DNA from: Rhodoferax sp. OV413
GTDB lineage: Bacteria > Pseudomonadota > Gammaproteobacteria > Burkholderiales > Burkholderiaceae_C
Length of the DNA stretch: 64,000 nt
Reading direction: 5' to 3'
NCBI GenBank assembly: GCA_945861785.1
Contig: CAMAWD010000012.1
Coordinates: 40,036-104,035 of the forward strand
The notes under the pieces are model-generated. The model searched no databases. It had not been told where the DNA came from and saw nothing but the letters and a program-made list of their open reading frames with translations. Each line of letters starts with the position of its first letter. Within the stretch, counting starts at the first letter, position 1. The translations under genes were made by a program, and so were the position numbers. Below, in pieces: positions 1-64,000 of this stretch.

Positions 1-1
1 C

Positions 2-715
2 AAGGCCGGCGACGCGGGCCTGTACGACCTGCTGCTGCACTCGCAGGACCGCTCGTACTCAGTGGGTGAATTGTTCGATTGGCTCGCCGGCAGCCCCGAC
101 ACCGGCGGGCATGGCATGCACCTGGCATTCACCGACGTGCAGCGCGGCCGCGCGCCCTACCTGCCGCACATGGTGCTCGGCCCCAGGCCGCCGGACCTCG
201 TCACCCGGTTGCGCCAGTTGCCGCTGCGCCGGCAGTACGAGATCGCCGAACTGCTGGTCGGCAACATCATCACGCACTCGCTGTACGTCACCCGCGATGC
301 CGCCTGCACCGCGCCGTACGGCGACCCCGCAAGCATCCCGTTTTATTTTCACGAGCCGATCACCGGCGAGATCATGGCCCAGGTGTTCGGCGCCAGCCGC
401 GGCCAGCCGTTCGTGCTCAACCACCAGCATTCGGGCGTGTCGGTGACCGTCGATCCGGGCCGCTACGGCGCGCAGATCCTGCGCCTGATCGACGGCGCGC
501 GCAGCTTCGGCGAGATCTTCGACCAGTTCCGCGCCCAGTGGCACGGCAAGGCGGCCGCCCCCGACAACGCAGCGCTGTTCGCCGACTTCAGGCCCAGCTA
601 CGACTGCCTGAACGCGCTCGAGCGCCTGTTGCTGCGGCACCCGTCGGCTGCGCAGGCGGCAGCCACTATCGGCCGTCAGACACCGAACACAACACCCATG
701 GGCCCACTCCCCTGA
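2..715 (+). CDS. SAM-dependent methyltransferase, C-terminal regulatory part (5' partial)
   Basis: The frame is already open at base 2, so the gene begins outside the window; the internal GTG at 62 is not a credible start. The visible 237 residues match the region downstream of the catalytic fold in class I methyltransferases that carry a methyltransferase regulatory domain: the EIAELLVGNIITHSLYV stretch, the FYFHEPITG stretch and the LNHQHSGVSV stretch. The catalytic SAM fold itself is not visible, so the substrate cannot be told. The last 20 or so residues (after LLLRHPS) look unlike the family and overlap, tail to tail, the final 40 bases of the minus-strand helicase gene. The native 3' end may therefore have been replaced when the neighbouring island arrived (inference). 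Confidence 0.7.
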   Translation, partial: KAGDAGLYDLLLHSQDRSYSVGELFDWLAGSPDTGGHGMHLAFTDVQRGRAPYLPHMVLGPRPPDLVTRLRQLPLRRQYEIAELLVGNIITHSLYVTRDAACTAPYGDPASIPFYFHEPITGEIMAQVFGASRGQPFVLNHQHSGVSVTVDPGRYGAQILRLIDGARSFGEIFDQFRAQWHGKAAAPDNAALFADFRPSYDCLNALERLLLRHPSAAQAAATIGRQTPNTTPMGPLP

Positions 716-3700
716 TGCGACGCATACGTCGCCCGCCCATGGTAGACAAACGGCGCCGCCTTCCCACCCGCCAGCCTCCCATCCCGCACGAACAGGTGAA
801 TGGCGATCCCGCGCCGCGCATGCTCGATGATCTCCCCGCCCCGCTTGCTGTCCGGCGTCGTCGCATTTTGGCTTTGCCAACGGAAATGGTGCTCGTCGAT
901 CCAGTGGTCCAGGTACTTGTGCTCTTGGGCCTTGCCCTGCTTGTTCAGGGTCACCAGCAGTACATGCGCATTTTTGTCGTTCAGCGTCACATGCCCGACG
1001 TTCCAATTGCCCGGGTTGAATTTTTCCCCGAACAGCCCGGGAATCTCTTCGCGCTGGAATGTCTGGCCGATGGCCAGGTCCAGCGGGTCGACCACGCCGC
1101 GCAGGCGCGCCAGTGTGCGCATCGCGTCGGTGGCCGGCATGTCCTCGTAGGCCGGATTGTTGGCCTTCAGCACGTACTGCCCATCGCGGGTCTTGGTCAC
1201 CACACGCAGCAGGTACTGGTTGTCGCCGGCCTCGTCTTGCCGCTCGATGGCCACCACATTGCCTGTGATGGAGCCGGCGCGCGTCGGGCTGATCAGCTCC
1301 AGCAGCAGGTAATCGCCGTCGCGCACCGGATTCTTGCCACCGTCCATGGAATTGCCGGTGGCGCGCGCGATGAAGTGGCGGCTCGGGTCCAGCGGCCCGT
1401 AGGAATTCGGTAACACGCGGTGTTCTTCGGAGTCGGTGCGCCCGGTCTTGAAGTGCCCGCAAGCGATCTTCAGGTTCGGGAAGTAGGGCAACTCCCCGGT
1501 GTCGCGCTGCCGGGTTGGGAACGGCACCACGTTGTTGCCCACCGGCTGGGGTTCCAGTCGCACCTCGTAGGCGGCCAGGCGGTAGTCCACCAGTTCCTGC
1601 AACATCGCGGCCAGGGCGGGCACCATCCCCGCCGGCACGCTCTCCGCCAGCGCGAAGGTGGTTCCTTCCAGCCTGAAGGGCGCCGCCGTGCCGAGCGGCC
1701 GGTTCCCGCCGGCCCAGGCATTGACCGGGTTGGCGCGCCAGTAGCGAGCCCACGCAGCGTCCGTGGCGGCAAGAGCGCGCACTTCGTCGGGCAGGTCGGC
1801 CAGCAAGGGCCGGCGCCGCTCCATCACGCCGCGAGACCGCTGCGCCAGCGTGCTCAGCGGCACCGCCTGCCGAAGCCCGTCGAGCTCCAGCAGTGCCTCC
1901 AGCAACACCATCTTGAAGCTCCGGGTCATCGCCGTGACCTCGACCTCGCGCAGCAGGGCCTTGAATTGCAGCGGCACTGCCGCTTCCTGCTCGGTCAGGT
2001 CGCCCATCTCACGCACCAGCGCGAACCACTGCCCGGCCTGTAGCCGCATGGCCTGCACGCTGCTGCCTGCACGGTAGAACTCGCTGAGTGTTGGTCGCCG
2101 CCCCAGCACGTCGCGCAGCGCTTCATAGTCCTTTTGCGGACCGGTGCTGTCCAGCGACTTCAGGAAGGCGATGATGACCAGGTCGTAATTGACGTAACAA
2201 CCCGCCGGCAGGTCCAGCGCCTGCCGCTCTGCCTTGCGCGCGAACGCCGCCAATGCCTTGTAGGTGGCGCCCACACCAAACAGCGCCTGCGGCTTTTGCA
2301 GAAAACTGTGGTGGTTGCCGATGAAGTCCAGCACCACCAGCTGCTGCTTGCCTTCGCTGCGCCGCAGACCGCGGCCCAGCTGCTGCAGGAAGAGGATCTT
2401 CGATTCGGTGGGCCGCAGCATCATCACCGTGTCGATGCTGGGCAGGTCGACACCTTCGTTGAACAGGTCGACCGAGAACACCACCTGCAGCGTGCCGGCA
2501 TGCAGCTGCTCCAGCGCTTGCGCCCGGCCCAGCGTGGAGCCTGCGTACACCGCAGCCGCCGACACGCCATTGCGTGTGAATTGTTCGGCCATGTAGTCGG
2601 CATGCCGTGTCGAGACGCAGAACGCCAGCGTGCGCTGCTGCGCCTTGGCACGCCACTCCCGCAAGGCATGGCGCGCGCGTGCCAGCGTGGCCAGCTTGTT
2701 GGACAGCTGCTCGGGGTCGAAGCGGCCATTGCGCCAGGGCACTTCGTTGTAGTTGACCGACTCGTCCTGGATGCCGTGGTAGTGAAACGGCGCCAGCAAC
2801 CCGGCCTGGATACCCGCGAACAGATGGCAGCTGTAGACCAGGTTGTCGTCGCACAGCGAAAGGATGTCGGACTGGTCGGTGCGGTCCGGCGTGGCCGTCA
2901 GCCCCAGCAGGAACGCGGGTGCGAAGTGGGTCAGCAGCCGCCGATAGGTACCGGCGGCGGCGTGGTGGAATTCATCGACCACCACATAGTCGAAGTGCTG
3001 CGGCGCGAAGCGCTCCAGGTGCTCGGCCCGCGCCAAGGTCTGCACCGATGCGCACAACACGTCGACATCGGCATCGCGGCTGCGGCCGGTGTAGTAGCCC
3101 ACGCGCTTGCGCGGCAGGATGCGCAGGAAGGTCGCCGCGGCCTGGCCCAGGATCTCTTCGCGGTGCGCGACGAACAGGATGCGCCGCGCACCCATGCGCA
3201 CGGCATCGAAGGCGGCCAGCCAGGTCTTGCCCAGGCCCGTGGCCAGCACCACCAGGCCGCGCCGGTAGCCGGCGTCTCGGCTGGCGGCCAGCGCTGCCAG
3301 CGCGTCGTGCTGGACCGTCGAGGGTTCGGGCGGCGCCTCCTGTTCATGGCTGCCCGGCGCGACCGATCGCGTGGGCAGTAGCCGCCGCTGTTCGTAGGCC
3401 TCGATCCAGGCGTCGGACAGCGCCACCGTCTTCGGGTGGCCGAACAGTTCCTCGAAGCGCTGCCGTGCTTCCAGAAAACCGGCGTCGCCAGGATAGACGA
3501 CCCGGTAGTTCCACTCCAGACCGTCCTGCAGCGCCTGCCGGCTGATGTTGCTGGAGCCGACGAACGCGGCGCCCGCCACCAGCACCTGCTGCTCCAGCCG
3601 GGCGAAGAGGTAGGCCTTGAGATGGAAGCTGCCCTCCTGCGTCGTGTAAACACGCACCTCGGCGCCCCTTTCCTGCAGGAGCAGCAGCAGGCGCAGCGCC

Positions 3701-4413
3701 TCGGGGTCGGTGATGTCGAGGTAGTCACTGGTGAGCACGCGCACGCGCCGCGGCGCACCGTCATCGACCATCGACACCAGGTCGGGCATCAGCAGCCGCA
3801 GCCCCGTGGTCTTGACGAACGCGATGGCCAGATCCGTCTGCGTAGCCCAGGTGAAGGCTTGCGACAGGTGCGGTAGGAAGTGGTCGTCGGCGCCGCCCGT
3901 CACCAGCCGCTGCTGGCTCGGCGCAGGACGGCGCGTGGCCAGCACATTGGTCCAGCGCTCGGTGCGGTCGGGCCGCTGGTCGTCGGTGAGCCACACGTCG
4001 ATGGGGTGGGTATCGGGCCATGCGCCGAACCACTGGCGCAGCGCGGTCCACAGCCGCACCAAGGTGTCGGGCATCGCGGCCAGGGGCACGTGCAGCAGGC
4101 TGGCGCAGCACCAGATGCCGTCGAACTGCGCCACCTCGTCGACATCCTCGAACCGCCGGGCCGCGACCTCGAACCCGCAGTGGGCGCTGGCCAGCCGTGC
4201 CAGCTCGGCGGACGCATCGAAGGCGGTAACCCGGAACCCGGCCTCGAAGAAGGCTTTTGCGTCTCGGCCGGACCCGCAGCCAGCATCGAGGATGTGGCCG
4301 CCAGGGGGGAGCTGTGCGATGAAGCGCTGGCGGATGGGGGCCATGTCCACGCCGACGGTCGAGCTGAAGAACTCGGCCGCGAACTGGGTGTAGTAGTGGT
4401 GGGTGGGGTCCAT
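676..4413 (-). CDS. Methyltransferase / PLD-nuclease / SF2 helicase / S24 peptidase / DUF3427 fusion protein
   Basis: A 1245-residue multidomain protein that probably acts on DNA. Domains in order: a class I SAM-methyltransferase N-terminus with DAGCGSGRDAKAF near residues 43-55; a PLD-like nuclease half-site with FHLKAYLF near 263-270 and VGSSNIS near 285-291; an SF2 helicase with ATGLGKT, DEFHHA and the motif VI stretch QQLGRGLRR; a LexA/S24-like peptidase segment with GNSMDGG and a YLLRVVTK lysine stretch; and a DUF3427-type end with HFRWQSQNATTPDS and IHLFVR. The methyltransferase part looks about 45 residues short between LWTALR and WFGAWP, so it may be inactive. I chose ATG 4413 (MDPTHHYYTQF) over an upstream in-frame GTG at 4440. 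The ATPase gene upstream runs the same way. Domain assignments are from motif recognition; a defence role is inference. Confidence 0.85.
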   Translation of the reverse strand: MDPTHHYYTQFAAEFFSSTVGVDMAPIRQRFIAQLPPGGHILDAGCGSGRDAKAFFEAGFRVTAFDASAELARLASAHCGFEVAARRFEDVDEVAQFDGIWCCASLLHVPLAAMPDTLVRLWTALRQWFGAWPDTHPIDVWLTDDQRPDRTERWTNVLATRRPAPSQQRLVTGGADDHFLPHLSQAFTWATQTDLAIAFVKTTGLRLLMPDLVSMVDDGAPRRVRVLTSDYLDITDPEALRLLLLLQERGAEVRVYTTQEGSFHLKAYLFARLEQQVLVAGAAFVGSSNISRQALQDGLEWNYRVVYPGDAGFLEARQRFEELFGHPKTVALSDAWIEAYEQRRLLPTRSVAPGSHEQEAPPEPSTVQHDALAALAASRDAGYRRGLVVLATGLGKTWLAAFDAVRMGARRILFVAHREEILGQAAATFLRILPRKRVGYYTGRSRDADVDVLCASVQTLARAEHLERFAPQHFDYVVVDEFHHAAAGTYRRLLTHFAPAFLLGLTATPDRTDQSDILSLCDDNLVYSCHLFAGIQAGLLAPFHYHGIQDESVNYNEVPWRNGRFDPEQLSNKLATLARARHALREWRAKAQQRTLAFCVSTRHADYMAEQFTRNGVSAAAVYAGSTLGRAQALEQLHAGTLQVVFSVDLFNEGVDLPSIDTVMMLRPTESKILFLQQLGRGLRRSEGKQQLVVLDFIGNHHSFLQKPQALFGVGATYKALAAFARKAERQALDLPAGCYVNYDLVIIAFLKSLDSTGPQKDYEALRDVLGRRPTLSEFYRAGSSVQAMRLQAGQWFALVREMGDLTEQEAAVPLQFKALLREVEVTAMTRSFKMVLLEALLELDGLRQAVPLSTLAQRSRGVMERRRPLLADLPDEVRALAATDAAWARYWRANPVNAWAGGNRPLGTAAPFRLEGTTFALAESVPAGMVPALAAMLQELVDYRLAAYEVRLEPQPVGNNVVPFPTRQRDTGELPYFPNLKIACGHFKTGRTDSEEHRVLPNSYGPLDPSRHFIARATGNSMDGGKNPVRDGDYLLLELISPTRAGSITGNVVAIERQDEAGDNQYLLRVVTKTRDGQYVLKANNPAYEDMPATDAMRTLARLRGVVDPLDLAIGQTFQREEIPGLFGEKFNPGNWNVGHVTLNDKNAHVLLVTLNKQGKAQEHKYLDHWIDEHHFRWQSQNATTPDSKRGGEIIEHARRGIAIHLFVRDGRLAGGKAAPFVYHGRATYASHQGSGPMGVVFGV

Positions 4414-4564
4414 TCCCGGCGATGGCGTGATGGGTGCCACTTGCGCTGGCAGCTTACCAGGTGAAGCGGAGGCGGATGCGCAGCCGCTGACCGACAGGAT
4501 TTCGCTGCGATGGTTTGCCTACATGCAACACACGAATGCCACGCTCTCGGCGCGCTCAATAACA

Positions 4565-5776
4565 CTAGCCCTTGGAAGTACTCGGAATGCCCTGGTCATT
4601 GCCGGTATTCATCACGTAGTTGCGGATCAAGTACCCATTGAACATGGGAACAGTGAACGCGATATCGCCATGCGATGGGCTGTAGATCATTCCCTTGCTG
4701 ATGATCTGCGAACGGCGAGGGCCGAGGCTTTGATGTGTCTCGCCCAACGCGGCGGCAATGTCTGATGATCGATACGGACCGGGGCCCAACTGCGCCATGG
4801 CAATGACGTACTCACGCTCCTTCGGTGTAAGCCGATCAAACCGCACCTTGAAGAAACCGTCATCCAGGCGACGGGTAGCGTGTCCTGCAGCGGCCGTGGC
4901 ATCGGCGAGTTCTATCTGCTGTCCCTGCGCGATGTTCCAGCACTGGTAGCCCCATTCTTGAAGGAAGTACGGGTAGCCATTGGTTCTTTGCACGATCTCG
5001 TTCAAGGCTTCTTCACTGATTCGCTCGCCCTCGTCTTCGACGGGCTGTCTGATGGCGGTTCTCGCGTCGTTGCTCAGCAGCGGGCCTACGGCCGAATAGT
5101 TGAACAGTCGCTCCGCGTAAGACTTTGCGTCGCCCGACAACGCCGCAACCTGCGGCAGGCCAGCACCAAAAAACAGTACTGGAAGGTCCTTTTGACTTAT
5201 CTTGTGCAGCGCCACGATCAGCGCGGCGAGGTCGGCCTGGCGCAAGTACTGAACCTCATCGATGAGCAGCGTCCATGCTTTGCCTGCAGCTTTGGCGGCT
5301 TCCCCGATACGGACAAACAACTCAGGCAGGTCGCTTTCCAGATCGCCGCTGTCGGCCACCCCGACTTCAGGATCAACCGACATCGAAACGTCGCCGTAGG
5401 ACAAATTGAAAATTGACGCGAACGAACGAAGCGCGCGAAGTGCCTGATGCGCTTTTGCCTTCGCTTGCGCACTTGACGACAGTTTTCGAAGGGCCTGGTT
5501 GATCTTTGGAACAAGCAACTCGCTGAGGGATTTGACTTCCGGCGCCTCAATGAAAGAAGTGATGTGCCCAGCGTGTTCGGCCATTTCTTCGATCTTGTTG
5601 AGCAGCACAGTCTTGCCGACGCCTCGCAAACCGAGCAACATCTGTGATCTGTTCGGCTTGCCGATCAAAGCCCGTTTAACAGCGATCTCCGCGTCCTGCA
5701 GGATCGTCTCCCGACCGGCGAGCTCCGGAGGTCGAGATCCCGCACCCGGAGCAAATGGGTTTCTTACTGGGTCCAT
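4565..5776 (-). CDS. AAA/STAND-type ATP-binding protein
   Basis: A 403-residue P-loop ATPase. The N-terminus has RNPFAPGAGSRPPELAGRE, typical of the AAA_16/archaeal-ATPase-like group. Walker A GLRGVGKT is at residues 49-56 and Walker B LLIDEVQ lies near residue 170. The C-terminal third (RLTPKEREYVIAMAQLG followed by SSDIAAALGE) resembles a winged-helix module, suggesting a regulator or a switch rather than a metabolic enzyme. ATG 5776 follows a plausible ribosome site (AAAGGGGC). It precedes the helicase fusion by about 150 bases on the same strand, so the two may form a module. Codon use is less GC-biased than the neighbours, which suggests transfer. The function is not established from sequence. 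Confidence 0.8.
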   Translation of the reverse strand: MDPVRNPFAPGAGSRPPELAGRETILQDAEIAVKRALIGKPNRSQMLLGLRGVGKTVLLNKIEEMAEHAGHITSFIEAPEVKSLSELLVPKINQALRKLSSSAQAKAKAHQALRALRSFASIFNLSYGDVSMSVDPEVGVADSGDLESDLPELFVRIGEAAKAAGKAWTLLIDEVQYLRQADLAALIVALHKISQKDLPVLFFGAGLPQVAALSGDAKSYAERLFNYSAVGPLLSNDARTAIRQPVEDEGERISEEALNEIVQRTNGYPYFLQEWGYQCWNIAQGQQIELADATAAAGHATRRLDDGFFKVRFDRLTPKEREYVIAMAQLGPGPYRSSDIAAALGETHQSLGPRRSQIISKGMIYSPSHGDIAFTVPMFNGYLIRNYVMNTGNDQGIPSTSKG

Positions 5777-5841
5777 GCCCGCCCCTTTGGTTGAAATCTA
5801 TTAATTGATATGGCAGTATATATAAACTTCAATAGACATGG

Positions 5842-6270
5842 TTATCCTTTGGTAGAGTCCGCCTTGGTGCGTACGATCTGGCTACTCAGGTACAGAACCG
5901 GAATGCCCAGCAACCCTTCCTTCACGAGGTACAACCCGTTCATGATTCTGCCGGTGCGCCCATTGCCATCGTAGAACGGATGGATACTCTCGAACTGGTG
6001 ATGAATGAGCGCCATCTTGATCAGCGGATCCACGGCCATCAGTTCGTCCTGGTCGATGAAGCGCTCCAGGTCGCGCATGAGCGTTGCGATGTCGGCCGGG
6101 TTGGCAAACGATTCGGGGTGAACATCGTCCTTGAACAACCCGTCATGGGTGGTGACGATGTTCTCGATTTCGGAGCTGTCCTTGGCCTCCTGCAGACCCA
6201 GGGTGTTGATCGGGATGCCTTGGTTCGGCATGGACCCTGCCAGGCCCTTGAGTTCGGCCAGGCGCGTGAC
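5842..6270 (-). pseudogene. fic remnant, truncated at both ends
   Basis: Encodes the core of a Fic-type AMP/nucleotide transferase: the inhibitory-helix motif SSEIEN (S/TxxxE[G/N] pattern) and the active-site loop HPFYDGNGRTGR are both intact. Homology starts abruptly at LAELKG just behind the stop codon of the upstream carboxylase gene, in the same reading frame, so roughly the first 100 residues of a normal Fic protein are missing. At the other end the protein stops right after IVRTKAD, where family members run on for more than 100 residues. The break coincides with the AT-rich spacer in front of the AAA ATPase gene. It looks like a fic gene cut by two recombination events. A short expressed product from ATG 6231 (129 aa) cannot be excluded. 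Confidence 0.8.
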
Positions 6271-8106
6271 TCACCAGGCGTCGATCGCCGGCACATGCGG
6301 CAACGCGCTGCGCTGCGCCGCCGACTCCAGCGCCCCCACCAGCCAGTCGCGGCTGTGCGCCGGGTCGATCACCGCGTCGATCTCCAGCGTGGCCGCCATG
6401 TTGATCGCGCTGCCCATGTCGTAACGCGCCTGCACCAGTTGTGCGAACAGCGCATCGCGTTGCGGCCCTTCGGGCACGGCTTCGAGCTCTTTGCGAAAGC
6501 CGAGCCGCACATAACCCTCCAGGCCCATACCGCCGAATTCGCCGGTCGGCCAGGCGGCCATCAGCATTGGTTCGTGGAACCCTCCGGCGGCCATGGCCAT
6601 GGCACCCAGGCCATACCCCTTGCGCAGCACGATGGCCGCAAACGGCACGCGCAGGTGTGCTGCGGCGATGAACATGCGGCTCACATGGCGCACCTGGGCC
6701 TGTTCCTCGATCTCCGGGCCGACCATGAAACCCGGCGTGTCGATCAGGCTCACCAGCGGCAGGCCATGCGCATTGCACAGCTGCATGAAACGCGCCGCCT
6801 TGTCGGCCGCGTCGGCGTCGATGGCACCACCGAGGTGCAGCGGGTTGTTGACCAGCAGGCCGATGGCGCGGCCTTCGATGCGTGCCAACGCGGTGTGGAT
6901 ACCCAAGCCGAACCCGCTGCGCAACTCCAGCAGGCTGCCCTGGTCGACCAGGCCGGCCATGGCCTGGCGCGTGTCGTAGGCGCGCAAACGGTTTTCAGGC
7001 ACGACATGGCGCAGCGCCGCCGGGTCGGGGGCGAGCCAGTCCTTGACCCGCCCTTGAAAAAAGGACAGGTAGCGGCACGCCGCCAGCACCGCCTGCTCCT
7101 CGTCGTCCACCAGCAGGTCGATCACGCCATTGGTGAACTGCACCGGGCTGGGGCCGATCTGCTCGGGCGTGTAGACCCCCAGCCCGCCACCCTCGACCAT
7201 CGCCGGCCCGCCCATGCCGATGTTGCTGCCCCGTGTGGCGATGACCACGTCGCAGCATCCCAGCAGCGCGGCATTGCCGGCAAAACACCGGCCCGCCACC
7301 ACACCCACCACCGGCACTTGGCCGTTGAGGCGTGCAAAGCTGGCGAAGGTCGGCACGAACAAACCGGCCACGGTCGGCACGTCCACGTCGCCCGGCCGGC
7401 CGCCACCACCCTCGGCGAACAGCACCACCGGCAGCTTGTTGGCCAGCGCGATGCCGAGCATGCGGTCGGTCTTCTGGTGGTTGCGCTTGCCCTGTGTGCC
7501 GGCCAGCACGGTGGCGTCGTAGGACATCACCACGGCGCGCGCCTTCCCGGCGCCGAACAACCTGCCGTTGATGCTGCCGATGCCGGTGACCATGCCGTCC
7601 GCCGGCGTATTGCGCACCAGGTCGTCGGCGCTGCGGCGGGTGCTCTGGGCCGCCACCGCGAGCGCGCCATATTCCAGAAAACTGCCGTCGTCGCACAGGT
7701 CGGCAATGTTCTCGCGCGCCATGCGCAGGCCCAGGGCGTGGCGTTTGGCCATCGCCTCTGGCCGGCTGGTGTCAAAGGTGAAGGCATGGCGGTCGACGAC
7801 GCGCTGCAAGTCGGGCCGCGAGGCGCCGGATGGCAACGCCGGCGCCGCCACCGGCTCGGGCACCCCGGCGGCGGCCTGCGCACCCGGGGCGAGGGCTTCG
7901 ACCCGCAACAGGATGTCGCCTTCGGCGGCGGTTTCACCCGCCGCAAAGAAACACTCGCACACGCGACCCGCGTGGGGTGCGCGCACCTCGTGCTCCATCT
8001 TCATGGCTTCGACGATGACCAGCACATCGCCGGCGCGCACCGTGTCGCCGGGGTTCACATGCCACACCACGATCTGGCACTGCAGGGGGGAAGGGATATC
8101 GGACAT
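6271..8106 (-). CDS. Acyl-CoA carboxylase, fused biotinyl and carboxyltransferase domains
   Basis: 611 residues. An N-terminal biotinyl/lipoyl domain carries the biotinylation motif EAMKMEHEV near residue 37. A linker rich in Ala and Pro leads into a full two-lobed carboxyltransferase (N lobe with MSYDATVLAGTQG, C lobe with LVSLIDTPGFMVGPEIEE). It would accept carboxyl groups from a biotin carboxylase and transfer them to an acyl-CoA; the substrate (propionyl-, methylcrotonyl- or geranyl-type) cannot be read from the sequence. No biotin carboxylase gene is in the window. The open frame continues upstream to 8508, but ATG 8106 opens the biotinyl domain cleanly and the extra residues are antisense to the asparaginase gene, which diverges from it. 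Confidence 0.85.
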   Translation of the reverse strand: MSDIPSPLQCQIVVWHVNPGDTVRAGDVLVIVEAMKMEHEVRAPHAGRVCECFFAAGETAAEGDILLRVEALAPGAQAAAGVPEPVAAPALPSGASRPDLQRVVDRHAFTFDTSRPEAMAKRHALGLRMARENIADLCDDGSFLEYGALAVAAQSTRRSADDLVRNTPADGMVTGIGSINGRLFGAGKARAVVMSYDATVLAGTQGKRNHQKTDRMLGIALANKLPVVLFAEGGGGRPGDVDVPTVAGLFVPTFASFARLNGQVPVVGVVAGRCFAGNAALLGCCDVVIATRGSNIGMGGPAMVEGGGLGVYTPEQIGPSPVQFTNGVIDLLVDDEEQAVLAACRYLSFFQGRVKDWLAPDPAALRHVVPENRLRAYDTRQAMAGLVDQGSLLELRSGFGLGIHTALARIEGRAIGLLVNNPLHLGGAIDADAADKAARFMQLCNAHGLPLVSLIDTPGFMVGPEIEEQAQVRHVSRMFIAAAHLRVPFAAIVLRKGYGLGAMAMAAGGFHEPMLMAAWPTGEFGGMGLEGYVRLGFRKELEAVPEGPQRDALFAQLVQARYDMGSAINMAATLEIDAVIDPAHSRDWLVGALESAAQRSALPHVPAIDAW

Positions 8107-8221
8107 GGCTGCATTTTGCGACTCGGGCCACAGGCTCCGGGTCAATCCCGCGACAGCGCGTGGTCGCCGTGCAGAAGGCCAGGGAACTGGGCTGCAGCGA
8201 CCAGCAGGCAGAATGCAAGCC

Positions 8222-9220
8222 ATGAACCTCACGCCCCTCATAGAACTCAGCCGCGGCGGCACTCCCGAGTGCCTGCATTTTGGCGCTGTTGCCGTGGTCA
8301 ATCGCCACGGCAAGCTCACGGCCCATGCCGGCGACGCCCACTGGCTCACCTTTTCGCGTTCCACGCTGAAGGCGCTGCAGGCCTTGCCCTTCATGCAGGC
8401 CGGCGGAGCGGCACATTTCGGTTTCGGCCCGCAGCAAGTGGCAATGCTGTGCGCCAGCCACAACGGCGAAGACAAACACGTGGCGCAGACCCAGACCATG
8501 CTCGGCAAGGCGGGCCTGGACTACAAGGCCCTGCGCTGCGGCTGCCATGTGCCGAGCATTTTCGGCACGCTGGAGAAGTCCCCGCCGGCGGGTTACCAAT
8601 ACGACGAACGCCACAACAACTGCAGCGGCAAACACGCAGGTTTCCTGGCGTACTGCGTGCAGCATGGCCTGTCGCTGGACGACTATATCGACCCGGCCCA
8701 CCCGCTGCAGGTGGCCATCCGGCGCAACGTGGCACGGGCCACCGACATGGATCCGGCCGATTTCAAAATGGGCATCGACGGGTGCTCGGCCCCGAACTAT
8801 GCGCTGCCGCTGGCCAATCTCGCGCTGGGGTATGCGCGCCTGGCCAGTGGCGCGCAGGACGGCGAGTTCGGCGCCAGTTTTGCATTGCTCGGGGAGGCCA
8901 TGACGGCCCACCCCGACCTTGTCTCGGGCACCGGCCGCAATGACCTCGCGTTCATGCAGGCCGGGCGTGGCGACTGGGTCACCAAGGTGGGCGCGGACGG
9001 CGTCCAGGTGGTGGGCAGCAAGAGCCGGGGCGAGGCTTTTGCCATCAAGATCATCGATGCCAACAAGCCGGCGCTTTTCGCCGCCACGGTCGAGGTGCTG
9101 GAGCAGCTGGGCTGGATGGACGACGCACAACGCGCGGAGCTGCGTGTCTGGCGCGCCCAGGAAATCCGCAACGCACGGGGCCTGCTGGTGGGTGAACGCA
9201 AGCCGGTGTTCAGCTTGTAG
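8222..9220 (+). CDS. L-asparaginase II family protein
   Basis: 332 residues matching the Rhizobium etli-type asparaginase family (PF06089), which is unrelated to E. coli AnsA/AnsB. Conserved stretches include VVNRHGKL near the N-terminus, the CASHNGED motif, HNNCSGKHAGFL and GIDGCSAPNYALPL. The family hydrolyses asparagine to aspartate and ammonia. ATG 8222 was chosen because it opens directly into the conserved MNLTPLIELSRGG start. The gene diverges from the carboxylase gene and lies 220 bases upstream of a peptide-type ABC transporter operon on the same strand. A shared role in scavenging organic nitrogen is plausible but is inference. Confidence 0.85.
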   Translation: MNLTPLIELSRGGTPECLHFGAVAVVNRHGKLTAHAGDAHWLTFSRSTLKALQALPFMQAGGAAHFGFGPQQVAMLCASHNGEDKHVAQTQTMLGKAGLDYKALRCGCHVPSIFGTLEKSPPAGYQYDERHNNCSGKHAGFLAYCVQHGLSLDDYIDPAHPLQVAIRRNVARATDMDPADFKMGIDGCSAPNYALPLANLALGYARLASGAQDGEFGASFALLGEAMTAHPDLVSGTGRNDLAFMQAGRGDWVTKVGADGVQVVGSKSRGEAFAIKIIDANKPALFAATVEVLEQLGWMDDAQRAELRVWRAQEIRNARGLLVGERKPVFSL

Positions 9221-9440
9221 GCCGACTGAAAATCCGGCTGCCTGGCCCGCACGCTCATGCACACTGGTAAACACCGATGGCGTTGAACGCCCCGCAGCGC
9301 CAGAATTTGGTGCACGCGGCAGGTGGCAGGCCGAGGTTCCGTGCGCAATGCACCACTGCAATGCGCACGTTTCTTGCCAGCCAGTGGGTTAATATAAATC
9401 CTGTCCAACCCGAATGGTTTCCATCTTTTAGGAGAATCAC

Positions 9441-11036
9441 GTGAAAGCTTTCTTCGTCCGTTCTGCCACGGCATTGGCCGTGGCAACCGCCTTTGCATTG
9501 CCCGTCAACCTGCTGGCGGCAACCCCCAAAGACACGCTGGTCATCACCTGGGCCATCGATGACATCATCACGATGGACCCGGGCGAGGCATTCGAGATCT
9601 CCGCCGGTGAGGTCATGGGCAACTCCTATGACCGACTGATGCGCTACGACGTCAACGACCCCTCCAAGCTGGTCGCCGATGTCGCCACCAAGTGGTCGGT
9701 TTCCCCCGACGGCAAGACCTACTCCTTCGAGTTGCGTCCCGGTGTGAAGTTCGCGTCCGGCAACGCCTTGAGCGCCGAAGATGTCGTCTATTCCCTGCAG
9801 CGCGCAGTCATCCTGGACAAGACGCCGGCATTCATCCTGACCCAGTTCGGACTGACCAAGGACAACGCCAAGGACAAGATCAAGCAGACCGGCCCCCTCA
9901 CGCTGACGATGGAAACGGACAAGTCCTACGCACCGACCTTTGTCTACAACTGCCTGACCGCCAATATCGCATCCATCCTCGACAAGAAGCTGCTGGTGTC
10001 CAAAGAGGTCAACGGCGACATGGGTTATGGCTGGCTCAAGACCAACTATGCCGGTTCGGGCCCGATGAAGCTGCGCGAGTGGCGCGCCAATGAGGTCATC
10101 GCGCTGGAGCGCAACGACAACTACTACGGTGAAAAATCCAAACTGGCGCGGGTCATCTACCGCCACGTCAAGGAAGCAGCAACCCAGCGCCTGATGCTGG
10201 AAAAAGGCGATGCCGACATCGCCCGCAACCTGCAACCCCAGGACCTGGCGGCCCTGGCCAGCAACAAGGACATCAAGACCACCGCAACTCCCAAGGGCAC
10301 GGTCTGGTATTTCAGCCTGAACCAGAAAAACCCGATCCTGGCCAAACCCGAAGTGCGCGAAGCCTTCAAGTGGCTGATTGACTACGACGCCATCGGCGCC
10401 ACGATGATCAAGAACGTCGGTATCGTGCACCAGAACTTCCTGCCGGTCGGCCTGCTCGGTGCGAGCACCGACAATCCGTACAAGCTGGATGTCGACAAGG
10501 CCAAGGCATTGCTGGCCAAGGCCGGTTATCCGAACGGCTTCAAGATCACGATGGACATGCGCACCACGCAACCCATCCAGGGCATGACCGAGGCGTTCCA
10601 GCAGACCGCCAAACGTGCCGGTATCGATATCGAGATCCTGCCGGGCGACGGCAAACAGACACTGACCAAGTACCGCGCACGCCAGCACGACATCTACATT
10701 GGCGCCTGGGGCGCCGACTACTGGGATCCGCACACCAATGCCGACACCTTTGCGCGCAACCCGAGCAATGCGGACGACGCCAAGTCCAAACCCTTGGCCT
10801 GGCGCAATGCCTGGGACATTCCCGAGATGACCAAGAAGGCCGATGCGGCCGTGCTGGAGCGAGACGCCAACAAGCGCAAAACCATGTACGCCGAATTGCA
10901 GGCCGACCACCGAAAGAACAGCCCGTTCGTCATGATCGGGCAGCAGATCGAGACCGCCGCCATCCGCAGCGACGTCCAGGGCTTCAAGATCGGCCCGACG
11001 TCGGACGCAACCTACATGTTCAAGGTCACCAAGTAA
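9441..11036 (+). CDS. Peptide-type ABC transporter substrate-binding protein (SBP family 5)
   Basis: 531 residues. A Sec signal peptide (MKAFFVRSATALAVATAFAL, cleaved near LLA-A) marks a periplasmic protein. The mature part follows the DppA/OppA fold: ITWAIDDIITMDPGEAFE, then VAKWSVSPDGKTYSF-like and GVKFASGNALSAEDVVYS motifs. It is the first gene of a complete transporter operon (SBP, two permeases, two ATPases) that ends with an M19 dipeptidase, which supports di- or oligopeptides as substrates; the exact ligand is not determined. A ribosome site AGGAG precedes the ATG. A TATAAA hexamer at 9393-9398 may be the -10 element, but no convincing -35 box goes with it. Confidence 0.9.
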   Translation: MKAFFVRSATALAVATAFALPVNLLAATPKDTLVITWAIDDIITMDPGEAFEISAGEVMGNSYDRLMRYDVNDPSKLVADVATKWSVSPDGKTYSFELRPGVKFASGNALSAEDVVYSLQRAVILDKTPAFILTQFGLTKDNAKDKIKQTGPLTLTMETDKSYAPTFVYNCLTANIASILDKKLLVSKEVNGDMGYGWLKTNYAGSGPMKLREWRANEVIALERNDNYYGEKSKLARVIYRHVKEAATQRLMLEKGDADIARNLQPQDLAALASNKDIKTTATPKGTVWYFSLNQKNPILAKPEVREAFKWLIDYDAIGATMIKNVGIVHQNFLPVGLLGASTDNPYKLDVDKAKALLAKAGYPNGFKITMDMRTTQPIQGMTEAFQQTAKRAGIDIEILPGDGKQTLTKYRARQHDIYIGAWGADYWDPHTNADTFARNPSNADDAKSKPLAWRNAWDIPEMTKKADAAVLERDANKRKTMYAELQADHRKNSPFVMIGQQIETAAIRSDVQGFKIGPTSDATYMFKVTK

Positions 11037-11057
11037 GCCTTCAGCAGCCATTCCGCT

Positions 11058-12125
11058 TTGAACGCAGCAGTTCAGTCGCCTCCCGCCAAGTCGGGAGGCG
11101 CCCATTTCAAGCGCGCGGCAAAGAGTGGCGTGAATTTCCTGGGGGTCATCGTGTTGACCTACCTGGGGCTGCTCGCGGTGACCTTCTTTATCGGCCGGGT
11201 GATGCCGATCGACCCGGTGTTGGCAGTCGTCGGAGACCGTGCACCCGAACATGTGGTGCAGCGGGTGCGCGAAGAGATGGGATTGAACAAGCCGCTGTAT
11301 GCGCAGTTCGGCATCTATCTCCAGAAGATCGCCCAGGGCGACTTCGGCACCTCGGTGCTCACATCCAACCCGGTGATGGTGGACATCCGGCGCACCTTCC
11401 CGGCCACGATCGAGCTGGCCACTCTTGGCATCATCATCGGCGCGGGTCTCGGAATTCCGCTCGGCGTCTGGGCTGCGGTGCGCCGCGGGGGAATGGTCGA
11501 CCAAATCGTACGCGTGATGGGCCTGATCGGTTATTCGGTGCCGATTTTCTGGCTGGGCCTGATGGGACTTGTTCTTTTTTACGCCAAACTGGGCTGGATC
11601 GCAGGGCCAGGGCGGATCGACGTCAGTTATGAATATTCGGTGACGCTGGTCAGCGGCTTTTTGCTGCTTGACACCGCGCGCCAGGGCCAGTGGGACGCCT
11701 TTCGCAACGTGTTGTCGCACCTGATCCTGCCGGCTTCTCTGCTGGGCTATTTTTCCCTGGCCTATATCAGCCGCATGACACGCTCGTTCATGCTCAACGA
11801 ATTGGCGCAGGAATACGTGATCGCAGCGCGCGCCAAGGGCTTGTCGGAAACCCGCATCATCTGGCGCCATGCCCTGCGCAACGCCATGGTGCCTCTCGTG
11901 ACCGTGGTCGCCTTGTCGTATGCCGGTCTGTTGGAGGGCTCGGTGCTGACCGAGACCGTATTTGCCTGGCCGGGCCTGGGCCTGTACATCACGAACTCCC
12001 TGCAGAACGCGGACATGAATGCGGTGCTCGGTGGCACCATCGTGGTCGGCTCGATATTCATCGGCCTGAACCTGTTGTCGGACCTGCTCTACAAACTGCT
12101 CGATCCGCGCACGCGCACCCGATGA
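11058..12125 (+). CDS. Peptide ABC transporter permease, DppB type
   Basis: 355-residue inner-membrane permease. It has an N-terminal membrane segment (FLGVIVLTYLGLLAVTFFIG), the DppB-type VVGDRAPEHVVQRVREEMGL loop and a C-terminal transport domain. The EAA-like loop ARAKGLSETRIIWRHALRNA contacts the ATPase. The only start before the conserved region is TTG 11058; no strong ribosome site is visible there, so translation may be coupled to the SBP gene 21 bases upstream. Its stop overlaps the next gene start (ATGA). The family forms the channel of dipeptide, oligopeptide, nickel or glutathione importers. Confidence 0.88.
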   Translation: MNAAVQSPPAKSGGAHFKRAAKSGVNFLGVIVLTYLGLLAVTFFIGRVMPIDPVLAVVGDRAPEHVVQRVREEMGLNKPLYAQFGIYLQKIAQGDFGTSVLTSNPVMVDIRRTFPATIELATLGIIIGAGLGIPLGVWAAVRRGGMVDQIVRVMGLIGYSVPIFWLGLMGLVLFYAKLGWIAGPGRIDVSYEYSVTLVSGFLLLDTARQGQWDAFRNVLSHLILPASLLGYFSLAYISRMTRSFMLNELAQEYVIAARAKGLSETRIIWRHALRNAMVPLVTVVALSYAGLLEGSVLTETVFAWPGLGLYITNSLQNADMNAVLGGTIVVGSIFIGLNLLSDLLYKLLDPRTRTR

Positions 12126-13051
12126 ACAGCCCCCTCGCACCAGCCCGCAAAGAGAGCCTGCACGAGTGGCTGATGTCCGAGCGACCGCATTCGCGCCGCC
12201 AGGCTTCGCTCGGACGCGCATACGGCGCCTGGCGCACCTTCGCGCGCAACCGGCTGGCCATGGTCGGACTGGCCATCGTCATTGCGCTGGTGCTGGTGGC
12301 CCTGTTTGCCGACCTGCTGGCACCCTATTCGCCCTATATCGGCGACCTGCGCACCACCCGCCTGCTGCCGCCGTCGAGTGCGCACTGGTTCGGCACCGAC
12401 GACCAGGGGCGCGACATCCTGTCTCGCATCATCCACGGCTCGCGTGTCACGCTGTATGTGGTTGCGCTGGTGGCAGTGCTGGCGGCACCGATCGGGCTTG
12501 TCGTTGGTACGGTCGCCGGTTATGCCGGTGGCTGGCTCGATGCCATCCTGATGCGCATCACCGACATCTTCCTGGCCTTTCCGCGCCTGATCCTGGCGCT
12601 GGCATTTGTGGCCGCGCTCGGGCCGGGCATCGAAAACGCGGTGATCGCCATCGCCATCACCTCCTGGCCGCCCTACGCCCGCATCGCACGTGCCGAAACC
12701 CTCACCATCCGCCAGGCCGACTACATCGCCGCGGTGCAACTGATCGGCGCGTCACCCTGGCGCATCGTGCTGCGCCACATCATGCCGCTGTGCGTGTCTT
12801 CGGTGATCGTGCGTGTCACGCTCGACATGGCAGGCATCATCCTGACCGCTGCGGGCCTGGGTTTCCTGGGTCTGGGGGCGCAACCGCCCATGCCCGAGTG
12901 GGGCGCACTCATCGCCAACGGCCGCCTGTACGTACTTGACCAGTGGTGGGTGGCTGCCGCGCCCGGTGCTGCCATCTTTTTGGTGAGCCTGGCCTTCAAC
13001 CTGCTGGGTGACGGCCTGCGTGATGCGCTCGACCCGAAGGGCGTGAAGTGA
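12122..13051 (+). CDS. Peptide ABC transporter permease, DppC type
   Basis: 309-residue inner-membrane permease. The N-terminal cytoplasmic tail leads to the OppC_N segment (AWRTFARNRLAMVGLAIVIA), the FGTDDQGRDILSRIIHGSR signature of DppC/OppC proteins and the coupling loop AVQLIGASPWRIVLRHIMP. The ATG overlaps the stop of the DppB-type gene by four bases, a sign of translational coupling, and its own stop overlaps the next ATG by one base. It pairs with the upstream permease to form the channel. Confidence 0.9.
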   Translation: MNSPLAPARKESLHEWLMSERPHSRRQASLGRAYGAWRTFARNRLAMVGLAIVIALVLVALFADLLAPYSPYIGDLRTTRLLPPSSAHWFGTDDQGRDILSRIIHGSRVTLYVVALVAVLAAPIGLVVGTVAGYAGGWLDAILMRITDIFLAFPRLILALAFVAALGPGIENAVIAIAITSWPPYARIARAETLTIRQADYIAAVQLIGASPWRIVLRHIMPLCVSSVIVRVTLDMAGIILTAAGLGFLGLGAQPPMPEWGALIANGRLYVLDQWWVAAAPGAAIFLVSLAFNLLGDGLRDALDPKGVK

Positions 13052-13914
13052 TGGTCGGCGCCAACAGCACCAACAACAGCGGCCCCGTCCTCATGGTGGA
13101 GGACTTGCGGGTGTCGTTCCCCAACCGCGACGGCGGGCGGACCGAGGCCGTGCGCGGCGTGTCTTTCACGCTGGGCCGCGAGCGCCTGGGCATCGTGGGC
13201 GAATCCGGTTCCGGCAAGTCACAGACTGGCCGCGCCATACTGGGGCTCACCGCGCCCGAAGGACTTGTCACCGCGAAGCGGCTCGAGTTTCATGGTGTCG
13301 ACCTGCTGCGCTGTACACCCCACCAGCGGCGCGAGATGCGCGGCGGGCGTATCGCCATGGTCCTGCAAGACCCCAAATACTCGCTGAATCCGGTCATGAC
13401 CATCGGAAAGCAGGTGGTCGAGACGCTTCGGGCGCACACGAAAATATCTGCCAAGGAGGCCCGCGCCAAGGCGCTGGCGGCCTTGGTGGCGGTGCAGATC
13501 GACCAGCCCGAGCGTGTGTACGGGCTTTACCCGCACGAAGTCTCCGGTGGCATGGGGCAACGCGCCATGATCGCCATGATGCTGATCGCCAACCCCGAGT
13601 TGCTGATTGCCGACGAACCCACCAGTGCGCTGGATGTGACAGTGCAGCTGCAGGTGCTGGCCATCCTCGACGCGCTGGTGGTGCAACGTGGCATGGGCCT
13701 GATTTTCATCTCGCACGACCTGCGCCTGGTGTCCACCTTCTGCGACCGCATTCTGGTGATGTATGCCGGCAAGATCGTGGAAGAAGTCTCTGCCGGCGGG
13801 CTGGCCGACGCAAAACACCCCTACACCCGCGGCCTGCTCAACTGCCTGCCGCGCCTGGGGGATGATCGCCATCCACTGCCCACGCTGGACCGGCAACCGG
13901 AGTGGGCGGCATGA
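13051..13914 (+). CDS. Peptide ABC transporter ATP-binding protein, DppD type
   Basis: 287-residue ABC ATPase. Walker A is GESGSGKSQ, the Q-loop VLQDPKYSLNP is typical of Opp/Dpp ATPases, the signature is SGGMGQR and Walker B ends LLIADEPTSALD. SGGMGQR replaces the usual SGG-Q-R spacing found in most Dpp proteins but keeps the essential SGG. ATG 13051 overlaps the permease stop by one base; a GTG directly in front of it would add one residue. It hydrolyses ATP at the cytoplasmic face as half of a heterodimer with the next gene product. Confidence 0.88.
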   Translation: MVGANSTNNSGPVLMVEDLRVSFPNRDGGRTEAVRGVSFTLGRERLGIVGESGSGKSQTGRAILGLTAPEGLVTAKRLEFHGVDLLRCTPHQRREMRGGRIAMVLQDPKYSLNPVMTIGKQVVETLRAHTKISAKEARAKALAALVAVQIDQPERVYGLYPHEVSGGMGQRAMIAMMLIANPELLIADEPTSALDVTVQLQVLAILDALVVQRGMGLIFISHDLRLVSTFCDRILVMYAGKIVEEVSAGGLADAKHPYTRGLLNCLPRLGDDRHPLPTLDRQPEWAA

Positions 13915-13978
13915 CCATGACCATGACCGGACTGCGACGAAAGCCGGCTTGCGCCGCGCGCGGCACGGAGGGCTCCTG

Positions 13979-14776
13979 ATGGGCACCACTCAGGCAGGCA
14001 CAGGTGTCGGTGTGGGGCTGGAGCTGAAAAACCTGCGCATCGTCTACGACGGCTTCGTGGCCGTGGCCGACACCTCGCTTCGCGTGAACGCAGGCGAGAG
14101 TTTCGGGATCGTCGGCGAATCCGGTTCGGGCAAGTCCACGGTGCTGCGCGGCATCTGTGGCCTGGCACCGCGCGAATCCGGCACCGTGCAGCTTGTCGGT
14201 GAAGGCGTGCAACCCGTACCCGGCAGCAAGCCTTTCCGCCGGTTGGTGCAGATGGTCTTCCAGGACCCGTATGGCTCCCTGCACCCACGCCAGACCGTGG
14301 ACCGCATCCTGGCCGAACCACTGGCCATCCACGACATCGGCGACGCCGAGACACGTATCGAACGCGCGCTGGAAGAAGTCGGCATGGGCACCGGTTTTCG
14401 TTTTCGCTATCCGCACCAGCTCTCCGGCGGGCAGCGCCAGCGCATCGCCATCGCACGTGCGCTGATCCTGGAGCCGCAGATCCTGCTCCTCGACGAACCC
14501 ACCTCGGCCCTGGACGCGTCGGTGCAGGCCGAAGTGCTCAACCTGCTGGAAGACCTGCGCCGCAAACGCGGCCTGACCTTCATCATGGTCAGCCACGACC
14601 TGGCCGTGGTCACCCACATGTGCGAACGCCTGATGGTGATGCAGCGCGGCCGCACCGTGGAGCTGCTGTCGTCCGCAGACCTGGCGGCCAGCCAGGTGAA
14701 AGACGACTACACCCGCAACCTGATGGTCGCATCCACCGGGTTCCGGCGCGAGGCCGTGCCATCCGGTACCGCCTGA
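13979..14776 (+). CDS. Peptide ABC transporter ATP-binding protein, DppF type
   Basis: 265-residue ABC ATPase with GESGSGKST (Walker A), VFQDPYGSLHPRQTV (Q-loop, highly typical of DppF), LSGGQRQRIAIARAL (signature) and LLLDEPTSALD (Walker B). ATG 13979 is preceded by GGAGG. The frame is open upstream to 13763, but that part is antisense-like filler overlapping the DppD-type gene. It is somewhat short at the C-terminus for the family, lacking the extended oligopeptide C-terminal region, so it may be a compact variant. Confidence 0.88.
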   Translation: MGTTQAGTGVGVGLELKNLRIVYDGFVAVADTSLRVNAGESFGIVGESGSGKSTVLRGICGLAPRESGTVQLVGEGVQPVPGSKPFRRLVQMVFQDPYGSLHPRQTVDRILAEPLAIHDIGDAETRIERALEEVGMGTGFRFRYPHQLSGGQRQRIAIARALILEPQILLLDEPTSALDASVQAEVLNLLEDLRRKRGLTFIMVSHDLAVVTHMCERLMVMQRGRTVELLSSADLAASQVKDDYTRNLMVASTGFRREAVPSGTA

Positions 14777-14847
14777 GCCCGGCGACACTGCCAGTTTCAC
14801 ACCCCGCGATCGGCCCCTGCCTGTTGAACCCCCTGAAGGAGATAACG

Positions 14848-15816
14848 ATGATCAAATGGGAAGCCCACGCCTGCCTGCCCCTGCATCCGCAGGCCGATTT
14901 CAGCCCGATCGAACAGTTTCACGCTGCGGGCGTGAACTACGTGTCGATCAACATCGGCATGGACATGAACCCGCTGTCGCAGGTGATGGCCACCATCGCC
15001 GGTTTTCGCGCCACCATCGCCGCCAGCCCGCAGCGCTATGTGCTGGTCAACAGCGCGCAGGACATCCGCGATGCCGCCGCAGCCGGCAAACTCGCGATCG
15101 GTTTCGACCTCGAAGGTGCGATGCCTTTGCTGGAGCAGCCCGAGATGGTGGCCATGTACCGCAGCCTGGGTGTGCGCCAGATGCACCTGGCCTACAACCG
15201 CAACAACAGCGTGGCTGGCGGTTGCCACGATGAGGTGCAGGGCCTCACACCGCTGGGACACAGGATCGTGGCCGCCATCAACACCGCCGGCGTGCTGATG
15301 GACTGTTCCCACACCGGGCGCAAGTGCAGCCTGGACATCATGGCCGCCTCCACCGCGCCGGTCATCTTCAGCCACTCCAACCCGCTGGCGCTGGTGGAGC
15401 ACGGCCGCAATGTCACCGACGAACAGATCCGGGGCATCGCCGCCACTGGCGGTGTGGTGTGTGTATCGGGGGTGTCGAAGTTCCTTGGCACCGACAAGCC
15501 GGACGCCGACGACGTGGCCCGCCATGCCGCCTACGTGGCCGATCTGGTGGGAGTGCAACACGCCGGCATCGGGCTGGACATCAGCTTCCCGCAGGCCAAC
15601 CTGAACGACGACCCGCCGGGCGACTACGACCCGACCTACTGGTGGCCCAGGTCGGCCGGATACGACCGCAGCGCGATCGCGCGCTCCACCTACCCGCCGA
15701 TCGACAGCTGGCAGGTGCTGGGGGATGCGCTGCAGCGCACCGGCATGAGCGCCGATGAAGCGGCGCTGGTGCTGGGGGGCAACATGATGCGGGTGGCGGA
15801 GCGGGTCTGGGGCTGA
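14848..15816 (+). CDS. M19-family (membrane dipeptidase-like) peptidase
   Basis: 322 residues of the M19 renal-dipeptidase family, a zinc-dependent TIM-barrel enzyme that splits dipeptides. Recognisable metal-site regions are GFDLEGAMPL, MDCSHTG and FSHSNPLAL, and the substrate region GLDISFP is present. The usual N-terminal HxD zinc motif is HAC here (residues 7-9), so one metal ligand is changed. There is no signal peptide, so it is probably cytoplasmic. A strong ribosome site (AAGGAG) fixes ATG 14848. Its position directly after the peptide-type ABC genes, same strand, suggests that it cuts the imported peptide. Confidence 0.85.
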   Translation: MIKWEAHACLPLHPQADFSPIEQFHAAGVNYVSINIGMDMNPLSQVMATIAGFRATIAASPQRYVLVNSAQDIRDAAAAGKLAIGFDLEGAMPLLEQPEMVAMYRSLGVRQMHLAYNRNNSVAGGCHDEVQGLTPLGHRIVAAINTAGVLMDCSHTGRKCSLDIMAASTAPVIFSHSNPLALVEHGRNVTDEQIRGIAATGGVVCVSGVSKFLGTDKPDADDVARHAAYVADLVGVQHAGIGLDISFPQANLNDDPPGDYDPTYWWPRSAGYDRSAIARSTYPPIDSWQVLGDALQRTGMSADEAALVLGGNMMRVAERVWG

Positions 15817-15829
15817 TCGGGCGCCTGCC

Positions 15830-16288
15830 ATGCTGGCCGTGCCCGACATCCGCCTTGCCGTGCCGCAAGAAGCCCGGCACATAGCCGAACTGTCTCGCGA
15901 CAACATTGAATTTGGCCTGAGCTGGAGTTGGACAGCAGCACGCGTGCTGCAAGCGATCCACGACCCATCGACGAATGTTGCCGTTGTATTGAAACGCGAC
16001 CAGGTGCGGGGCTTCGGCATCATGCACTACGGCGACGAGACAGGCCACCTGGCTCTGCTCGCCATCGATCCAGCCCAACGCCACCAGCGCCTGGGCGCGC
16101 GGCTGGCGGCCTGGCTGGAGCAGTCTGCACGAGCGGCGGGCATCTTCGACATTCGGCTTGAGGCGCGGGCCGACAACCTGGCGGCCATCGCGTTCTACCA
16201 ACGGCTCGGGTTTGCACAGTCGGGCAGGATTGCCGGTTATTACGAAGGTATCCTGGATGCCGTGCGGTTTGGAAAGAGACTTGAATGA
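15830..16288 (+). CDS. GNAT family N-acetyltransferase
   Basis: 152 residues with the GNAT core: the acetyl-CoA pyrophosphate loop RHQRLGARLAAWL and the C-terminal NLAAIAFYQRLGF signature. The acceptor substrate cannot be assigned. The start is 13 bases behind the dipeptidase stop, so it may be the last gene of the peptide operon. Its stop codon lies in the same frame as the downstream remnant, which begins immediately after it. Confidence 0.8.
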   Translation: MLAVPDIRLAVPQEARHIAELSRDNIEFGLSWSWTAARVLQAIHDPSTNVAVVLKRDQVRGFGIMHYGDETGHLALLAIDPAQRHQRLGARLAAWLEQSARAAGIFDIRLEARADNLAAIAFYQRLGFAQSGRIAGYYEGILDAVRFGKRLE

Positions 16289-16840
16289 GAGCGGCTGAAC
16301 AAGGCACGGGAAATCGGACGTGTGCCAGCCATGGTGATCACCGTGTTGCAGGCCATCGACTTGTTGTGGGACGCGCGCCGGCGGGTGCGTTTCATGACCG
16401 ACATCAACAAGCTCGGTACGTCGATCCTGCGCGTGTTGCAGGGGGCAGACGCCACATTCCAGCGCAAGGAAGGGCAGAACGAGACCGCCATCAATGCCAA
16501 AGGTTTCGAGGTGGATTTCCTGCGCCGCCAGCCGGTGGGCGACGACCCCCATCCATTCCGTTTTTCGGCCGATGAGGACGACTTGTGGCCGGTGCAGGCT
16601 TTGCGGGCATCGGTGCTGACAAGCGCACCGCGCTTTGAGCAGATTGTGATTTCCGCCACGGGCCGCATGGGCTTGATGCGCACCATCGCCCCCGAAACCT
16701 TCGTGCAGTTCAAGCGCTGGATGGCGGCCGAAGCTCCGAACCGGCCAGAACCCAAACGCAGGCGCGACCGGCGCCAGGCCGACATCGTGCAATCCTTGCT
16801 CGACAACGGCATGTTGTTATCGGCTGCCGGAGCAAGGTGA
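16289..16840 (+). pseudogene. GSU2403-type nucleotidyltransferase remnant (5'-truncated)
   Basis: The readable product (from IDLLWDARRR to the end) matches the C-terminal half of GSU2403-family nucleotidyltransferase-fold proteins: IDLLWDARRR, RKEGQNETAINAKGFEVDFL, DEDDLWPVQA and ATGRMGLMRTIAPETFVQFKRW. Full-length members have an extra N-terminal half of about 150-200 residues, which is absent. The frame runs straight on from the stop codon of the GNAT gene with no ribosome site of its own, so a fusion or deletion event is likely. A GTG at 16322 could start a 172-residue product, but nothing shows that it is expressed. Confidence 0.65.
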
Positions 16841-16898
16841 CGGTGCATTTACAAATCTGACGCCCCAACCTCTCGACGCTAGCTGGATTCCAGACATC

Positions 16899-16931
16899 AA
16901 AAAGGCCCCCGACACTTGCGCGTCGGGGGCC
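16899..16931 (-). terminator. Rho-independent terminator of the Tim44-like gene
   Basis: On the minus strand a perfect 10-bp stem, GGCCCCCGAC / GTCGGGGGCC, encloses an 8-base loop and is followed by a run of five T. It sits 23 bases behind the stop of the minus-strand Tim44-like gene. It is also downstream of the plus-strand GSU2403 remnant, but the U-tract orientation favours the minus strand. Confidence 0.85.
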
Positions 16932-16953
16932 GGTTTTCAGGCAGCACGCAGGA

Positions 16954-17883
16954 TTACTGCGCCTGCTGTATCCCTGCCAGCAACCAGCCGCCGGCACCCT
17001 GGCGTGGCTTGACCAAATGCCAGATTTCGCTGAACGGCTCGGCCGATGCTCCGGCCTCTTCACGAATCTTTCCGATGAAACGCACACTGACCACATAACG
17101 ATCAGCACCTTCCTCGACATCGATCACGTCGGCCTCGATGCTGACCACGTCGGTGTGCTGCGTTGCACCGCCGCGCTCGGCCAGCTCTGTCTTGAGTTCG
17201 GCAAACATCTCGGGGGTGGTGAATTCACGGATGTCGTCCAGGTTGCCGACATCGCTGGCAGCCTGCAGGCGTATGAAATTCACCTTCGCATTGCGCGAAA
17301 AACCTGCCACGTCAAAGTCTGCCGGAATGCGGCTGACCGTGTCTGGCGCCACATTGGAGCCGATCCCGGAACCGATCCCGGAGCCGATCATTGAGCCACC
17401 TGCCGGTGGCAGGGATGTCTTGTAGGCGGGAACGTCTGGCAAGGCTGGCGCTGCCCCGCCGATTGGCGCGTACTGCATGCCGTCTGCCCCGGCCGGCATC
17501 GCTTGCTGCCGAGCGGCTGCCCGCTTGCGCATGAAAAACCCGACGGCTACCATGATCGCCGCAGCCAGCAGGCCGAACATCAGCATGGAAGCCAGTTCAT
17601 CGCCGAAACCAAGGTGTGAGGCCAGTGCCGCCAGCCCAAGGCCTGCTGCGAGACCGGCCAGCGGGCCCATCCAGGAGCGCTTGGGTGCTGCGGCGGCAGC
17701 GCCAGCCGCGCCGGCGGCCGCAGGTGCGGCTGCGGCTTGGTTGGGCGCCTTGTCCGGTGTGGCCTGGCGCTGCATGCCCGTGGACTTGCCGGAACCCAAT
17801 CGCTTGGCAGCATCAGCGTCCATCGAAACAGTCGACAAGCCGAGTGTGAACACCACCGCGAGAAGAGAAAGGAATTTTTTCAT
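16954..17883 (-). CDS. Tim44-like domain protein
   Basis: 309 residues. A signal peptide or N-terminal anchor (MKKFLSLLAVVFTLGLSTV) is followed by an Ala/Pro-rich linker, a hydrophobic pair (GPLAGLAAGLGLAALASHLGF and MLMFGLLAAAIMVAVGFFM), an IGSGIGSGIGS repeat, and a C-terminal Tim44-like domain from about residue 195 (FNVARNAKVNFIRLQ-like start, then EFTTPEMFAELKTEL and SEIWHLVKP). Bacterial proteins with this layout are widespread in betaproteobacteria; their role is unproven. The open frame runs on to 18651, but ATG 17883 gives the signal sequence. A terminator follows the stop. Confidence 0.85.
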   Translation of the reverse strand: MKKFLSLLAVVFTLGLSTVSMDADAAKRLGSGKSTGMQRQATPDKAPNQAAAAPAAAGAAGAAAAAPKRSWMGPLAGLAAGLGLAALASHLGFGDELASMLMFGLLAAAIMVAVGFFMRKRAAARQQAMPAGADGMQYAPIGGAAPALPDVPAYKTSLPPAGGSMIGSGIGSGIGSNVAPDTVSRIPADFDVAGFSRNAKVNFIRLQAASDVGNLDDIREFTTPEMFAELKTELAERGGATQHTDVVSIEADVIDVEEGADRYVVSVRFIGKIREEAGASAEPFSEIWHLVKPRQGAGGWLLAGIQQAQ

Positions 17884-18029
17884 GGTCTTTCCAAAGGAAA
17901 TTGACTTACGAGTATCACAGTTAACGGCCCGATCGTAGTAAAAAGACGGCCATCCATCCGCATTCTCGATTTCAAAACCTATTGAATGCAGGGTCATGCG
18001 GCTGCGATGCCCGGCCAACCGGCAGCCGA

Positions 18030-18560
18030 CTACTCCGGTTGGACCCCCGCATTCTTCACCAGCGCCACATATTTTGCCATCTCGGAGCGAAAGCCCGCCT
18101 GCGCCTATGCCACGCTGCTGGTGTTGATGGTGTTGCCCTGCTTGGCCATGGTTTCCCTGAGAGCGGCGGCGTTGAATGCCGCCTCGACGCCATCGTGCAC
18201 CCGTTTGACCTTGGCAGCGCCCATGCCTTTGGGGCCGATGACGGCGAACCAGGCTTCGACCAGACAACCGGGCAGGCCCTGTTCGACGAACGTCGTTCTG
18301 CCACCGCCGGACCAAAAGCCAGGGCGATCGACCCTCGGCCGGTGGTGTAGACGCTGGCCCGCCGGATTTCTGCGTGACCGGCCGGTGGTCGGGACACGGC
18401 CACGCAAATCCTGTTGCCCGCGGTGATGCGCGGGAGCAACATTTGATGGCCCAATTGCAAAAACCAGTTGATCTCGACCTGGATGCCGGACAACAATTGC
18501 GACCCCACCGATTCGAGACCTTCGTGCAACGAACAACCTTGCACGACGCGCCTCTTGAAC
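18030..18560 (-). pseudogene. Bug-family (TctC) receptor pseudogene
   Basis: Pieces of a tripartite tricarboxylate transporter periplasmic receptor can be read in different frames of the minus strand. A stretch near 18200-18300 gives EQGLPGCLVEAWFAVIGPKG and a helix ending MAKQGNTINTS. The typical C-terminus MAKYVALVKNAGVQPE, with its stop at 18030-18032, is in another frame with a stop codon between. The 5' part up to about 18560 (LLSGIQVEINW) is recognisable but decayed, and the N-terminal half and signal peptide are gone. At least one frameshift and one nonsense change are needed, so it is dead. Confidence 0.65.
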
Positions 18561-18673
18561 TTTCCCACCATGTCATTGTGTAACCCAACCTAGCCACACA
18601 TCCCTCCGCCCCCGGCTGGATGTGCACGCACCACATCGCAGCCAGCGCCAATGGGACACGCGTGTGTCACAGA

Positions 18674-18699
18674 CCCTGGTTTTTTTGCCGGGGTTTTTT
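18674..18699 (+). terminator. Putative intrinsic terminator or attenuator before the AAA+/M41 gene
   Basis: CCCTGG pairs with CCGGGG across an 8-base T-rich loop (one G-U pair) and is followed by six T. It lies 42 bases upstream of ATG 18741, so it could end upstream transcription or attenuate expression of the AAA+/M41 gene. Confidence 0.5.
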
Positions 18700-18740
18700 G
18701 TTTCTGGGCCGACACTGCGTCGCCCCAGAGAGGGCGCTTC

Positions 18741-20726
18741 ATGGACAAGAATTTTGAACACCTGCGCGAGCACATCGCTGTGCGGAGCCTTCGCCTGGCA
18801 GAAATTGCCAGTGAACTGAAGGCCGAGTTGGTTGGCATCGATGGCGCCATTGACCGTGCCATCGAATCGGTTCGGGCCTGGTACGTCTTGCCGGAAATCA
18901 TCACCCGCCCCGTCATTGTTTGCTTGTGGGGCCTGACCGGCACTGGCAAGACCCAGCTCACACGCCTGATGGCCCGCAAACTGGGTTTTTACGATCGTTT
19001 CGTCGAAGTCCAGATGGATGGATTCTCGAACGGCTACGCGTCGGGCAACACCCTGTCGGGATTGCTCTGCGAGTCCGGCATCGAAGAAGGCGCTCCCGGC
19101 ATTCTGGTTCTCGACGAGTTCCAGCGCTTTCGCACCATCGATGCCCTCGGCGAGGACATCAAGGTCGAGCGTTACATGGACGTGTGGGCCCTGTTGTCCG
19201 ATGGCCGTCTGTCACCTTCGATCGCGTTCATCGCCGAACTGGAGCGGTCCATCGCCGACGCCCTGTACTACGAAGACCGCAAGAAATCGCGCAAGGACGA
19301 CGGCCTCAAAACCAAGGGCAAAGATGCGCCGGCATACAACTTGTCCCCGCATGAGGCGGCGGACTTCAAACAGTCCTTGAAACTCAAGGAACCTGTGATG
19401 GAAATCATGCGCTGGACCCTCGACGAGATTCACGGGCGGACCCGCGTTTTCCGGGAGCAGGAGCAACACTGGGATACCGACTACTCCAGGCTGTTGATCT
19501 TCGTGTGCGGCAACTTGGACGAAATGTACGAAGACACCGCCAAACGCATCACCGATTGCGACACCGATGCGGACATCTTTCATGTGCAGACAAAGGCCTT
19601 GTCCATGATTGACGTTAAGCGCGCGCTGGGCCAGCGCTTCAAGCCCGAACAGATCGCCCGACTGGGCAACAACCATGTGATCTTTGCCAGTTTCAGCCGC
19701 GCCACCTTCGAAAAGCTGATTGCGGTGACGAGCCAGCGCTATCTGACCGATATTCGCAACGTATCCGGAATCCAGTTCACGCTTGCACCGGAACTGATGG
19801 CTGAAATCTATGCCAACTCGGTGTTTCCTGCCCAGGGCACCAGGCCGGTTTTTTCCTCCATCCATGCCGTCTTGAGCGCGCCGCTGGTGAGTTTCACCCT
19901 CTGGGCACTGCAACATGGCGCCCAGACAGGAGACGTGCTTGCCATCACCGTGGATGCGCAGCGCAAAAACCTGCTGTGCCACTTCCGGGACGCACGCCAT
20001 CTTTGCCCGGTCGCGTTTGAACTCAACGGGCTGAAGCAGCGCACCGATGCCAATTTCCGCGCACTGCTTGCCGTGCACGAAGCCGGGCACGCGCTTGTCT
20101 ACTGCGCGCTGTACGGCCACCCCCCGCAAGAGCTGAAAATCAACGTCGCGTCTTTCAAAGGGGGGTACAACAGCTACTGCGCGGTCGACGCAGAATCAGG
20201 ACGAAACATCCTCGACAAGGTGTGTGTCTGCCTGGGCGGGTTCGCAGCCGAAACGCTGGTCTTTGGCGTGCAGGCGCGCACCTCGGGATCAGAAAGCGAC
20301 ATCAAGAAAGCAACCCAATTCACCGCCGGGTATGTGCGCCAACTGGGCCTGGGCTCCCGACTGGGCAAGGTCGACGTAGCGAGCGAGAGCGGGGAGAACA
20401 TCAACACCGATGTGCATCCCACCAATTGTGAAATCGAAGACCTGCTGCAACTCCAGCTCCAACGGGCCGACCATTTGCTGCGGGCAAACCGCCAGGCTTT
20501 CACCCGCATCACACGCGCACTTGAGACACATGGGCAAGTGTCGAGGGAAGAACTCGCCGACTGGCTTCAATTGCCGGTGCATAGCGCGTCCAGCGTTCTG
20601 GAGCCTTATGCACAGCTGCTGCGGCAATTCGGCGCTGGCCAAGCGGGCGCCGACATGGGGGTGCCAGGGCTTGTTTCGGCCGACGCCACAGACATCGGCG
20701 GGCTGCTCACGGCGAACGCTTGGTAG
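18741..20726 (+). CDS. AAA+ ATPase fused to an M41 (FtsH-like) metallopeptidase domain
   Basis: 661 residues. The N-terminal half is an AAA+ module with Walker A GLTGTGKT (64-71) and Walker B ILVLDEFQRF near 120; it looks more like Clp/torsin-type AAA than the FtsH AAA. The C-terminal half is an M41 zinc peptidase with HEAGH at 446-450 and the third-ligand region SGSESDIKKAT. FtsH has two membrane helices and a GPPGTGKT AAA domain; here no membrane segment is visible. I therefore infer a soluble ATP-driven protease or a convergent fusion, not FtsH itself. ATG 18741 follows AGAGAGGGCG; the frame is open further upstream but lacks homology. Neighbours give no functional hint. Confidence 0.8.
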   Translation: MDKNFEHLREHIAVRSLRLAEIASELKAELVGIDGAIDRAIESVRAWYVLPEIITRPVIVCLWGLTGTGKTQLTRLMARKLGFYDRFVEVQMDGFSNGYASGNTLSGLLCESGIEEGAPGILVLDEFQRFRTIDALGEDIKVERYMDVWALLSDGRLSPSIAFIAELERSIADALYYEDRKKSRKDDGLKTKGKDAPAYNLSPHEAADFKQSLKLKEPVMEIMRWTLDEIHGRTRVFREQEQHWDTDYSRLLIFVCGNLDEMYEDTAKRITDCDTDADIFHVQTKALSMIDVKRALGQRFKPEQIARLGNNHVIFASFSRATFEKLIAVTSQRYLTDIRNVSGIQFTLAPELMAEIYANSVFPAQGTRPVFSSIHAVLSAPLVSFTLWALQHGAQTGDVLAITVDAQRKNLLCHFRDARHLCPVAFELNGLKQRTDANFRALLAVHEAGHALVYCALYGHPPQELKINVASFKGGYNSYCAVDAESGRNILDKVCVCLGGFAAETLVFGVQARTSGSESDIKKATQFTAGYVRQLGLGSRLGKVDVASESGENINTDVHPTNCEIEDLLQLQLQRADHLLRANRQAFTRITRALETHGQVSREELADWLQLPVHSASSVLEPYAQLLRQFGAGQAGADMGVPGLVSADATDIGGLLTANAW

Positions 20727-20769
20727 TGCGGCAGACCAGCACCATCCGTCGGCGGCGTCGCCCGCAGTG

Positions 20770-21948
20770 TCAACGCGGCTGCAAGTGCTCGCCCAGAAAC
20801 TGCAACAACACTGGCTGGACGATCTGCGATCCCCAGCCATTGAAGTTGTAGTCGAACCCGTGTTGCGCGTAGGGAATCAGCAGGCTGCGGTGGCGCACCC
20901 GCGCATCGGACAGGCCTTGGGCCAGCCGATGCATATTTTCTACCCGCACCAGCTGGTCGGTGCCGCTGTGCACCAGCAAGGTTGGCGGCGTCTTGGCTTG
21001 TACATGGCGGACCGGCGATGCGATTGCATAGGGCCCGGCCGCTGTTTGCGGCGTTCCGCCCAGCAAGCGGCGCAGCGTGGCCGGCCCGTCCAATACCTGC
21101 TGGTTCGCCGGGTTGTCGTAGTCCCACAGCATGTCCACCGGGGCATAAAAACCGACGGCAGCGCGCACAGCCGTGCCGTCACCGGCCAGCCCCGGGCAGC
21201 TGGACGGCAACTCCGCCACCCCCTCGGTGTAGGCGGCCAGCAGGGCCAGGTGGCCACCGGCGGAACGCCCGAGCAGTGCCAGACGGTCTGGGTCGACGCC
21301 GTACACCGCGGCGTTTTTCCTGACCCAGGCCACGGCGCACTTGACGTCGCCGGTGGCGGTCTGCCAATTGGGCTGCGGGTGCAGCCGGTACTGGATGTCG
21401 AACACCGCGTAGCCGTTCTGATTGAGCCAGTGGTTCCAGTCGGGAAAGTCGCTCTTGTTGCCGCTGTCCCAGCCCCCGCCATGCACCACGATGACCGCGG
21501 GGCGTGCCCCCTGCTTGCCGGGCGCCGGCAGGAACACATCGAGCTGAAGTGCCTGGCCCGCCACCTGGTGGTAGATAACGGTCTGCGGTGCGGCGCCCTT
21601 CGGCTTGTCCAGCACCCCCCACAGATACCGCGCCAACGACAGTGGCACTTCGTTGGTGCTGGCCACCTGCAGCGCGGATACCAGCGGATAGGCACCCAAA
21701 CCAGCGGCACAGGCCGCCAGCACCATGGCGCAGACCGCTGCAGTCGATCTGCGCAATCGCTGCGACGCGATGCCCAGGGCCATTCCTGCCAGGCCCATCG
21801 CCGCGAACCAGAGCCCCCATTCGCTCGCGCCCACCGCCAGTTGCCACACCAGATGGTGCGGCGCAGGCAGGACGATCCACACGGTGAGGATGAAGGCGCA
21901 AAAACCCAGGGGCAAGGCAATGGTGGCTGAAACAGGCCAGTGCTTCAT
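20770..21948 (-). CDS. Membrane-anchored alpha/beta hydrolase (esterase/lipase type)
   Basis: 392 residues. Three to four N-terminal hydrophobic segments (about residues 8-110) are followed by an alpha/beta-hydrolase domain with the oxyanion-hole motif HGGGW, the nucleophile elbow GRSAGG, a distal acidic region (VHSGTDQLV) and the C-terminal histidine in PYAQHGFDYNF. This is the HGGxW carboxylesterase/BD-FAE-like group. The substrate is unknown. ATG 21948 gives the first membrane helix; the longer frame to 22098 adds no conserved sequence. It is convergent with the AAA+/M41 gene. Confidence 0.82.
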   Translation of the reverse strand: MKHWPVSATIALPLGFCAFILTVWIVLPAPHHLVWQLAVGASEWGLWFAAMGLAGMALGIASQRLRRSTAAVCAMVLAACAAGLGAYPLVSALQVASTNEVPLSLARYLWGVLDKPKGAAPQTVIYHQVAGQALQLDVFLPAPGKQGARPAVIVVHGGGWDSGNKSDFPDWNHWLNQNGYAVFDIQYRLHPQPNWQTATGDVKCAVAWVRKNAAVYGVDPDRLALLGRSAGGHLALLAAYTEGVAELPSSCPGLAGDGTAVRAAVGFYAPVDMLWDYDNPANQQVLDGPATLRRLLGGTPQTAAGPYAIASPVRHVQAKTPPTLLVHSGTDQLVRVENMHRLAQGLSDARVRHRSLLIPYAQHGFDYNFNGWGSQIVQPVLLQFLGEHLQPR

Positions 21949-22228
21949 GCTGTGGCTCCGACCGCCTGACCACTGCCAATTGGGGTCATGGCCATTGAAA
22001 AAGGCAGCCGGCAGGTTGGCTTGGCCAATATGCTGCGCATGCCCGCGCACCGTGCCGCGCGCGGCTGCCCGATACCGGCCAAGCCGTCGACAATGCACCT
22101 GTCAATCTGTGGATACAACACACCGTTACCATGCCTGCATGATGCACCAACACAAACAAGCGGCTTCGGCTGGCGCAAGGGCGCCGGCACATCGTGCAAA
22201 GAGCCGTGCTGCGGTGCCGGGCGCCGCC

Positions 22229-22708
22229 ATGGCACGGACGGGGGTCGCTCCCGCGTTCCTGGCGCTCGCCGTCGCTGCGCTGCTGGCTGGCTGCGCCAGA
22301 ACACCGGTGCCCGGCGCACCAACCGCAGGGGGACTGGCAACCAGTGCCGCATTGGTTTGCACGGTGGTTACCAACTGTGTCAGTTCGGCGGGCAGCACCG
22401 AACTGCCTGCACTGCGATATCGCGGCACGCTGGAAGACGGCGTCAAGGCCTTGAAGTCGACGCTGGCGAGTTTTCCAGAGGCGCAGATAGTTCGCGACGG
22501 CGCCCTCGACATCGGGACCATCTTCACGACCGCGTCCGGCTTCCGTGACGAAGTCGACTTCAGGATCGATCCAGACTCAGGGCGCATCGACTTTCGCTCA
22601 CGCTCCCTGCTGGGCCTGTTCGATTTCGGCAAGAACCGCTCGCGGATGCTGGACTTCACGGCGCGATTCGCCCGCCAACCCGCAGCTGTGTCGGCCGGTC
22701 CGGGATAG
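22229..22708 (+). CDS. DUF1499 lipoprotein
   Basis: 159 residues. A lipoprotein signal peptide ends in the lipobox LLAGCA (Cys 22 or 23), followed by a DUF1499 domain (LRYRGTLEDGVKALKS, IGTIFTTASGFRDEVDFRID, GRIDFRSRSLLGLFDFGKNR). DUF1499 function is unknown. ATG 22229 puts the lipobox at the normal distance; upstream in-frame ATGs at 22139 and 22142 would put about 50 residues before the cysteine and are less likely. Confidence 0.75.
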   Translation: MARTGVAPAFLALAVAALLAGCARTPVPGAPTAGGLATSAALVCTVVTNCVSSAGSTELPALRYRGTLEDGVKALKSTLASFPEAQIVRDGALDIGTIFTTASGFRDEVDFRIDPDSGRIDFRSRSLLGLFDFGKNRSRMLDFTARFARQPAAVSAGPG

Positions 22709-22890
22709 ACCTTGCACCGGGGGAATTCGCCTTCCCTGCATCCCAGGCATAGTCGGCAATCCGGCGACCTGCCGCTGACGGGGCGTGACGCGCAAGCGGC
22801 CGAACTGCAGCCAGGTCGCCCTCGCCACATCGGTGCTGCCGCGCGATTTTGGCCCGGCGCATCCGTACGCTGCCCCAGCGGCGGCCGGCC

Positions 22891-23010
22891 TTACCTCGCC
22901 CGCATGCGGTTGTTCTTCGCGTTGTGCTCGAGTTCACACAGGCCAAGTTCCTCCATCAGCGGCGCAATGTAGACGCCAAAACGCCCGCGCAGGCCCTTCT
23001 TCAGGCCGCG
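22891..23010 (-). pseudogene. Unidentified C-terminal gene remnant
   Basis: The minus strand encodes about 38 residues ending at a TAA (22891-22893) with a protein-like composition: RGLKKGLRGRFGVYIAPLME followed by ELGLCELEHNAKNNRMRAR. Upstream the frame runs into the 25-bp repeat cluster, where any homology is lost. I do not recognise the family. It looks like the 3' end of a gene whose body was removed. Confidence 0.35.
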
Positions 23011-23018
23011 CGGGGTCA

Positions 23019-23239
23019 GGGGTCAGGTCTTGTATTGCAACATTTCTCGCGATGGGCCAGCCGGCGGATGAAACAGTCACTACCCGAGTCCCGTTGCAGG
23101 CTCCAACTGCATCAAACAGGCCTGTCGGGCCGTAGCCTGGGAGTTGCAATGTACGCCAATGTTGCAAAACAAGACCTGACCCCAGGACCCCGCAAGACCT
23201 GACCCCAGGACCCGATGTTGCAATACAAGACCTGACCCC
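23019..23239. repeat. 25-bp repeat cluster A (REP-like)
   Basis: A 25-mer beginning ATGTTGCAATAC and ending CCTGACCCC occurs as an exact inverted copy at 23019-23043 and an exact direct copy at 23215-23239. A near-exact copy (one mismatch) lies at 23159-23183, and a partial copy starts around 23193. The same 25-mer recurs in cluster B at 57 kb. The layout resembles REP/BIME-like families mobilised by RayT-type transposases, but no such transposase is in the window. Confidence 0.8.
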
Positions 23240-23273
23240 AGGACCCGTGTGACGCGCATGGCCCAAACCCGAC

Positions 23274-23720
23274 TCAGGCCCGAGGGACGCACTCGATGCC
23301 CACCAACCATTGGCTGGCAGCAAATCGCTGTGTTTTATCCAGGCTTGCAAAATGGGTGATGTCGCTGCGCGCGGCCACGGCCAGATGCAGGGCATCGGCG
23401 CCGCGCACAAGGCAACTCAGGCGAGGCAATGTGCGCTGTATGGCGGCATAGTCTTCGCGTAGCACCGCGATGCGATGCAGCGCGCCCTGGCCAACAAGAT
23501 CCTTGAGTGTCTGACCGACCACATGGGCCACCTCCGGCGGCGTTTCGCCACGCATCACCTTGGCCTGCAAGGCGCAAGCGAATTCGGCCATCGTCCAGTC
23601 GCTCACGCAGACCTGTTGCCAACGCGGGGCTTGGAGCAAAGCCATGGCCACCGCTTGCAGGGGCTCATTGCTGAACGCAGACACCAGCACGCTGGTGTCG
23701 ACGTACACCCTGTCAGCCAC
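23274..23720 (-). CDS. PIN-domain toxin (VapC-like)
   Basis: 148 residues with the PIN-domain acidic residues: the N-terminal D in VYVDTSVLV, a middle E in MAEFACAL and the C-terminal D in RGADALHLA. VapC-type PIN toxins are ribonucleases that cut tRNA or rRNA. Translation follows the antitoxin gene with a gap of two bases, the usual order for this operon type. The protein looks complete. Confidence 0.85.
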   Translation of the reverse strand: MADRVYVDTSVLVSAFSNEPLQAVAMALLQAPRWQQVCVSDWTMAEFACALQAKVMRGETPPEVAHVVGQTLKDLVGQGALHRIAVLREDYAAIQRTLPRLSCLVRGADALHLAVAARSDITHFASLDKTQRFAASQWLVGIECVPRA

Positions 23721-23722
23721 CG

Positions 23723-23992
23723 CTAGAAGCGCTCATTGGCGGCGCGCCAGTCGGCCACAAAGCCGCCCAGGCCAGCGCTTTGGGCACCGCCCTTGTCCGT
23801 GGCTTTGAAGGGCCTGGATTTCATGGCGATGGCGGTGATGTCTGGAAATGGTGCACGCTGCGGCGTGTTGACAATGGCTATCAGGCGGTAGGCCGGTTTT
23901 CCACGGGTCGTGATGATGACATCTTCCCCCGCATCAGCGTGCTGGGCGATGGCAGAGAACTTGGCCTTGATTTGTGCAACGCTGACTTGCAT
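23723..23992 (-). CDS. Phd/YefM-type antitoxin
   Basis: 89 residues: MQVSVAQIKAKFSAIAQHAD and GEDVIITTRGKPAYRLIAI are the DNA-binding core of the Phd/YefM family. The C-terminal tail would neutralise the PIN toxin encoded next. Antitoxins of this family repress their own operon; a candidate operator lies just upstream. Confidence 0.85.
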   Translation of the reverse strand: MQVSVAQIKAKFSAIAQHADAGEDVIITTRGKPAYRLIAIVNTPQRAPFPDITAIAMKSRPFKATDKGGAQSAGLGGFVADWRAANERF

Positions 23993-24019
23993 GATGGTGC
24001 GTGAAGTTGGATTGCCAGT

Positions 24020-24039
24020 TGACTATTCAGATGGTCAAG
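24020..24039. promoter_or_regulatory. Candidate operator of the PIN/Phd pair
   Basis: TTGAC and GTCAA arms separated by 10 bases lie 27 bases upstream of the antitoxin start. The arms are short, so this may be chance; position and symmetry fit autoregulation by the antitoxin. Confidence 0.35.
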
Positions 24040-24474
24040 TATAGCCATTGAATTTCAGCTCACTTGCCCGTTCACAGCAGCCATCCAGAGCGGCGAGGCA
24101 CGCCCGGGCGACGGGGCTGGCCCAAAAACACTGCTGCCAACCAAGCCGGTCAAGTGCAGACCACGGAGATGCATGCAGGCACCAGCACAGACCCGCCCGC
24201 AACCCATCGCCGACCTGCCCAACCTGGCCGGAAGTCTGCCGCCGCCCTGCAACCTGCAGGTATCACCGAAGTGCGTGAATCGCCAACGGCGAAACACCAC
24301 CTGACAGCGCCGCATCCAGCGCAGTCAGGTCGAGCGGGAGCTGCGTGGGTCAGCGGCAAGGGAACAGGCGCCATAGGAACCGTGGTTGAGAAACACGGAG
24401 TCGGGGTCGAGAACGAAGCGTTGTTTCGTGGCGCGTTGCAGGGGGTTCGGTTGGGAGTTGTCCGGGAGCTTGCC
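24040..24474. other. Intergenic stretch without a supported gene
   Basis: Open frames exist on both strands, but none has family resemblance, a signal sequence or a ribosome site. No terminator or RNA gene was recognised. Confidence 0.6.
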
Positions 24475-25134
24475 TCAGGTGGGCCGCAAAGGCGGAAATC
24501 GCGTCGGCTCGTCCGAGGGCGTCCACACTGCGTATTTGTGCATGCACAACGCAAACAAGGCGCTGTCCTGCCAGCCGTTCAGCCAACGCCGCATGGCCGG
24601 CAAGGGTGCCTCGCGCCACCAGGCAGGGTCCACGCCAGCGAATTGGCGCACGAAGGGGAACACGGCGACGTCGGCCCAGCACGGCAGACTGCCACCGAGG
24701 TAGTCGGCCCTGGCCAGTGCCGCCTCCAGCGGTTCGATCAGGCAGGCCACGGCCTCATCGCGGTAGGCGGCTTGGCTGCGTTGAGGATGCCGGTTGGCGT
24801 ATTTGTAGCGGTCCAGTGCGTGCTTGAAGTCACCATCGTTGGTGTCCACCAGCCGCTGGTTGAGACCCGCGTCGCCGCGCGCGAGCCAGCGGTCGCCGTC
24901 GCTCTGGGCCAGGGCCCAACGCATGATGTCCAGGCTGTGCACCAGCACCGCACCTGGCCCAGCGTCGAGCACTGGCACGGTGGCAGCCGATGACACAGCC
25001 AGCAGGGCCGGCGGTTTGCGTTTCAGGTCCACCTCGCGCAGTTCGACCGGCACACCCGCCTGGCACAACGCCAGCCGCGCCCGGATCGCATAAGGACAGC
25101 GCCGGAACGAATACAGGATGGGCAAGGTGTTCAT
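24475..25134 (-). CDS. Glutathione S-transferase family protein
   Basis: 219 residues. The N-terminal thioredoxin-like domain has LYSFRRCPYAIRARLAL with a CPYA pair in the redox position, as in omega/beta-like GSTs and glutaredoxin-2-like proteins. VPVL is the cis-proline region. The C-terminal helical domain has SLPCWADVAVFPFVRQF. ATG 25134 opens into MNTLPILYSF; the ATG at 25146 would add four residues. Same strand as, and just behind, the deoA operon, but 90 bases apart, so operon membership is unsure. Confidence 0.82.
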   Translation of the reverse strand: MNTLPILYSFRRCPYAIRARLALCQAGVPVELREVDLKRKPPALLAVSSAATVPVLDAGPGAVLVHSLDIMRWALAQSDGDRWLARGDAGLNQRLVDTNDGDFKHALDRYKYANRHPQRSQAAYRDEAVACLIEPLEAALARADYLGGSLPCWADVAVFPFVRQFAGVDPAWWREAPLPAMRRWLNGWQDSALFALCMHKYAVWTPSDEPTRFPPLRPT

Positions 25135-25225
25135 GGCAACGGCCATTCCTCGGCGCTTTGCCAACGGCAGGATGGGCAAGTCCGCTGCTGCCGCACCCCG
25201 ACCCCTTGTCCGGCACAACACATGC

Positions 25226-26545
25226 TCAAAGGCCTATCCGCTGCGACAGGACGGCCGGGACCACGGTGGGTGCGTCGCCGAGCACGATCAACTGTGCCAG
25301 CCGGGCACAAGCCAGGTCGGCATGCGTGTTGTCTGCGGCATGCACGGTTGCCAACAGCTCGCCCGCCTCCACACGCTGGCCCAAACCGACCACCTCGGTG
25401 AGCCCCACGCGGTGGTCGACGCTGTCGCTGGCCACCCGCCGGCCACCGCCGAGCTCGATCACCAGCAAGCCGATGTCACGCGTCGCCATCGCTTGAACCC
25501 AGCCACTGCGCTGCGCGACAACAACCCGTTGTACCGGTGCCGGCACCAGGTAGTGGGTGCCACGTTCCACGAAATCCACCGGCCCGCCCAATGCTGCCAC
25601 CATGCGTGCGAATCGCTCCAGCGCCGAGCCGTCCGCCAGCGCGCGGTCGACCAGCACCAGTGCCTGCGCCGTGTCGGACGCCAGCTTGCCCAGCACCAGC
25701 ATCTCTGCCGCCAGGGCCCGGGTGACCTCCAGCAGGCGTGGCTCGCGGCGGGCGCCGGTCAGGAAGTCGAGCGCCTCCAGCACTTCGAGCGCATTGCCGC
25801 AACTGTGGCCCAGCACCTGGTTCATGTCGGTGAGCAAGGCCCGTGTGGGCAGGCCGGCGCCGTTGGCCACATCCACCAGCGATTGGGCAAGCGCCCGGGC
25901 CATCCCGGGTGTGGCGGCGAACGCGCCGTTGCCGACTTTCACGTCCAGCACCAGGCCCTGCAGCCCGGCGGCCAGCTTCTTGGACAGGATGCTGGCGGTG
26001 ATCAACGGTATCGATTCCACCGTGGCAGTGACATCGCGGATGGCATACAGGCGCCGGTCGGCCGGCGCCAGTGTGGCGGTCTGGCCGATGATGGCGCAGC
26101 CGGCACCGCGCAGCGCAGCGCGCAGTCGCGAGGTATCCGGAGCGGTCTGGTAACCCGGGATGCTGTCCATCTTGTCGAGTGTGCCGCCGGTGTGGCCCAG
26201 GCCGCGGCCGGAAATCATGGGCACGAAACCACCGCAGGCGGCGACGATCGGGGCCAGCATCAGGCTGACCTTGTCACCCACGCCGCCGGTGGAATGTTTG
26301 TCCAGCACCGGCCCGCCGAGCTTGGCGCCGGCCCAGTCCATCACCTCGCCCGAATCGGTCATTGCTCGGGTCAGGGCGACGGTCTCGGTGGTGGAGAAAC
26401 CCTGCAAGAAAATGGCCATTGCCATCGCGGCGCATTGGGCGTCGCTCCAGCCGCCGTCGACCAGGCCGCGCACGAAGTCGTCGATCTGGGCGGCCGGCAG
26501 CGCCTGGCCGTCACGCTTGCGCCGGATGACTTCCTGGGCGAGCAT
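25226..26545 (-). CDS. deoA: Thymidine phosphorylase
   Basis: 439 residues. The phosphate-binding signature KHSTGGVGDK and the stretch SGRGLGHTGGTLDK identify the nucleoside phosphorylase II family, and the C-terminal pyrimidine nucleoside phosphorylase domain (GGGRRVASDSVDHRVG) is complete. The enzyme converts thymidine plus phosphate to thymine and deoxyribose 1-phosphate. It is the last gene of the nucleoside operon, eight bases behind deoC. Confidence 0.93.
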   Translation of the reverse strand: MLAQEVIRRKRDGQALPAAQIDDFVRGLVDGGWSDAQCAAMAMAIFLQGFSTTETVALTRAMTDSGEVMDWAGAKLGGPVLDKHSTGGVGDKVSLMLAPIVAACGGFVPMISGRGLGHTGGTLDKMDSIPGYQTAPDTSRLRAALRGAGCAIIGQTATLAPADRRLYAIRDVTATVESIPLITASILSKKLAAGLQGLVLDVKVGNGAFAATPGMARALAQSLVDVANGAGLPTRALLTDMNQVLGHSCGNALEVLEALDFLTGARREPRLLEVTRALAAEMLVLGKLASDTAQALVLVDRALADGSALERFARMVAALGGPVDFVERGTHYLVPAPVQRVVVAQRSGWVQAMATRDIGLLVIELGGGRRVASDSVDHRVGLTEVVGLGQRVEAGELLATVHAADNTHADLACARLAQLIVLGDAPTVVPAVLSQRIGL

Positions 26546-26553
26546 GTCTGGTT

Positions 26554-27333
26554 TCAGTACCGGTCGGGCGCCGCCAAGGGTGCCGCGCCCCCGCCCAGCA
26601 CAGCCTCGATGTCGCCCAGCAGGCTGCTGGCGCCGATACGCAGGCGCGCCGGCATCAAGGCCAGTGGGCCCAGGATATCTTGCACCAGAGAGAAGTAAGC
26701 AGTGGCTTCTGCAACCGTCCGGATACCACCTGAGGCCTTGAAACCTACCCGTGCAGCAGCAACAGGGTCAGCCGCAATGGCACGCAACATGGCCCGTGCC
26801 GCATCCAGCGTGGCGCTCACCGGTGTCTTGCCGGTGCTGGTCTTCAGGAAGTCAGCGCCCGCTTCGATGCTGAGTTCGGATGCACGGCGGACCAGGGCTT
26901 CGGTCTGCAGCGCACCTGTCTCCAGGATCACCTTGAGGCGCAGGCCGGGGCAGGCCGTGCGCACGGCCTGCAACAACGCGCGCACCGCAATTTCGTCCCC
27001 AGCCATCAGGCGCGCATAGGGCAAGACCACGTCAACCTCCTGCGCACCGGCACGCACGATTTCCTGGGTATCGCGCACGGCGCGCGCAAGGTCGGCGCTG
27101 CCGTCGGGGAAGTTGGCCACGGCGGCGACTGCAATGCCTGCAGGGACGTTGCGCCGGGCGAAAGCGGCGAACCGTGGCCACACACACACGGCCGCCGTGT
27201 CACCGAACGGTCCGTGCGCCCGGGCGCACAAGCTGGCGACATCGGCCTCGGTGTCGGCGTCGTTCAGGCTGGTCAGGTCGAGGCAGCGCAGCGCCAGGCG
27301 TGCTTGCGCCAGCGAATCAGCTTGGTCCGGCAT
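26554..27333 (-). CDS. deoC: Deoxyribose-phosphate aldolase
   Basis: 259 residues. The Schiff-base lysine region is ADFLKTSTGK, with KVILETGAL and GFKASGGIRT as the other family motifs. It splits deoxyribose 5-phosphate into glyceraldehyde 3-phosphate and acetaldehyde. Its start overlaps the 3' end of the purine nucleoside phosphorylase gene by 17 bases. No phosphopentomutase gene (deoB) is in the window, although it would be needed to link DeoA and DeoC. Confidence 0.93.
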   Translation of the reverse strand: MPDQADSLAQARLALRCLDLTSLNDADTEADVASLCARAHGPFGDTAAVCVWPRFAAFARRNVPAGIAVAAVANFPDGSADLARAVRDTQEIVRAGAQEVDVVLPYARLMAGDEIAVRALLQAVRTACPGLRLKVILETGALQTEALVRRASELSIEAGADFLKTSTGKTPVSATLDAARAMLRAIAADPVAAARVGFKASGGIRTVAEATAYFSLVQDILGPLALMPARLRIGASSLLGDIEAVLGGGAAPLAAPDRY

Positions 27334-28183
27334 CTGGTGCGCCTCCCAGTGGAATCGATCGGATCACTGCGGCCAGCAGGCCACCGGCACGTTCGCTCGC
27401 GGCCTTGGCTGCTGACAGGGTCAGCGCATGGCTGAGCGGCTCATCGGACAGGCCGGCGGCCATGTTGGTGATCAGTGACAGCGCCAGCACGCGCATGCCG
27501 GCATGGCGCGCAATCAGGGTCTCGGGCACCGTGCTCATGCCAACGGCATCTGCGCCCAGCAGTTTGAACGCGCGGATCTCAGCCGGGGTTTCGAATTGCG
27601 GGCCGAAGCACCACAGGTACACACCTTCATGCAGGTGCACACCGAGGCGCGTGGCCACCCGGCGCGCACCCAGGCGCAAGGCACGGTCGTAGGCGTCGGC
27701 CATGCCGACAAAACGCTCCGAGCCGCACTCCCCCACCAGCGGCGAGCGTTGCGGCAGGTTGATATGGTCGGACACCAGCATCAGGCTGCCCGGCCCCATG
27801 TCGGCATTCAGACTGCCGGCGGCGTTGGTCTGGACCAGCACCTCGCAACCCAGCGCATGCAGGCAACGCAGCGGAACCTTCATGCCGTCCACCGTCCCGG
27901 TTTCGTAGCCGTGTTTGCGCCCGCCCATCACCGCCACATCGACGGCGCCCAGACGCCCGAGCCAGAGTTCACCCGCGTGCCCCTCCACGCTGGCCTGCGG
28001 AAAACCCGGCAGGTCGGCATAAGGAATGCGGATTGCGCCGGCCATGTGGTCTGTAACGCCGCCCCAGCCGGAACCGAGCACGACGGCCACGCGGGGCAAC
28101 ACGCCGGGCGCGCGGGCACGCAGCGCCACAACTGCGTCGCCCACGTCTGCCGCAGTGGCGTCGGGTGGCCGCGGGGTGCTCAC
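27317..28183 (-). CDS. punA: Purine-nucleoside phosphorylase (trimeric PunA/XapA type)
   Basis: 288 residues. Motifs are VVLGSGWG (phosphate), HGYETG near residue 90, LVQTNAAGSLN, FGPQFETPAEIRAFKLLGAD and VGMSTVPE. These mark the trimeric low-molecular-mass family rather than the hexameric DeoD type. It phosphorolyses purine (deoxy)nucleosides, releasing the free base and (deoxy)ribose 1-phosphate. The start overlaps the cdd stop (ATGA). Confidence 0.9.
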   Translation of the reverse strand: MSTPRPPDATAADVGDAVVALRARAPGVLPRVAVVLGSGWGGVTDHMAGAIRIPYADLPGFPQASVEGHAGELWLGRLGAVDVAVMGGRKHGYETGTVDGMKVPLRCLHALGCEVLVQTNAAGSLNADMGPGSLMLVSDHINLPQRSPLVGECGSERFVGMADAYDRALRLGARRVATRLGVHLHEGVYLWCFGPQFETPAEIRAFKLLGADAVGMSTVPETLIARHAGMRVLALSLITNMAAGLSDEPLSHALTLSAAKAASERAGGLLAAVIRSIPLGGAPDAGPS

Positions 28184-28632
28184 TGGTGTACCTTCGCGCT
28201 GCGCGCGGCGAGGTGGTCGGGCCCGAAACTGTGGGGCAACAACTGGTCGAGCGTGAAGGCGGCGCGCACCTGCTGCGCGTTGGCGATCAGGACGGGCGTG
28301 TCGGGTGCGGCGAATTCACGGATTTTCTGGCGGCAGCCGCCGCACGGGGTGACCAAGCCATCACCCTGCCCTGCCACCAGCACCGCGCGCACCTCGGTGC
28401 CGCCAGCCAGCACCATCGCGCTCAGCGCACCGGCTTCGGCACACACCCCTTGCGGGTAGGCGGCGTTCTCGACATTGCAGCCGGCATGAATGCGTCCCTG
28501 CGCATCGAGCACCGCCGCGCCGACCAGGAACTTCGAATACGGCGCATGGGCCTGGCCCATGGCTTTGACTGCCGCGGCGAACAGCGCGTCACGTTGGGTG
28601 CCCGTCAGGGCGGGGGTTGCGCCATGGGCCAT
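28180..28632 (-). CDS. cdd: Cytidine deaminase
   Basis: 150 residues with the zinc site CAEAGAL and PCGGCRQ, the three-cysteine form typical of tetrameric cytidine deaminases, plus the substrate stretch GCNVENAAYPQG. It turns (deoxy)cytidine into (deoxy)uridine, feeding the pyrimidine phosphorylase encoded later in the operon. Three bases separate it from the permease stop. Confidence 0.92.
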   Translation of the reverse strand: MAHGATPALTGTQRDALFAAAVKAMGQAHAPYSKFLVGAAVLDAQGRIHAGCNVENAAYPQGVCAEAGALSAMVLAGGTEVRAVLVAGQGDGLVTPCGGCRQKIREFAAPDTPVLIANAQQVRAAFTLDQLLPHSFGPDHLAARSAKVHQ

Positions 28633-28635
28633 GGT

Positions 28636-29604
28636 TCAGCGGTCCTTGATGTAGGGTTTGCCCAGCGCCTGGGGCGCCACGGTACGGCCGATGAAACCGG
28701 CCAGAAGAACCACCGTCAACAGGTAGGGCAAGGCCTGTACCGCCTGCACCGGCACCTCGCCGATGCCCGGCAACTGCACGCCCTGCAGGCGGATCGCCAC
28801 TGCGTCCAGAAAACCGAACAACAGGCAGGCCCAGAATGCCCCCACCGGATGCCATTTGCCAAAAATAAGCGCCGCCAGCGCCATAAAGCCGCGACCTGCG
28901 GTCATGTTCGGCACAAAGGACGCGTTCTGCGCCAGCACCAGGTAACTTCCGGCCAGGCCGCACAACATGCCGTTGAGAGTCAGCGCCGCATAACGCATGC
29001 GCGTCACCGACACACCGGCTGCGTCGACCATGTGCGCGTTCTCGCCCACCGCGCGCAGGCGCAGGCCGAAACGGGTGCGGAACAAAAGCCACCAGACCGC
29101 AGGCACCAGCGCCAGCGTGGCGTAGACCATGATGTTGTGGCTCAGCAGCCCGTCGCCGATGATCGGCCCGAGCACCGCAATGCCCGTGAACCAGCCGGCC
29201 GCCTGCGGCATCACGGCCTGCAGGCGCACCTCTGAGGTGACCGGCGGTGTCTGCCCGCCCTGTGCGAACCACGCAATGCCCAGCACGGCCGTCATGCCGA
29301 CGGCGATGATGTTCACGGCCACACCCGAGACCACCTGGTCGCCGCGGTGGCTGACACAGGCCAAACCATGCAGCCAGGACAACATGACGGTGGTGCCAAG
29401 CGCCGCCAGCAGGGCCACGGCGGTGGAGCCTGACGTGACACCGGCGGCCCCGGCCGCAAATGCGGCAAACAGCATCTTGCCCTCCAGGCCGATATCGATC
29501 ACGCCGGCGCGCTCGGACAACAAACCCGCGAGAGCGCACAGAATCAGCGGCGTGGACACCCGCAAGGTGGAGGCGAGCAAGGCGCCGATCAGCGCGTCAT
29601 CCAC
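28636..29604 (-). CDS. Nucleoside ABC transporter permease (NupQ/YufQ type)
   Basis: 322 residues, about eight membrane helices. The FAAFAAGAAGV region and AGVIDIGLEGKML are characteristic of the second permease of BMP-type ABC importers, and GRGFMALAALIFGKWHP is the C-terminal conserved block. The best start is GTG 29604, which overlaps the stop of the upstream permease by eight bases; the longer frame to 29670 is antisense filler. It forms the channel with the next protein. Confidence 0.88.
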   Translation of the reverse strand: MDDALIGALLASTLRVSTPLILCALAGLLSERAGVIDIGLEGKMLFAAFAAGAAGVTSGSTAVALLAALGTTVMLSWLHGLACVSHRGDQVVSGVAVNIIAVGMTAVLGIAWFAQGGQTPPVTSEVRLQAVMPQAAGWFTGIAVLGPIIGDGLLSHNIMVYATLALVPAVWWLLFRTRFGLRLRAVGENAHMVDAAGVSVTRMRYAALTLNGMLCGLAGSYLVLAQNASFVPNMTAGRGFMALAALIFGKWHPVGAFWACLLFGFLDAVAIRLQGVQLPGIGEVPVQAVQALPYLLTVVLLAGFIGRTVAPQALGKPYIKDR

Positions 29605-30721
29605 GGGTTGACTCCTTGGGTGCGCCACGCAAGGCACCGATCGCCGATGTGACCCAGGGGGCCAGCACATAGGCCATGGCGCCGGAGAACAGCACGATGA
29701 AACCCTGCAGCATCACCACCATGTCGCGGCTGAAACCCTTGACCTCGAAACTCACCTCGGCACCGCCCTGGAACAGCGCGCCAAACAGCAGGCTCGCCAG
29801 CACGATGCCCAACGGATGGTTGCGCCCCATCAGCGCCACCGCGATGCCGGTGAACCCCGCACCGCTCACATATTCGAGCATCAGGCGCCCGGTGACACCT
29901 GCGATCTCGTTCATGCCGACCATGCCGGCGAGTGCGCCCGAGACCGCCATCGCCACCATCACCTGGTGCTTGGGGTTGATGCCGGCATACGCCGCGGCAC
30001 TGGCGCTGGCGCCAGTGGCGCGCAGGTCGTAACCGGCCCGCGTGCGCCACAGCAGCAGGTACACCGCCACGCAGGCCAGCAAGGCCAGGAACAGGCTGGT
30101 GTTGAGTGGTGAGGCCGGCCACTCGACACCGAACAGCGCCATGAAGTCGACCATGCTGGGCAGTTTGGCCGACGGCGCGAACGCGGCCGTCTCGACCGCC
30201 ATGCTGCCAGGCACCTTGAAATGGTTGACCAGCAGGTACACCAGCAAACTGCTGGCAAGAAAGTTGAACATGATGGTGGTGATCACGATGTGGCTGCCCC
30301 GGTAGGCCTGCAGGTAGGCCGGCACCACGGCCCACACCATCCCGAACAGCGCACCCGCCAATACCATCAGGGGCAGCATCACCCAGGCCGGCAGCGTGCC
30401 GGACAACCACAACGCAACCAGCCCGGTGCCAAGGCCTCCGAGGATGGCCTGCCCCTCGCCTCCGATGTTGAACAGGCCGCCATGGAAAGCCACCGACACG
30501 GCAAGCCCGGTGAAGATGAAGGTGGTGGTGTAGTACAGCGTGTAACTCAGGCCACGTTCGGTGCCGAACGCGCCGTGGATGAGCACCCGGATCACCTCCA
30601 GCGGGTTCTGTCCCACCAGCGCCACCATGGCGCCGGCGGCCAGCAGCGCCACCGCCAGGTTGACAACCGGCAACAGAAACAGATCGGCCCAGCGCGGCAA
30701 TGGCTGGCCGGCAAGGCTCAT
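29597..30721 (-). CDS. Nucleoside ABC transporter permease (NupP/YufP type)
   Basis: 374 residues of a multi-pass permease: TTTFIFTGLAVSVAFHGGLF then NIGGEGQAILGG is the hallmark of the first permease in BMP-linked nucleoside importers, and GYDLRATGASASAAAYAGI is the coupling region. ATG 30721 is preceded by GGAGG in a short repeated intergenic sequence. It lies 58 bases behind the ATPase gene. Confidence 0.9.
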   Translation of the reverse strand: MSLAGQPLPRWADLFLLPVVNLAVALLAAGAMVALVGQNPLEVIRVLIHGAFGTERGLSYTLYYTTTFIFTGLAVSVAFHGGLFNIGGEGQAILGGLGTGLVALWLSGTLPAWVMLPLMVLAGALFGMVWAVVPAYLQAYRGSHIVITTIMFNFLASSLLVYLLVNHFKVPGSMAVETAAFAPSAKLPSMVDFMALFGVEWPASPLNTSLFLALLACVAVYLLLWRTRAGYDLRATGASASAAAYAGINPKHQVMVAMAVSGALAGMVGMNEIAGVTGRLMLEYVSGAGFTGIAVALMGRNHPLGIVLASLLFGALFQGGAEVSFEVKGFSRDMVVMLQGFIVLFSGAMAYVLAPWVTSAIGALRGAPKESTRG

Positions 30722-30728
30722 GGGGAAA

Positions 30729-30779
30729 CCTCCATGCTGCGCATTGCGGTGCCATTCGCCTTGGGAGCGGCCCGGCGGC
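30729..30779 (-). repeat. Intergenic repeat copy 1 (before permease start)
   Basis: On the minus strand: GCCGGGCCGC, CCCAAGG, CGAAT and then GCGCAGCATGGAGG directly in front of a start codon. A close relative in the same position relative to a start codon lies at 36078-36123 on the plus strand. Confidence 0.55.
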
Positions 30780-32318
30780 TCACGCTGCTCCCCCGACCAT
30801 CAGCATCCCCAGCTTGGCCTCGGTGCACTGCGCGATCGGCAACTCGCCGGCGATGCGCCCCTGGTTCATGACGATGACACGGTCGGCCAGCGCCAGGATT
30901 TCGTCGAGTTCGCTCGACACCACCAGCACCGCGCAACCGGCGTCCCGCATGCTGCGCAGTTGCGAATAGATGAATTCGATGGCGCCGATGTCCACACCGC
31001 GGGTGGGTTGCCCGACCAGCAGCACCCGGGGCGCCTGGCCGAGTTCGCGCGCAAGCACCAGCTTTTGCTGGTTGCCGCCCGAGAAACTCGCACTCAGCAG
31101 GTGCGCATTGCGCGGGCGCACATCGAAACGCTGCATCATGTCGACCGTGGCAGTGTGCATGTGCGGATGGTTCATCCAGCCCTGGCGGCAATACAGCGGC
31201 AACCACTCGTAACCGAGCACAGCCGATTCCCAGGCCTCGAAACCCATGACCATGGCGCGTTCGTGGCGGTCCTCCGGCACATGGGCAACGCCCAGTTTGC
31301 GTGCGGTGCGCGGCGTCAACCAGGCGCCGGGCTTGAATGTTGCGCCCGCCACCTGCAGCGCGCCGCCACTGGGTGCGAGCAGGCCGGACAGGACCTCGAG
31401 CAGTTCACTCTGGCCGTTGCCCGATACACCAGCCACACCGACGATTTCTCCAGCACGCAGGGCGATACCAACATCCTGCAGACGCACCACCTTGAGCGCG
31501 TCGCGCACCACGATGCCGCTGGCATGCATCACCACGTCTCCGGGCGGCTTGTTGGTGTCGCCCTGGCGGCCCATCTGCACCTTGCGCCCGACCATCGCCT
31601 CGGCCAGGGACTCGACCGACGTGTCGCCAATGGCCACATCCTGAACCACACGCCCGGCGCGCATCACGGTGACGAAATCGCACAGGCGCATCACCTCCTT
31701 GAGCTTGTGGGTGATGAGCAAGATGGTGGTGCCCTGCGAACGCAGCAGCGCCAGCACGCCGAACAACTGCTCGGTTTCCTGGGGGGTGAGGACGGCGGTG
31801 GGTTCGTCCAGGATCAGGATGCGCGCACCGCGGTACAGGGTCTTGAGGATTTCCAGTCGCTGGCGGTCACCGACTGGCAGGTCGGCCACCAGCGCGTCGA
31901 GGTCCACATGCAGGCCGGTGGACTGCATCAGCGCCGCAAGTTTGCTGCGCACCTGCGCCTCGGCCTTGTGCAGCAGCACATGCGGCTCGGCGCCGAGCAT
32001 CACGTTCTCCAGCGCAGTGAGCGTGTCGACCAGCATGAAGTGCTGGTGCACCATGCCAATGCCCAGGGCAATTGCCTCGTGGGAATTGCGGATCGTGACC
32101 GGTTTTCCGTCGACCCGGATGGTTCCGCTGTCGCTGCTGTAAAAGCCGTACAGCACCGACATCAGGGTGCTCTTGCCGGCGCCGTTTTCGCCCACGATGC
32201 CGTGCACGGTGCCGGGCTGCACGCTGAGGTGCACGTCCGCGTTGGCCAGCACCGCGCCAAAACGCTTGTGGACACCGATCATCTCGACCGTGGGGCGGCG
32301 AGACACCACGGTCGTCAT
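30780..32318 (-). CDS. Nucleoside ABC transporter ATP-binding protein (NupO/YufO type, two NBDs)
   Basis: 512 residues with two nucleotide-binding domains in tandem. NBD1 has Walker A GENGAGKST near residue 40 and LILDEPTAVLTPQE. NBD2 has a degenerate Walker A (GVSGNGQSE), a signature FSGGNQQK and a VGQPTRGVD Walker B, the usual state in BMP-type and sugar importers. It powers import of nucleosides recognised by the BMP protein. It starts six bases behind the SBP stop. Confidence 0.92.
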   Translation of the reverse strand: MTTVVSRRPTVEMIGVHKRFGAVLANADVHLSVQPGTVHGIVGENGAGKSTLMSVLYGFYSSDSGTIRVDGKPVTIRNSHEAIALGIGMVHQHFMLVDTLTALENVMLGAEPHVLLHKAEAQVRSKLAALMQSTGLHVDLDALVADLPVGDRQRLEILKTLYRGARILILDEPTAVLTPQETEQLFGVLALLRSQGTTILLITHKLKEVMRLCDFVTVMRAGRVVQDVAIGDTSVESLAEAMVGRKVQMGRQGDTNKPPGDVVMHASGIVVRDALKVVRLQDVGIALRAGEIVGVAGVSGNGQSELLEVLSGLLAPSGGALQVAGATFKPGAWLTPRTARKLGVAHVPEDRHERAMVMGFEAWESAVLGYEWLPLYCRQGWMNHPHMHTATVDMMQRFDVRPRNAHLLSASFSGGNQQKLVLARELGQAPRVLLVGQPTRGVDIGAIEFIYSQLRSMRDAGCAVLVVSSELDEILALADRVIVMNQGRIAGELPIAQCTEAKLGMLMVGGAA

Positions 32319-32324
32319 CGGCTG

Positions 32325-33299
32325 TCAGTATTTGCAGGCGTTGGCGGCCATGTAGTCGGCCACCTTGATCTTGCCGCTGATGATGTCTGCACGGGCGGCG
32401 TCGACCTTCTTCTTCATGTCTGCCGGCACCAGCTTCTCGTTGTTGGCGTCCATCGCGAAACCCACGCCATCTTCCTTGAGGCCCAGCACCGACACGCCGG
32501 GCTTGTGGTTCTTGGAGACTTCGTACACCGCCACGTCGACCCGCTTGAGCATGGAGGTCAGCATGGTGCCGGGTTGCAGGTGATTCTGGTTGCTGTCGAC
32601 CCCGATGGCCAGCTTGCCACCGTCCTTGGCCGCCTGGTAGACGCCCATGCCGGTGCCGCCAGCGGCAGCAAACACGACGTCCGCGCCCTTCGCGAACTGG
32701 GCCTTGGCCAATTCGCCGCCGCGCGCCGGGTCGTTCCAGGCCGCGCCGGTGGTCCCGGTCATGTTGGCGAACACCTCGGCCTTGGCATTGGCGAACTTGG
32801 CGCCCTGCTCGTACCCGCACTGGAACTTGCGAATCAGCGGAATGTCCATGCCGCCAACAAACCCGACCTTGCCGCTCTTGCTGGCCATGGCGGCCATCAT
32901 GCCGACCAGAAAGCTGCCTTCCTGCTCCTTGAACACCACCGACTGCACATTGGGCTGCTTGACAACGTCATCGATGATCGCGAACTTGAGCTTGGGGAAA
33001 TCCTTGGCCACCTTGTCGACAGCCGACGCCATGCTGAAGCTCATGGCAATGATCGGGCTGGCGCCTTTTTCGGCCATGCGGCGGATCGCCTGCTCGCGCT
33101 GGGACTCGTTGGACACCTCGAACTCCAGGTACTGTTTGCTGGTTTCCTTCTTCCAGCGCTCCATGCCGTTGTAGGCCGCCTCGTTGAAAGACTTGTCGAA
33201 TTTGCCGCCAAGGTCATAGATGATGGCGGGCTCGGCATGCGCCTGCATGGCGGCGGTCACTGCCAGGGCCAGCACGGCGAGTTGGGGCTTGAATTTCAT
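32325..33299 (-). CDS. BMP-family nucleoside-binding periplasmic protein
   Basis: 324 residues with a cleaved signal peptide (MKFKPQLAVLALAVTAAMQA, no lipobox, so soluble periplasmic). The BMP/PnrA-like core shows YDLGGKFDKSFNEAAYNGMERW, AAAGGTGMGVYQAA and GVDSNQNHLQPGTMLTSMLKR. PnrA-like proteins bind purine or general nucleosides, fitting cdd, punA, deoC and deoA downstream. First gene of an eight-gene operon. A candidate promoter lies 30-58 bases upstream. Confidence 0.9.
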   Translation of the reverse strand: MKFKPQLAVLALAVTAAMQAHAEPAIIYDLGGKFDKSFNEAAYNGMERWKKETSKQYLEFEVSNESQREQAIRRMAEKGASPIIAMSFSMASAVDKVAKDFPKLKFAIIDDVVKQPNVQSVVFKEQEGSFLVGMMAAMASKSGKVGFVGGMDIPLIRKFQCGYEQGAKFANAKAEVFANMTGTTGAAWNDPARGGELAKAQFAKGADVVFAAAGGTGMGVYQAAKDGGKLAIGVDSNQNHLQPGTMLTSMLKRVDVAVYEVSKNHKPGVSVLGLKEDGVGFAMDANNEKLVPADMKKKVDAARADIISGKIKVADYMAANACKY

Positions 33300-33328
33300 G
33301 GTCGGACTCTTTCAGGTTTGCAGGAAGG

Positions 33329-33357
33329 TTTATCGAACGGCGACGGATTGAGGGCAA
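33329..33357 (-). promoter_or_regulatory. Candidate sigma-70 promoter of the nucleoside operon
   Basis: Minus strand: TTGCCC (33357-33352), 17-base spacer, GATAAA (33334-33329), ending 30 bases before the BMP gene start. Four of six matches in each hexamer with ideal spacing. No DeoR- or CytR-like site was recognised. Confidence 0.35.
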
Positions 33358-33429
33358 GCGAGCTTAGCGACGCAAGGGCCCCGGCAGCAATCCGGGCTTA
33401 CCCGATAACGCGGCAGCGCCCGCCAGGGA

Positions 33430-34000
33430 CTACACGCGGTGCTGCGCATGCAAGCTGCCATCATAACCACCCAGTTTCCGGAACTGGACCGCGATGCTGC
33501 TGGCCAGACGGGCATTGTTGAGCACCAGCTCGATGTTGGTGGCCAGGCTGTCGCCGCCGGTCAACTCGGCCACGCGAGCGAGCAGGAACGGGGTCGCCAG
33601 CTTGCCGCCAATGCCCTGCGCATCGGCTTCCCACAGCGCCTGTTCAATTGCTGCGTGCACCTGCTCCGGTGGCATCGCTTACGCGTCGGGCACCGGGTTG
33701 GCCACCACCATGCCGCCCTGCAGGCCCAGCGTTCACTTGGCATGCATGGCGCGCGCGATCGCCTGCGGATCGTCGAGCCGGTAGTCGACCGAAAACTCGC
33801 TTTGCGCGGGGTAGAACGCGGGCAACCGGTGTATGCGCCAGCTCCTGCAAGTCCGCTGACACATCGAAACTCTGTGGCGCACCCCGGTGCACGGCGCCAT
33901 GGGCACGCACCTCGGCCTCGACCCGCAGTGCGGTCTGCACGTTCTGCGGATACGGCATGCCATGCGCGATGATGGTGGATTCCAGCGCCACCACCGGCTG
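33430..34000 (-). pseudogene. psuG: psuG (pseudouridine-5'-phosphate glycosidase) pseudogene
   Basis: Minus-strand pieces in order: the N-terminal [20 protein letters not shown] block, then RAHGAV joined directly to [17 protein letters not shown]. About 100 residues that normally lie between these are missing. A frameshift follows, then [27 protein letters not shown] ended by a stop (shown here as separate blocks [17 protein letters not shown] and AIARAMHAK), and finally the C-terminus GGKLATPFLLARVAELTGGD with ELVLNNARLA. At least one deletion, one frameshift and two stops make it non-functional. It lies upstream of the nucleoside operon, pointing the same way; PsuG normally completes pseudouridine breakdown. 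Confidence 0.85.
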
Positions 34001-34023
34001 GGACCGGGGGCCTTGGTTGGCGA

Positions 34024-34115
34024 GCCGAGAGGGCCGACCAGTTGCCGCCGCTCGTGTCCCCCGCCCTTTGGGCTCCTCCTTTACCTCGCTGCGACAACTG
34101 GTCGGCCCTCTCGGC
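34024..34115. repeat. 21-bp perfect inverted repeat with 50-bp spacer
   Basis: The left arm 34024-34044 begins GCCGAGAGGGCC; the right arm 34095-34115 is its exact reverse complement, ending GGCCCTCTCGGC. The 50-base spacer has no T-run behind it, so it is not a typical terminator. It may be a miniature element or a structured RNA; it sits at the truncated 5' end of psuG. Confidence 0.75.
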
Positions 34116-34503
34116 AGCGGAGGTGTTTGGTGCACCGCACTCCAACGGCGTCGCAGGATCAGGTCGGTGGTGCGTTCGGCGCAGCGGCCTGATCCCACAC
34201 GGGACTACCGGCCCCCGGTTTGTCATGCCATGGGGGAAGATCGCCAGAACCCATTGGCGCGCCTCTCTGGTTGCGCTTCGCGAGGCGAGTTTCGGTGCTG
34301 AACACTTTCGGGCAGCTTTGCAGCCTCATGACGCATCCCGGTTGAAAGCCGCATTGTGAAAGCATTGCGCAGCTTGCGTCTGCATCAGCCGTTGCACCGC
34401 TGTTACTGTCAGGCCGGGGTGATTGGCCTGCGGCGGGTTGCGCGTTGTTCGTCATACCGTCCCCCAGCGTAGCATGCGCGGCCCGATTGTGGACAATCCC
34501 CGC
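34116..34503. other. Intergenic stretch before the Rieske operon
   Basis: No gene with family resemblance on either strand. Presumably it contains the promoter of the Rieske operon, but no clear -35/-10 pair was found. Confidence 0.5.
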
Positions 34504-35181
34504 ATGTTGAAGACCCCAGACTGGCACCCGGTTGTCCCTGCCCATCTGCTGGGCGCGGGCCAGCGGTTGCTGGCCACCCGGGTGCTGGGCCAAGACCTGG
34601 TGGCCTGGCGCAGCACGGACGGTGTTGCCCAGATCTGGCGGGACCGTTGCCCGCACCGGGGCGTGCGCCTGAGCCTGGGGCGCATTCTTGGTGGACGCCT
34701 GTCATGCGCCTACCACGGCTGGGAATTCGCGCCCGATACTGGCCGGTGCGAGGCAATTCCCGCACTGGCCGACCTGGCCCGGCTGCCTGGCCAGACGCAT
34801 GCCAGTGTGTGCGAAACCGCCGAATCGGGCCAGATGGTCTGGGTGCGCCTGGCCGCTGGTACGGCTGCGTCAGTGACCCCGCCACCGGGGGCCAGCCTGC
34901 CTGCCCCTGTACCCGGCCGGTTCCTGCGCTCCTTTGCGATCGGCACCTGCCGCGAGGCGCTGCACGCCTGCCTGCACCAGCGCGACTTCCAACCCGACGG
35001 TCCGGCCGCCTGGACCGGTGCAATGGCGGGCCAGGCTGTTCGCATGTTCCTCCAGGCGACGCAAGACGACCAGGTCATCGTGCATGCGTGGACGGACGAA
35101 CTTCCAGCAACGAAGCACCATGCGGGTCTGTTTGCCGCGCTGCGCCGCCTTCGCAGCGATGCCGAATCGGCGATCGGCTGA
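34504..35181 (+). CDS. Rieske [2Fe-2S] protein without an oxygenase catalytic site
   Basis: 225 residues. A full Rieske cluster site is present: CPHRG (C49, H51) and CAYHGW (C68, H71). The sequence around it resembles the N-terminal domain of PaO/vanillate-demethylase-type oxygenases. The remaining 130 residues lack the N-x2-D-x2-H-x4-H mononuclear-iron motif, so it cannot oxygenate by itself. ATG 34504 opens into LKTPDWHPV. The next gene, 18 bases on, carries the missing catalytic motif but no Rieske site, so the two products are likely partners, with this one acting as the electron carrier (inference). Confidence 0.8.
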   Translation: MLKTPDWHPVVPAHLLGAGQRLLATRVLGQDLVAWRSTDGVAQIWRDRCPHRGVRLSLGRILGGRLSCAYHGWEFAPDTGRCEAIPALADLARLPGQTHASVCETAESGQMVWVRLAAGTAASVTPPPGASLPAPVPGRFLRSFAIGTCREALHACLHQRDFQPDGPAAWTGAMAGQAVRMFLQATQDDQVIVHAWTDELPATKHHAGLFAALRRLRSDAESAIG

Positions 35182-35199
35182 ACCCGGCACGCAGCACCA

Positions 35200-36071
35200 T
35201 GCCCTTCACCACCGACGACCCCAACGTACGCCAGGACTGGCTCACGGTGGGCCCGGCCAGCCGCCTGCTGCACAGTTCGGCCCAGGCCCCAGTGCCCACA
35301 CGCTTGCTGGGTGCGCCGCTGCAGTTGTGGCGTGACGCCGCCGGGCGCCCGCAGTGCCGGGTGCACGGCCGGGCCCTTGCGGTGCAGGAGCGTTACGGCT
35401 ACCTGTGGGTCTGCAGCGCCGCGACACCCGGGCGCCCGCTGTTCGCGCTGCCGGAATTCGGCGAGCCGGGCCGCCGCATCGTGGACTGCGGCGGCATCGG
35501 TGTGGCCACCTCCGGCCTGCGCGTGGTGGAGAACTTCCTGGACATGGGCCATTTCCCGTACGTGCATACCGGCACGCTGGGCAAGGTTCCGCACACCACC
35601 GTGGCGCCGTACAGCGTCGAGACCGACCCGCAGACGCAGGAACTCTGGGCGCTGGACTGCCATTTCTACCAGCCGCAGGCTTCGGCCTCCGCAGCCGGCG
35701 GCATCGATGCGCAGTACCGCTACCGGGTGATGCAGCCGTTCAGTGCCGCGCTTTACAAGTCGTGCCCGAACCGCCCCGGCGCGCTGGACGTGATCGCACT
35801 GTTCATCCAGCCGCTGGACGAGGACCATGTGGTGGCGCATTGCCTGCTCGTGCTGTTCGAAGAGCAGCTGGGTGATGCCGAACTGATCGGTTTTCAGCAC
35901 ATGATCTTCGGCCAGGACAAGCCGATCCTCGAGAGCCAGCGGCCAAGTCGGCTACCCCTGGAAGGCGTGCTCGAGACACACATGCGGTGTGACCTCGCGT
36001 CCGTCAGCTACCGGCGCTGGCTCAAGGCGCGTGGCATGCGGTTTGGCGTGTATACAGACGTTGCGGAATGA
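35200..36071 (+). CDS. Rieske-oxygenase catalytic subunit lacking the Rieske cluster (NdmC-like layout)
   Basis: 290 residues. The mononuclear non-haem iron motif is intact in ENFLDMGHFPYVH (N112, D115, H118, H123), with the downstream acidic region MRCDLASVSYRRWLK. Where the Rieske domain should hold its two Cys-His pairs the sequence is shortened to LWRDAAGRPQCRVHGRALA, which cannot bind a cluster. This layout is known from NdmC of methylxanthine N-demethylation, which borrows a Rieske cluster from a partner and needs the GST-like NdmE. Here a Rieske-only protein precedes it and a GST follows. The substrate is unknown; a methylated purine is one guess. No oxygenase reductase is in the window. 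Confidence 0.8.
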
Positions 36072-36077
36072 GCGCCG

Positions 36078-36123
36078 CGCCGGGCCGCCCCAAGGGCGAA
36101 TTCAATGATGCGCAACATGGAGG
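36078..36123 (+). repeat. Intergenic repeat copy 2 (before GST start)
   Basis: GCCGGGCCGC, CCCAAGGGCGAAT and GCGCAACATGGAGG lie between the oxygenase stop and the GST start. It is a close relative of the minus-strand copy at 30729-30779. It supplies the GGAG ribosome site of the GST gene. Confidence 0.55.
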
Positions 36124-36130
36124 AGACCTG

Positions 36131-36787
36131 ATGACCACCGGCGGCCCTGCCCACGCGCTGCAGCTGTACGACTACGAACTCTCCGGCAACTGCTACAAGG
36201 TGCGCCTGCTGCTGAACTGGCTGGGGCTGGGGTACACCCGGATCCCGGTGGACTTTCACCCCGGTCGCGCGCACAGGTCGGCCCACTTCATCGACCACGT
36301 GAATGCGCGCGGCCAATTGCCGGTGCTGCAGGACGGCGCGTTCCTGCTGCCAGACGCGCAGGCCATCCTGGTCTACCTGGCCAGCCGTTATGACCCGCAC
36401 GGACGCTGGTACCCGGCCGATGCGCCGACGCGCGGCCGCATCAGCCTGTGGCTGGCCACGGCCGACGACATCACCCGTACCGTATCGGCCGCGCGCCTGC
36501 ACCTCGGTTTCGGTTACGCTGCCGACCTCGCCAGCTGCCAGGCAGGCGGCCGCGCCGTGCTGCGCCTGCTCGACGACCAGTTGGCCGAGAACCAATACGC
36601 CGCACAGGAGTGGCTGGCAGGCAGCCACCCGACGATTGCCGACATCGCATGTTTTCCCTATGCCGCGCTGGCGGGTGAGGCCGGCATCGACCTGATCGCA
36701 TTCCCGGCCCTGCAGCGCTGGATCTGGAACCTGCGGCATGTGCCGGGGTTCATTGCGATGCCCGGCATACTAGACCCTGCGCTTTAG
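36131..36787 (+). CDS. Glutathione S-transferase-like protein of the Rieske operon
   Basis: 218 residues. The thioredoxin-like N-domain (LQLYDYELSGNCYKVRLLLN, with a serine at the usual catalytic position), cis-proline GQLPVL and the SNAIL-like DAQAI motif are clear; the C-domain has GSHPTIADIACFPY. ATG 36131 follows AGGAG; an ATG at 36068 overlapping the oxygenase stop is a weaker option. It may be a true GST or, like NdmE, a structural partner of the oxygenase; the operon position favours the second reading, but this is inference. Confidence 0.82.
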   Translation: MTTGGPAHALQLYDYELSGNCYKVRLLLNWLGLGYTRIPVDFHPGRAHRSAHFIDHVNARGQLPVLQDGAFLLPDAQAILVYLASRYDPHGRWYPADAPTRGRISLWLATADDITRTVSAARLHLGFGYAADLASCQAGGRAVLRLLDDQLAENQYAAQEWLAGSHPTIADIACFPYAALAGEAGIDLIAFPALQRWIWNLRHVPGFIAMPGILDPAL

Positions 36788-36817
36788 CATTGATTGAATG
36801 AAACAGGAGCCCACACC

Positions 36818-37837
36818 ATGAAGATACTGATTACCGGCGGCGGCGGATTCGTCGGCGCGCGCCTGGCCCGCACCCTGCTCGCACGCGGCCAGCTGAACGG
36901 CCGTTCCATCCGCACACTGGTGCTGGCCGACCAGATCGCGCCGCCGGCCGACCTGCTGGCCGACGCCCGCGTGCAGGGCCGTACCGGCACCCTGCTTGCG
37001 CAGTGCGACGACTTGCACCACGAGCCGTTTGACGGCGTGTTCCACCTCGCCTCGGCGGTGTCGGGCGAATGCGAGCTGGATTTCGACCTCGGCATGCGCT
37101 CCAACATCGACAGCACACGCGCCCTGCTCGATGCGCTGCGCGCCTCGGGACAGGCGTCGGGCGTGCCGGCCCGGCTGGTGTTTTCCAGCTCGGTCGCTGT
37201 GTTCGGCCCCGACGCCAGCGTGCCGCTTGCGGCGCGCGTTGCCGACGACACCCTGCCCGCCCCGCAGACATCCTATGGTGTTCAGAAACTGGTGTGTGAA
37301 CACCTGGTGGCCGACTACACGCGCAAGGCTTACATCGACGGGCGCGCCGCGCGCCTGATGACCGTGACGGTGCGGCCGGGCAAACCGAACGGCGCGGCCT
37401 CGTCCTTCTTCTCGGGCATCATCCGCGAGCCACTGGCAGGTGTGTTATCCGTCTGCCCGGTGGACGACCAGGTGTCGCACCCGATGTCCTCACCCGCACG
37501 GGCGGTGGAGGGCCTGATCGCAGTGTTCGAGGCCAGTCGCGAAGCCTTCGGCGGGCGGCTGGCGTTGAACCTGCCGGCGCTCAACGTGCGCGTGTGCGAC
37601 ATGCTCGACGCGCTGGAAGAAGTGGCCGGCCCAAAAGTTCGCGCGCTGGTGCGTTTCGAACGCGACGCGCGCATTGCCGGCATTGTGGCCAACTGGCCCG
37701 CCGGCGCCAGCGCGCAGCGTGCAAAACACCTGGGACTGGCACCCGATGGGAGCTTCACCGACATCATCCGGCAATACATCGCCGACTGCCGGCAACGGCC
37801 GGACGCGGCGCAGACCCTGGCCGGCCTGGCGGGATAG
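36818..37837 (+). CDS. NAD-dependent epimerase/dehydrogenase, DenD-like
   Basis: 339 residues of the extended short-chain dehydrogenase family. GGGGFVGARLARTLL is the NAD-binding loop, VFHLASAVSGE and FSSSVAVFGP lead to the catalytic YGVQK (Tyr-x3-Lys), and TVRPGKPNGAASSFFSGIIREPL is characteristic of D-erythronate dehydrogenase-type proteins. It would oxidise a four-carbon sugar acid or a similar hydroxy acid. It is the last gene of the Rieske operon (30-base gap), which is unusual company for DenD and may point to a different substrate. Confidence 0.82.
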   Translation: MKILITGGGGFVGARLARTLLARGQLNGRSIRTLVLADQIAPPADLLADARVQGRTGTLLAQCDDLHHEPFDGVFHLASAVSGECELDFDLGMRSNIDSTRALLDALRASGQASGVPARLVFSSSVAVFGPDASVPLAARVADDTLPAPQTSYGVQKLVCEHLVADYTRKAYIDGRAARLMTVTVRPGKPNGAASSFFSGIIREPLAGVLSVCPVDDQVSHPMSSPARAVEGLIAVFEASREAFGGRLALNLPALNVRVCDMLDALEEVAGPKVRALVRFERDARIAGIVANWPAGASAQRAKHLGLAPDGSFTDIIRQYIADCRQRPDAAQTLAGLAG

Positions 37838-37865
37838 GCGGGGACTTTCGGCAGATGCACTTAAG

Positions 37866-38101
37866 GCGCGGATAAGCCGGCACAGCCATAACCCGACCCA
37901 TGCATACAAACCCTTCATGAAGCGGTTGCGCTCGGGCAAGGACCGGACGGCATCCACGACACAGCGGTCCGTCGAGATGGCCAGTTGCCGGGTCAGGACT
38001 TCCAACAACGGCCCGAGGTTCCTGGCCTCGTTGTAAGCCGGCACCACGCAACTGATGGTCGGGCGAGGATGCCCCCACCACCCGCGGAGCCAGGCTGGCA
38101 A
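37866..38101 (-). pseudogene. Glycosyltransferase family 2 remnant with internal deletion
   Basis: Minus strand: the GT2 start PTISCVVPAYNEARNLGPLLE is joined within a few residues to RCVVDAVRSLPERNRFMKGL (broken here for length) and YAWVG, sequence that lies about 100 residues later in intact proteins. The catalytic DxD region is gone and the C-terminal membrane part is missing. It lies directly behind the PAP2 gene, so the two were probably one envelope-related operon. Confidence 0.75.
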
Positions 38102-38106
38102 GGAAC

Positions 38107-38646
38107 TTACTCATGGGCCACCCGCGTGCGCAAAACCATTGGCGGGCCGATGCCGCTGAGCCAGCCCGCCACCAAACCAACCGCTGCCCCGGCAGCCACA
38201 TCGATCGGGAAATGCAGTCCCAGGCAGACCCGGCTCCAGCCCACCATGCCAGCCAATACCGCCGCGACCAGGGAGACCACCACCCGGCCAGACGAGGCCG
38301 CCATTGCAACCGCAAACCCGAATGCCACGCTGGCATGGGTGCTGGGGAAACCGGGCGATGGGCCATGGGTGGTCCAGGATGTGCCCACACCGACCACAAA
38401 AGGCCTGGGCATCGGGAACAGTTGCTGGCCCAGGCGCGCGATCACCCAGGCGATGGCCATGGCCCACAGGATCCGGAACACCGCACGCTGGATGCGTGCG
38501 TCGCCCACAATCAATGCGCCGACCGCTCCCGCCACCATCCATTGGGGCAACTCGCCCGATGCGAACCGCGCCAACCGCACCAACCAGGACGGCGATGCGG
38601 CGGTGGCGTTGATCCACAGGAAAAGGCTGGTGTCGATATCGGGCAT
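38107..38646 (-). CDS. PAP2-family phosphatase (membrane)
   Basis: 179 residues, about five membrane helices. PAP2 motifs are the PRP end of the first motif (its usual lysine is a glutamine here: QQLFPMPRP), PSTHA (motif 2) and SRVCLGLHFPIDV (motif 3). Family members dephosphorylate lipid pyrophosphates such as undecaprenyl pyrophosphate at the membrane surface. ATG 38646 was preferred to a GTG four codons upstream. It overlaps no other gene; a broken GT2 gene follows. Confidence 0.82.
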   Translation of the reverse strand: MPDIDTSLFLWINATAASPSWLVRLARFASGELPQWMVAGAVGALIVGDARIQRAVFRILWAMAIAWVIARLGQQLFPMPRPFVVGVGTSWTTHGPSPGFPSTHASVAFGFAVAMAASSGRVVVSLVAAVLAGMVGWSRVCLGLHFPIDVAAGAAVGLVAGWLSGIGPPMVLRTRVAHE

Positions 38647-38659
38647 TGCGCGGGCCACG

Positions 38660-39066
38660 GTTAAAGCAAGGACTTGCAGTCTGCACGCCCCACATTACAG
38701 GCACATTAAGGCAGGCCCACCGCCGCATGGCGAAACCAAGCCGGCTGCGGGCCGCAGCGCAATGACCGCCGTCGGCTCAGGGGCCGGGGGCCAGGGCAAG
38801 CAGCGTGGTGTGCCAGCGCAGAGCGGATAGTCTCGATGCCGCCGGGGCGCCGACTGGCAGGCGGGGGTGCCAGACACGCAGCCGGTGGCTGCCAGCCGGC
38901 ACGTTGTGCATGGCGATGCTGCCGGGCTTTGCACTGCGGCCGAAACAACGACCTGCCCGTGCCCGGCCCAGACACATCTACACTTCTGTGTTGACCCCGG
39001 CCTGCACGCAGCAACCCTGCGGGCAACAGGTCCGGGCGCCCCCCAACATATGGAAGAACAAGCACC
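38660..39066. other. Intergenic stretch without a supported gene
   Basis: Open frames on both strands here lack family resemblance. No terminator or RNA was recognised. Confidence 0.5.
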
Positions 39067-39693
39067 ATGCTGCTCGATGACCAGGAATGCCAGTTGGTTC
39101 TGGTGGACTACCAGGCACGGCTGATGCCCGCCATCTTCGAAGGCACGCAGGTGCTGGCCAATGCCGTGCGCCTTGCCCGGATGGCCCAGGCCATGCAGGT
39201 GCCGCTGTTCGGAACCGAGCAGAACCCGGAGAAACTGGGCGAAAACATGCCGGAGCTGCGCACCATCATCACGGAATGCAAGGGCCGCACACTCGCCAAG
39301 ATGGCGTTCAGCGCCTGCCCCGACGGGCTGGTCGACTGGCTGCGCCCGCCACAGCGGCAGGCAGCCACCGGTGGCAATGCGCGCAGCCTGCCCAGGCACC
39401 TGCAAAAAGCCGTGCCGCCGCCTGACCGCCCGGAGCGCAACAGCATCGTCATCGCTGGCTGCGAAACCCATGTCTGCCTGCTTCAGACCGCCCTGGAGTT
39501 GCTGGAGCAGGAGTTCGAGGTCTGGGTCGTGACCGACGCCTGCGGTTCGCGCACGGAACGCAACCGCGACGCGGCCTTCGACCGGTTGGCCGGCAACGGC
39601 GCGGAACTGGTAACCACCGAGATGGTGGCCTTCGAGTGGCTCCGCACGGCGGAGCACCCGATGTTCAAACCGGTGCAGGCACTGATCAAGTAG
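39067..39693 (+). CDS. Isochorismatase-family cysteine hydrolase
   Basis: 208 residues. The catalytic triad regions are visible: Asp in LVLVDYQARL, Lys in GRTLAKMAFSAC and Cys in AGCETHVCLLQTALEL. The cis-peptide region precedes the cysteine. Family members hydrolyse amides, isochorismate or related bonds; the substrate is not deducible. An insertion between LVDWLRPP and PERNSIV (about 25 residues, Ala/Pro-rich) is unusual. It stands alone with a gene of unrelated function 45 bases downstream. Confidence 0.82.
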   Translation: MLLDDQECQLVLVDYQARLMPAIFEGTQVLANAVRLARMAQAMQVPLFGTEQNPEKLGENMPELRTIITECKGRTLAKMAFSACPDGLVDWLRPPQRQAATGGNARSLPRHLQKAVPPPDRPERNSIVIAGCETHVCLLQTALELLEQEFEVWVVTDACGSRTERNRDAAFDRLAGNGAELVTTEMVAFEWLRTAEHPMFKPVQALIK

Positions 39694-39737
39694 GGGCGCA
39701 GCAGGCACAGTCCGGCCTGCCAGGCCCTGCTTGTCCC

Positions 39738-40361
39738 ATGCGCATGCGGCCCCACTCTGCACACGTGCACCCTGACTGGCTCTGGGCTGCGGCCTGTGCG
39801 TCATTCGGTCTGGCAAGTGCTGCGGTCTGGGTATTCGACCTGTCCGGCGTCCTGGCCTGGCATGCCGGCACCTGGGACCGCCAACCTTGGGTCATTTGGT
39901 CAGCGAGCCTGGCCCACCTGTCGGGCGCACACATGGTGGGCAATCTCGCGGCGCTCGGGGTGCTCGCAGTCCTGGGGACCTACCTGCAAGCCGGCCGCGC
40001 GGCCGTGGCGGCATGGATGCTCAGCTGGCCCCTGGGCACCGCGGCACTGTGGTGGTGGCCCGAGGTGACGGGTTACAGCGGCCTGTCGGGCCTGTTGTGC
40101 GCCGCCGTCGGCGTATTGTGGCGCCATGCGCAGCGGCACCCCTCGACGCGACCGGTCGGTTGGGTGCTGCTGGTGACGATGGCGGTCAAGTTGCTGAGCG
40201 AGCAGGCATGGACGCACCCCATCGGGTACGACCCCAATTGGGGGTTCAACGTGGTGTACGCGGCCCACCTGACAGGTTTTGTGATCGGCGCCGCCTGCGC
40301 CCAGGCTGCGGCGTGGCGCGCCAGCCGACACCGGTCGGTGGACCACGGCCGCAGGCCATGA
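39738..40361 (+). CDS. Rhombosortase-type rhomboid intramembrane protease
   Basis: 207 residues, about six membrane helices. The rhomboid serine is in GYSGLSG and the histidine in AAHLTGFVIG. The small size and the HLSGAHMVGNLAAL loop fit the rhombosortase subfamily, which cuts GlyGly-CTERM tails from secreted proteins. No GlyGly-CTERM substrate was recognised in this window. ATG 39738 was chosen because it precedes the first membrane helix. Confidence 0.78.
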   Translation: MRMRPHSAHVHPDWLWAAACASFGLASAAVWVFDLSGVLAWHAGTWDRQPWVIWSASLAHLSGAHMVGNLAALGVLAVLGTYLQAGRAAVAAWMLSWPLGTAALWWWPEVTGYSGLSGLLCAAVGVLWRHAQRHPSTRPVGWVLLVTMAVKLLSEQAWTHPIGYDPNWGFNVVYAAHLTGFVIGAACAQAAAWRASRHRSVDHGRRP

Positions 40362-40433
40362 CATTGGTCAATACCCTGATTGTGCAAATCGCTACGCTGG
40401 AGGCTTGTTCAATCAGAAAACGGAAAACAGCCC

Positions 40434-40826
40434 ATGTCCCACTACCACGCAGTTGTCTGGCTCGATCACTCTGAAGCCCACGTGATGCACATCAGCCCGG
40501 ACGATGTCGAAAAGTCGGTGGTTCACCCGGCGCGTCCGCACCAGCACCTGCACGCCAAAAGCGGCGTGGTGGGCACTGGCCGCAAGGGCGAAGACCAGGC
40601 GTATTACCACGCCGTCGCGCATGCGCTCGAGGGCGCCCAGGAGATCCTGATCGTCGGGCCGGCGCAGGCCAAGCTGCAGTTCGTCAAGCACATCCATGTG
40701 CATGACCACGGCCTGGTAGACAAGATCATCGGGGTCGAAACCGTGGACCACCCCAGCGACGGTCAACTGGTGGCTTATGCCCGCAAGTACTTTCTGACCA
40801 AGGACCAGCTGCTGGGCCAGCCATAG
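40434..40826 (+). CDS. Small eRF1/Pelota domain 3-like protein (translational machinery protein)
   Basis: 130 residues: HYHAVVWLDHSEAHVMHIS and EILIVGPAQAKLQFVKHI look like a short bacterial eRF1-like fold (baeRF group) annotated in databases as translational machinery protein. The C-terminus VDHPSDGQLVAYARKYF is typical. Such proteins are proposed ribosome-associated stress or rescue factors, but function is not proven. ATG 40434 opens into MSHYHAVVW; the frame extends to 40380 without homology. Confidence 0.65.
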   Translation: MSHYHAVVWLDHSEAHVMHISPDDVEKSVVHPARPHQHLHAKSGVVGTGRKGEDQAYYHAVAHALEGAQEILIVGPAQAKLQFVKHIHVHDHGLVDKIIGVETVDHPSDGQLVAYARKYFLTKDQLLGQP

Positions 40827-40978
40827 ACGGCTGTCCGGCGCAGCACCACGGTGGACTGGCTGCAGAAACTCCCCGGCTTTCAGCGCACGCCTTTTGGGCT
40901 GGAGGTTTCCCACAGCGGCGCGCCACGACGGGCGGGCGAAGGTTTCGCTGAAACACCGGCCTTGGCCCACAAACCACG

Positions 40979-41604
40979 GTGCGTAAATTTGCCTTTACCG
41001 GCAACAGCCAGTTGGCAGACGCGGATTTGCAAGCCGCTTTAAAGCCATGGCTGGATCGTCCCGTGGGCCTGGCCGACCTGCGCCAAGCCGGTAACGCGCT
41101 GGAGTCGCTGTTTCGAGACAAAGGCTGGCTGGCCAAAGTCACCCTGCCATCGCAAGACGTGTCTGACGGCACGGTGCGCTTTGACATTCTTGTTGCCAAG
41201 CGCGGCAGCATTCGTATCACCAGCCAGGGTGCCACCAAACCCGGCACACCCCCATCTGGCCCAGCGCATAGAAGGCCTGCTGGACGCTGCCATGCCGCCC
41301 AACGAAGCTTTGAGCCTGCTGCAGTTTGAGCGCGCCCTGCTCATCGCCAATGACATCCCCGGCATGGCCGTCACTGGCAGTCAGCAAGCCGGGGACACCA
41401 CCGCCAACGCCACCTGCACCAGTGTCAACCTCAACCTGAACGGCTCCCCTGCCAGCCTGATTCCCAGCGACCTGGCCACCGCCAAAACACAGGGCAGTTT
41501 TCAGAAAGTGCGCTACAGCGCCAACCGGTTGCAGTCACTGGGGACAAGCCTGGGGCAAGACTATTCGGCGTTTGCGTTCTTCAGCGGGCCACTGGCACGA
41601 CCAA
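40979..41604 (+). pseudogene. Two-partner-secretion transporter (FhaC/ShlB) pseudogene
   Basis: The POTRA domain is readable from GTG 40979 (KFAFTGNSQLADADLQAALK, then DKGWLAKVTLPSQDVSDGTV). A frameshift follows near 41250, after which another frame gives RIEGLLDAAMPPNEALSLLQ and ERALLIANDIPGMAV. A segment resembling the protein's far C-terminus (VRYSANRLQSLGTSLGQDYS) then follows too early, so most of the beta-barrel is deleted. The N-terminal signal peptide is also absent. Confidence 0.75.
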
Positions 41605-41622
41605 CCCCAATTTGTCAGCGGC

Positions 41623-41814
41623 TCAGGCGCGAGTCGGCACGAACCCATGTTTGGTCAGCATGGCCGCCCCCATCAGGTCAATTCCGGGCAAGGTTTGCAG
41701 CAGCCGCAAGGGTAAGGCGTAACCCGCCTCCATCAAAGAGCGCAGCAACTCCGCGTCAAAGCGGGTGATGCGCGCCTCAAGCCCCTCACTGTGCGCCATG
41801 CTCTGGACCAACAC
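41623..41814 (-). mobile_element. IS110-family transposase fragment
   Basis: 63 residues: GLEARITRFDAELLRSLMEA and LRLLQTLPGIDLMGAAML correspond to the start of the C-terminal transposase_20 region of IS110-family enzymes. The DEDD catalytic N-terminal domain and the rest are missing. It lies where the TPS transporter remnant stops, so it probably took part in its destruction. Confidence 0.7.
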
Positions 41815-41882
41815 AAACCGGTGTGTGGGCTGGCCTTGGAGCGCCCAACACCCGGCGGGTTGTGCGTGGTTTAATTTTCTTG

Positions 41883-41899
41883 TTTCGCGAATTGCGAAA
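41883..41899. promoter_or_regulatory. Palindromic candidate operator of the HTH/nucleotidyltransferase pair
   Basis: TTTCGC, GAATT, GCGAAA: perfect 6-bp arms with a 5-bp centre in an AT-rich patch, 22 bases upstream of the HTH gene start. Position fits autoregulation by the HTH protein. Confidence 0.5.
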
Positions 41900-41920
41900 A
41901 TTTAGAGTGACAATTCACCA

Positions 41921-42454
41921 ATGCCCAAAAACGTCAATCGTCAACCCACGCTGAAGCCGCAGGATTTGTACGTCCTGTTGGCGCTGGCGGCTTGGGGCGA
42001 CGCGGCCACCACCTATGCGCAGCTTGCAGCGTTTGCCGAGTTGTCAGTTTCTGAGGTGCATGGTGCGCTCAAGCGCGCTGAGCAGGCACGGCTGATGGCT
42101 TTTGACGGCAAACGCCCCCTGCTAATCAAGGCGGCATTCAAAGAGTTCTTGTTCTCAGGCGCCAAATACGCCTTCCCACCCGCGCGCACCACCATGGTGG
42201 CTGGCGTGCCAACGGCTTATGCAGCCGCACCGCTGAGTGCCCACATCGCTCCTTCCGCTGACCCGCCACCTGTGTGGCCGTCTGCTTTGGGCAGCCGGCG
42301 CGGCATAGGCTTGACACCGCTTTATCCCAGCGTGCCATCGGCCGCCTTGCGAAGCCCCGCTTTGTATGAAAACCTCGCGCTGTTTGATGCCTTGCGCAGC
42401 GGTAACGCGCGCGAGCGCAACCTGGCCCAACAGCTTTTTGAGGCCCGTTTGTGA
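41921..42454 (+). CDS. HTH-domain protein paired with a nucleotidyltransferase
   Basis: 177 residues. The N-terminal 65 residues look like a MarR-type winged helix: LKPQDLYVLLALAAWGDAAT, then TYAQLAAFAELSVSEVHGAL and KRAEQARLM. The C-terminal half is Pro/Ala-rich and ends in a short helix (LYENLALFDALRSGNARERN). I do not recognise a named family. Its stop overlaps the next start (GTGA), so expression is coupled. By analogy with AbiEi/AbiEii it could be the antitoxin and repressor of the pair, but homology to AbiEi is not evident. Confidence 0.65.
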   Translation: MPKNVNRQPTLKPQDLYVLLALAAWGDAATTYAQLAAFAELSVSEVHGALKRAEQARLMAFDGKRPLLIKAAFKEFLFSGAKYAFPPARTTMVAGVPTAYAAAPLSAHIAPSADPPPVWPSALGSRRGIGLTPLYPSVPSAALRSPALYENLALFDALRSGNARERNLAQQLFEARL

Positions 42455-43182
42455 ACCCCAACGACCCCAATGTTCAGCGTGTAGAGGTGGTGGCACAGGC
42501 ACTGGGAAGCCTTTGCCATGCGGTGGTGCTGGTCGGTGGCTGTGCAGCGAGTTTGCTGATTGACTCCCCCACAGCAGCACCCGCCCGCGTCACGTACGAC
42601 GTGGACTTGATCGTTGAAGTCGCCGCCCTGCAGGGTTACTACGCCGTTGAAAAGCAGTTCGCAGCACTTGGATTTGCCCGCGATCTGGCGCAAGACGCAC
42701 CCGTCTGCCGCTGGCGAGTGGGCGGCGTGGCGGTTGATCTCATGCCCACAGATGAAGCTGTTTTGGGATTTTCCAACCGTTGGTATGGCGAGGCTGCGGC
42801 TTCGGCACTTGCAATCACACTCCCCAGCGGCCAGCCTGTCAATTTGATTTCTGCGCCTGCCTTTTTAGGCACCAAATTTGAAGCCTTTGAGACACGCGGC
42901 AAAAGCGACATCTTGAGCAGCCATGACCTTGAAGACATCATCAACCTGGTTGACGGCCGCCGGGAGCTTTTGGCCGAGGTCGCGGCCGCACAACCTGGTC
43001 TGCGCGCTTACCTGGCAAAGCGGTTCCAAGGCCTGCAGCAACACACGGATTTCGACAACGCGCTGCCAGGACTGGTGGCGTTTGACGCCCTGTACCAACA
43101 CCGACTCAAAAACCTGCGAAGCCGCATTGCGGTCATCGCCCAACACGCGCCATTGGGCGCAGAGAACAAAGCCACACCATGA
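42451..43182 (+). CDS. Nucleotidyltransferase-fold protein (AbiEii-like candidate toxin)
   Basis: 243 residues. The nucleotidyltransferase core is visible: VVLVGGCAASLLID (G29, G30) and TYDVDLIVEV (D50, D52), followed by VGGVAVDLMPTDE, which could supply the third acidic residue. AbiEii-type toxins use this fold to add nucleotides to tRNA or to transfer GTP. It starts at GTG 42451, overlapping the HTH gene. It looks intact, in contrast to the genes on both sides. Its stop overlaps the ATG of the exoprotein remnant. Confidence 0.7.
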   Translation: MNPNDPNVQRVEVVAQALGSLCHAVVLVGGCAASLLIDSPTAAPARVTYDVDLIVEVAALQGYYAVEKQFAALGFARDLAQDAPVCRWRVGGVAVDLMPTDEAVLGFSNRWYGEAAASALAITLPSGQPVNLISAPAFLGTKFEAFETRGKSDILSSHDLEDIINLVDGRRELLAEVAAAQPGLRAYLAKRFQGLQQHTDFDNALPGLVAFDALYQHRLKNLRSRIAVIAQHAPLGAENKATP

Positions 43183-43410
43183 ACCACGTCTACAAACTCG
43201 TCCGGAGCGCCCAACACCAAGTGTGGGCTGCTGTGTTCGAAATCTCCAGCGGTCTGGCTGGTGCTACTAAAAAATTTTGCTGGTCCTGTCAATCTGGACG
43301 GCAACAACGTCACGGTGACTGACGGGGTTGGTGGCTTGATTCTTGGCACCCTGAACGTCAACGGAACCTTTAGCCCGACCAGTACCGGCGGCGGCATCAC
43401 CCCAAAGTAA
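43179..43410 (+). pseudogene. TPS exoprotein (FHA-type) remnant
   Basis: From ATG 43179 the start MNHVYKLVRSAQHQVWAAVF matches the extended signal peptide region of filamentous-haemagglutinin-type exoproteins. After about 30 residues the reading jumps frame near 43265 and continues as a filament-like repeat (NLDGNNVTVTDGVGG, then TLNVNGTFSPTSTGGGIT). The body of what is normally a several-kilobase gene is missing. It is the partner of the broken transporter at 40979-41604. Confidence 0.65.
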
Positions 43411-43790
43411 TGGCACGACGTTCACACCAGCATCAACGCAAACACAAACCCAGTTCGTCGCAGTTGCAGTGCTGACACCGGCGTTTAACCTGCCGACGAC
43501 CGGGTTTACTTTGACAATTCCGACGAGTCCTATGAGCTTCCCTAGGCCAAAGGTAAGCTCGCAAAGCGCGGGGGGCTCTCAGGCGCGCCCAGTCGCGGCC
43601 ATTGCTGCCAGCGGCTCGGTGGTGGTGATGCAGGTGCGCGATGCGGCTACCGGTTCGCCCGGTTTGATTCAAGTCGAGGTGAGCGGACAATCCCTGCGCA
43701 GCGATGGTTTTGAGTTCTCGGTACCCGGCCAGGCCGCACAGACCCTGAAAAACCAGCCGACGGCCCCTGAAGCCTTGCTGGACAACGAGC
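43411..43790 (+). other. Low-confidence coding remnant, origin unresolved
   Basis: An open frame (43469-43852) with a Ser/Ala/Val-rich product (AIAASGSVVVMQVRDAATGS) could be a C-terminal piece of the exoprotein. I could not confirm this. It overlaps the nucleotidyltransferase remnant that begins near 43791 in another frame. Confidence 0.3.
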
Positions 43791-43941
43791 ATCCTGGTGG
43801 ACCCCATCAAGGGCAAGACCACTCTTTTCAGCTTGGCCAGCATCCAGATTGAAATTCAGGATCTAACCGGTATCAAAACAGACGTGTCAACGCCGCTGGC
43901 CTTGCACGAGCGCTTTCGTGACAGTGTCATTGCTGAATCTA
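43791..43941 (+). pseudogene. Minimal nucleotidyltransferase (MntA-type) remnant
   Basis: The C-terminal part of a minimal nucleotidyltransferase is readable: ILVDPIKGKTTLFSLASIQI followed by EIQDLTGIKTDV and LHERFRDSVIAES. The N-terminal GSxxRG/DxD half is absent. MntA pairs with a HepT-type partner in toxin-antitoxin operons; no HepT is nearby. Confidence 0.65.
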
Positions 43942-44016
43942 CTCGACAGCATAGTGCTGACGATCAAATAACAACCCGACAAGACCGCCAGTGTCGTGCT
44001 TCGTTCTGTTTGGAAC

Positions 44017-44165
44017 TCAAGCGGCTTTGAAGTCCTTGACCCGGTGCGGCTTGAGACCATGCGTTTGCCAGATGCGCTGCACCGTGGTGTCGCTCACGCC
44101 AACGTCCGCGGCTTGAACCCGCCCCGCGGCGCGTGTTTGCATCGCCGGGTTGCGCGTTCACCAAT
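44017..44165 (-). mobile_element. IS630-family transposase fragment
   Basis: Minus strand: VGVSDTTVQRIWQTHGLKPH, then RVKDFKAA and a stop. This is the helix-turn-helix region near the N-terminus of IS630-type transposases. The catalytic DDE domain is missing. Confidence 0.7.
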
Positions 44166-44310
44166 CGGTGCGCTGATCGAACACGGCACCGTGCGTTGTC
44201 TGGGATGACCCGCCCCTGCCCGGTTTGATCCGGGCTGGGCGTGACCCATAGAATCCATCAACAGAACTTGATGGTCCGTCTGCCTTTGACTGCATCCGAA
44301 TCCCCACCCG

Positions 44311-44430
44311 ATGCCGGGAGATCTCGGCGCCGATGTGCTCACCTACAACGTCCGGCCCCAGGCCATGGAGCGGCTCGGGCTGGGTTACGAAACCCTGGCG
44401 GCCTTGAATCTGCGCCTGAACACCCTGTAC
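44311..44430 (+). pseudogene. CaiB/BaiF CoA-transferase fragment
   Basis: About 40 residues, PGDLGADVLTYNVRPQAMER then LGLGYETLAALNLRLN, match the N-terminal third of family III CoA transferases. It is cut off on both sides. It lies 20 bases before an enoyl-CoA hydratase gene, so the catabolic operon may once have started with this gene. Confidence 0.65.
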
Positions 44431-44449
44431 CCATCCACCAAGGAAAACC

Positions 44450-45262
44450 ATGAACACCGTACCAGCGCCCGAAGCTGCACCCGCATCCACAGGCAGCCCG
44501 GCCGAACTTTTGAGCGAGATGCGTGGCCCTGTGATGTGGCTCACGATCAACCGCGAGGAGCGGCGCAACGCCATCAGCCCCGGTGTGCTGGCCGGCCTGA
44601 GCGAGGCACTGGCGCGTGCCAACCGGGAGCGCACCGTGCGGGCGGTCGTGATCACCGGTGCTGGCAACCGGGCATTCTGCGCCGGCGCCGACCTGCAAAG
44701 CGGCAAGTCCTTCAAGTTCGACTATTCGGAGCCACATGCCGGTTTCGCCAACCTGTTTCGCCAGGCCAAACAGTCCACCGTGCCGCTGATCGCGCGTGTC
44801 AATGGCGCCTGCATGGCGGGTGGCATGGGCATCATGGGCATGTGCGACATGGCGGTGTCGACCCCGCAGGCGATTTTCGGCCTGCCGGAGGTGAAGGTCG
44901 GCATCTTCCCGGCGCAGGTATTGAGCGTGATTGGCAACCTGCTGCCGCGCCGCGTGCTGGCCGAGATGTGCCTGACCGGTGAGCCGATCACGGCAGTGCA
45001 GGCACTGGAGTACCGGCTGATCAACAACATCAGCGAAGACCTCGACGCCGGCGTCGAATGGCTGCTCGGCCGCATGCTCGACAAGTCGCCGGCGGCGATC
45101 CGGCGCGGCCTGTACACCATGAAGAAGATTGAAGCGATGGCATTCGAGGAGTCGATGTCTTTCACCGAGAGCCAGATCGGCCTGTTCGCGCTGACGCAGG
45201 ACGCCGCCGAGGGCCAACTCGCGTTCCGCGAGAAACGCAAGCCGGTGTGGACCGGCAGCTGA
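44450..45262 (+). CDS. Enoyl-CoA hydratase/isomerase family protein
   Basis: 270 residues of the crotonase fold. NRAFCAGADLQSGK is the first oxyanion-hole region, ACMAGGMGIMGMCDMAVSTP the second, and FGLPEVKVGIFPAQVLSVI holds the usual catalytic-loop position. Members hydrate, isomerise or cleave acyl-CoA. The start ATG 44450 follows AAGGA. Next genes (AtuA, Bug receptor, MFS) run the same way, so it is likely part of the breakdown of a branched or terpenoid acid; this is inference. Confidence 0.85.
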   Translation: MNTVPAPEAAPASTGSPAELLSEMRGPVMWLTINREERRNAISPGVLAGLSEALARANRERTVRAVVITGAGNRAFCAGADLQSGKSFKFDYSEPHAGFANLFRQAKQSTVPLIARVNGACMAGGMGIMGMCDMAVSTPQAIFGLPEVKVGIFPAQVLSVIGNLLPRRVLAEMCLTGEPITAVQALEYRLINNISEDLDAGVEWLLGRMLDKSPAAIRRGLYTMKKIEAMAFEESMSFTESQIGLFALTQDAAEGQLAFREKRKPVWTGS

Positions 45263-45298
45263 CGTGCGCGCCGCACAATTCCAACGAAGAGGAAAGCC

Positions 45299-47140
45299 AT
45301 GACAGACCAGCAAAACAACAGCAAGCTGCACCGGACCGTGCGCATCGGTGGCGCATCGGGTTTCTGGGGCGACAGCAGCGTGGGGGCACCACAACTGGTG
45401 CAAAGCGGCGCGATCGACTACCTGGTGTTTGACTACCTGGCCGAACTCACCATGTCGATCCTCGCCGGCGCCCGCCTGAAGAAGCCCGAAATGGGCTACG
45501 CCACCGATTTCGTATCGGTCGCGATGAAGGCGGTTTTGCGCGATGTCGTGGCCCGTGGCATCCGGGTCGTGAGCAACGCCGGCGGCGTGAACCCGCAGGC
45601 GTGCGCCGCGGCACTTGCCGCGTTGGCCGCAGAGCAGGGCGTGGCGCTGAAGATTGCCATCGTCACCGGTGACGACGTGATGCCCCAGCTGGCGCAATTG
45701 CGCGAGGCAGCCGAGCCGGTGCGCGAAATGCAGACCGGCGCCGCATTGCCGAAGCAGGTTCTCACCGCCAACGCGTACCTCGGCGCCCTGCCGATCAAAG
45801 CGGCGCTGGACGCCGGCGCGCAGGTGGTCATCACCGGGCGCTGTGTGGATTCGGCGGTGACCCTGGGGGTGTTGATGCACGAGTTCGGGTGGGGCGCGGC
45901 CGACTTCGACCACCTGGCTGCGGGCAGCCTGGCCGGCCACATCATCGAGTGCGGCTGCCAGGCCACCGGCGGCCTGCACACCGACTGGGACACCGTGCCC
46001 GACTGGGCCGGCATCGGGTACCCGATCGTCGAGTGCCACGCCGACGGCAGTTTTGTCTGCACCAAGCCCGCTGGCACCGGCGGCTTGGTCACGCCGGCGG
46101 TGATCGCCGAGCAGATGCTCTACGAGATCGGCGACCCGGCCAGCTACATCCTGCCCGACGTGGTCTGCGATTTCACGCAGGTCGTGCTGGCACAGGCCGG
46201 GGAACACCGGGTTGCGGTGCGTGGTGCGCGGGGGCGCGCACCGACCGACACCTACAAGGTCAGCGCCACGCACATGGAAGGCTTCAAGACCTCGGCCCAA
46301 CTCACCATCGTCGGATTCGACGCCGTGGCCAAGGCGCGGCGCACCGGGGCGGCGATCATCGAGCGCACCAGCGCGCTGCTCGCCCGGGCCGGCTTGCCGC
46401 CGTACACGGCCACCCGCATCGAGGTATTGGGAGCCGAGTCCTGTTACGGCCCGCATGCCCGCGCCCTGGAAACCCGCGAAGCCATCCTGCGGATAACTGC
46501 CACGCACCAGCGCAAAGAAGCACTGGACCTGCTGGCCCGCGAAGTGGCGCCTGCGGGAACCTCCTGGTCGCCTGGCACCACCGGTTCCGGCGGTGGCCGT
46601 GCATCCGCGTCGCCGTCGATACGGCAATATGCGTTCCTGCTGCCGAAGTCGCGCCTGTGCCCGGTGGTGCACATCGACGGCGCCGACATCGCCGTTGCGC
46701 AAGCAGGGCCGCAGACGCCGCTTGTCCATGCCGTGGCTGCTGCATCGGCGCCGGTGCAAGGTGCCACGACAGAAGCCACTCCCGCCAGTGAACTGCGCGA
46801 GGTGCCGCTGATCCGCCTGGCCTGGGCCCGCAGCGGCGACAAGGGCGACATCTCCAACATCGGCGTTATCGCGCGCACACCCCTGCTGCTGCACTTGCTG
46901 CGCGCGCAGCTCACCGAAGCCGCCGTCGCGGCCTACCTGGCGCATCTGGTCAAGGGCCGTGTGACGCGGTACGAGGTGCCCGGTGTCCATGCGTTCAATT
47001 TTGTCTGTGAACAGGCGCTGGACGGTGGCGGCATGCGCTCGATGCGCAATGACCCCCTTGGCAAGGGCATGGCGCAAATCCTGCTGTCCATGCCGGTTCA
47101 CATTCCGGTGACGCTGCTGGCCCTGTGCAGCGCACCCTGA
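45299..47140 (+). CDS. atuA: AtuA-family acyclic terpene utilisation protein
   Basis: 613 residues. The start RTVRIGGASGFWGDSSVGAP and the stretches DYLAELTMSILA, SNAGGVNPQACA and VVITGRCVDSAVTLG identify the AtuA family, whose founding member is needed for citronellol and geraniol breakdown in Pseudomonas. The C-terminal region (LIRLAWARSGDKGDISNIG and the domain after it) is the small partner domain often fused here or encoded separately. The biochemical reaction is not defined. ATG 45299 follows GAGGA. Confidence 0.85.
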   Translation: MTDQQNNSKLHRTVRIGGASGFWGDSSVGAPQLVQSGAIDYLVFDYLAELTMSILAGARLKKPEMGYATDFVSVAMKAVLRDVVARGIRVVSNAGGVNPQACAAALAALAAEQGVALKIAIVTGDDVMPQLAQLREAAEPVREMQTGAALPKQVLTANAYLGALPIKAALDAGAQVVITGRCVDSAVTLGVLMHEFGWGAADFDHLAAGSLAGHIIECGCQATGGLHTDWDTVPDWAGIGYPIVECHADGSFVCTKPAGTGGLVTPAVIAEQMLYEIGDPASYILPDVVCDFTQVVLAQAGEHRVAVRGARGRAPTDTYKVSATHMEGFKTSAQLTIVGFDAVAKARRTGAAIIERTSALLARAGLPPYTATRIEVLGAESCYGPHARALETREAILRITATHQRKEALDLLAREVAPAGTSWSPGTTGSGGGRASASPSIRQYAFLLPKSRLCPVVHIDGADIAVAQAGPQTPLVHAVAAASAPVQGATTEATPASELREVPLIRLAWARSGDKGDISNIGVIARTPLLLHLLRAQLTEAAVAAYLAHLVKGRVTRYEVPGVHAFNFVCEQALDGGGMRSMRNDPLGKGMAQILLSMPVHIPVTLLALCSAP

Positions 47141-47167
47141 AACCCATCCCCCACCCTGGAGACTACC

Positions 47168-48166
47168 ATGCAAGACCACACGCACAGCCCCAACCGCCGC
47201 GCACTCCTTGGCGCGCTGGCCGGCACCAGCATGCTGCCACTTCTGGCCCTGCCCGCGCGTGCCCAGGCCTACCCCAGCAAACCGATCCGGCTGGTGGTGG
47301 CCTTTGGCAGCGGCAGCGCCAACGACATCATCGCGCGCGACCTGGCGCGCCAGATGGCCGAAACACTGGGCCAGAGCGTCGTGGTCGAGAACCGCACCGG
47401 CGGCGGTGGTTCGGTCGGCACCGATGCCGTGGCCAAGGCGGCACCGGACGGTTACACCATCGGTCTGGGCACCAGTTCACAACTGGTGATGAACGTCGGC
47501 CTGTACAAGACACTTCCCTTCGATGTCGAGCGCGACCTCCGCTCCATTGGCCTGGTGGCGCGCACGCCGCTGGTGCTGGTGGCCAGCGCCAGCATGCCCA
47601 AGAGCCTCAAGGAACTGATCGCCCATGCCCGGGCCAACCCCGGCAAGGTGACCTACGGGTCGGGGGGCGCGGGCTCGATCAGTCACATCGTGGGCGAGTC
47701 ATTCGCCAAGGCAGCCGACATCTCGCTGCTGCACGTTCCGTACAAAGGCAATGGGCCGGCATTGGTCGACCTTTCCGGCGGCCATGTGAACCTGCTCTTC
47801 GACGGTTTTGTGTCCTCCGCTCCGGTCGCCGCCCAGGGGCGCGCCACTTTGCTGGCGGTTTCGGGGCAGAAACGCAGTCCAGCCCACCCGGACGTGCCCA
47901 CGTTCGCCGAACAAGGCCTGAGCAATTACGAGGCCACCACCTGGAACAACCTGTTCGCTCCTGCCCGGACGCCGCCCGAGGCCATCACCCGCCTCAACGA
48001 TGCGCTCAACAAGGCGCTGGCCACCCAGACCATCAAGGACCGTCTGGCGCTGGGTGCGTCTGAGGTGCTCGGCCCGACCACACCCGAGCAGGCAGACGCC
48101 TTCGGGCAGGCCCAACGCGCAAGGTGGGTGCCTTTTGTGCGCGCGTTGGGTATCGATGCCGGTTGA
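47168..48166 (+). CDS. Bug-family (TctC) periplasmic receptor
   Basis: 332 residues with a Tat-like signal (NRRALLGALAG, cleaved near ARA-QA). The core follows the Bug fold: YPSKPIRLVVAFGSGSANDI, VENRTGGGGSVGTDAVAKA, TYGSGGAGSISHIVGESF and HVPYKGNGPALVDLSGGHV. It binds a carboxylic or small organic ligand in the periplasm. No TctA/TctB membrane partners are adjacent, a common state for Bug genes. It ends the AtuA operon or precedes the MFS gene. Confidence 0.9.
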   Translation: MQDHTHSPNRRALLGALAGTSMLPLLALPARAQAYPSKPIRLVVAFGSGSANDIIARDLARQMAETLGQSVVVENRTGGGGSVGTDAVAKAAPDGYTIGLGTSSQLVMNVGLYKTLPFDVERDLRSIGLVARTPLVLVASASMPKSLKELIAHARANPGKVTYGSGGAGSISHIVGESFAKAADISLLHVPYKGNGPALVDLSGGHVNLLFDGFVSSAPVAAQGRATLLAVSGQKRSPAHPDVPTFAEQGLSNYEATTWNNLFAPARTPPEAITRLNDALNKALATQTIKDRLALGASEVLGPTTPEQADAFGQAQRARWVPFVRALGIDAG

Positions 48167-48213
48167 GCACTGGCGCGCGGCCCGGGAACACAATCCGCAG
48201 GGGCACGCTCCGG

Positions 48214-49614
48214 ATGCCGCGTAAGGCAGGCGCGCTGGGCAGGGCCGACCTCGGGCCCCTGTTGCTGGTCAACCTGGGTGTCGGCATGCACGCCATGATC
48301 TGGTACATGGCCAGCACGGTCATGCCCAGCGCGGTCCAGGACCTCGGCGCGGCCGACAGCATCAGCTGGGCCACCACGGTCTACCTGGTCACCACCATCC
48401 TGGGGGCAGTTGCCATGGCCGGGGCCAAAGCGCGGTTCGGCGCGTGGCGGGCGATGGTTGGCGCAGGCCTGCTGGTCTCGCTGGGCAGCCTCGCGGCGGC
48501 GGCGGCGCCGTCGATCGCCTGGGTGCTGGTCGGGCGCGCGCTGCAGGGCCTGGGCGAAGGCATGCTGGTGGCACTGAGTTATGCGCTGGTGCGCGAACTG
48601 TTCCACAACACCCAGGTGCCGAAGGTGTTCGGCATCCAGGCCGCCACGTGGGGTGTGGCGATCTTCCTTGGTCCTCTGGCCGGGGGCTGGCTGACCGAGG
48701 TCTGGTCCTGGCGCGCTGCGTTCATCGGCGCCGCCGCTCTGCCCTTGCCCATGCTGGCGATGGGCTCGAAAATACTGGCGCAGCACAACCAGGCGGCCGG
48801 GCCGCGACTGCCGGCGCCCTGGGGCCGGCTGCTGACGCTGGCTCTCGGTGTGATGGCCATCGGCGCCGCCGACCGGCCCGACACAGCCGCAAAGGGCGGC
48901 GCACTGCTTGTGGTGGGCATCGCCCTGATCACACTGGTGCTGGCCATCGACAGGCGGCGCGCACCGCACCTGTTCCCGACCTGCTTTCCGCGACTGCGTC
49001 ACCCGGTGTCCCTGGGCCTGTGGGTGCTGCTGCTGATGCCGCTGGCGCAGGCGCCGGTTTATGTGTACGGGCCCTACATCCTGCAGATTTACCGCGGCCT
49101 GAGCCCCACATGGGCAGGGTACTTCGGCGCCACGCATGCGCTGGCATGGTCCGTCACCGCCATCCTGATGTCGCACCTGGCGCCACGCTTTCAGGGCCGG
49201 GCCATCGTCACCGGGCCGGCCCTCCTGACACTGGGTCTGGCGGGCCTGGCGCTGAGCACCGCCTCGCAGCCGCTGCCACTGGTGCTGGCATCGCTGGTGG
49301 TGGTGGGGGTGGGCTTCGGCGTGTGCAACATGTTCATCAACCAGCGCATCATGGCCAGCGTGCAGCCGGGCCAGGAGGACGAAACCGCAGGCGCGATCCC
49401 GACCTTGCAGGGCCTGGGCGGCGCCACCAGCGCTGCGCTGGCCGGCCTGGCCGGGAACGCGATCGGCCTGGACCGGGAACTGACTATGGATGTGGTGCGC
49501 CATGCCGCGCTGGCGCTGTACGGCGGCGGCGCGCTGCTGTCCTTGCTGGCCGTGTGGATGGCCTGGCGGTTCATGCAGGCGCTGTCCACGGGCGAAAGGG
49601 CCTGCACGTCGTAA
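48214..49614 (+). CDS. MFS transporter (DHA-like)
   Basis: 466 residues, 12-14 hydrophobic segments. WATTVYLVTTILGAVAMA and RALQGLGEGMLVALSYALV are drug/H+ antiporter-type motifs, and GPLAGGWLTEVWSWRAAFI matches the helix-5 motif. The substrate is unknown; its place behind a Bug receptor and before a TetR operator makes either a catabolic importer or an efflux pump possible. ATG 48214 was preferred over the upstream filler frame. Confidence 0.82.
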   Translation: MPRKAGALGRADLGPLLLVNLGVGMHAMIWYMASTVMPSAVQDLGAADSISWATTVYLVTTILGAVAMAGAKARFGAWRAMVGAGLLVSLGSLAAAAAPSIAWVLVGRALQGLGEGMLVALSYALVRELFHNTQVPKVFGIQAATWGVAIFLGPLAGGWLTEVWSWRAAFIGAAALPLPMLAMGSKILAQHNQAAGPRLPAPWGRLLTLALGVMAIGAADRPDTAAKGGALLVVGIALITLVLAIDRRRAPHLFPTCFPRLRHPVSLGLWVLLLMPLAQAPVYVYGPYILQIYRGLSPTWAGYFGATHALAWSVTAILMSHLAPRFQGRAIVTGPALLTLGLAGLALSTASQPLPLVLASLVVVGVGFGVCNMFINQRIMASVQPGQEDETAGAIPTLQGLGGATSAALAGLAGNAIGLDRELTMDVVRHAALALYGGGALLSLLAVWMAWRFMQALSTGERACTS

Positions 49615-49615
49615 G

Positions 49616-49635
49616 TAAATCAATCGTTTGATTTA
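49616..49635. promoter_or_regulatory. TetR-type operator palindrome
   Basis: TAAATCAA, TCGT, TTGATTTA: perfect 8-bp arms with a 4-bp centre, ten bases before the TetR-family gene start. AT-rich symmetric sites of this shape are typical of TetR/AcrR proteins with a DUF1956-type C-terminus. It likely controls the tetR and RND genes. Confidence 0.7.
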
Positions 49636-49644
49636 TTTGGTAGC

Positions 49645-50349
49645 ATGCGCCCCATGACTGCCAAAACCGTAGACAGCCACCGGCCATTGCGCCAGGACGG
49701 CGAGTTATCGCGTGAGCGCCTGTTGCGGGTCGGCCTGGCCCTGTTTGCCCAGAAGGGATTCGAAAAGACATCCACACGCGAAATCGCCGAAGCCGCGCAA
49801 ACCAACATTGCTGCGATCAGCTACTACTTCGGCGACAAGGCGGGGCTGTACCGCGCGGTGTTCTTCGAGTCCCAGGGCTCTCCGACCGAGGACATCGCCC
49901 GTTATGCCGACCCCAGGCTCTCGCTCGAAGACGCCCTGCGGGCGCTGTACGCCAGTTTTCTGGAGCCGCTCAGGCAGGGGGACATGGCGCGCCAGTGCAT
50001 GAAGCTGCATGCGCGCGAAATGATCGAACCCACCGGCCTGTGGGAAGAGGAAATAGCCACCGGGATCCGCCCGATGCACGACGCGCTGGTGGCAGTTTTG
50101 TGCCGGCACTTCCATCTGCTGAAGGCCGACGACGATGTGCAGCGGCTTGCCGTCTGTATTGCCGGACTCGGCGTGCACATGCATGTGGGCCGCGACGTGA
50201 CCGACACGATTGCACCGACCCTGAACACGCAACCCGAGTCGCTCGACCTGTGGGCCGATCGCCTGGTGATGTATGCCACCGCGATGGTGGCCGCCGAAGC
50301 GCAACGCCGCCAAGCCACCATGCGTCCACGCAAGACGCCCGCCCGATGA
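49645..50349 (+). CDS. TetR/AcrR-family regulator of the RND efflux operon
   Basis: 234 residues. The HTH domain (RERLLRVGLALFAQKGFEKT then STREIAEAAQTNIAAISYYF) is near residues 22-65. The C-terminal ligand domain (RPMHDALVAVLCRHFHL and after) resembles the DUF1956/CerR-type group. A perfect palindrome lies just upstream, and the outer-membrane gene starts within its stop codon (ATGA). It is presumably a repressor of the operon that loses DNA binding on meeting a toxic compound. Confidence 0.88.
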   Translation: MRPMTAKTVDSHRPLRQDGELSRERLLRVGLALFAQKGFEKTSTREIAEAAQTNIAAISYYFGDKAGLYRAVFFESQGSPTEDIARYADPRLSLEDALRALYASFLEPLRQGDMARQCMKLHAREMIEPTGLWEEEIATGIRPMHDALVAVLCRHFHLLKADDDVQRLAVCIAGLGVHMHVGRDVTDTIAPTLNTQPESLDLWADRLVMYATAMVAAEAQRRQATMRPRKTPAR

Positions 50350-51788
50350 AAGACCCGATCCGCAACACCCTTCGCAACACCGCCATGCTGGTGGTCAGCC
50401 TTACGCTGGCTGCATGCGCCAACCTTGCGCCCCCGGCCGGCGAACGCGCGCGCCCTGTCGTGCAGGCCCCCGAGGCATGGCAGACCCCGCTCCCGCACAA
50501 CGGCGCGCTGGGCGAACTCGCCCAGTGGTGGGCGCAGTTCCAGGACCCGCTGCTGAGCCAACTGGTGGCGGGCGCCCAGGAGGCCAGCCCCACAGTGGCG
50601 AGCGCCCGCTCCCGCATTGCGCAGGCGCGTGCCACCCTGGCCGGCACGCAGGCCGCACTGGGCCCGACACTCAACACTGTCGCCGGTGCCAGCCGCGGCC
50701 AGCAGGATGTCAACATGCCGGTTGCCACCAGCCTGTCGGCAGGGCTGCAGGCCCAATGGGAGATCGACCTTTTTGGTGGCGCAAGCGCCAACCGCGACGC
50801 CGCACAGGAACGCCTGCTTGGTGCTGCCGCTGCGTGGCATGACGCCCGGGTTGCGGTGGCCGCCGAAGTGGCCACCCAGTACACCAGCCTGCGCGCCTGC
50901 GAGGCGCAGGTGCTGCAATCCCGCGCCGACGCCCGCTCCCGGGGCGAAACCGCACGCCTCACGGCGCTGGCGGCCCAGGCCGGTTTCCAGGCGCCAGCCA
51001 GTGCCGCGCTGGCACGTGCCAGTGCGGCCCAGAGCAGCAGCCTGCTCACGCAGCAACGCGGGCAGTGCGACCTGGCCGTCAAGGCGCTCGCGGCGATGAT
51101 TGCCTGGGACGAACCGGTGTTGCGCCAGCGCCTCGAAAGCGGCGCGGCGCGTTTGCCTCGGCCGGCGCAGATTGCCGTGCAGGTGGTGCCCGCGCAGTTG
51201 CTGGCGCAACGGCCCGATGTGGAGAGCGCCGCGCGCGAGGTGCTCGCCACGGGCGCCGAGATCACGCAGACGCGTGCCCAGCGCCTGCCGCGCATCAGCC
51301 TCGGGGGCAGCATCGGCGCGGCGCGGTTCTCCAGCGCCAACAGCAACAGCACGGGCAGCACCTGGAGCATCGGCCCGGTGACCGTGACGCTCCCGCTTTA
51401 TGACGGTGGTGGACAGAACGCCCGGCTGATCTCGGCGCAGGCCCGCCACACCGAGGCGACAGCCCTGTATGCCGCGCGCCTGCGCACCGCAGTACGCGAA
51501 GTGGAAGACGCCTTGGTCAACCTGCAAAGCAGCGCCGACCGCAGCGCTGATGCGCAGGTTGCCACGGACGGCTTCACCGCCTCGTTCATGGCGACCCAGG
51601 CCCGCTACAACGGCGGGCTGGCCAGTCTGTTCGAGCTCGAAGACGCACGGCGCAGCGCAGTGCAGGCACAGAGCGCCCTGATCGACCTCCAGCGTGAACG
51701 CGTCACCGCGTGGATCGCGCTGTACCGCGCGCTCGGCGGCGGCTGGTCGATTGCCAGCACGGCCCCCGAAGACGTCCCGAAACCCTGA
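50346..51788 (+). CDS. RND efflux outer-membrane factor (NodT/OprM family)
   Basis: 480 residues. Lipoprotein signal (LVVSLTLAACAN, lipobox LAAC) and two outer-membrane-efflux repeats: QWEIDLFGGASANRDAAQ, AQLLAQRPDVESAAREVLAT and TVTLPLYDGGGQNARLI. It forms the outer-membrane channel of the tripartite pump. The start is translationally coupled to the TetR gene. Order regulator, OMF, adaptor, pump is less usual than adaptor first. Confidence 0.9.
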   Translation: MKDPIRNTLRNTAMLVVSLTLAACANLAPPAGERARPVVQAPEAWQTPLPHNGALGELAQWWAQFQDPLLSQLVAGAQEASPTVASARSRIAQARATLAGTQAALGPTLNTVAGASRGQQDVNMPVATSLSAGLQAQWEIDLFGGASANRDAAQERLLGAAAAWHDARVAVAAEVATQYTSLRACEAQVLQSRADARSRGETARLTALAAQAGFQAPASAALARASAAQSSSLLTQQRGQCDLAVKALAAMIAWDEPVLRQRLESGAARLPRPAQIAVQVVPAQLLAQRPDVESAAREVLATGAEITQTRAQRLPRISLGGSIGAARFSSANSNSTGSTWSIGPVTVTLPLYDGGGQNARLISAQARHTEATALYAARLRTAVREVEDALVNLQSSADRSADAQVATDGFTASFMATQARYNGGLASLFELEDARRSAVQAQSALIDLQRERVTAWIALYRALGGGWSIASTAPEDVPKP

Positions 51789-51815
51789 CATCGCCCCGCG
51801 CACCACACGACCACC

Positions 51816-52913
51816 ATGACCCCATCCCGCAGAACCATCTGGACAACCCTCGCACTGGCGCTGTTGTCGACCCTCGGCGCACTGGCACTGCATGCCCGTG
51901 CGACCGACGACAAGAAGCCCGCAGCAGTCGCCAAGGCCGCCCTGACCGTCACCGTGACCCAGGCCCAGAGCGCCAGCATCGCGGTGCGTATCGCTGCCAA
52001 CGGCAATGTCACCGCCTGGCAGGAGGCCAGCATCGGCACCGAAACCAATGGGCTGCGCCTGGCGCAGGTGCTGGTGAATGTTGGGGATGTGGTCAAACCC
52101 GGGCAGGTGCTGGCCGTTTTTGCGCCCGAAACCATCCAGGCCGACATGGCGCAGGTCCGGGCCAGCGTCTCCGAGGCAGAGGCCACCCTGGCCGAGGCCC
52201 GTGCCAACGCCCAGCGCGCCCGCGACCTGCAGGCCTCTGGCGCGCTCAGCACCCAGCAGATCAACCAGTACGTCACCGCCGAACACACCGCCCAGGCGCG
52301 GCTCGAAGCCCAGCAGGCGATGGCGAAGGTGCAGCAGTTGCGCCTGGCCCAGACCCAGGTGCTGGCACCGGACCAGGGAATCATCTCGGTCCGCAGCGCC
52401 ACGGTCGGTGCGGTGTTGCCTGCCGGGCAGGAGCTGTTTCGCATGATCCGCCAGGGGCGCCTGGAATGGCGCGCCGAAGTCCCTGCCGCCGACCTCGGAT
52501 CGATCAAGGCCGGGCAGGCGGTGCTGGTGACAGCCCCGAACGTGGCGCCCATCAAGGGCAAGGTCCGGATGGTGGCGCCCACGGTAGACCCACAGACCCG
52601 CAACGGCCTGGTGTACGTGGACCTGCCCCAGCCCGGCGCGGCAAAGGCCGGCATGTTCGCGCGCGGAGAGTTCGATATCGGCGTCGGTTCGGCCCTGACG
52701 CTGCCCCAAAGCGCGGTCCTGCTGCGCGACGGGTTCAGTTACGTGCTGCGTGTCGGCGCCGACTCCAAAGTGACCGAGACCAAAGTGCGTGTCGGACGGC
52801 GCTCCGGCGACCGGATCGAGATCGTCGATGGCCTGGCGCCCGACGCGCGCGTGGTGGCCTCGGGCGGCGGCTTCCTGGGTGATGGCGACACGGTGCGGGT
52901 GGTGGCTAAATGA
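51816..52913 (+). CDS. RND efflux periplasmic adaptor (MFP)
   Basis: 365 residues. One N-terminal membrane helix or uncleaved signal (RTIWTTLALALLSTLGALAL), barrel-sandwich halves around EASIGTETNGLRLAQVLVNV and DQGIISVRSATVGAVLPAG, and a coiled-coil hairpin near VSEAEATLAEARANAQRARD. It links the pump to the outer-membrane channel. Stop and next start overlap by four bases. Confidence 0.9.
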   Translation: MTPSRRTIWTTLALALLSTLGALALHARATDDKKPAAVAKAALTVTVTQAQSASIAVRIAANGNVTAWQEASIGTETNGLRLAQVLVNVGDVVKPGQVLAVFAPETIQADMAQVRASVSEAEATLAEARANAQRARDLQASGALSTQQINQYVTAEHTAQARLEAQQAMAKVQQLRLAQTQVLAPDQGIISVRSATVGAVLPAGQELFRMIRQGRLEWRAEVPAADLGSIKAGQAVLVTAPNVAPIKGKVRMVAPTVDPQTRNGLVYVDLPQPGAAKAGMFARGEFDIGVGSALTLPQSAVLLRDGFSYVLRVGADSKVTETKVRVGRRSGDRIEIVDGLAPDARVVASGGGFLGDGDTVRVVAK

Positions 52914-55900
52914 ACGTCTCGGCCTGGTGCATCCGCAACCCGATCCCGTCGGTGCTGCTTTTCATCATGCTCTCGCTCGGGGGCCTGATGGGCTTCAAGG
53001 CGATGAAGGTGCAGCAGTTCCCCGACATCGACCTGCCCACGGTCACGGTGAGCGCGTCTCTGCCTGGCGCGGCGCCGGCGCAGCTCGAAACCGAGGTGGC
53101 ACGCAAGATCGAGAACTCGATCGCCTCGGTGCAGGGCCTCAAACACATCTACACCAAGCTGCAGGACGGCAGTGCCATCATCACGGCGGAGTTCCGGCTG
53201 GAAAAACCGACACAGCAGGCGGTGGACGACGTCCGCGACGCGGTCTCGCGGGTGCGCTCCGATCTGCCCGCCGACATGCGCGACCCGGTGATCGCCAAGA
53301 TGGAGCTCTCGGGCTCCCCTATCCTGACCTACACCGTGGCGTCGGCACGCATGGACGACGAGGCGCTGAGCTGGTTTGTCGACAACACCGTGACCAAGGC
53401 CATCCTGGGTGTGCGCGGCGTGGGGGCGGTGTCGCGGGTGGGCGGCGTCACGCGGGAGGTCCGCGTGGAGATCGATCCGGCCCGCCTGCAGGCGCTGGGT
53501 GCCACCACCGCCGACATCTCGCGCCAGTTGCGCCAGATCCAGCAGGACGCGTCGGGCGGGCGCACCGACGTGGGCGGCGCCGAGCAGTCGGTGCGCACGC
53601 TCGCCACAGTGCACTCGGCCGACCAACTGGCCCGCATGGACATTGCTTTGGCCGACGGGCGGCGCATCCGCCTGGACCAGGTCGCCAGCGTGGCTGACAC
53701 CGTGGCCGAGCGGCGCTCCGCGGCTTTGCTCAACGGCAAACCGGTGGTGGGGTTCGAGATCACGCGCACCCGTGGCGCCGGAGAGATCGATGTGGCGGCC
53801 GGTGTAAGAAGCGCGTTGGAAACGCTCAAGCTCAAACATCCCGACATCACGGTCACCGAGGCCTTCAATTTCGTCGATCCAGTGCAGGAGAATTTTGACG
53901 GCTCGATGCTGCTGATGTACGAAGGCGCGGCCTTGGCGGTGCTGGTGGTGTGGCTGTTCCTGCGCAACTGGCGCGCCACGCTGGTGGCCGCCACTGCCCT
54001 GCCGCTGTCGGTACTGCCGACGTTTGCAGTCATGTACCTGTTCGGCTTCACGCTCAACGTCGTGACGCTGCTGAGCCTGTCCCTGGTGGTGGGCATTTTG
54101 GTGGACGACGCCATCGTCGAGATCGAGAACATCATGCGCCACCTGCGCATGGGCAAGACGCCCTACCAGGCGGCGATGGAAGCCGCCGACGAGATCGGTC
54201 TGGCGGTGATCGCAACCACCTTCACGCTGATCGCGGTGTTCCTGCCCACCGCCTTCATGGCCGGTGTGCCGGGCAAGTTTTTCGTGCAGTTTGGCTGGAC
54301 GGCAGCGATATCGGTCTTCTTCTCACTGGTGGTGGCCCGCATGCTCACGCCGATGATGGCGGCCTACATCCTCAAGCCGCCCAAGAGTGGCCACCACGAG
54401 CCGGCCTGGTCGCGCCACTACATGATCTGGGTGCAATGGTGCCTGAAGCACCGCATCCTGACCACATTGGCCGCCCTCGTGTTCCTGGTCGGCTCGTTCT
54501 CGGTGGTGCCCTTGTTGCCCACCGGTTTCATCCCGCCCGACGACCTGTCGCAGACCCAGGTCAACATCTCCTTGCCGCCGGGAAGCTCCCTGGGCCAGAC
54601 GCTGGCCGCAGCCGAACAGGCGCGTGAACTGGTGCAGAAGAACCCCCACGTCAAACTGGTCTACACAGCGGTTGGCGGCGGCGCCACCGGTGGCGATCCA
54701 TTTGCCATGGGCGGTGCGTCCGAGGTTCGCAAGGCCACGCTCACCATCAATATGACGCCGCGAAGTGAGCGCGGCGGCATCAGCAAACAGACGATCGAAG
54801 GCCAGCTGCGCGAGGCCCTGGTGGTGTTGCCCGGGGCGCGTGTCAACGTCGGTTTCGGTGGTTCTTCCGAAAAGTACGTGCTGGTGCTGGCCGGCGAGGA
54901 CGGCCGCGTGTTGCTCGAACATGCACGCCAGGTCGAGCGCGAACTGCGCGCCCTGCCCGGCATCGGCAGCGTCACCTCCACCAGCAGCCTGGTGCGCCCG
55001 GAGTTGATCGTGCGACCCGACTTTGCGCGCGCCGCCGACCAGGGGGTCACATCGGCCGCCATCGCCGAGACCCTGCGTATTGCCACCGCCGGCGACTACG
55101 ACCAGGGCCTGGCCAAACTCAACCTGTCGCAACGCCAGGTGCCGGTGGTGGTGAAACTCGCCGCTGACGCCCGCACCGACCTCGACCTGCTGTCGCGCCT
55201 GTCGGTGCCCGGCAAACACGGCCCGGTGCAGTTGGGCAATGTCGCCAGTTTCGCCATCGACAGCGGGCCGGCGCAGATCGACCGTTATGACCGCCAGCGC
55301 AACATCAACTTCGAGATCGAACTCAACCAGCAGCCGCTGGGTGAAATCCAGGCGCTGGCGCTGGCGCTGCCCAGCATCAGGAACCTGCCGGCCGGCGTGA
55401 CCCAGACCACGGTCGGTGATGCCGAAGCCATGACCGAGCTGTTCAACAGCTTTGGCCTTGCCATGCTGACCGGCGTGTTGTGCATCTACGTGGTGCTGGT
55501 GCTGCTGTTCAAGGACTTCGTGCAGCCCGCCACCATCCTGGGCGCGCTGGTGTTGTCGGTGCCAGGCGCCATCCTGGCGCTTTTCATCACCCAGACCGCG
55601 CTGTCCATGCCCTCGATGATCGGCCTGATCATGCTGATGGGGATTGCCACCAAGAACTCCATCCTGCTGATCGAATACGCCATCATGGCGCGGCGCGACC
55701 TTGCCATGTCTCGGGTGCAGGCGGTGCTCGATGCCTGCCACAAACGGGCCCGGCCGATCGTGATGACAACCATCGCCATGGGTGCGGGCATGCTGCCGAT
55801 CGCGCTGGGTTGGGGCAACGATCCGAGCTTCCGTGCGCCGATGGCCATCGTGGTGATCGGCGGGCTGATCACCTCCACCTTCCTGAGCCTGCTGGTGATC

Positions 55901-56005
55901 CCGGTGCTGTTTACCTATGTGGACGATCTGGTGCAGTGGTTGCTGCGGCGCGTGCGCAAGTCGCCGGCTCCTTTGGTCGCACCTGCCGTGGCGCAAGGCC
56001 ACTGA
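52910..56005 (+). CDS. RND efflux pump, HAE1/AcrB-type
   Basis: 1031 residues, standard RND length. The proton-relay aspartates are in GILVDDAIVEIEN (TM4), the porter-domain start KVQQFPDIDLPTVTVSASLP and the TM10-11 region LIMLMGIATKNSILLIEYAI are typical. MdtB/MexK-like pumps share these; substrate cannot be deduced. Last gene of the TetR-linked operon. Confidence 0.93.
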   Translation: MNVSAWCIRNPIPSVLLFIMLSLGGLMGFKAMKVQQFPDIDLPTVTVSASLPGAAPAQLETEVARKIENSIASVQGLKHIYTKLQDGSAIITAEFRLEKPTQQAVDDVRDAVSRVRSDLPADMRDPVIAKMELSGSPILTYTVASARMDDEALSWFVDNTVTKAILGVRGVGAVSRVGGVTREVRVEIDPARLQALGATTADISRQLRQIQQDASGGRTDVGGAEQSVRTLATVHSADQLARMDIALADGRRIRLDQVASVADTVAERRSAALLNGKPVVGFEITRTRGAGEIDVAAGVRSALETLKLKHPDITVTEAFNFVDPVQENFDGSMLLMYEGAALAVLVVWLFLRNWRATLVAATALPLSVLPTFAVMYLFGFTLNVVTLLSLSLVVGILVDDAIVEIENIMRHLRMGKTPYQAAMEAADEIGLAVIATTFTLIAVFLPTAFMAGVPGKFFVQFGWTAAISVFFSLVVARMLTPMMAAYILKPPKSGHHEPAWSRHYMIWVQWCLKHRILTTLAALVFLVGSFSVVPLLPTGFIPPDDLSQTQVNISLPPGSSLGQTLAAAEQARELVQKNPHVKLVYTAVGGGATGGDPFAMGGASEVRKATLTINMTPRSERGGISKQTIEGQLREALVVLPGARVNVGFGGSSEKYVLVLAGEDGRVLLEHARQVERELRALPGIGSVTSTSSLVRPELIVRPDFARAADQGVTSAAIAETLRIATAGDYDQGLAKLNLSQRQVPVVVKLAADARTDLDLLSRLSVPGKHGPVQLGNVASFAIDSGPAQIDRYDRQRNINFEIELNQQPLGEIQALALALPSIRNLPAGVTQTTVGDAEAMTELFNSFGLAMLTGVLCIYVVLVLLFKDFVQPATILGALVLSVPGAILALFITQTALSMPSMIGLIMLMGIATKNSILLIEYAIMARRDLAMSRVQAVLDACHKRARPIVMTTIAMGAGMLPIALGWGNDPSFRAPMAIVVIGGLITSTFLSLLVIPVLFTYVDDLVQWLLRRVRKSPAPLVAPAVAQGH

Positions 56006-56101
56006 GGCTGACGAACCGGCAATACGGCACGCCAGCCACCAACCCCAGTTCACGCGCACCCCATGGCCTTCCCGCTCGGCCCCGATGGTCCGGGCTGCCT
56101 C

Positions 56102-56329
56102 TCAGGGCGAACGGTGCAGGCGTGGCGCCGCCAGGGCCGCCAGGTTGTCGGCCACAGCGGCGTCAAGATCGCGCCAACGCCCGGCCAGCCCGGCGTCGGC
56201 CAGCCCCTTGCGCAGCGCCAGCAGGTCCTTGACGCTGGGCGCCACCTTGATCTGCGCGATGGCCGCTGCGGTGTTGCCGGCCTTGACCAGCGCCAGCACC
56301 TTGCCGGCCCAGACATGTGCATGTGCCAT
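56102..56329 (-). CDS. Small conserved-looking hypothetical protein
   Basis: 75 residues, helical (VWAGKVLALVKAGNTAAAIA, then LLALRKGLADAGLAGRW). No known motif; it resembles small helical proteins seen in Comamonadaceae but I cannot name a family. ATG 56329 was chosen; upstream in-frame starts exist. It diverges from the DUF6172 gene. Confidence 0.5.
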   Translation of the reverse strand: MAHAHVWAGKVLALVKAGNTAAAIAQIKVAPSVKDLLALRKGLADAGLAGRWRDLDAAVADNLAALAAPRLHRSP

Positions 56330-56383
56330 GGTGTGTCCCCCGTCGGATGGAAACCGTGACTGTAGCAAGCGCTACCATGGGCG

Positions 56384-56728
56384 ATGCGCAAAACTTTTCA
56401 GATCCATATCGAAGGCAAGAACCGTGACCGGGTTCTGGACGCCATCAAACACGACATCCGCAAGTACCTGCAACGGGAACGCCGCCGGCCGGTGCCCGAA
56501 GGCGCGCAGTTCTGGGATTTCGACTGCCGGTTCGGCCTGACCCAGGACAGCGCCGAGGTGGTGCTGGAGTCACAGATCAAGTCGCGCATCGACGCTGCCG
56601 CGGCCGATGGCGCAGAAAAGTTCTACCTTGAGATCCTGGCCAAGCCGGGCGTGCGCGCGCCGCGCCCGGTGCAAGCCACCGAGACCGACCCACCGGCCAC
56701 ACCACCAGCGACCCCGGACGGGGCATAA
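56384..56728 (+). CDS. DUF6172-family protein
   Basis: 114 residues: MRKTFQIHIEGKNRDRVLDA, IKHDIRKYLQRERRRP and GAQFWDFDCRFG are family-typical. It is followed by VVLESQIKSRIDAAA and EKFYLEILAKPGVRA. The last 20 residues are Pro/Thr-rich. Function unknown. The final 49 bases of the gene are part of the duplicated block 56680-56906, whose second copy lies 741 bases downstream. Confidence 0.75.
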   Translation: MRKTFQIHIEGKNRDRVLDAIKHDIRKYLQRERRRPVPEGAQFWDFDCRFGLTQDSAEVVLESQIKSRIDAAAADGAEKFYLEILAKPGVRAPRPVQATETDPPATPPATPDGA

Positions 56729-56906
56729 GCCGGCAGCATCCGGCGCGGTCGCATTGGGCGGTCGCCTCTGCGGCCCGGGTGGGCCGGCTCAGCCAGAAGC
56801 CAGGGCGCGCGCCGTTGCGGCACGCAATTTGTCCTTCTTGCTGGGGCGCTTGCCTTTGATGCCCCCAGTACCGGGCACCGGTGCCAGATCGGGTGGCAAC
56901 TCCTCC
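56680..56906. repeat. 227-bp direct duplication, copy 1
   Basis: Nearly identical (a few mismatches) to 57421-57647. It joins the 3' end of the DUF6172 gene to the last 107 bases or so of the DEAD-box helicase gene, read on the minus strand. A copy of the helicase C-terminus (PVPGTGGIKGKRPSKKDKLR) is thus present here without the rest of that gene. Confidence 0.9.
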
Positions 56907-57014
56907 CAAGCCGGGGTCAGCAAGCCGAGTGCAGCAAGCCGGGGTCAGGTCTCAATACTCATCACGCAAGCCGTGAAGCCGGGGTCAGAAGCCGGGGTCA
57001 GGTCTTGTGAAGCC

Positions 57015-57394
57015 GGGGTCAGGTCTTGTATTGCAACATTTCCAACAAGGCCTTCGGGGTGGCAATGCAAAGCAGAACCTCTTTCATCGTCCAGCAAGAC
57101 CAAACCTTGCCCCACCCACGGTGCCAGCGATGCCGCGTGATGTTGCAATACAAGACCTGACCCCAGCGACCATGCAAGACCTGACCCCAACGACCCGCCC
57201 CTGCCAAAGCGATCCGTCAGACGATCATTCAACAAGGCCTTCGGGGTGGCAATGCAGAGCAGAACCTCTTTCATCGTCCAGCAAAACCAAACCTTGCCCC
57301 GCCCGCGGTGCCAGCGATGCCACGTGATGTTGCAATACAAGACCTGACCCCAACGACCCATGCCACGTGATGTTGCAATACAAGACCTGACCCC
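57015..57394. repeat. 25-bp repeat cluster B and 123-bp direct repeat
   Basis: The same 25-mer as in cluster A (starts ATGTTGCAATAC, ends CCTGACCCC) occurs inverted at 57015-57039 and direct at 57140-57164, 57327-57351 and 57370-57394. A longer direct repeat of about 123 bases spans 57043-57165 and 57230-57352 with few differences. Short GACCCCAACGACC-like units follow. No complete gene lies between 56729 and 57529. Confidence 0.85.
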
Positions 57395-57420
57395 AACGAC
57401 CCGTGACCCCAACGACCCGC

Positions 57421-57647
57421 CGAGACCGACCCACCGGCCACACCACCAGCGACCCCGGACGGGGCATAAGCCGGCAGCGTCCGGCGCGGTCGCATTGGGC
57501 GGTCGCCTGTGAGGCCCGGGTGGGCCGGCTCAGCCAGAAGCCAGGGCGCGCGCCGTTGCGGCACGCAATTTGTCCTTCTTGCTGGGGCGCTTGCCTTTGA
57601 TGCCTCCAGTACCGGGCACCGGTGCCAGATCGGGTGGCAACTCCTCC
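57421..57647. repeat. 227-bp direct duplication, copy 2
   Basis: Second copy of 56680-56906, offset 741 bases. It includes the true 3' end of the DEAD-box helicase gene and a stray copy of the DUF6172 3' end. Confidence 0.9.
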
Positions 57648-58789
57648 TGCCCGGGCTCGAATCCGGGTGCTGTTTCGCGCGGCAACACCATGTGCTGGCG
57701 CTTTTCGATCAGGCGAAAGTGCGCCTCGGTCTGGGCGCTGACGAAGCTGACCGCCAGGCCGTCTTCGCCGGCACGGCCGGTACGGCCGATGCGGTGCACG
57801 TAGTCGATGGCGGAACGTGGCAGGTCGTAGTTCACCACCACCGGCAACTGGGCGATGTCGATGCCGCGCGCAGCAAGGTCGGTGGTGACCAGCACATCCC
57901 ACTGGCCGGCCTTGAACTCGGCCAGTACCTGGGCCCGGGCACCCTGGGCCATGCCACCGTGAAAAGGGGTTGCAAACAGGCCTGCCTTGTACAGTTTCCA
58001 GGCCACGTGCTGGGCCGCGTATTGTGTGGCGACGAACACCAGCACCCGGTGCCAGCCCTGCTCCTGCACCAGATGGCGCAGCAACTCGGTGCGCCGGCCC
58101 GGATCCACGGCGATCACGCGTTGTTCGATCACCGGTTGCTGGCCGGTCGGAGCGTCCGGCACGTCGACGCGCACCGGATCGCGCAACAGCGAAGCCGCCA
58201 GGGCCTGCACCTGCGGGCCGAGCGTCGCGGAGAAAAACAGGTTCTGGCGCTGCGCGGGCAGCAGGGCCAGCAGCGGGCCGACTTCATCGGCAAAACCGAG
58301 CTCGAGCAGCCGGTCGGCCTCGTCCAGCACCAGCAGCTGCACGTCGGACAGGCGCAGCGCGTTGTGGCCGAGCAGGTCGAGCAATCGCCCGGGCGTGGCC
58401 ACCACCACGTCGGCGCCCCCGCGCAGACCCATCATCTGGGGATTGACCGACACCCCGCCAAACAGCACCGCGACCTTCAGGGCCTGCGGCAGGTGCTGCG
58501 CCAGGCTGCGCACCACTTCACCCACCTGGGCCGCCAGTTCCCGCGTGGGCACCAGCACCAGCGCGCGGACCCGCCGCGGCGTGTGTGCGCCGCCGCTCTG
58601 CAGGCGCTGGAGCAGCGGCAGTACATAGGCCACCGTCTTGCCGGAGCCGGTCTGCGCCTGCACCGCCATGTCGCAGCCCTGCAGCACCAGGGGAATGGCC
58701 TGCAATTGCACCGCGGTCGGCGCTTCAAGACCGAGCAAGCGGACGGCAAGCAGCAGCGCAGGGGAGAGGCCCAGAGGTTCAAAAGACAT
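57530..58789 (-). CDS. DEAD-box RNA helicase (RhlE-like)
   Basis: 419 residues with all helicase motifs: AQTGSGKT, PTRELAAQV, TPGRLLDLL, VLDEADRLL, FFSATL, and in domain 2 HGGMAQGARAQVL, TDLAARGIDI and HRIGRTGRAG. A short basic tail (KGKRPSKKDKLRAATARAL) may bind RNA. It probably unwinds structured RNA in ribosome assembly or decay. The last ~118 bases fall in the duplicated block. Confidence 0.9.
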   Translation of the reverse strand: MSFEPLGLSPALLLAVRLLGLEAPTAVQLQAIPLVLQGCDMAVQAQTGSGKTVAYVLPLLQRLQSGGAHTPRRVRALVLVPTRELAAQVGEVVRSLAQHLPQALKVAVLFGGVSVNPQMMGLRGGADVVVATPGRLLDLLGHNALRLSDVQLLVLDEADRLLELGFADEVGPLLALLPAQRQNLFFSATLGPQVQALAASLLRDPVRVDVPDAPTGQQPVIEQRVIAVDPGRRTELLRHLVQEQGWHRVLVFVATQYAAQHVAWKLYKAGLFATPFHGGMAQGARAQVLAEFKAGQWDVLVTTDLAARGIDIAQLPVVVNYDLPRSAIDYVHRIGRTGRAGEDGLAVSFVSAQTEAHFRLIEKRQHMVLPRETAPGFEPGQEELPPDLAPVPGTGGIKGKRPSKKDKLRAATARALASG

Positions 58790-58813
58790 GGCGTATTGTG
58801 GGTGGTGGTGGCG

Positions 58814-60028
58814 TCACCCCTTTGTTGGCTGGCGCAAGGGCCTCTGCCCCAGCGCCAGAGCAGCACCGGCCCACAGCGCCACCGCCGACAACACAAATCC
58901 ACGGGCCAGGCCACCCGGCCCGTCAGACACCCAGCCGATCATGGTCGGCCCGACGATCTGGCCAGCCGCAAAGACGATCGTGAAGGCTGCGATACCGGCG
59001 GCCCATTGCGCCGGCGGCAGGTTGTGCCGCACCAGCGCCGTGGTGGATGCCACGAGCGACAGGAACACCGCGCCGAACAACAGGCCGGACAGCAGCACCA
59101 GCGCCCAGGCATTGCTGAGCGCCGGCAGGATGGTGGCCACGCCCAGCAGCGCATTGAGCAACGCCAGTGGCCGACCATCCCGGTAGCGGTCGAGCAGCCA
59201 GGCCCACAGGCGCGGCGACACCATCACCGCCACGCCCAGCAAAGCATAAAACACGGTGATGCGGGTGGCCGACTGGCCCTGTTCCCGCAGCAGGGCCACG
59301 ACGAAGGTCATGTAACCGATGTAACCCACACCGAACATGCCGTAGGCGGCGAGCGCACATGCGAAACGCCGCACCTGCAGCGGCGCCGCGGGTGCGGCAC
59401 CTGGCATATTGGCGCCCACCACCTGGCCGCCAAGGCGGGCCAGTTGCGCCAACGGCCAGCGAAGCACCGCAGCGCCGGCAAAACACAACACCGCCAGCGC
59501 CGCCCAACCCCAGGCCCAGGCATGCGGCTGGCTGGCTGCCGCCTGCAACACAACCGGCATCACCAGCGCCGACAAGGTGATGCCCAGGCCGGTGCCGCCG
59601 TAATACACCCCGATCAACAAACCACCGCGTGCCGGGTCGGTGGCACCGAGACGCGCCGCCATCAATCCGCCGGTGGCGAACACCATGGCACTGGCGACAC
59701 CCACGGCCAGCCTTTGCAGCAGCCAGATGGTGGTGTCGGTGAACAGGCCGCTCAGCGCCATCAGCACGCTGGCCAGCATACTTCCAGCCATCAGCACCGC
59801 GCCGGGACTGAAGCGCCGCAACAGCGCCGGTGTGGCGAGCGCCCCGAGCAGGTACCCTGCCGCATTGCTGGTGTTCATGGCGCCCGCCAGCGCATACGAC
59901 CAACCGAGGTCGGCGCGCATCGGTGGCAACAACAGGCCGTAGGCAAAACGGGCCAGGCCCAGCGACAACGCCGCACCCAGCGACAATCCGATCGCAATGC
60001 GCAGGGTGGGCAGGTTGTTTTGCGTCAT
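58814..60028 (-). CDS. YbfB/YjiJ-family MFS transporter
   Basis: 404 residues, about 12 membrane segments: GLARFAYGLLLPPMRADLGW and SYALAGAMNTSNAAGYLLGA are the hallmark of the YbfB/YjiJ group. Its substrate is unknown. ATG 60028 opens into MTQNNLPTLRIAIG; the longer frame to 60160 is filler. It lies 24 bases upstream of the helicase gene on the same strand. Confidence 0.85.
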   Translation of the reverse strand: MTQNNLPTLRIAIGLSLGAALSLGLARFAYGLLLPPMRADLGWSYALAGAMNTSNAAGYLLGALATPALLRRFSPGAVLMAGSMLASVLMALSGLFTDTTIWLLQRLAVGVASAMVFATGGLMAARLGATDPARGGLLIGVYYGGTGLGITLSALVMPVVLQAAASQPHAWAWGWAALAVLCFAGAAVLRWPLAQLARLGGQVVGANMPGAAPAAPLQVRRFACALAAYGMFGVGYIGYMTFVVALLREQGQSATRITVFYALLGVAVMVSPRLWAWLLDRYRDGRPLALLNALLGVATILPALSNAWALVLLSGLLFGAVFLSLVASTTALVRHNLPPAQWAAGIAAFTIVFAAGQIVGPTMIGWVSDGPGGLARGFVLSAVALWAGAALALGQRPLRQPTKG

Positions 60029-60171
60029 GCCGGCGACGGATTGGAGACGGGGGCACGTGTTGGTGGCATGGCCCCGGGAGTATCCCATTGGGGCTGCACT
60101 AGAATCGCGCTCTTTCCCTGCGCCAACCCGGCCCGCAGCACCTGCGGGGCCGGTGGCCACCCTACCACCAC

Positions 60172-61446
60172 ATGCCAGCCGTCTGCGCCATCGATTTCGG
60201 CACGTCCAACTCGGCCATTGCCTTGCCGCAGAAGGGCGAAGGCGTGCGCCTTGTGGAACTCGAAAACGGCCAGATCACGATGCCCACGGCGGTGTTCTAC
60301 GCGGTCGAGGGCCTGGCAGCGTTTGAAGAACCCCATCTTCACTTTGGTCGCGCCGCGATCGCCGCCTATGTGGAAGGGATCGAGGGCCGCCTGATGCGCT
60401 CGATGAAGAGTATCCTGGGCTCCACTCTGGCCGACCAGGCCACCGACGTCGGCGGCGGGCGCTCGGTGCGTTACCTCGATGTGGTGGGTGCTTACCTGCG
60501 CCACCTCAAGGCCACGGCGGAGCGCGAGGCCGGGCGGGCACTCACCCATGTGGTTCTGGGGCGCCCGGTGTTCTTCGTCGACGACGACCCCGAACGCGAC
60601 GCCGCGGCACAGAAGGCATTGGCGCAGGCAGCGCGCAACGTGGGGTTCAGCGAGATCAGTTTCGAGTACGAGCCCATCGCTGCGGCGCTGGATTTCGAGA
60701 CCACCATCGACCGCGAACAGGTGGTGCTGGTGGCCGACATAGGTGGTGGCACTTCAGACTTTTCACTGGTGCGTGTCGGGCCGCAGCAGCGCCTGCGGGT
60801 GGACCGGCGCGCCGACATCCTGGCCAACCACGGCGTGCATGTGGCTGGCACCGACTTCGACCGCCACATCGAACTGGCGCACATCCTGCCGGCCTGCGGT
60901 TACGGCGGTGTCGGCCCGACCGGGCGCGAGGTGCCGAGCAAGGTGTATTTCGACCTGGCGACCTGGCACCTGATCAACACCGTCTACGGGGCTGGCCGGG
61001 TGGCCGAGCTCAAGCAGATGAAGAGTTTCTACGCCGACCTGCGGCAACACACCCGGCTGATGAACGTGGTGCAGCAGCGGCTGGGCCATGCGCTGATTGG
61101 CCAGGCCGAGGCGGCAAAGATCGCGGTGGCAGAAGGCGGCGACACCCGGATCGACCTGTCGCTGGTCGATGCGGGCCTGCAGGTGCTGGTGCAGGCGTCG
61201 GACGTGATCGAGGCCATCGACTCCGATTTCGGGCAGATCGTGGCCGCAGCGGACGAGACGCTGGCACAGGCCGGTATTGCACGCGAACAGGTCGGCGCGC
61301 TGTATTTCACCGGCGGCTCTACCGGCCTGCTGCCGCTGGCGGCACGCATCGCGGCGTGTTTTCCGCAGGCGCAGGTGGTGCGCGGCAACCGCTTTTCCAG
61401 CGTGGCCCAGGGGCTGGGCATCCACGCGCAACGCGTGTTCGCCTGA
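60172..61446 (+). CDS. yegD: Hsp70-family protein, YegD-like
   Basis: 424 residues. Only the ATPase half of Hsp70 is present: IDFGTSNSAIALP (phosphate 1), VLVADIGGGTSDFSLVRVG (phosphate 2) and LYFTGGSTGLLPL (adenosine). No substrate-binding domain or lid follows, as is usual for YegD. It is likely a chaperone-like ATPase without known clients. ATG 60172 directly precedes the first strand. Confidence 0.9.
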   Translation: MPAVCAIDFGTSNSAIALPQKGEGVRLVELENGQITMPTAVFYAVEGLAAFEEPHLHFGRAAIAAYVEGIEGRLMRSMKSILGSTLADQATDVGGGRSVRYLDVVGAYLRHLKATAEREAGRALTHVVLGRPVFFVDDDPERDAAAQKALAQAARNVGFSEISFEYEPIAAALDFETTIDREQVVLVADIGGGTSDFSLVRVGPQQRLRVDRRADILANHGVHVAGTDFDRHIELAHILPACGYGGVGPTGREVPSKVYFDLATWHLINTVYGAGRVAELKQMKSFYADLRQHTRLMNVVQQRLGHALIGQAEAAKIAVAEGGDTRIDLSLVDAGLQVLVQASDVIEAIDSDFGQIVAAADETLAQAGIAREQVGALYFTGGSTGLLPLAARIAACFPQAQVVRGNRFSSVAQGLGIHAQRVFA

Positions 61447-61595
61447 AGCCGCGTTAAACTCGACTGGGCGCTTGCTGGTGCCTTGCGGGCTGGTCGTCGC
61501 GTTGTCGGGCCTTTGGATGACCCGGCTCTACCCACCCGCGAATTTTGATGGCCCGGTCCTGTAGCGTCTGACCCCGAACGCCCGCAGGCTGAGCC

Positions 61596-64000
61596 TCAAC
61601 CCGCCAGCAGTGCCGCGTTGCCGCCGGCCGCCGTGGTATTGATGGTGACGGTCTGCTCGGCGCAGAACCGGTAGAGGTAGTGCGGCCCGCCGGCCTTGGG
61701 GCCGGTGCCCGACAGGCCTTCGCCACCGAATGGCTGTACCCCCACCACCGCACCAATCTGGTTGCGGTTGATGTAGACATTGCCCACATGCGCCGCGCGT
61801 GCCAGCGCCTGGGCCCGGCTGTCGATGCGGGTCTGGATACCGATCGTCAGGCCATACCCCAGCGCGTTGATCTGCGCAATCACGTCCAGCGGGTCGCCGC
61901 TCCAGCGCACGATATGCAGCACAGGGCCGAAGATCTCCTGCTGCATGTCGGCGATGCGGGCAACTTCGAAGGCCTGGGGCGCCAGCAGGTGGGCCGTGGT
62001 GCTGGCCACCGGTGCAGACGCTGCATCTCCCAGCAGGGGTTTGGCCTCCCGATGCAGGCGCTGCAGATTGCCGCCGATGCCCTCGAATGCTTCTGCGTCG
62101 ATGACCGGACCGACGTCAGTCGCGAGGTCGGCCGGGTCGCCAGCAACCAGTTCCCTGGCTGCACCGCGGACCATCTCGATCACGTGGTCGGCAATCTCGG
62201 CATGCACACACAGCAGGCGCAGCGCCGAGCAACGCTGGCCGGCGCTGCGAAACGCGCTTTGCACCACCGCGTCGCTGACCTGCTCGGGCAGGGCGGTGGA
62301 GTCGACCACCATGGCATTGATGCCACCGGTCTCGGCGATCAGCGGCACGATCGGGCCGTCCTTGGCAGCGAGGGCACGGTTGATGATCCTGGCAACCTGG
62401 GTGGAGCCGGTGAACACCACGCCGGCCACGCCAGGCGCGGCCACCAGCGCCGCACCGACCGTGTCGCCGGGGCCGTGCAGCAGTTGCAATGCAGCCTGCG
62501 GCACACCGGCAGCATGCAGCAGGCGCACCGCCTCCAGCGCTACGCCCGGCGTCTGCTCGGCCGGTTTGGCCAGCACGGTGTTGCCGGTGGCGAGCGCCGC
62601 CGCGACCTGCCCCATGAAAATTGCCAGCGGGAAGTTCCACGGGCTGATGCAGACCCAGGGGCCGCGCGCCACCAGGCGCAATTCGTTCGACTCGCCGGTC
62701 GGCCCGGGCATTGCCATCGGGGCCATGATGCGGCTTGCTTCATTGGCGTAGTACCGCAGGAAGTCCACCGCCTCGCGCACCTCGGACACCGCATCGCCCC
62801 AGGTTTTGAAGGCTTCGCGCACCAGCAGCGCACAAAAGCGCGGCATTTGCTGTTCCAGTGCATCGGCGGCGCTGCGCAACGCCGCCGCACGGTCTGCGAC
62901 GTCGGTCCTGCTCCAGGTTTTGTAGCAGGCCACACTGCCGGCCACGGCGTCCGGGATGGCAGCCAGGACGGCCTGCGGCACAAACGGCGCCACCACCGAA
63001 CGGTAAGCCGCCAGCAGCGGCTCGCGCATCGACGCCACCGTCAGGTCCAGGCCGGCGCTGTTGCGCCGTGCGGTGCCAAACAGGTCGGGTGGCAGTGGCA
63101 GCGCGCTTTGCGCCTCCAGGCGCAAAGGCGAAATGAGCAGTTCGTCCATGCCCACCGACTCGTCGGCCAGCTGGTGCACGAAGGAGGAGTTGGCGCCGTT
63201 CTCCAGCAGCCGGCGCACCAGGTAGGCCAGCAGGTCCTTGTGGGCGCCCACTGGTGCATAGACACGGCAGGCGATCAACGGGTTCTTCAGGACTTCGCGG
63301 TAGATACCTTCGCCCATGCCGTGCAGGCGCTGCAGCTCGAACGGCGCGCCGGATTTCGCGGCCATCTGCAGGATGGCTGCGACCGTGGCGGCGTTGTGGG
63401 TCGCAAACTGCGGGTAGACCGCGTCCGGCGCCTCCAGCAGTGCGCGCGCACAGGCCAGGTAGGCCACGTCGGTGTGGTGCTTGTGGGTGAACACCGGGTA
63501 ATGCGCCAGCCCCATCTCCTGGGCGCGTTTGATCTCGGCGTCCCAGTAGGCCCCCTTGACCAGCCGGCACATCAGCCGGATGTGGTGCTGGCGCGCCAAG
63601 CCGGCAACATGTGCGATCAACTCCAGCGCGCGCGTCTGGTAGGCCTGCATCGCCAGGCCGAATCCGCTCCAGCGTGGGCACTGCCGCGCCACCCGGCCGG
63701 CCAGGGCGTCAAACACCACGAGCGACAACTCCAGGCGATCAACCTCCTCGGCGTCGATGGTGAGGTTGATGTTGGCGCTGGCGGCCTGTTCGCACAGTCC
63801 CCACACGCGCGGCACCAGCTCGGCCATGACACGCGCCTGGTGCGCGTCTTCGTAACGCGGGTGCAGGGCGCTGAGCTTGATCGAGATGCCGTCGTTCTTC
63901 TCGCATGCGCCGGCGCCGTTGGCCCCCTTGGCAAGCGCACGGATCGCGTTCTGGTAACTCGCCCGGTACTTGAGCGCGTCGGCATCGGTGCGGGCGCCCT
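61596..64000 (-). CDS. putA: Bifunctional proline dehydrogenase / P5C dehydrogenase, C-terminal part (5' partial)
   Basis: The frame is open to the window edge, giving 801 residues up to the stop; ATG 63827 is internal. Proline dehydrogenase motifs (LSALHPRYEDAHQ, RLVKGAYWDAEIK, ATHNAATVAAI, QRLHGMGEGIY) are followed by the aldehyde dehydrogenase with ETGGINAMVVD and the catalytic cysteine in SAGQRCSALR. PutA oxidises proline to glutamate in two steps. The protein ends in NTTAAGGNAALLAG, the short form without a C-terminal extension. The N-terminal DNA-binding part, if any, is outside the window. Confidence 0.95.
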   Translation of the reverse strand, partial: GARTDADALKYRASYQNAIRALAKGANGAGACEKNDGISIKLSALHPRYEDAHQARVMAELVPRVWGLCEQAASANINLTIDAEEVDRLELSLVVFDALAGRVARQCPRWSGFGLAMQAYQTRALELIAHVAGLARQHHIRLMCRLVKGAYWDAEIKRAQEMGLAHYPVFTHKHHTDVAYLACARALLEAPDAVYPQFATHNAATVAAILQMAAKSGAPFELQRLHGMGEGIYREVLKNPLIACRVYAPVGAHKDLLAYLVRRLLENGANSSFVHQLADESVGMDELLISPLRLEAQSALPLPPDLFGTARRNSAGLDLTVASMREPLLAAYRSVVAPFVPQAVLAAIPDAVAGSVACYKTWSRTDVADRAAALRSAADALEQQMPRFCALLVREAFKTWGDAVSEVREAVDFLRYYANEASRIMAPMAMPGPTGESNELRLVARGPWVCISPWNFPLAIFMGQVAAALATGNTVLAKPAEQTPGVALEAVRLLHAAGVPQAALQLLHGPGDTVGAALVAAPGVAGVVFTGSTQVARIINRALAAKDGPIVPLIAETGGINAMVVDSTALPEQVSDAVVQSAFRSAGQRCSALRLLCVHAEIADHVIEMVRGAARELVAGDPADLATDVGPVIDAEAFEGIGGNLQRLHREAKPLLGDAASAPVASTTAHLLAPQAFEVARIADMQQEIFGPVLHIVRWSGDPLDVIAQINALGYGLTIGIQTRIDSRAQALARAAHVGNVYINRNQIGAVVGVQPFGGEGLSGTGPKAGGPHYLYRFCAEQTVTINTTAAGGNAALLAG

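Follow-up and report, generated by a model that had tools for sequence, protein, structure and literature searches.

The closest described system

The nearest relative of the operon described here is NdmCDE, the methylxanthine N7-demethylase complex of Pseudomonas putida CBB5, which reportedly is a complex of three NdmC, three NdmD and three NdmE. NdmC depends on NdmD for a Rieske site and also needs the GST-like NdmE (PMC4408171, PMC10380055), and the caffeine degrader Paraburkholderia caffeinilytica CF1 has functional demethylation genes on a plasmid (PMC10380055); this plasmid (our locus L113) provided the nearest NdmCDE sequence for comparison. A further purine-linked Rieske oxygenase, HpxDE, oxidises hypoxanthine and xanthine (PMC7373994). 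In open-licence PubMed Central papers we found no report of a stand-alone Rieske donor. Here we analysed a window, i.e. a stretch of 64,000 nt from Rhodoferax sp. OV413 (GCA_945861785.1, contig CAMAWD010000012.1, 40,036-104,035 of the forward strand), and estimate a probability of roughly two in three that two adjacent genes in it encode one Rieske oxygenase, held together by a GST-like third protein and likely removing a methyl group from a purine base.

Two adjacent genes with complementary metal sites

The first gene, RSK (34504..35181, + strand), encodes a stand-alone Rieske [2Fe-2S] donor of 225 aa, with a shrunken catalytic domain that is devoid of the iron motif. It matches the Pfam Rieske family PF00355 (E 2e-18) and no second Pfam family at E 1e-3; the four cluster ligands C49, H51, C68 and H71 (CPHRG ... 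CAYHGW; 34648..34716, + strand) are unchanged across 48 aligned RSK proteins and NdmD N-termini, so the presence of the Rieske site is more than chance. The second gene, CAT (35199..36071, + strand), encodes a Rieske-less NdmC-type oxygenase subunit of 290 aa, whose sole Pfam match is the catalytic-domain family PF19112 VanA_C (E 7.9e-20). Its mononuclear-iron motif E111-N112-F-L-D115-M-G-H118-F-P-Y-V-H123 lies at 35529..35567 and D240 at 35916..35918 (both + strand); E111, N112, D115, H118, H123 and D240 do not vary across 69 aligned CATs, and the iron site is therefore likewise more than a chance occurrence. By its position in the motif we take D115 to be the Asp that in Rieske oxygenases bridges to the neighbour's Rieske site, and D240 is presumably the third iron ligand, again assigned by motif. 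A sequence-only reading of the window had described exactly this pair, one protein with a complete Rieske site but no iron motif and the next with the reverse, and was right in both respects; the end that it gave for the second product (35200-36071) also stands, while the start moves to 35199. Neither RSK nor CAT combines the two sites, unlike PaO/VanA-type oxygenases, which have both in one chain.

The third gene (36131..36787, + strand; a start at 36068 in ATGA, overlapping the CAT stop, is also possible) encodes a GST-like, NdmE-type protein of 218 aa with GST_N and GST_C family matches, as had been proposed. It is followed by a gene for a DenD-type SDR (36818..37837, + strand), identified as D-erythronate dehydrogenase by NF043036 (347.2 bits, curated cut-off 325). 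The intergenic gaps RSK-CAT, CAT-GST and GST-DenD measure 17, 59 and 30 nt. The earlier placement of a DenD-like dehydrogenase in the operon holds for the window, and the gene also adjoins the operon in the congeners L020, L021 and L023, but it was found in none of 78 other related loci, so that it has been seen beside the operon within the window's genus only. The psuG gene adjoining the operon is broken.

Both RSK and CAT are predicted to keep the two-domain Rieske oxygenase fold, with opposite halves disabled. Profile comparisons argue only weakly for descent of the C-terminal part of RSK from a catalytic domain (probability 0.2% against an intact-oxygenase profile; 77% against the CAT profile, over 37 columns only); the predicted fold supports such a descent. 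Best solved-structure matches are SxtT/GxtA, NdmA and NdmB, and no NdmC structure turned up, which is why NdmC does not head these matches; the expectation of NdmC-like best matches is borne out by clade membership (see below) but not by the structures.

It could be argued that RSK is a Rieske ferredoxin serving another oxygenase and that CAT works with a different partner: RSK is small and fast-varying, it has 22 matches in the window's genome, and many other Rieske oxygenases are encoded there. However, RSK aligns along its full length with oxygenase alpha subunits and its top scores are oxygenases, with the T4MOC ferredoxin reaching only 22.4 bits. Moreover, RSK pairwise distances track those of CAT with r 0.93 in 55 loci (relatedness uncorrected), compared to 0.69-0.70 with GST. 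We therefore consider a separate ferredoxin very improbable, and return to RSK and CAT as parts of one enzyme.

The split is conserved

Two adjacent ORFs that match one intact oxygenase, next to a truly broken psuG, might also represent a PaO-type gene broken by frameshift, assembly error or pseudogene decay. Indeed, when the intact relative L024 (344 aa) was searched against the window's genome, the two best of 22 matches were CAT (residues 101-340, 42%) and RSK (residues 13-133, 46%). But CAT has no Rieske loop and RSK has no iron motif, which no single frameshift explains. The complementary loss of motifs, scored independently of class labels, is general: among the 120 ORFs for which a CAT-type query gave the best match, 116 carry the iron motif but lack a Rieske site, one, the intact L024, carries both, and three, of 117, 215 and 285 aa, carry neither; among 84 ORFs best matching RSK/NdmD queries, 79 have the Rieske site without the iron motif and five have neither. 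Intact-Rieske oxygenases as best matches, named beforehand as the outcome that would speak against the split, were not found, as none of the 120 homologs listed carries a Rieske Pfam domain. (The iron-motif pattern misses HpxD-type proteins, in which G replaces N; for this reason L112 and L156 were manually labelled 'intact' in the trees.) Since congeners, a Rhizobium plasmid and 22 of 78 further loci all have the split, with invariant ligands, a broken gene is refuted by conservation and has hardly any chance of being correct.

Besides congeners and Rhizobium, the split occurs in other Burkholderiales and in acetic acid bacteria. The 22 of 78 loci with a stand-alone RSK were counted among the 80 best of 264 relatives, from which L032 and L046 had been removed; this sample leans towards the query and counts both L038 and L039, which are identical in CAT and RSK. 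Rows L022, L023, L032 and L046 were left out as duplicates or contig pieces, and the trees of CAT and RSK were thinned by 25 more loci. At the nine loci without a GST match, the sequence ends soon after the CAT or donor gene. Across the order, a search with the RSK alignment matched 15 of 120 genomes at E 1e-25, which is not a prevalence figure; apart from the window's own match, in a frame of 252 residues, they lie mostly inside open frames of 329-655 residues and are read as probable intact oxygenases or fusions. Within the family, the donor occurs alone, alone with a separate reductase gene as in Azohydromonas (L037), fused to a reductase, or fused to a ferredoxin domain only.

Phylogeny of the two halves

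Rieske-less CATs form a single clade (77 rows, SH-aLRT 100) that contains no row with both motifs and that takes in the NdmC-type protein of the caffeine degrader CF1. Another single clade (59 rows, SH-aLRT 100) unites RSK with the N-termini of NdmD. Thus the proposed link to NdmC is upheld, and tree and alignment agree with the proposed stand-alone donor in that RSK corresponds to the Rieske-bearing N-terminal part of NdmD. The window falls into the half of the CAT clade that has a stand-alone Rieske donor, whereas in the NdmC half the donor is mostly fused to a reductase (NdmD); the SH-aLRT values for this deep split, obtained in a quick search that included no bootstrapping, are only 81 and 83. 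Intact oxygenases of Comamonadaceae together with L024 are sister to the Rieske-less clade, and the HpxD row L156 forms a neighbouring branch. In the GST tree the split and fused groups separate less cleanly (5 changes), and two outgroup rows sit on very long branches; this tree is not used for any conclusion.

Genomic context and the likely substrate

On the opposite strand (25229..33299, - strand) lies a group of nucleoside uptake and breakdown genes, comprising a BMP-type binding protein, an ABC ATPase, two permeases, cytidine deaminase, purine nucleoside phosphorylase, a DeoC-type aldolase and pyrimidine nucleoside phosphorylase (assigned by Pfam for the binding protein, phosphorylases, deaminase and aldolase, and by ORF position and homology to congeners for the ATPase and permeases). 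The suggested connection to nucleosides and purines is strengthened by gene context in relatives, including the intact sister oxygenases described below. BMP matches occur in 58 of the 78 related loci, a safer figure than that for the ABC ATPase, whose matches can include unrelated transporters, and in Gluconobacter (L055) a guanine deaminase and an 8-oxoguanine deaminase lie beside CAT. Near the operons, none of 18 sources gave an Rfam match at gathering scores, be it to a purine riboswitch or to any other family.

The purine context would also suit the same two-part oxygenase acting as an HpxD-like purine-ring hydroxylase, by analogy with HpxDE, instead of as an N-demethylase. Adenosine deaminase is found beside the intact sister oxygenases at all eight loci examined (four weaker intact relatives, L013-L015 and L017, being excluded), a BMP protein at seven and an 8-oxoguanine-deaminase-type amidohydrolase at three; neither frmA nor frmB was scored at these eight loci, and the window has none either. 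On the other hand, an NdmC-type protein lies inside the Rieske-less clade, formaldehyde-detoxification genes (frmA or frmB matches) are present in 22 of the 78 clade loci, and a standard xanthine dehydrogenase is already encoded in the genome. A hydroxylase is on balance unlikely, though it deserves more weight than the other alternatives. Of the 22 loci with frmA or frmB, eight are among the 22 with a stand-alone RSK; in the remaining 14 stand-alone-RSK loci none was within reach.

Still less probable is a plain NdmCDE homolog of a caffeine degrader, demethylating plant methylxanthines (caffeine, theobromine, 7-methylxanthine). In a 14-row clade the window is joined by six sister loci (L037, L038, L039, L040, L041 and L045) that do have both an NdmA/NdmB-like intact oxygenase and frmA or frmB. 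However, no NdmA/NdmB-like gene lies beside the operon, the best-matching intact oxygenases encoded in the rest of the genome reach only about 22-31% identity to NdmA-type queries, and the neighbours are general nucleoside genes.

Several observations were counted against the demethylase reading itself, among them the weak profile matches of the RSK C-terminal part, the modest support for the deep split of the CAT tree, the lack of Rfam matches and the moderate identity of CAT to the CF1 NdmC-type protein. In addition, no frmA or frmB and no reductase of the tested type are present in the window; the system is patchy, being missing from three of six congeners searched (RSK and CAT are kept together in the other three); RSK diverges faster than CAT (40-43% vs 68-76% identity among congeners); and the dehydrogenase gene on the same strand has no place in the scheme. 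FrmA, XdhB and guanine deaminase are nevertheless encoded in the genome, each over its curated cut-off, with FrmA on another contig (C7). Elsewhere in the genome there are 11 reductase matches, none an obvious dedicated partner: the best (42% identical) lies beside an intact oxygenase on contig C36, and none is tied to RSK.

Proposed mechanism and significance

Directly established are the genes present, their motifs and clades, the repeated occurrence of the split and the downstream enzymes in the genome; from these we infer that the operon encodes an NdmC-type purine N-demethylase that is heteromeric and has its reductase gene outside the window. An unlinked NADH-dependent reductase would reduce the Rieske cluster of RSK, which would sit beside CAT as adjacent subunits do in an ordinary oxygenase trimer; by analogy with the NdmC/NdmD/NdmE complex, a 3:3:3 assembly might be expected. 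Electrons would pass from RSK via D115 of CAT to the iron, bound by H118, H123 and D240, where CAT would activate O2 and hydroxylate the N-methyl group with release of formaldehyde. A glutathione-dependent formaldehyde dehydrogenase, whose gene lies on another contig, could oxidise the latter, and the demethylated purine would enter ordinary breakdown through guanine deaminase and xanthine dehydrogenase. The likeliest substrate would be a methylated purine, e.g. 7-methylguanine or 7-methylxanthine, supplied by way of the nucleoside transporter and phosphorylase encoded next to the operon.

Of the donor arrangements, the stand-alone form probably came first. A fuller scenario, which we offer tentatively and consider doubtful as a whole, is that a widespread, obligate two-chain oxygenase arose from a duplicated purine oxygenase whose copies lost opposite metal sites, that the stand-alone donor is original and NdmD a later fusion, and that the free version salvages methylated purines of RNA turnover (e.g. 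7-methylguanine) with a shared reductase. The split oxygenase appears as a large family with several layouts. It may provide bacteria with a way of degrading methylated purines that does not belong to the caffeine pathway. As only the donor-to-catalytic interface can be productive, it would also allow electron transfer between subunits to be studied one direction at a time.

Comparison with known systems

Like NdmCDE, the operon combines a Rieske-less oxygenase subunit, a Rieske donor on a partner protein and a GST-like third gene: CAT has the iron motif without a Rieske site and lies inside the NdmC clade, the GST-like protein is encoded alongside it, and the two systems share the CAT clade and the Rieske-donor clade. 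Compared to the CF1 ndm proteins, identities are 43% (CAT), 27% (donor) and 48% (GST, in keeping with the suggested link to NdmE; the GST of congener L020 is 70% identical). With an identity as low as 43% between CAT and its CF1 counterpart, the substrate of CAT may differ from that of NdmC. The donor of NdmD is the N-terminus of a reductase of roughly 588 aa, whereas that of the operon is a separate 225-aa protein: RSK has a Rieske domain only instead of a Rieske cluster fused to an FMN/NADH/plant-ferredoxin reductase, while e.g. the fused donor L061 shows Rieske, NAD-binding and Fer2 domains. Flanking frmA and frmB are also lacking among the annotated neighbours in the window. Thus the NdmC/NdmE idea is well supported, but strict membership in NdmCDE is not supported.

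NdmA/NdmB and SxtT/GxtA have the predicted fold of RSK and CAT in common but carry both metal sites in one chain, of which RSK and CAT each lack one. HpxDE is purine-linked and occupies the neighbouring branch; however, HpxD is intact and has its own reductase gene adjoining, neither of which applies to the operon. The intact oxygenases of Comamonadaceae and L024 share the purine-nucleoside context (adenosine deaminase and BMP transporter) but are single chains with both sites, and no NdmE-type GST gene was scored at any of their eight loci. In three-component Rieske oxygenases a separate small Rieske protein carries electrons, as in the operon; yet there the oxygenase has its own Rieske site, whereas CAT has none and RSK shows a predicted two-domain oxygenase fold.

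Organization of the operon

The Rieske site and the iron motif are split over two proteins, as the sequence-only reading had proposed: RSK (34504–35181, plus strand) matches the Rieske family only, and CAT (35199–36071, plus strand) matches the VanA_C catalytic family only. On the same strand follow a gene matching GST families (36131–36787) and a D-erythronate-dehydrogenase-type gene (36818–37837; NF043036, score over cut-off), the intergenic gaps being 17, 59 and 30 nt; no reductase linked to the operon was found within the window. The minus strand to the left of the operon encodes a BMP-type binding protein, an ABC ATPase and two permeases, as well as cytidine deaminase, purine nucleoside phosphorylase, a DeoC-type aldolase and pyrimidine nucleoside phosphorylase.

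Between the nucleoside genes and the operon we observed a broken gene (33451–33997, minus strand), which by its family (PF04227) we take to be a pseudouridine-5'-phosphate glycosidase (psuG-type) gene. Its pieces correspond, in differing frames, to residues 10–45, 118–153 and 172–301 of a congener's 307-aa protein, with residues 46–117 missing; the congener loci L020, L021 and L033 carry a single long copy at the equivalent place. An isochorismatase-family gene lies at 39067–39693 (plus strand), and a relative is found downstream of the corresponding operon in L020 and L023.

Recurrence of the split and donor layouts

Searching 84,980 species genomes with CAT gave 264 relatives; the 80 best loci, minus two duplicates, formed a set of 78. 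In a class-free count over all loci collected, 116 of 120 ORFs best matching CAT-type queries had the iron motif but no Rieske site (neither motif in three, both in one). Among ORFs best matching RSK or NdmD, the Rieske–reductase fusion of the methylxanthine N7-demethylase NdmCDE, 79 of 84 had the Rieske site without the iron motif in the same kind of count; five had neither, four of these being the size of separate reductases. Ordinary oxygenases with intact Rieske sites as best matches of CAT, which would have spoken against the earlier proposal, were not what turned up: 4457 relatives were over threshold in the protein database, and the 120 listed measured 251–312 aa, none with a Rieske domain in its entry.

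The Rieske-bearing donor is fused to a reductase in 48/78 loci and stands alone (≤260 aa) in 22/78. In 11 of these 22 the locus also has a separate reductase-type gene; the other 11 have none. On a Rhizobium leguminosarum plasmid, too, donor, CAT, GST, amidohydrolase, BMP and ABC genes are consecutive and no reductase is present. In three Paraburkholderia loci (L069, 8671–9840; L090; L097) the donors, of 388–397 aa, carry what reads from the sequence as a C-terminal plant-type-ferredoxin-like stretch, without flavin or NADH domains, and these would be reduced forms of NdmD. One donor (L108) reaches the locus end, and none was seen in 4/78 loci. RSK and CAT were both present in three of the six congeners searched and were not found in the other three; identities were 68–76% for CAT and 40–43% for RSK, which evolves much faster.

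Rieske oxygenases abound in the genome as a whole, with 22 matches to RSK at E 1e-3. L038 and L039 have identical CAT and RSK proteins; one of these contigs is labelled Planctomycetota and the other Piscinibacter, and the former is probably a misbinned metagenome contig.

Phylogeny and co-variation

A quick maximum-likelihood tree, built from 101 catalytic domains, unites the Rieske-less proteins in a single clade (SH-aLRT 100); closest to it among intact proteins are L024 (92) and seven oxygenases from the window's family. The clade has two halves. The window falls in one of them (81), with further Burkholderiales, acetic acid bacteria and the plasmid from Rhizobium; the other (83) holds NdmC-type proteins of P. 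caffeinilytica, P. putida KF715 and Klebsiella together with alphaproteobacteria. Donor layout tracks the tree, with three changes over 76 rows (48 fused to a full reductase, 28 not). The Rieske-domain tree shows the same groups, with the donors as one clade (100) and the reductase fusions within one branch (98), alongside four unfused or differently fused rows. The intact proteins of the outgroup carry no reductase fusion, and parsimony on these quick trees therefore suggests that the fusion is derived. Distances between loci for CAT correlate closely with those for RSK (r 0.93, 55 loci), those of the GST with CAT and RSK at r 0.69 and 0.70, all pairwise and uncorrected for relatedness. This wide distribution of an unusual complementary loss should interest researchers of Rieske oxygenases and of purine metabolism.

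The GST-like proteins keep a family signature, Y-D-Y-E-L-S-G-N-C-Y-K and D-A/S-Q-A-I-L. Its A/S position, presumably the glutathione-binding Ser site of canonical GSTs, is A in 54 of 77 rows and S in 17, a substitution that at most hints at a structural role.

Predicted substrate

A formaldehyde detoxification gene (frmA or frmB) is found in 22/78 loci (8/22 with stand-alone donors), representative copies exceeding curated cut-offs, and a BMP-type binding protein in 58/78 (12/22). Adjoining CAT in Gluconobacter (L055) are a guanine deaminase (366 bits, slightly below the 375 cut-off) and an 8-oxoguanine deaminase (550, over the 532 cut-off). In eight intact sister loci examined, the oxygenase is adjoined by adenosine deaminase in all eight, a BMP gene in seven and an amidohydrolase in three. 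The window's genome encodes FrmA, XdhB and guanine deaminase, all over cut-off, the latter two genes ~13 kb apart on contig C5. Given this context and the likeness to NdmCDE, our best inference is that the operon encodes an N-demethylase for a methylated purine. A purine hydroxylase ranks next, because neither the intact sister loci nor the window have frmAB adjoining the oxygenase. For the predicted N-demethylase, the D-erythronate-dehydrogenase-type gene and the faster evolution of RSK do not fit, and the missing linked reductase remains a gap, even though Rieske oxygenase genes of natural-product pathways often have their redox partners encoded elsewhere (PMC12445004).

Comparison with NdmCDE

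In the annotated record of the P. caffeinilytica CF1 plasmid (L113, 13992–16628), the NdmC- and NdmD-type genes start late, at 14160 and 15234; the frames begin at about 13992 and 14862, so that the Rieske domain is cut off from the NdmD-type protein as annotated. Genes for a 2-oxoglutarate/iron oxygenase and a TIM-barrel protein adjoin the NdmC-type genes of L112, L113 and L114 (Pseudomonas, Paraburkholderia and Klebsiella plasmids).

NdmCDE is the closest characterised system to the operon. According to PMC4408171 and PMC10380055, NdmC lacks a Rieske site and is supplied with electrons by NdmD through the latter's Rieske N-terminus, the GST-like NdmE is required, and the reported 3:3:3 complex is specific for 7-methylxanthine. 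The fused form was already known outside caffeine degraders, since PMC4408171 counts 18 more organisms, mostly Sinorhizobium and Mesorhizobium, that have ndmCDE homologs without an assigned function. The Rieske–reductase fusion that defines NdmCDE is absent from our operon, which is therefore not NdmCDE in the strict sense. The proposed likeness to NdmC and NdmE largely holds, and the predicted system probably works like NdmCDE.
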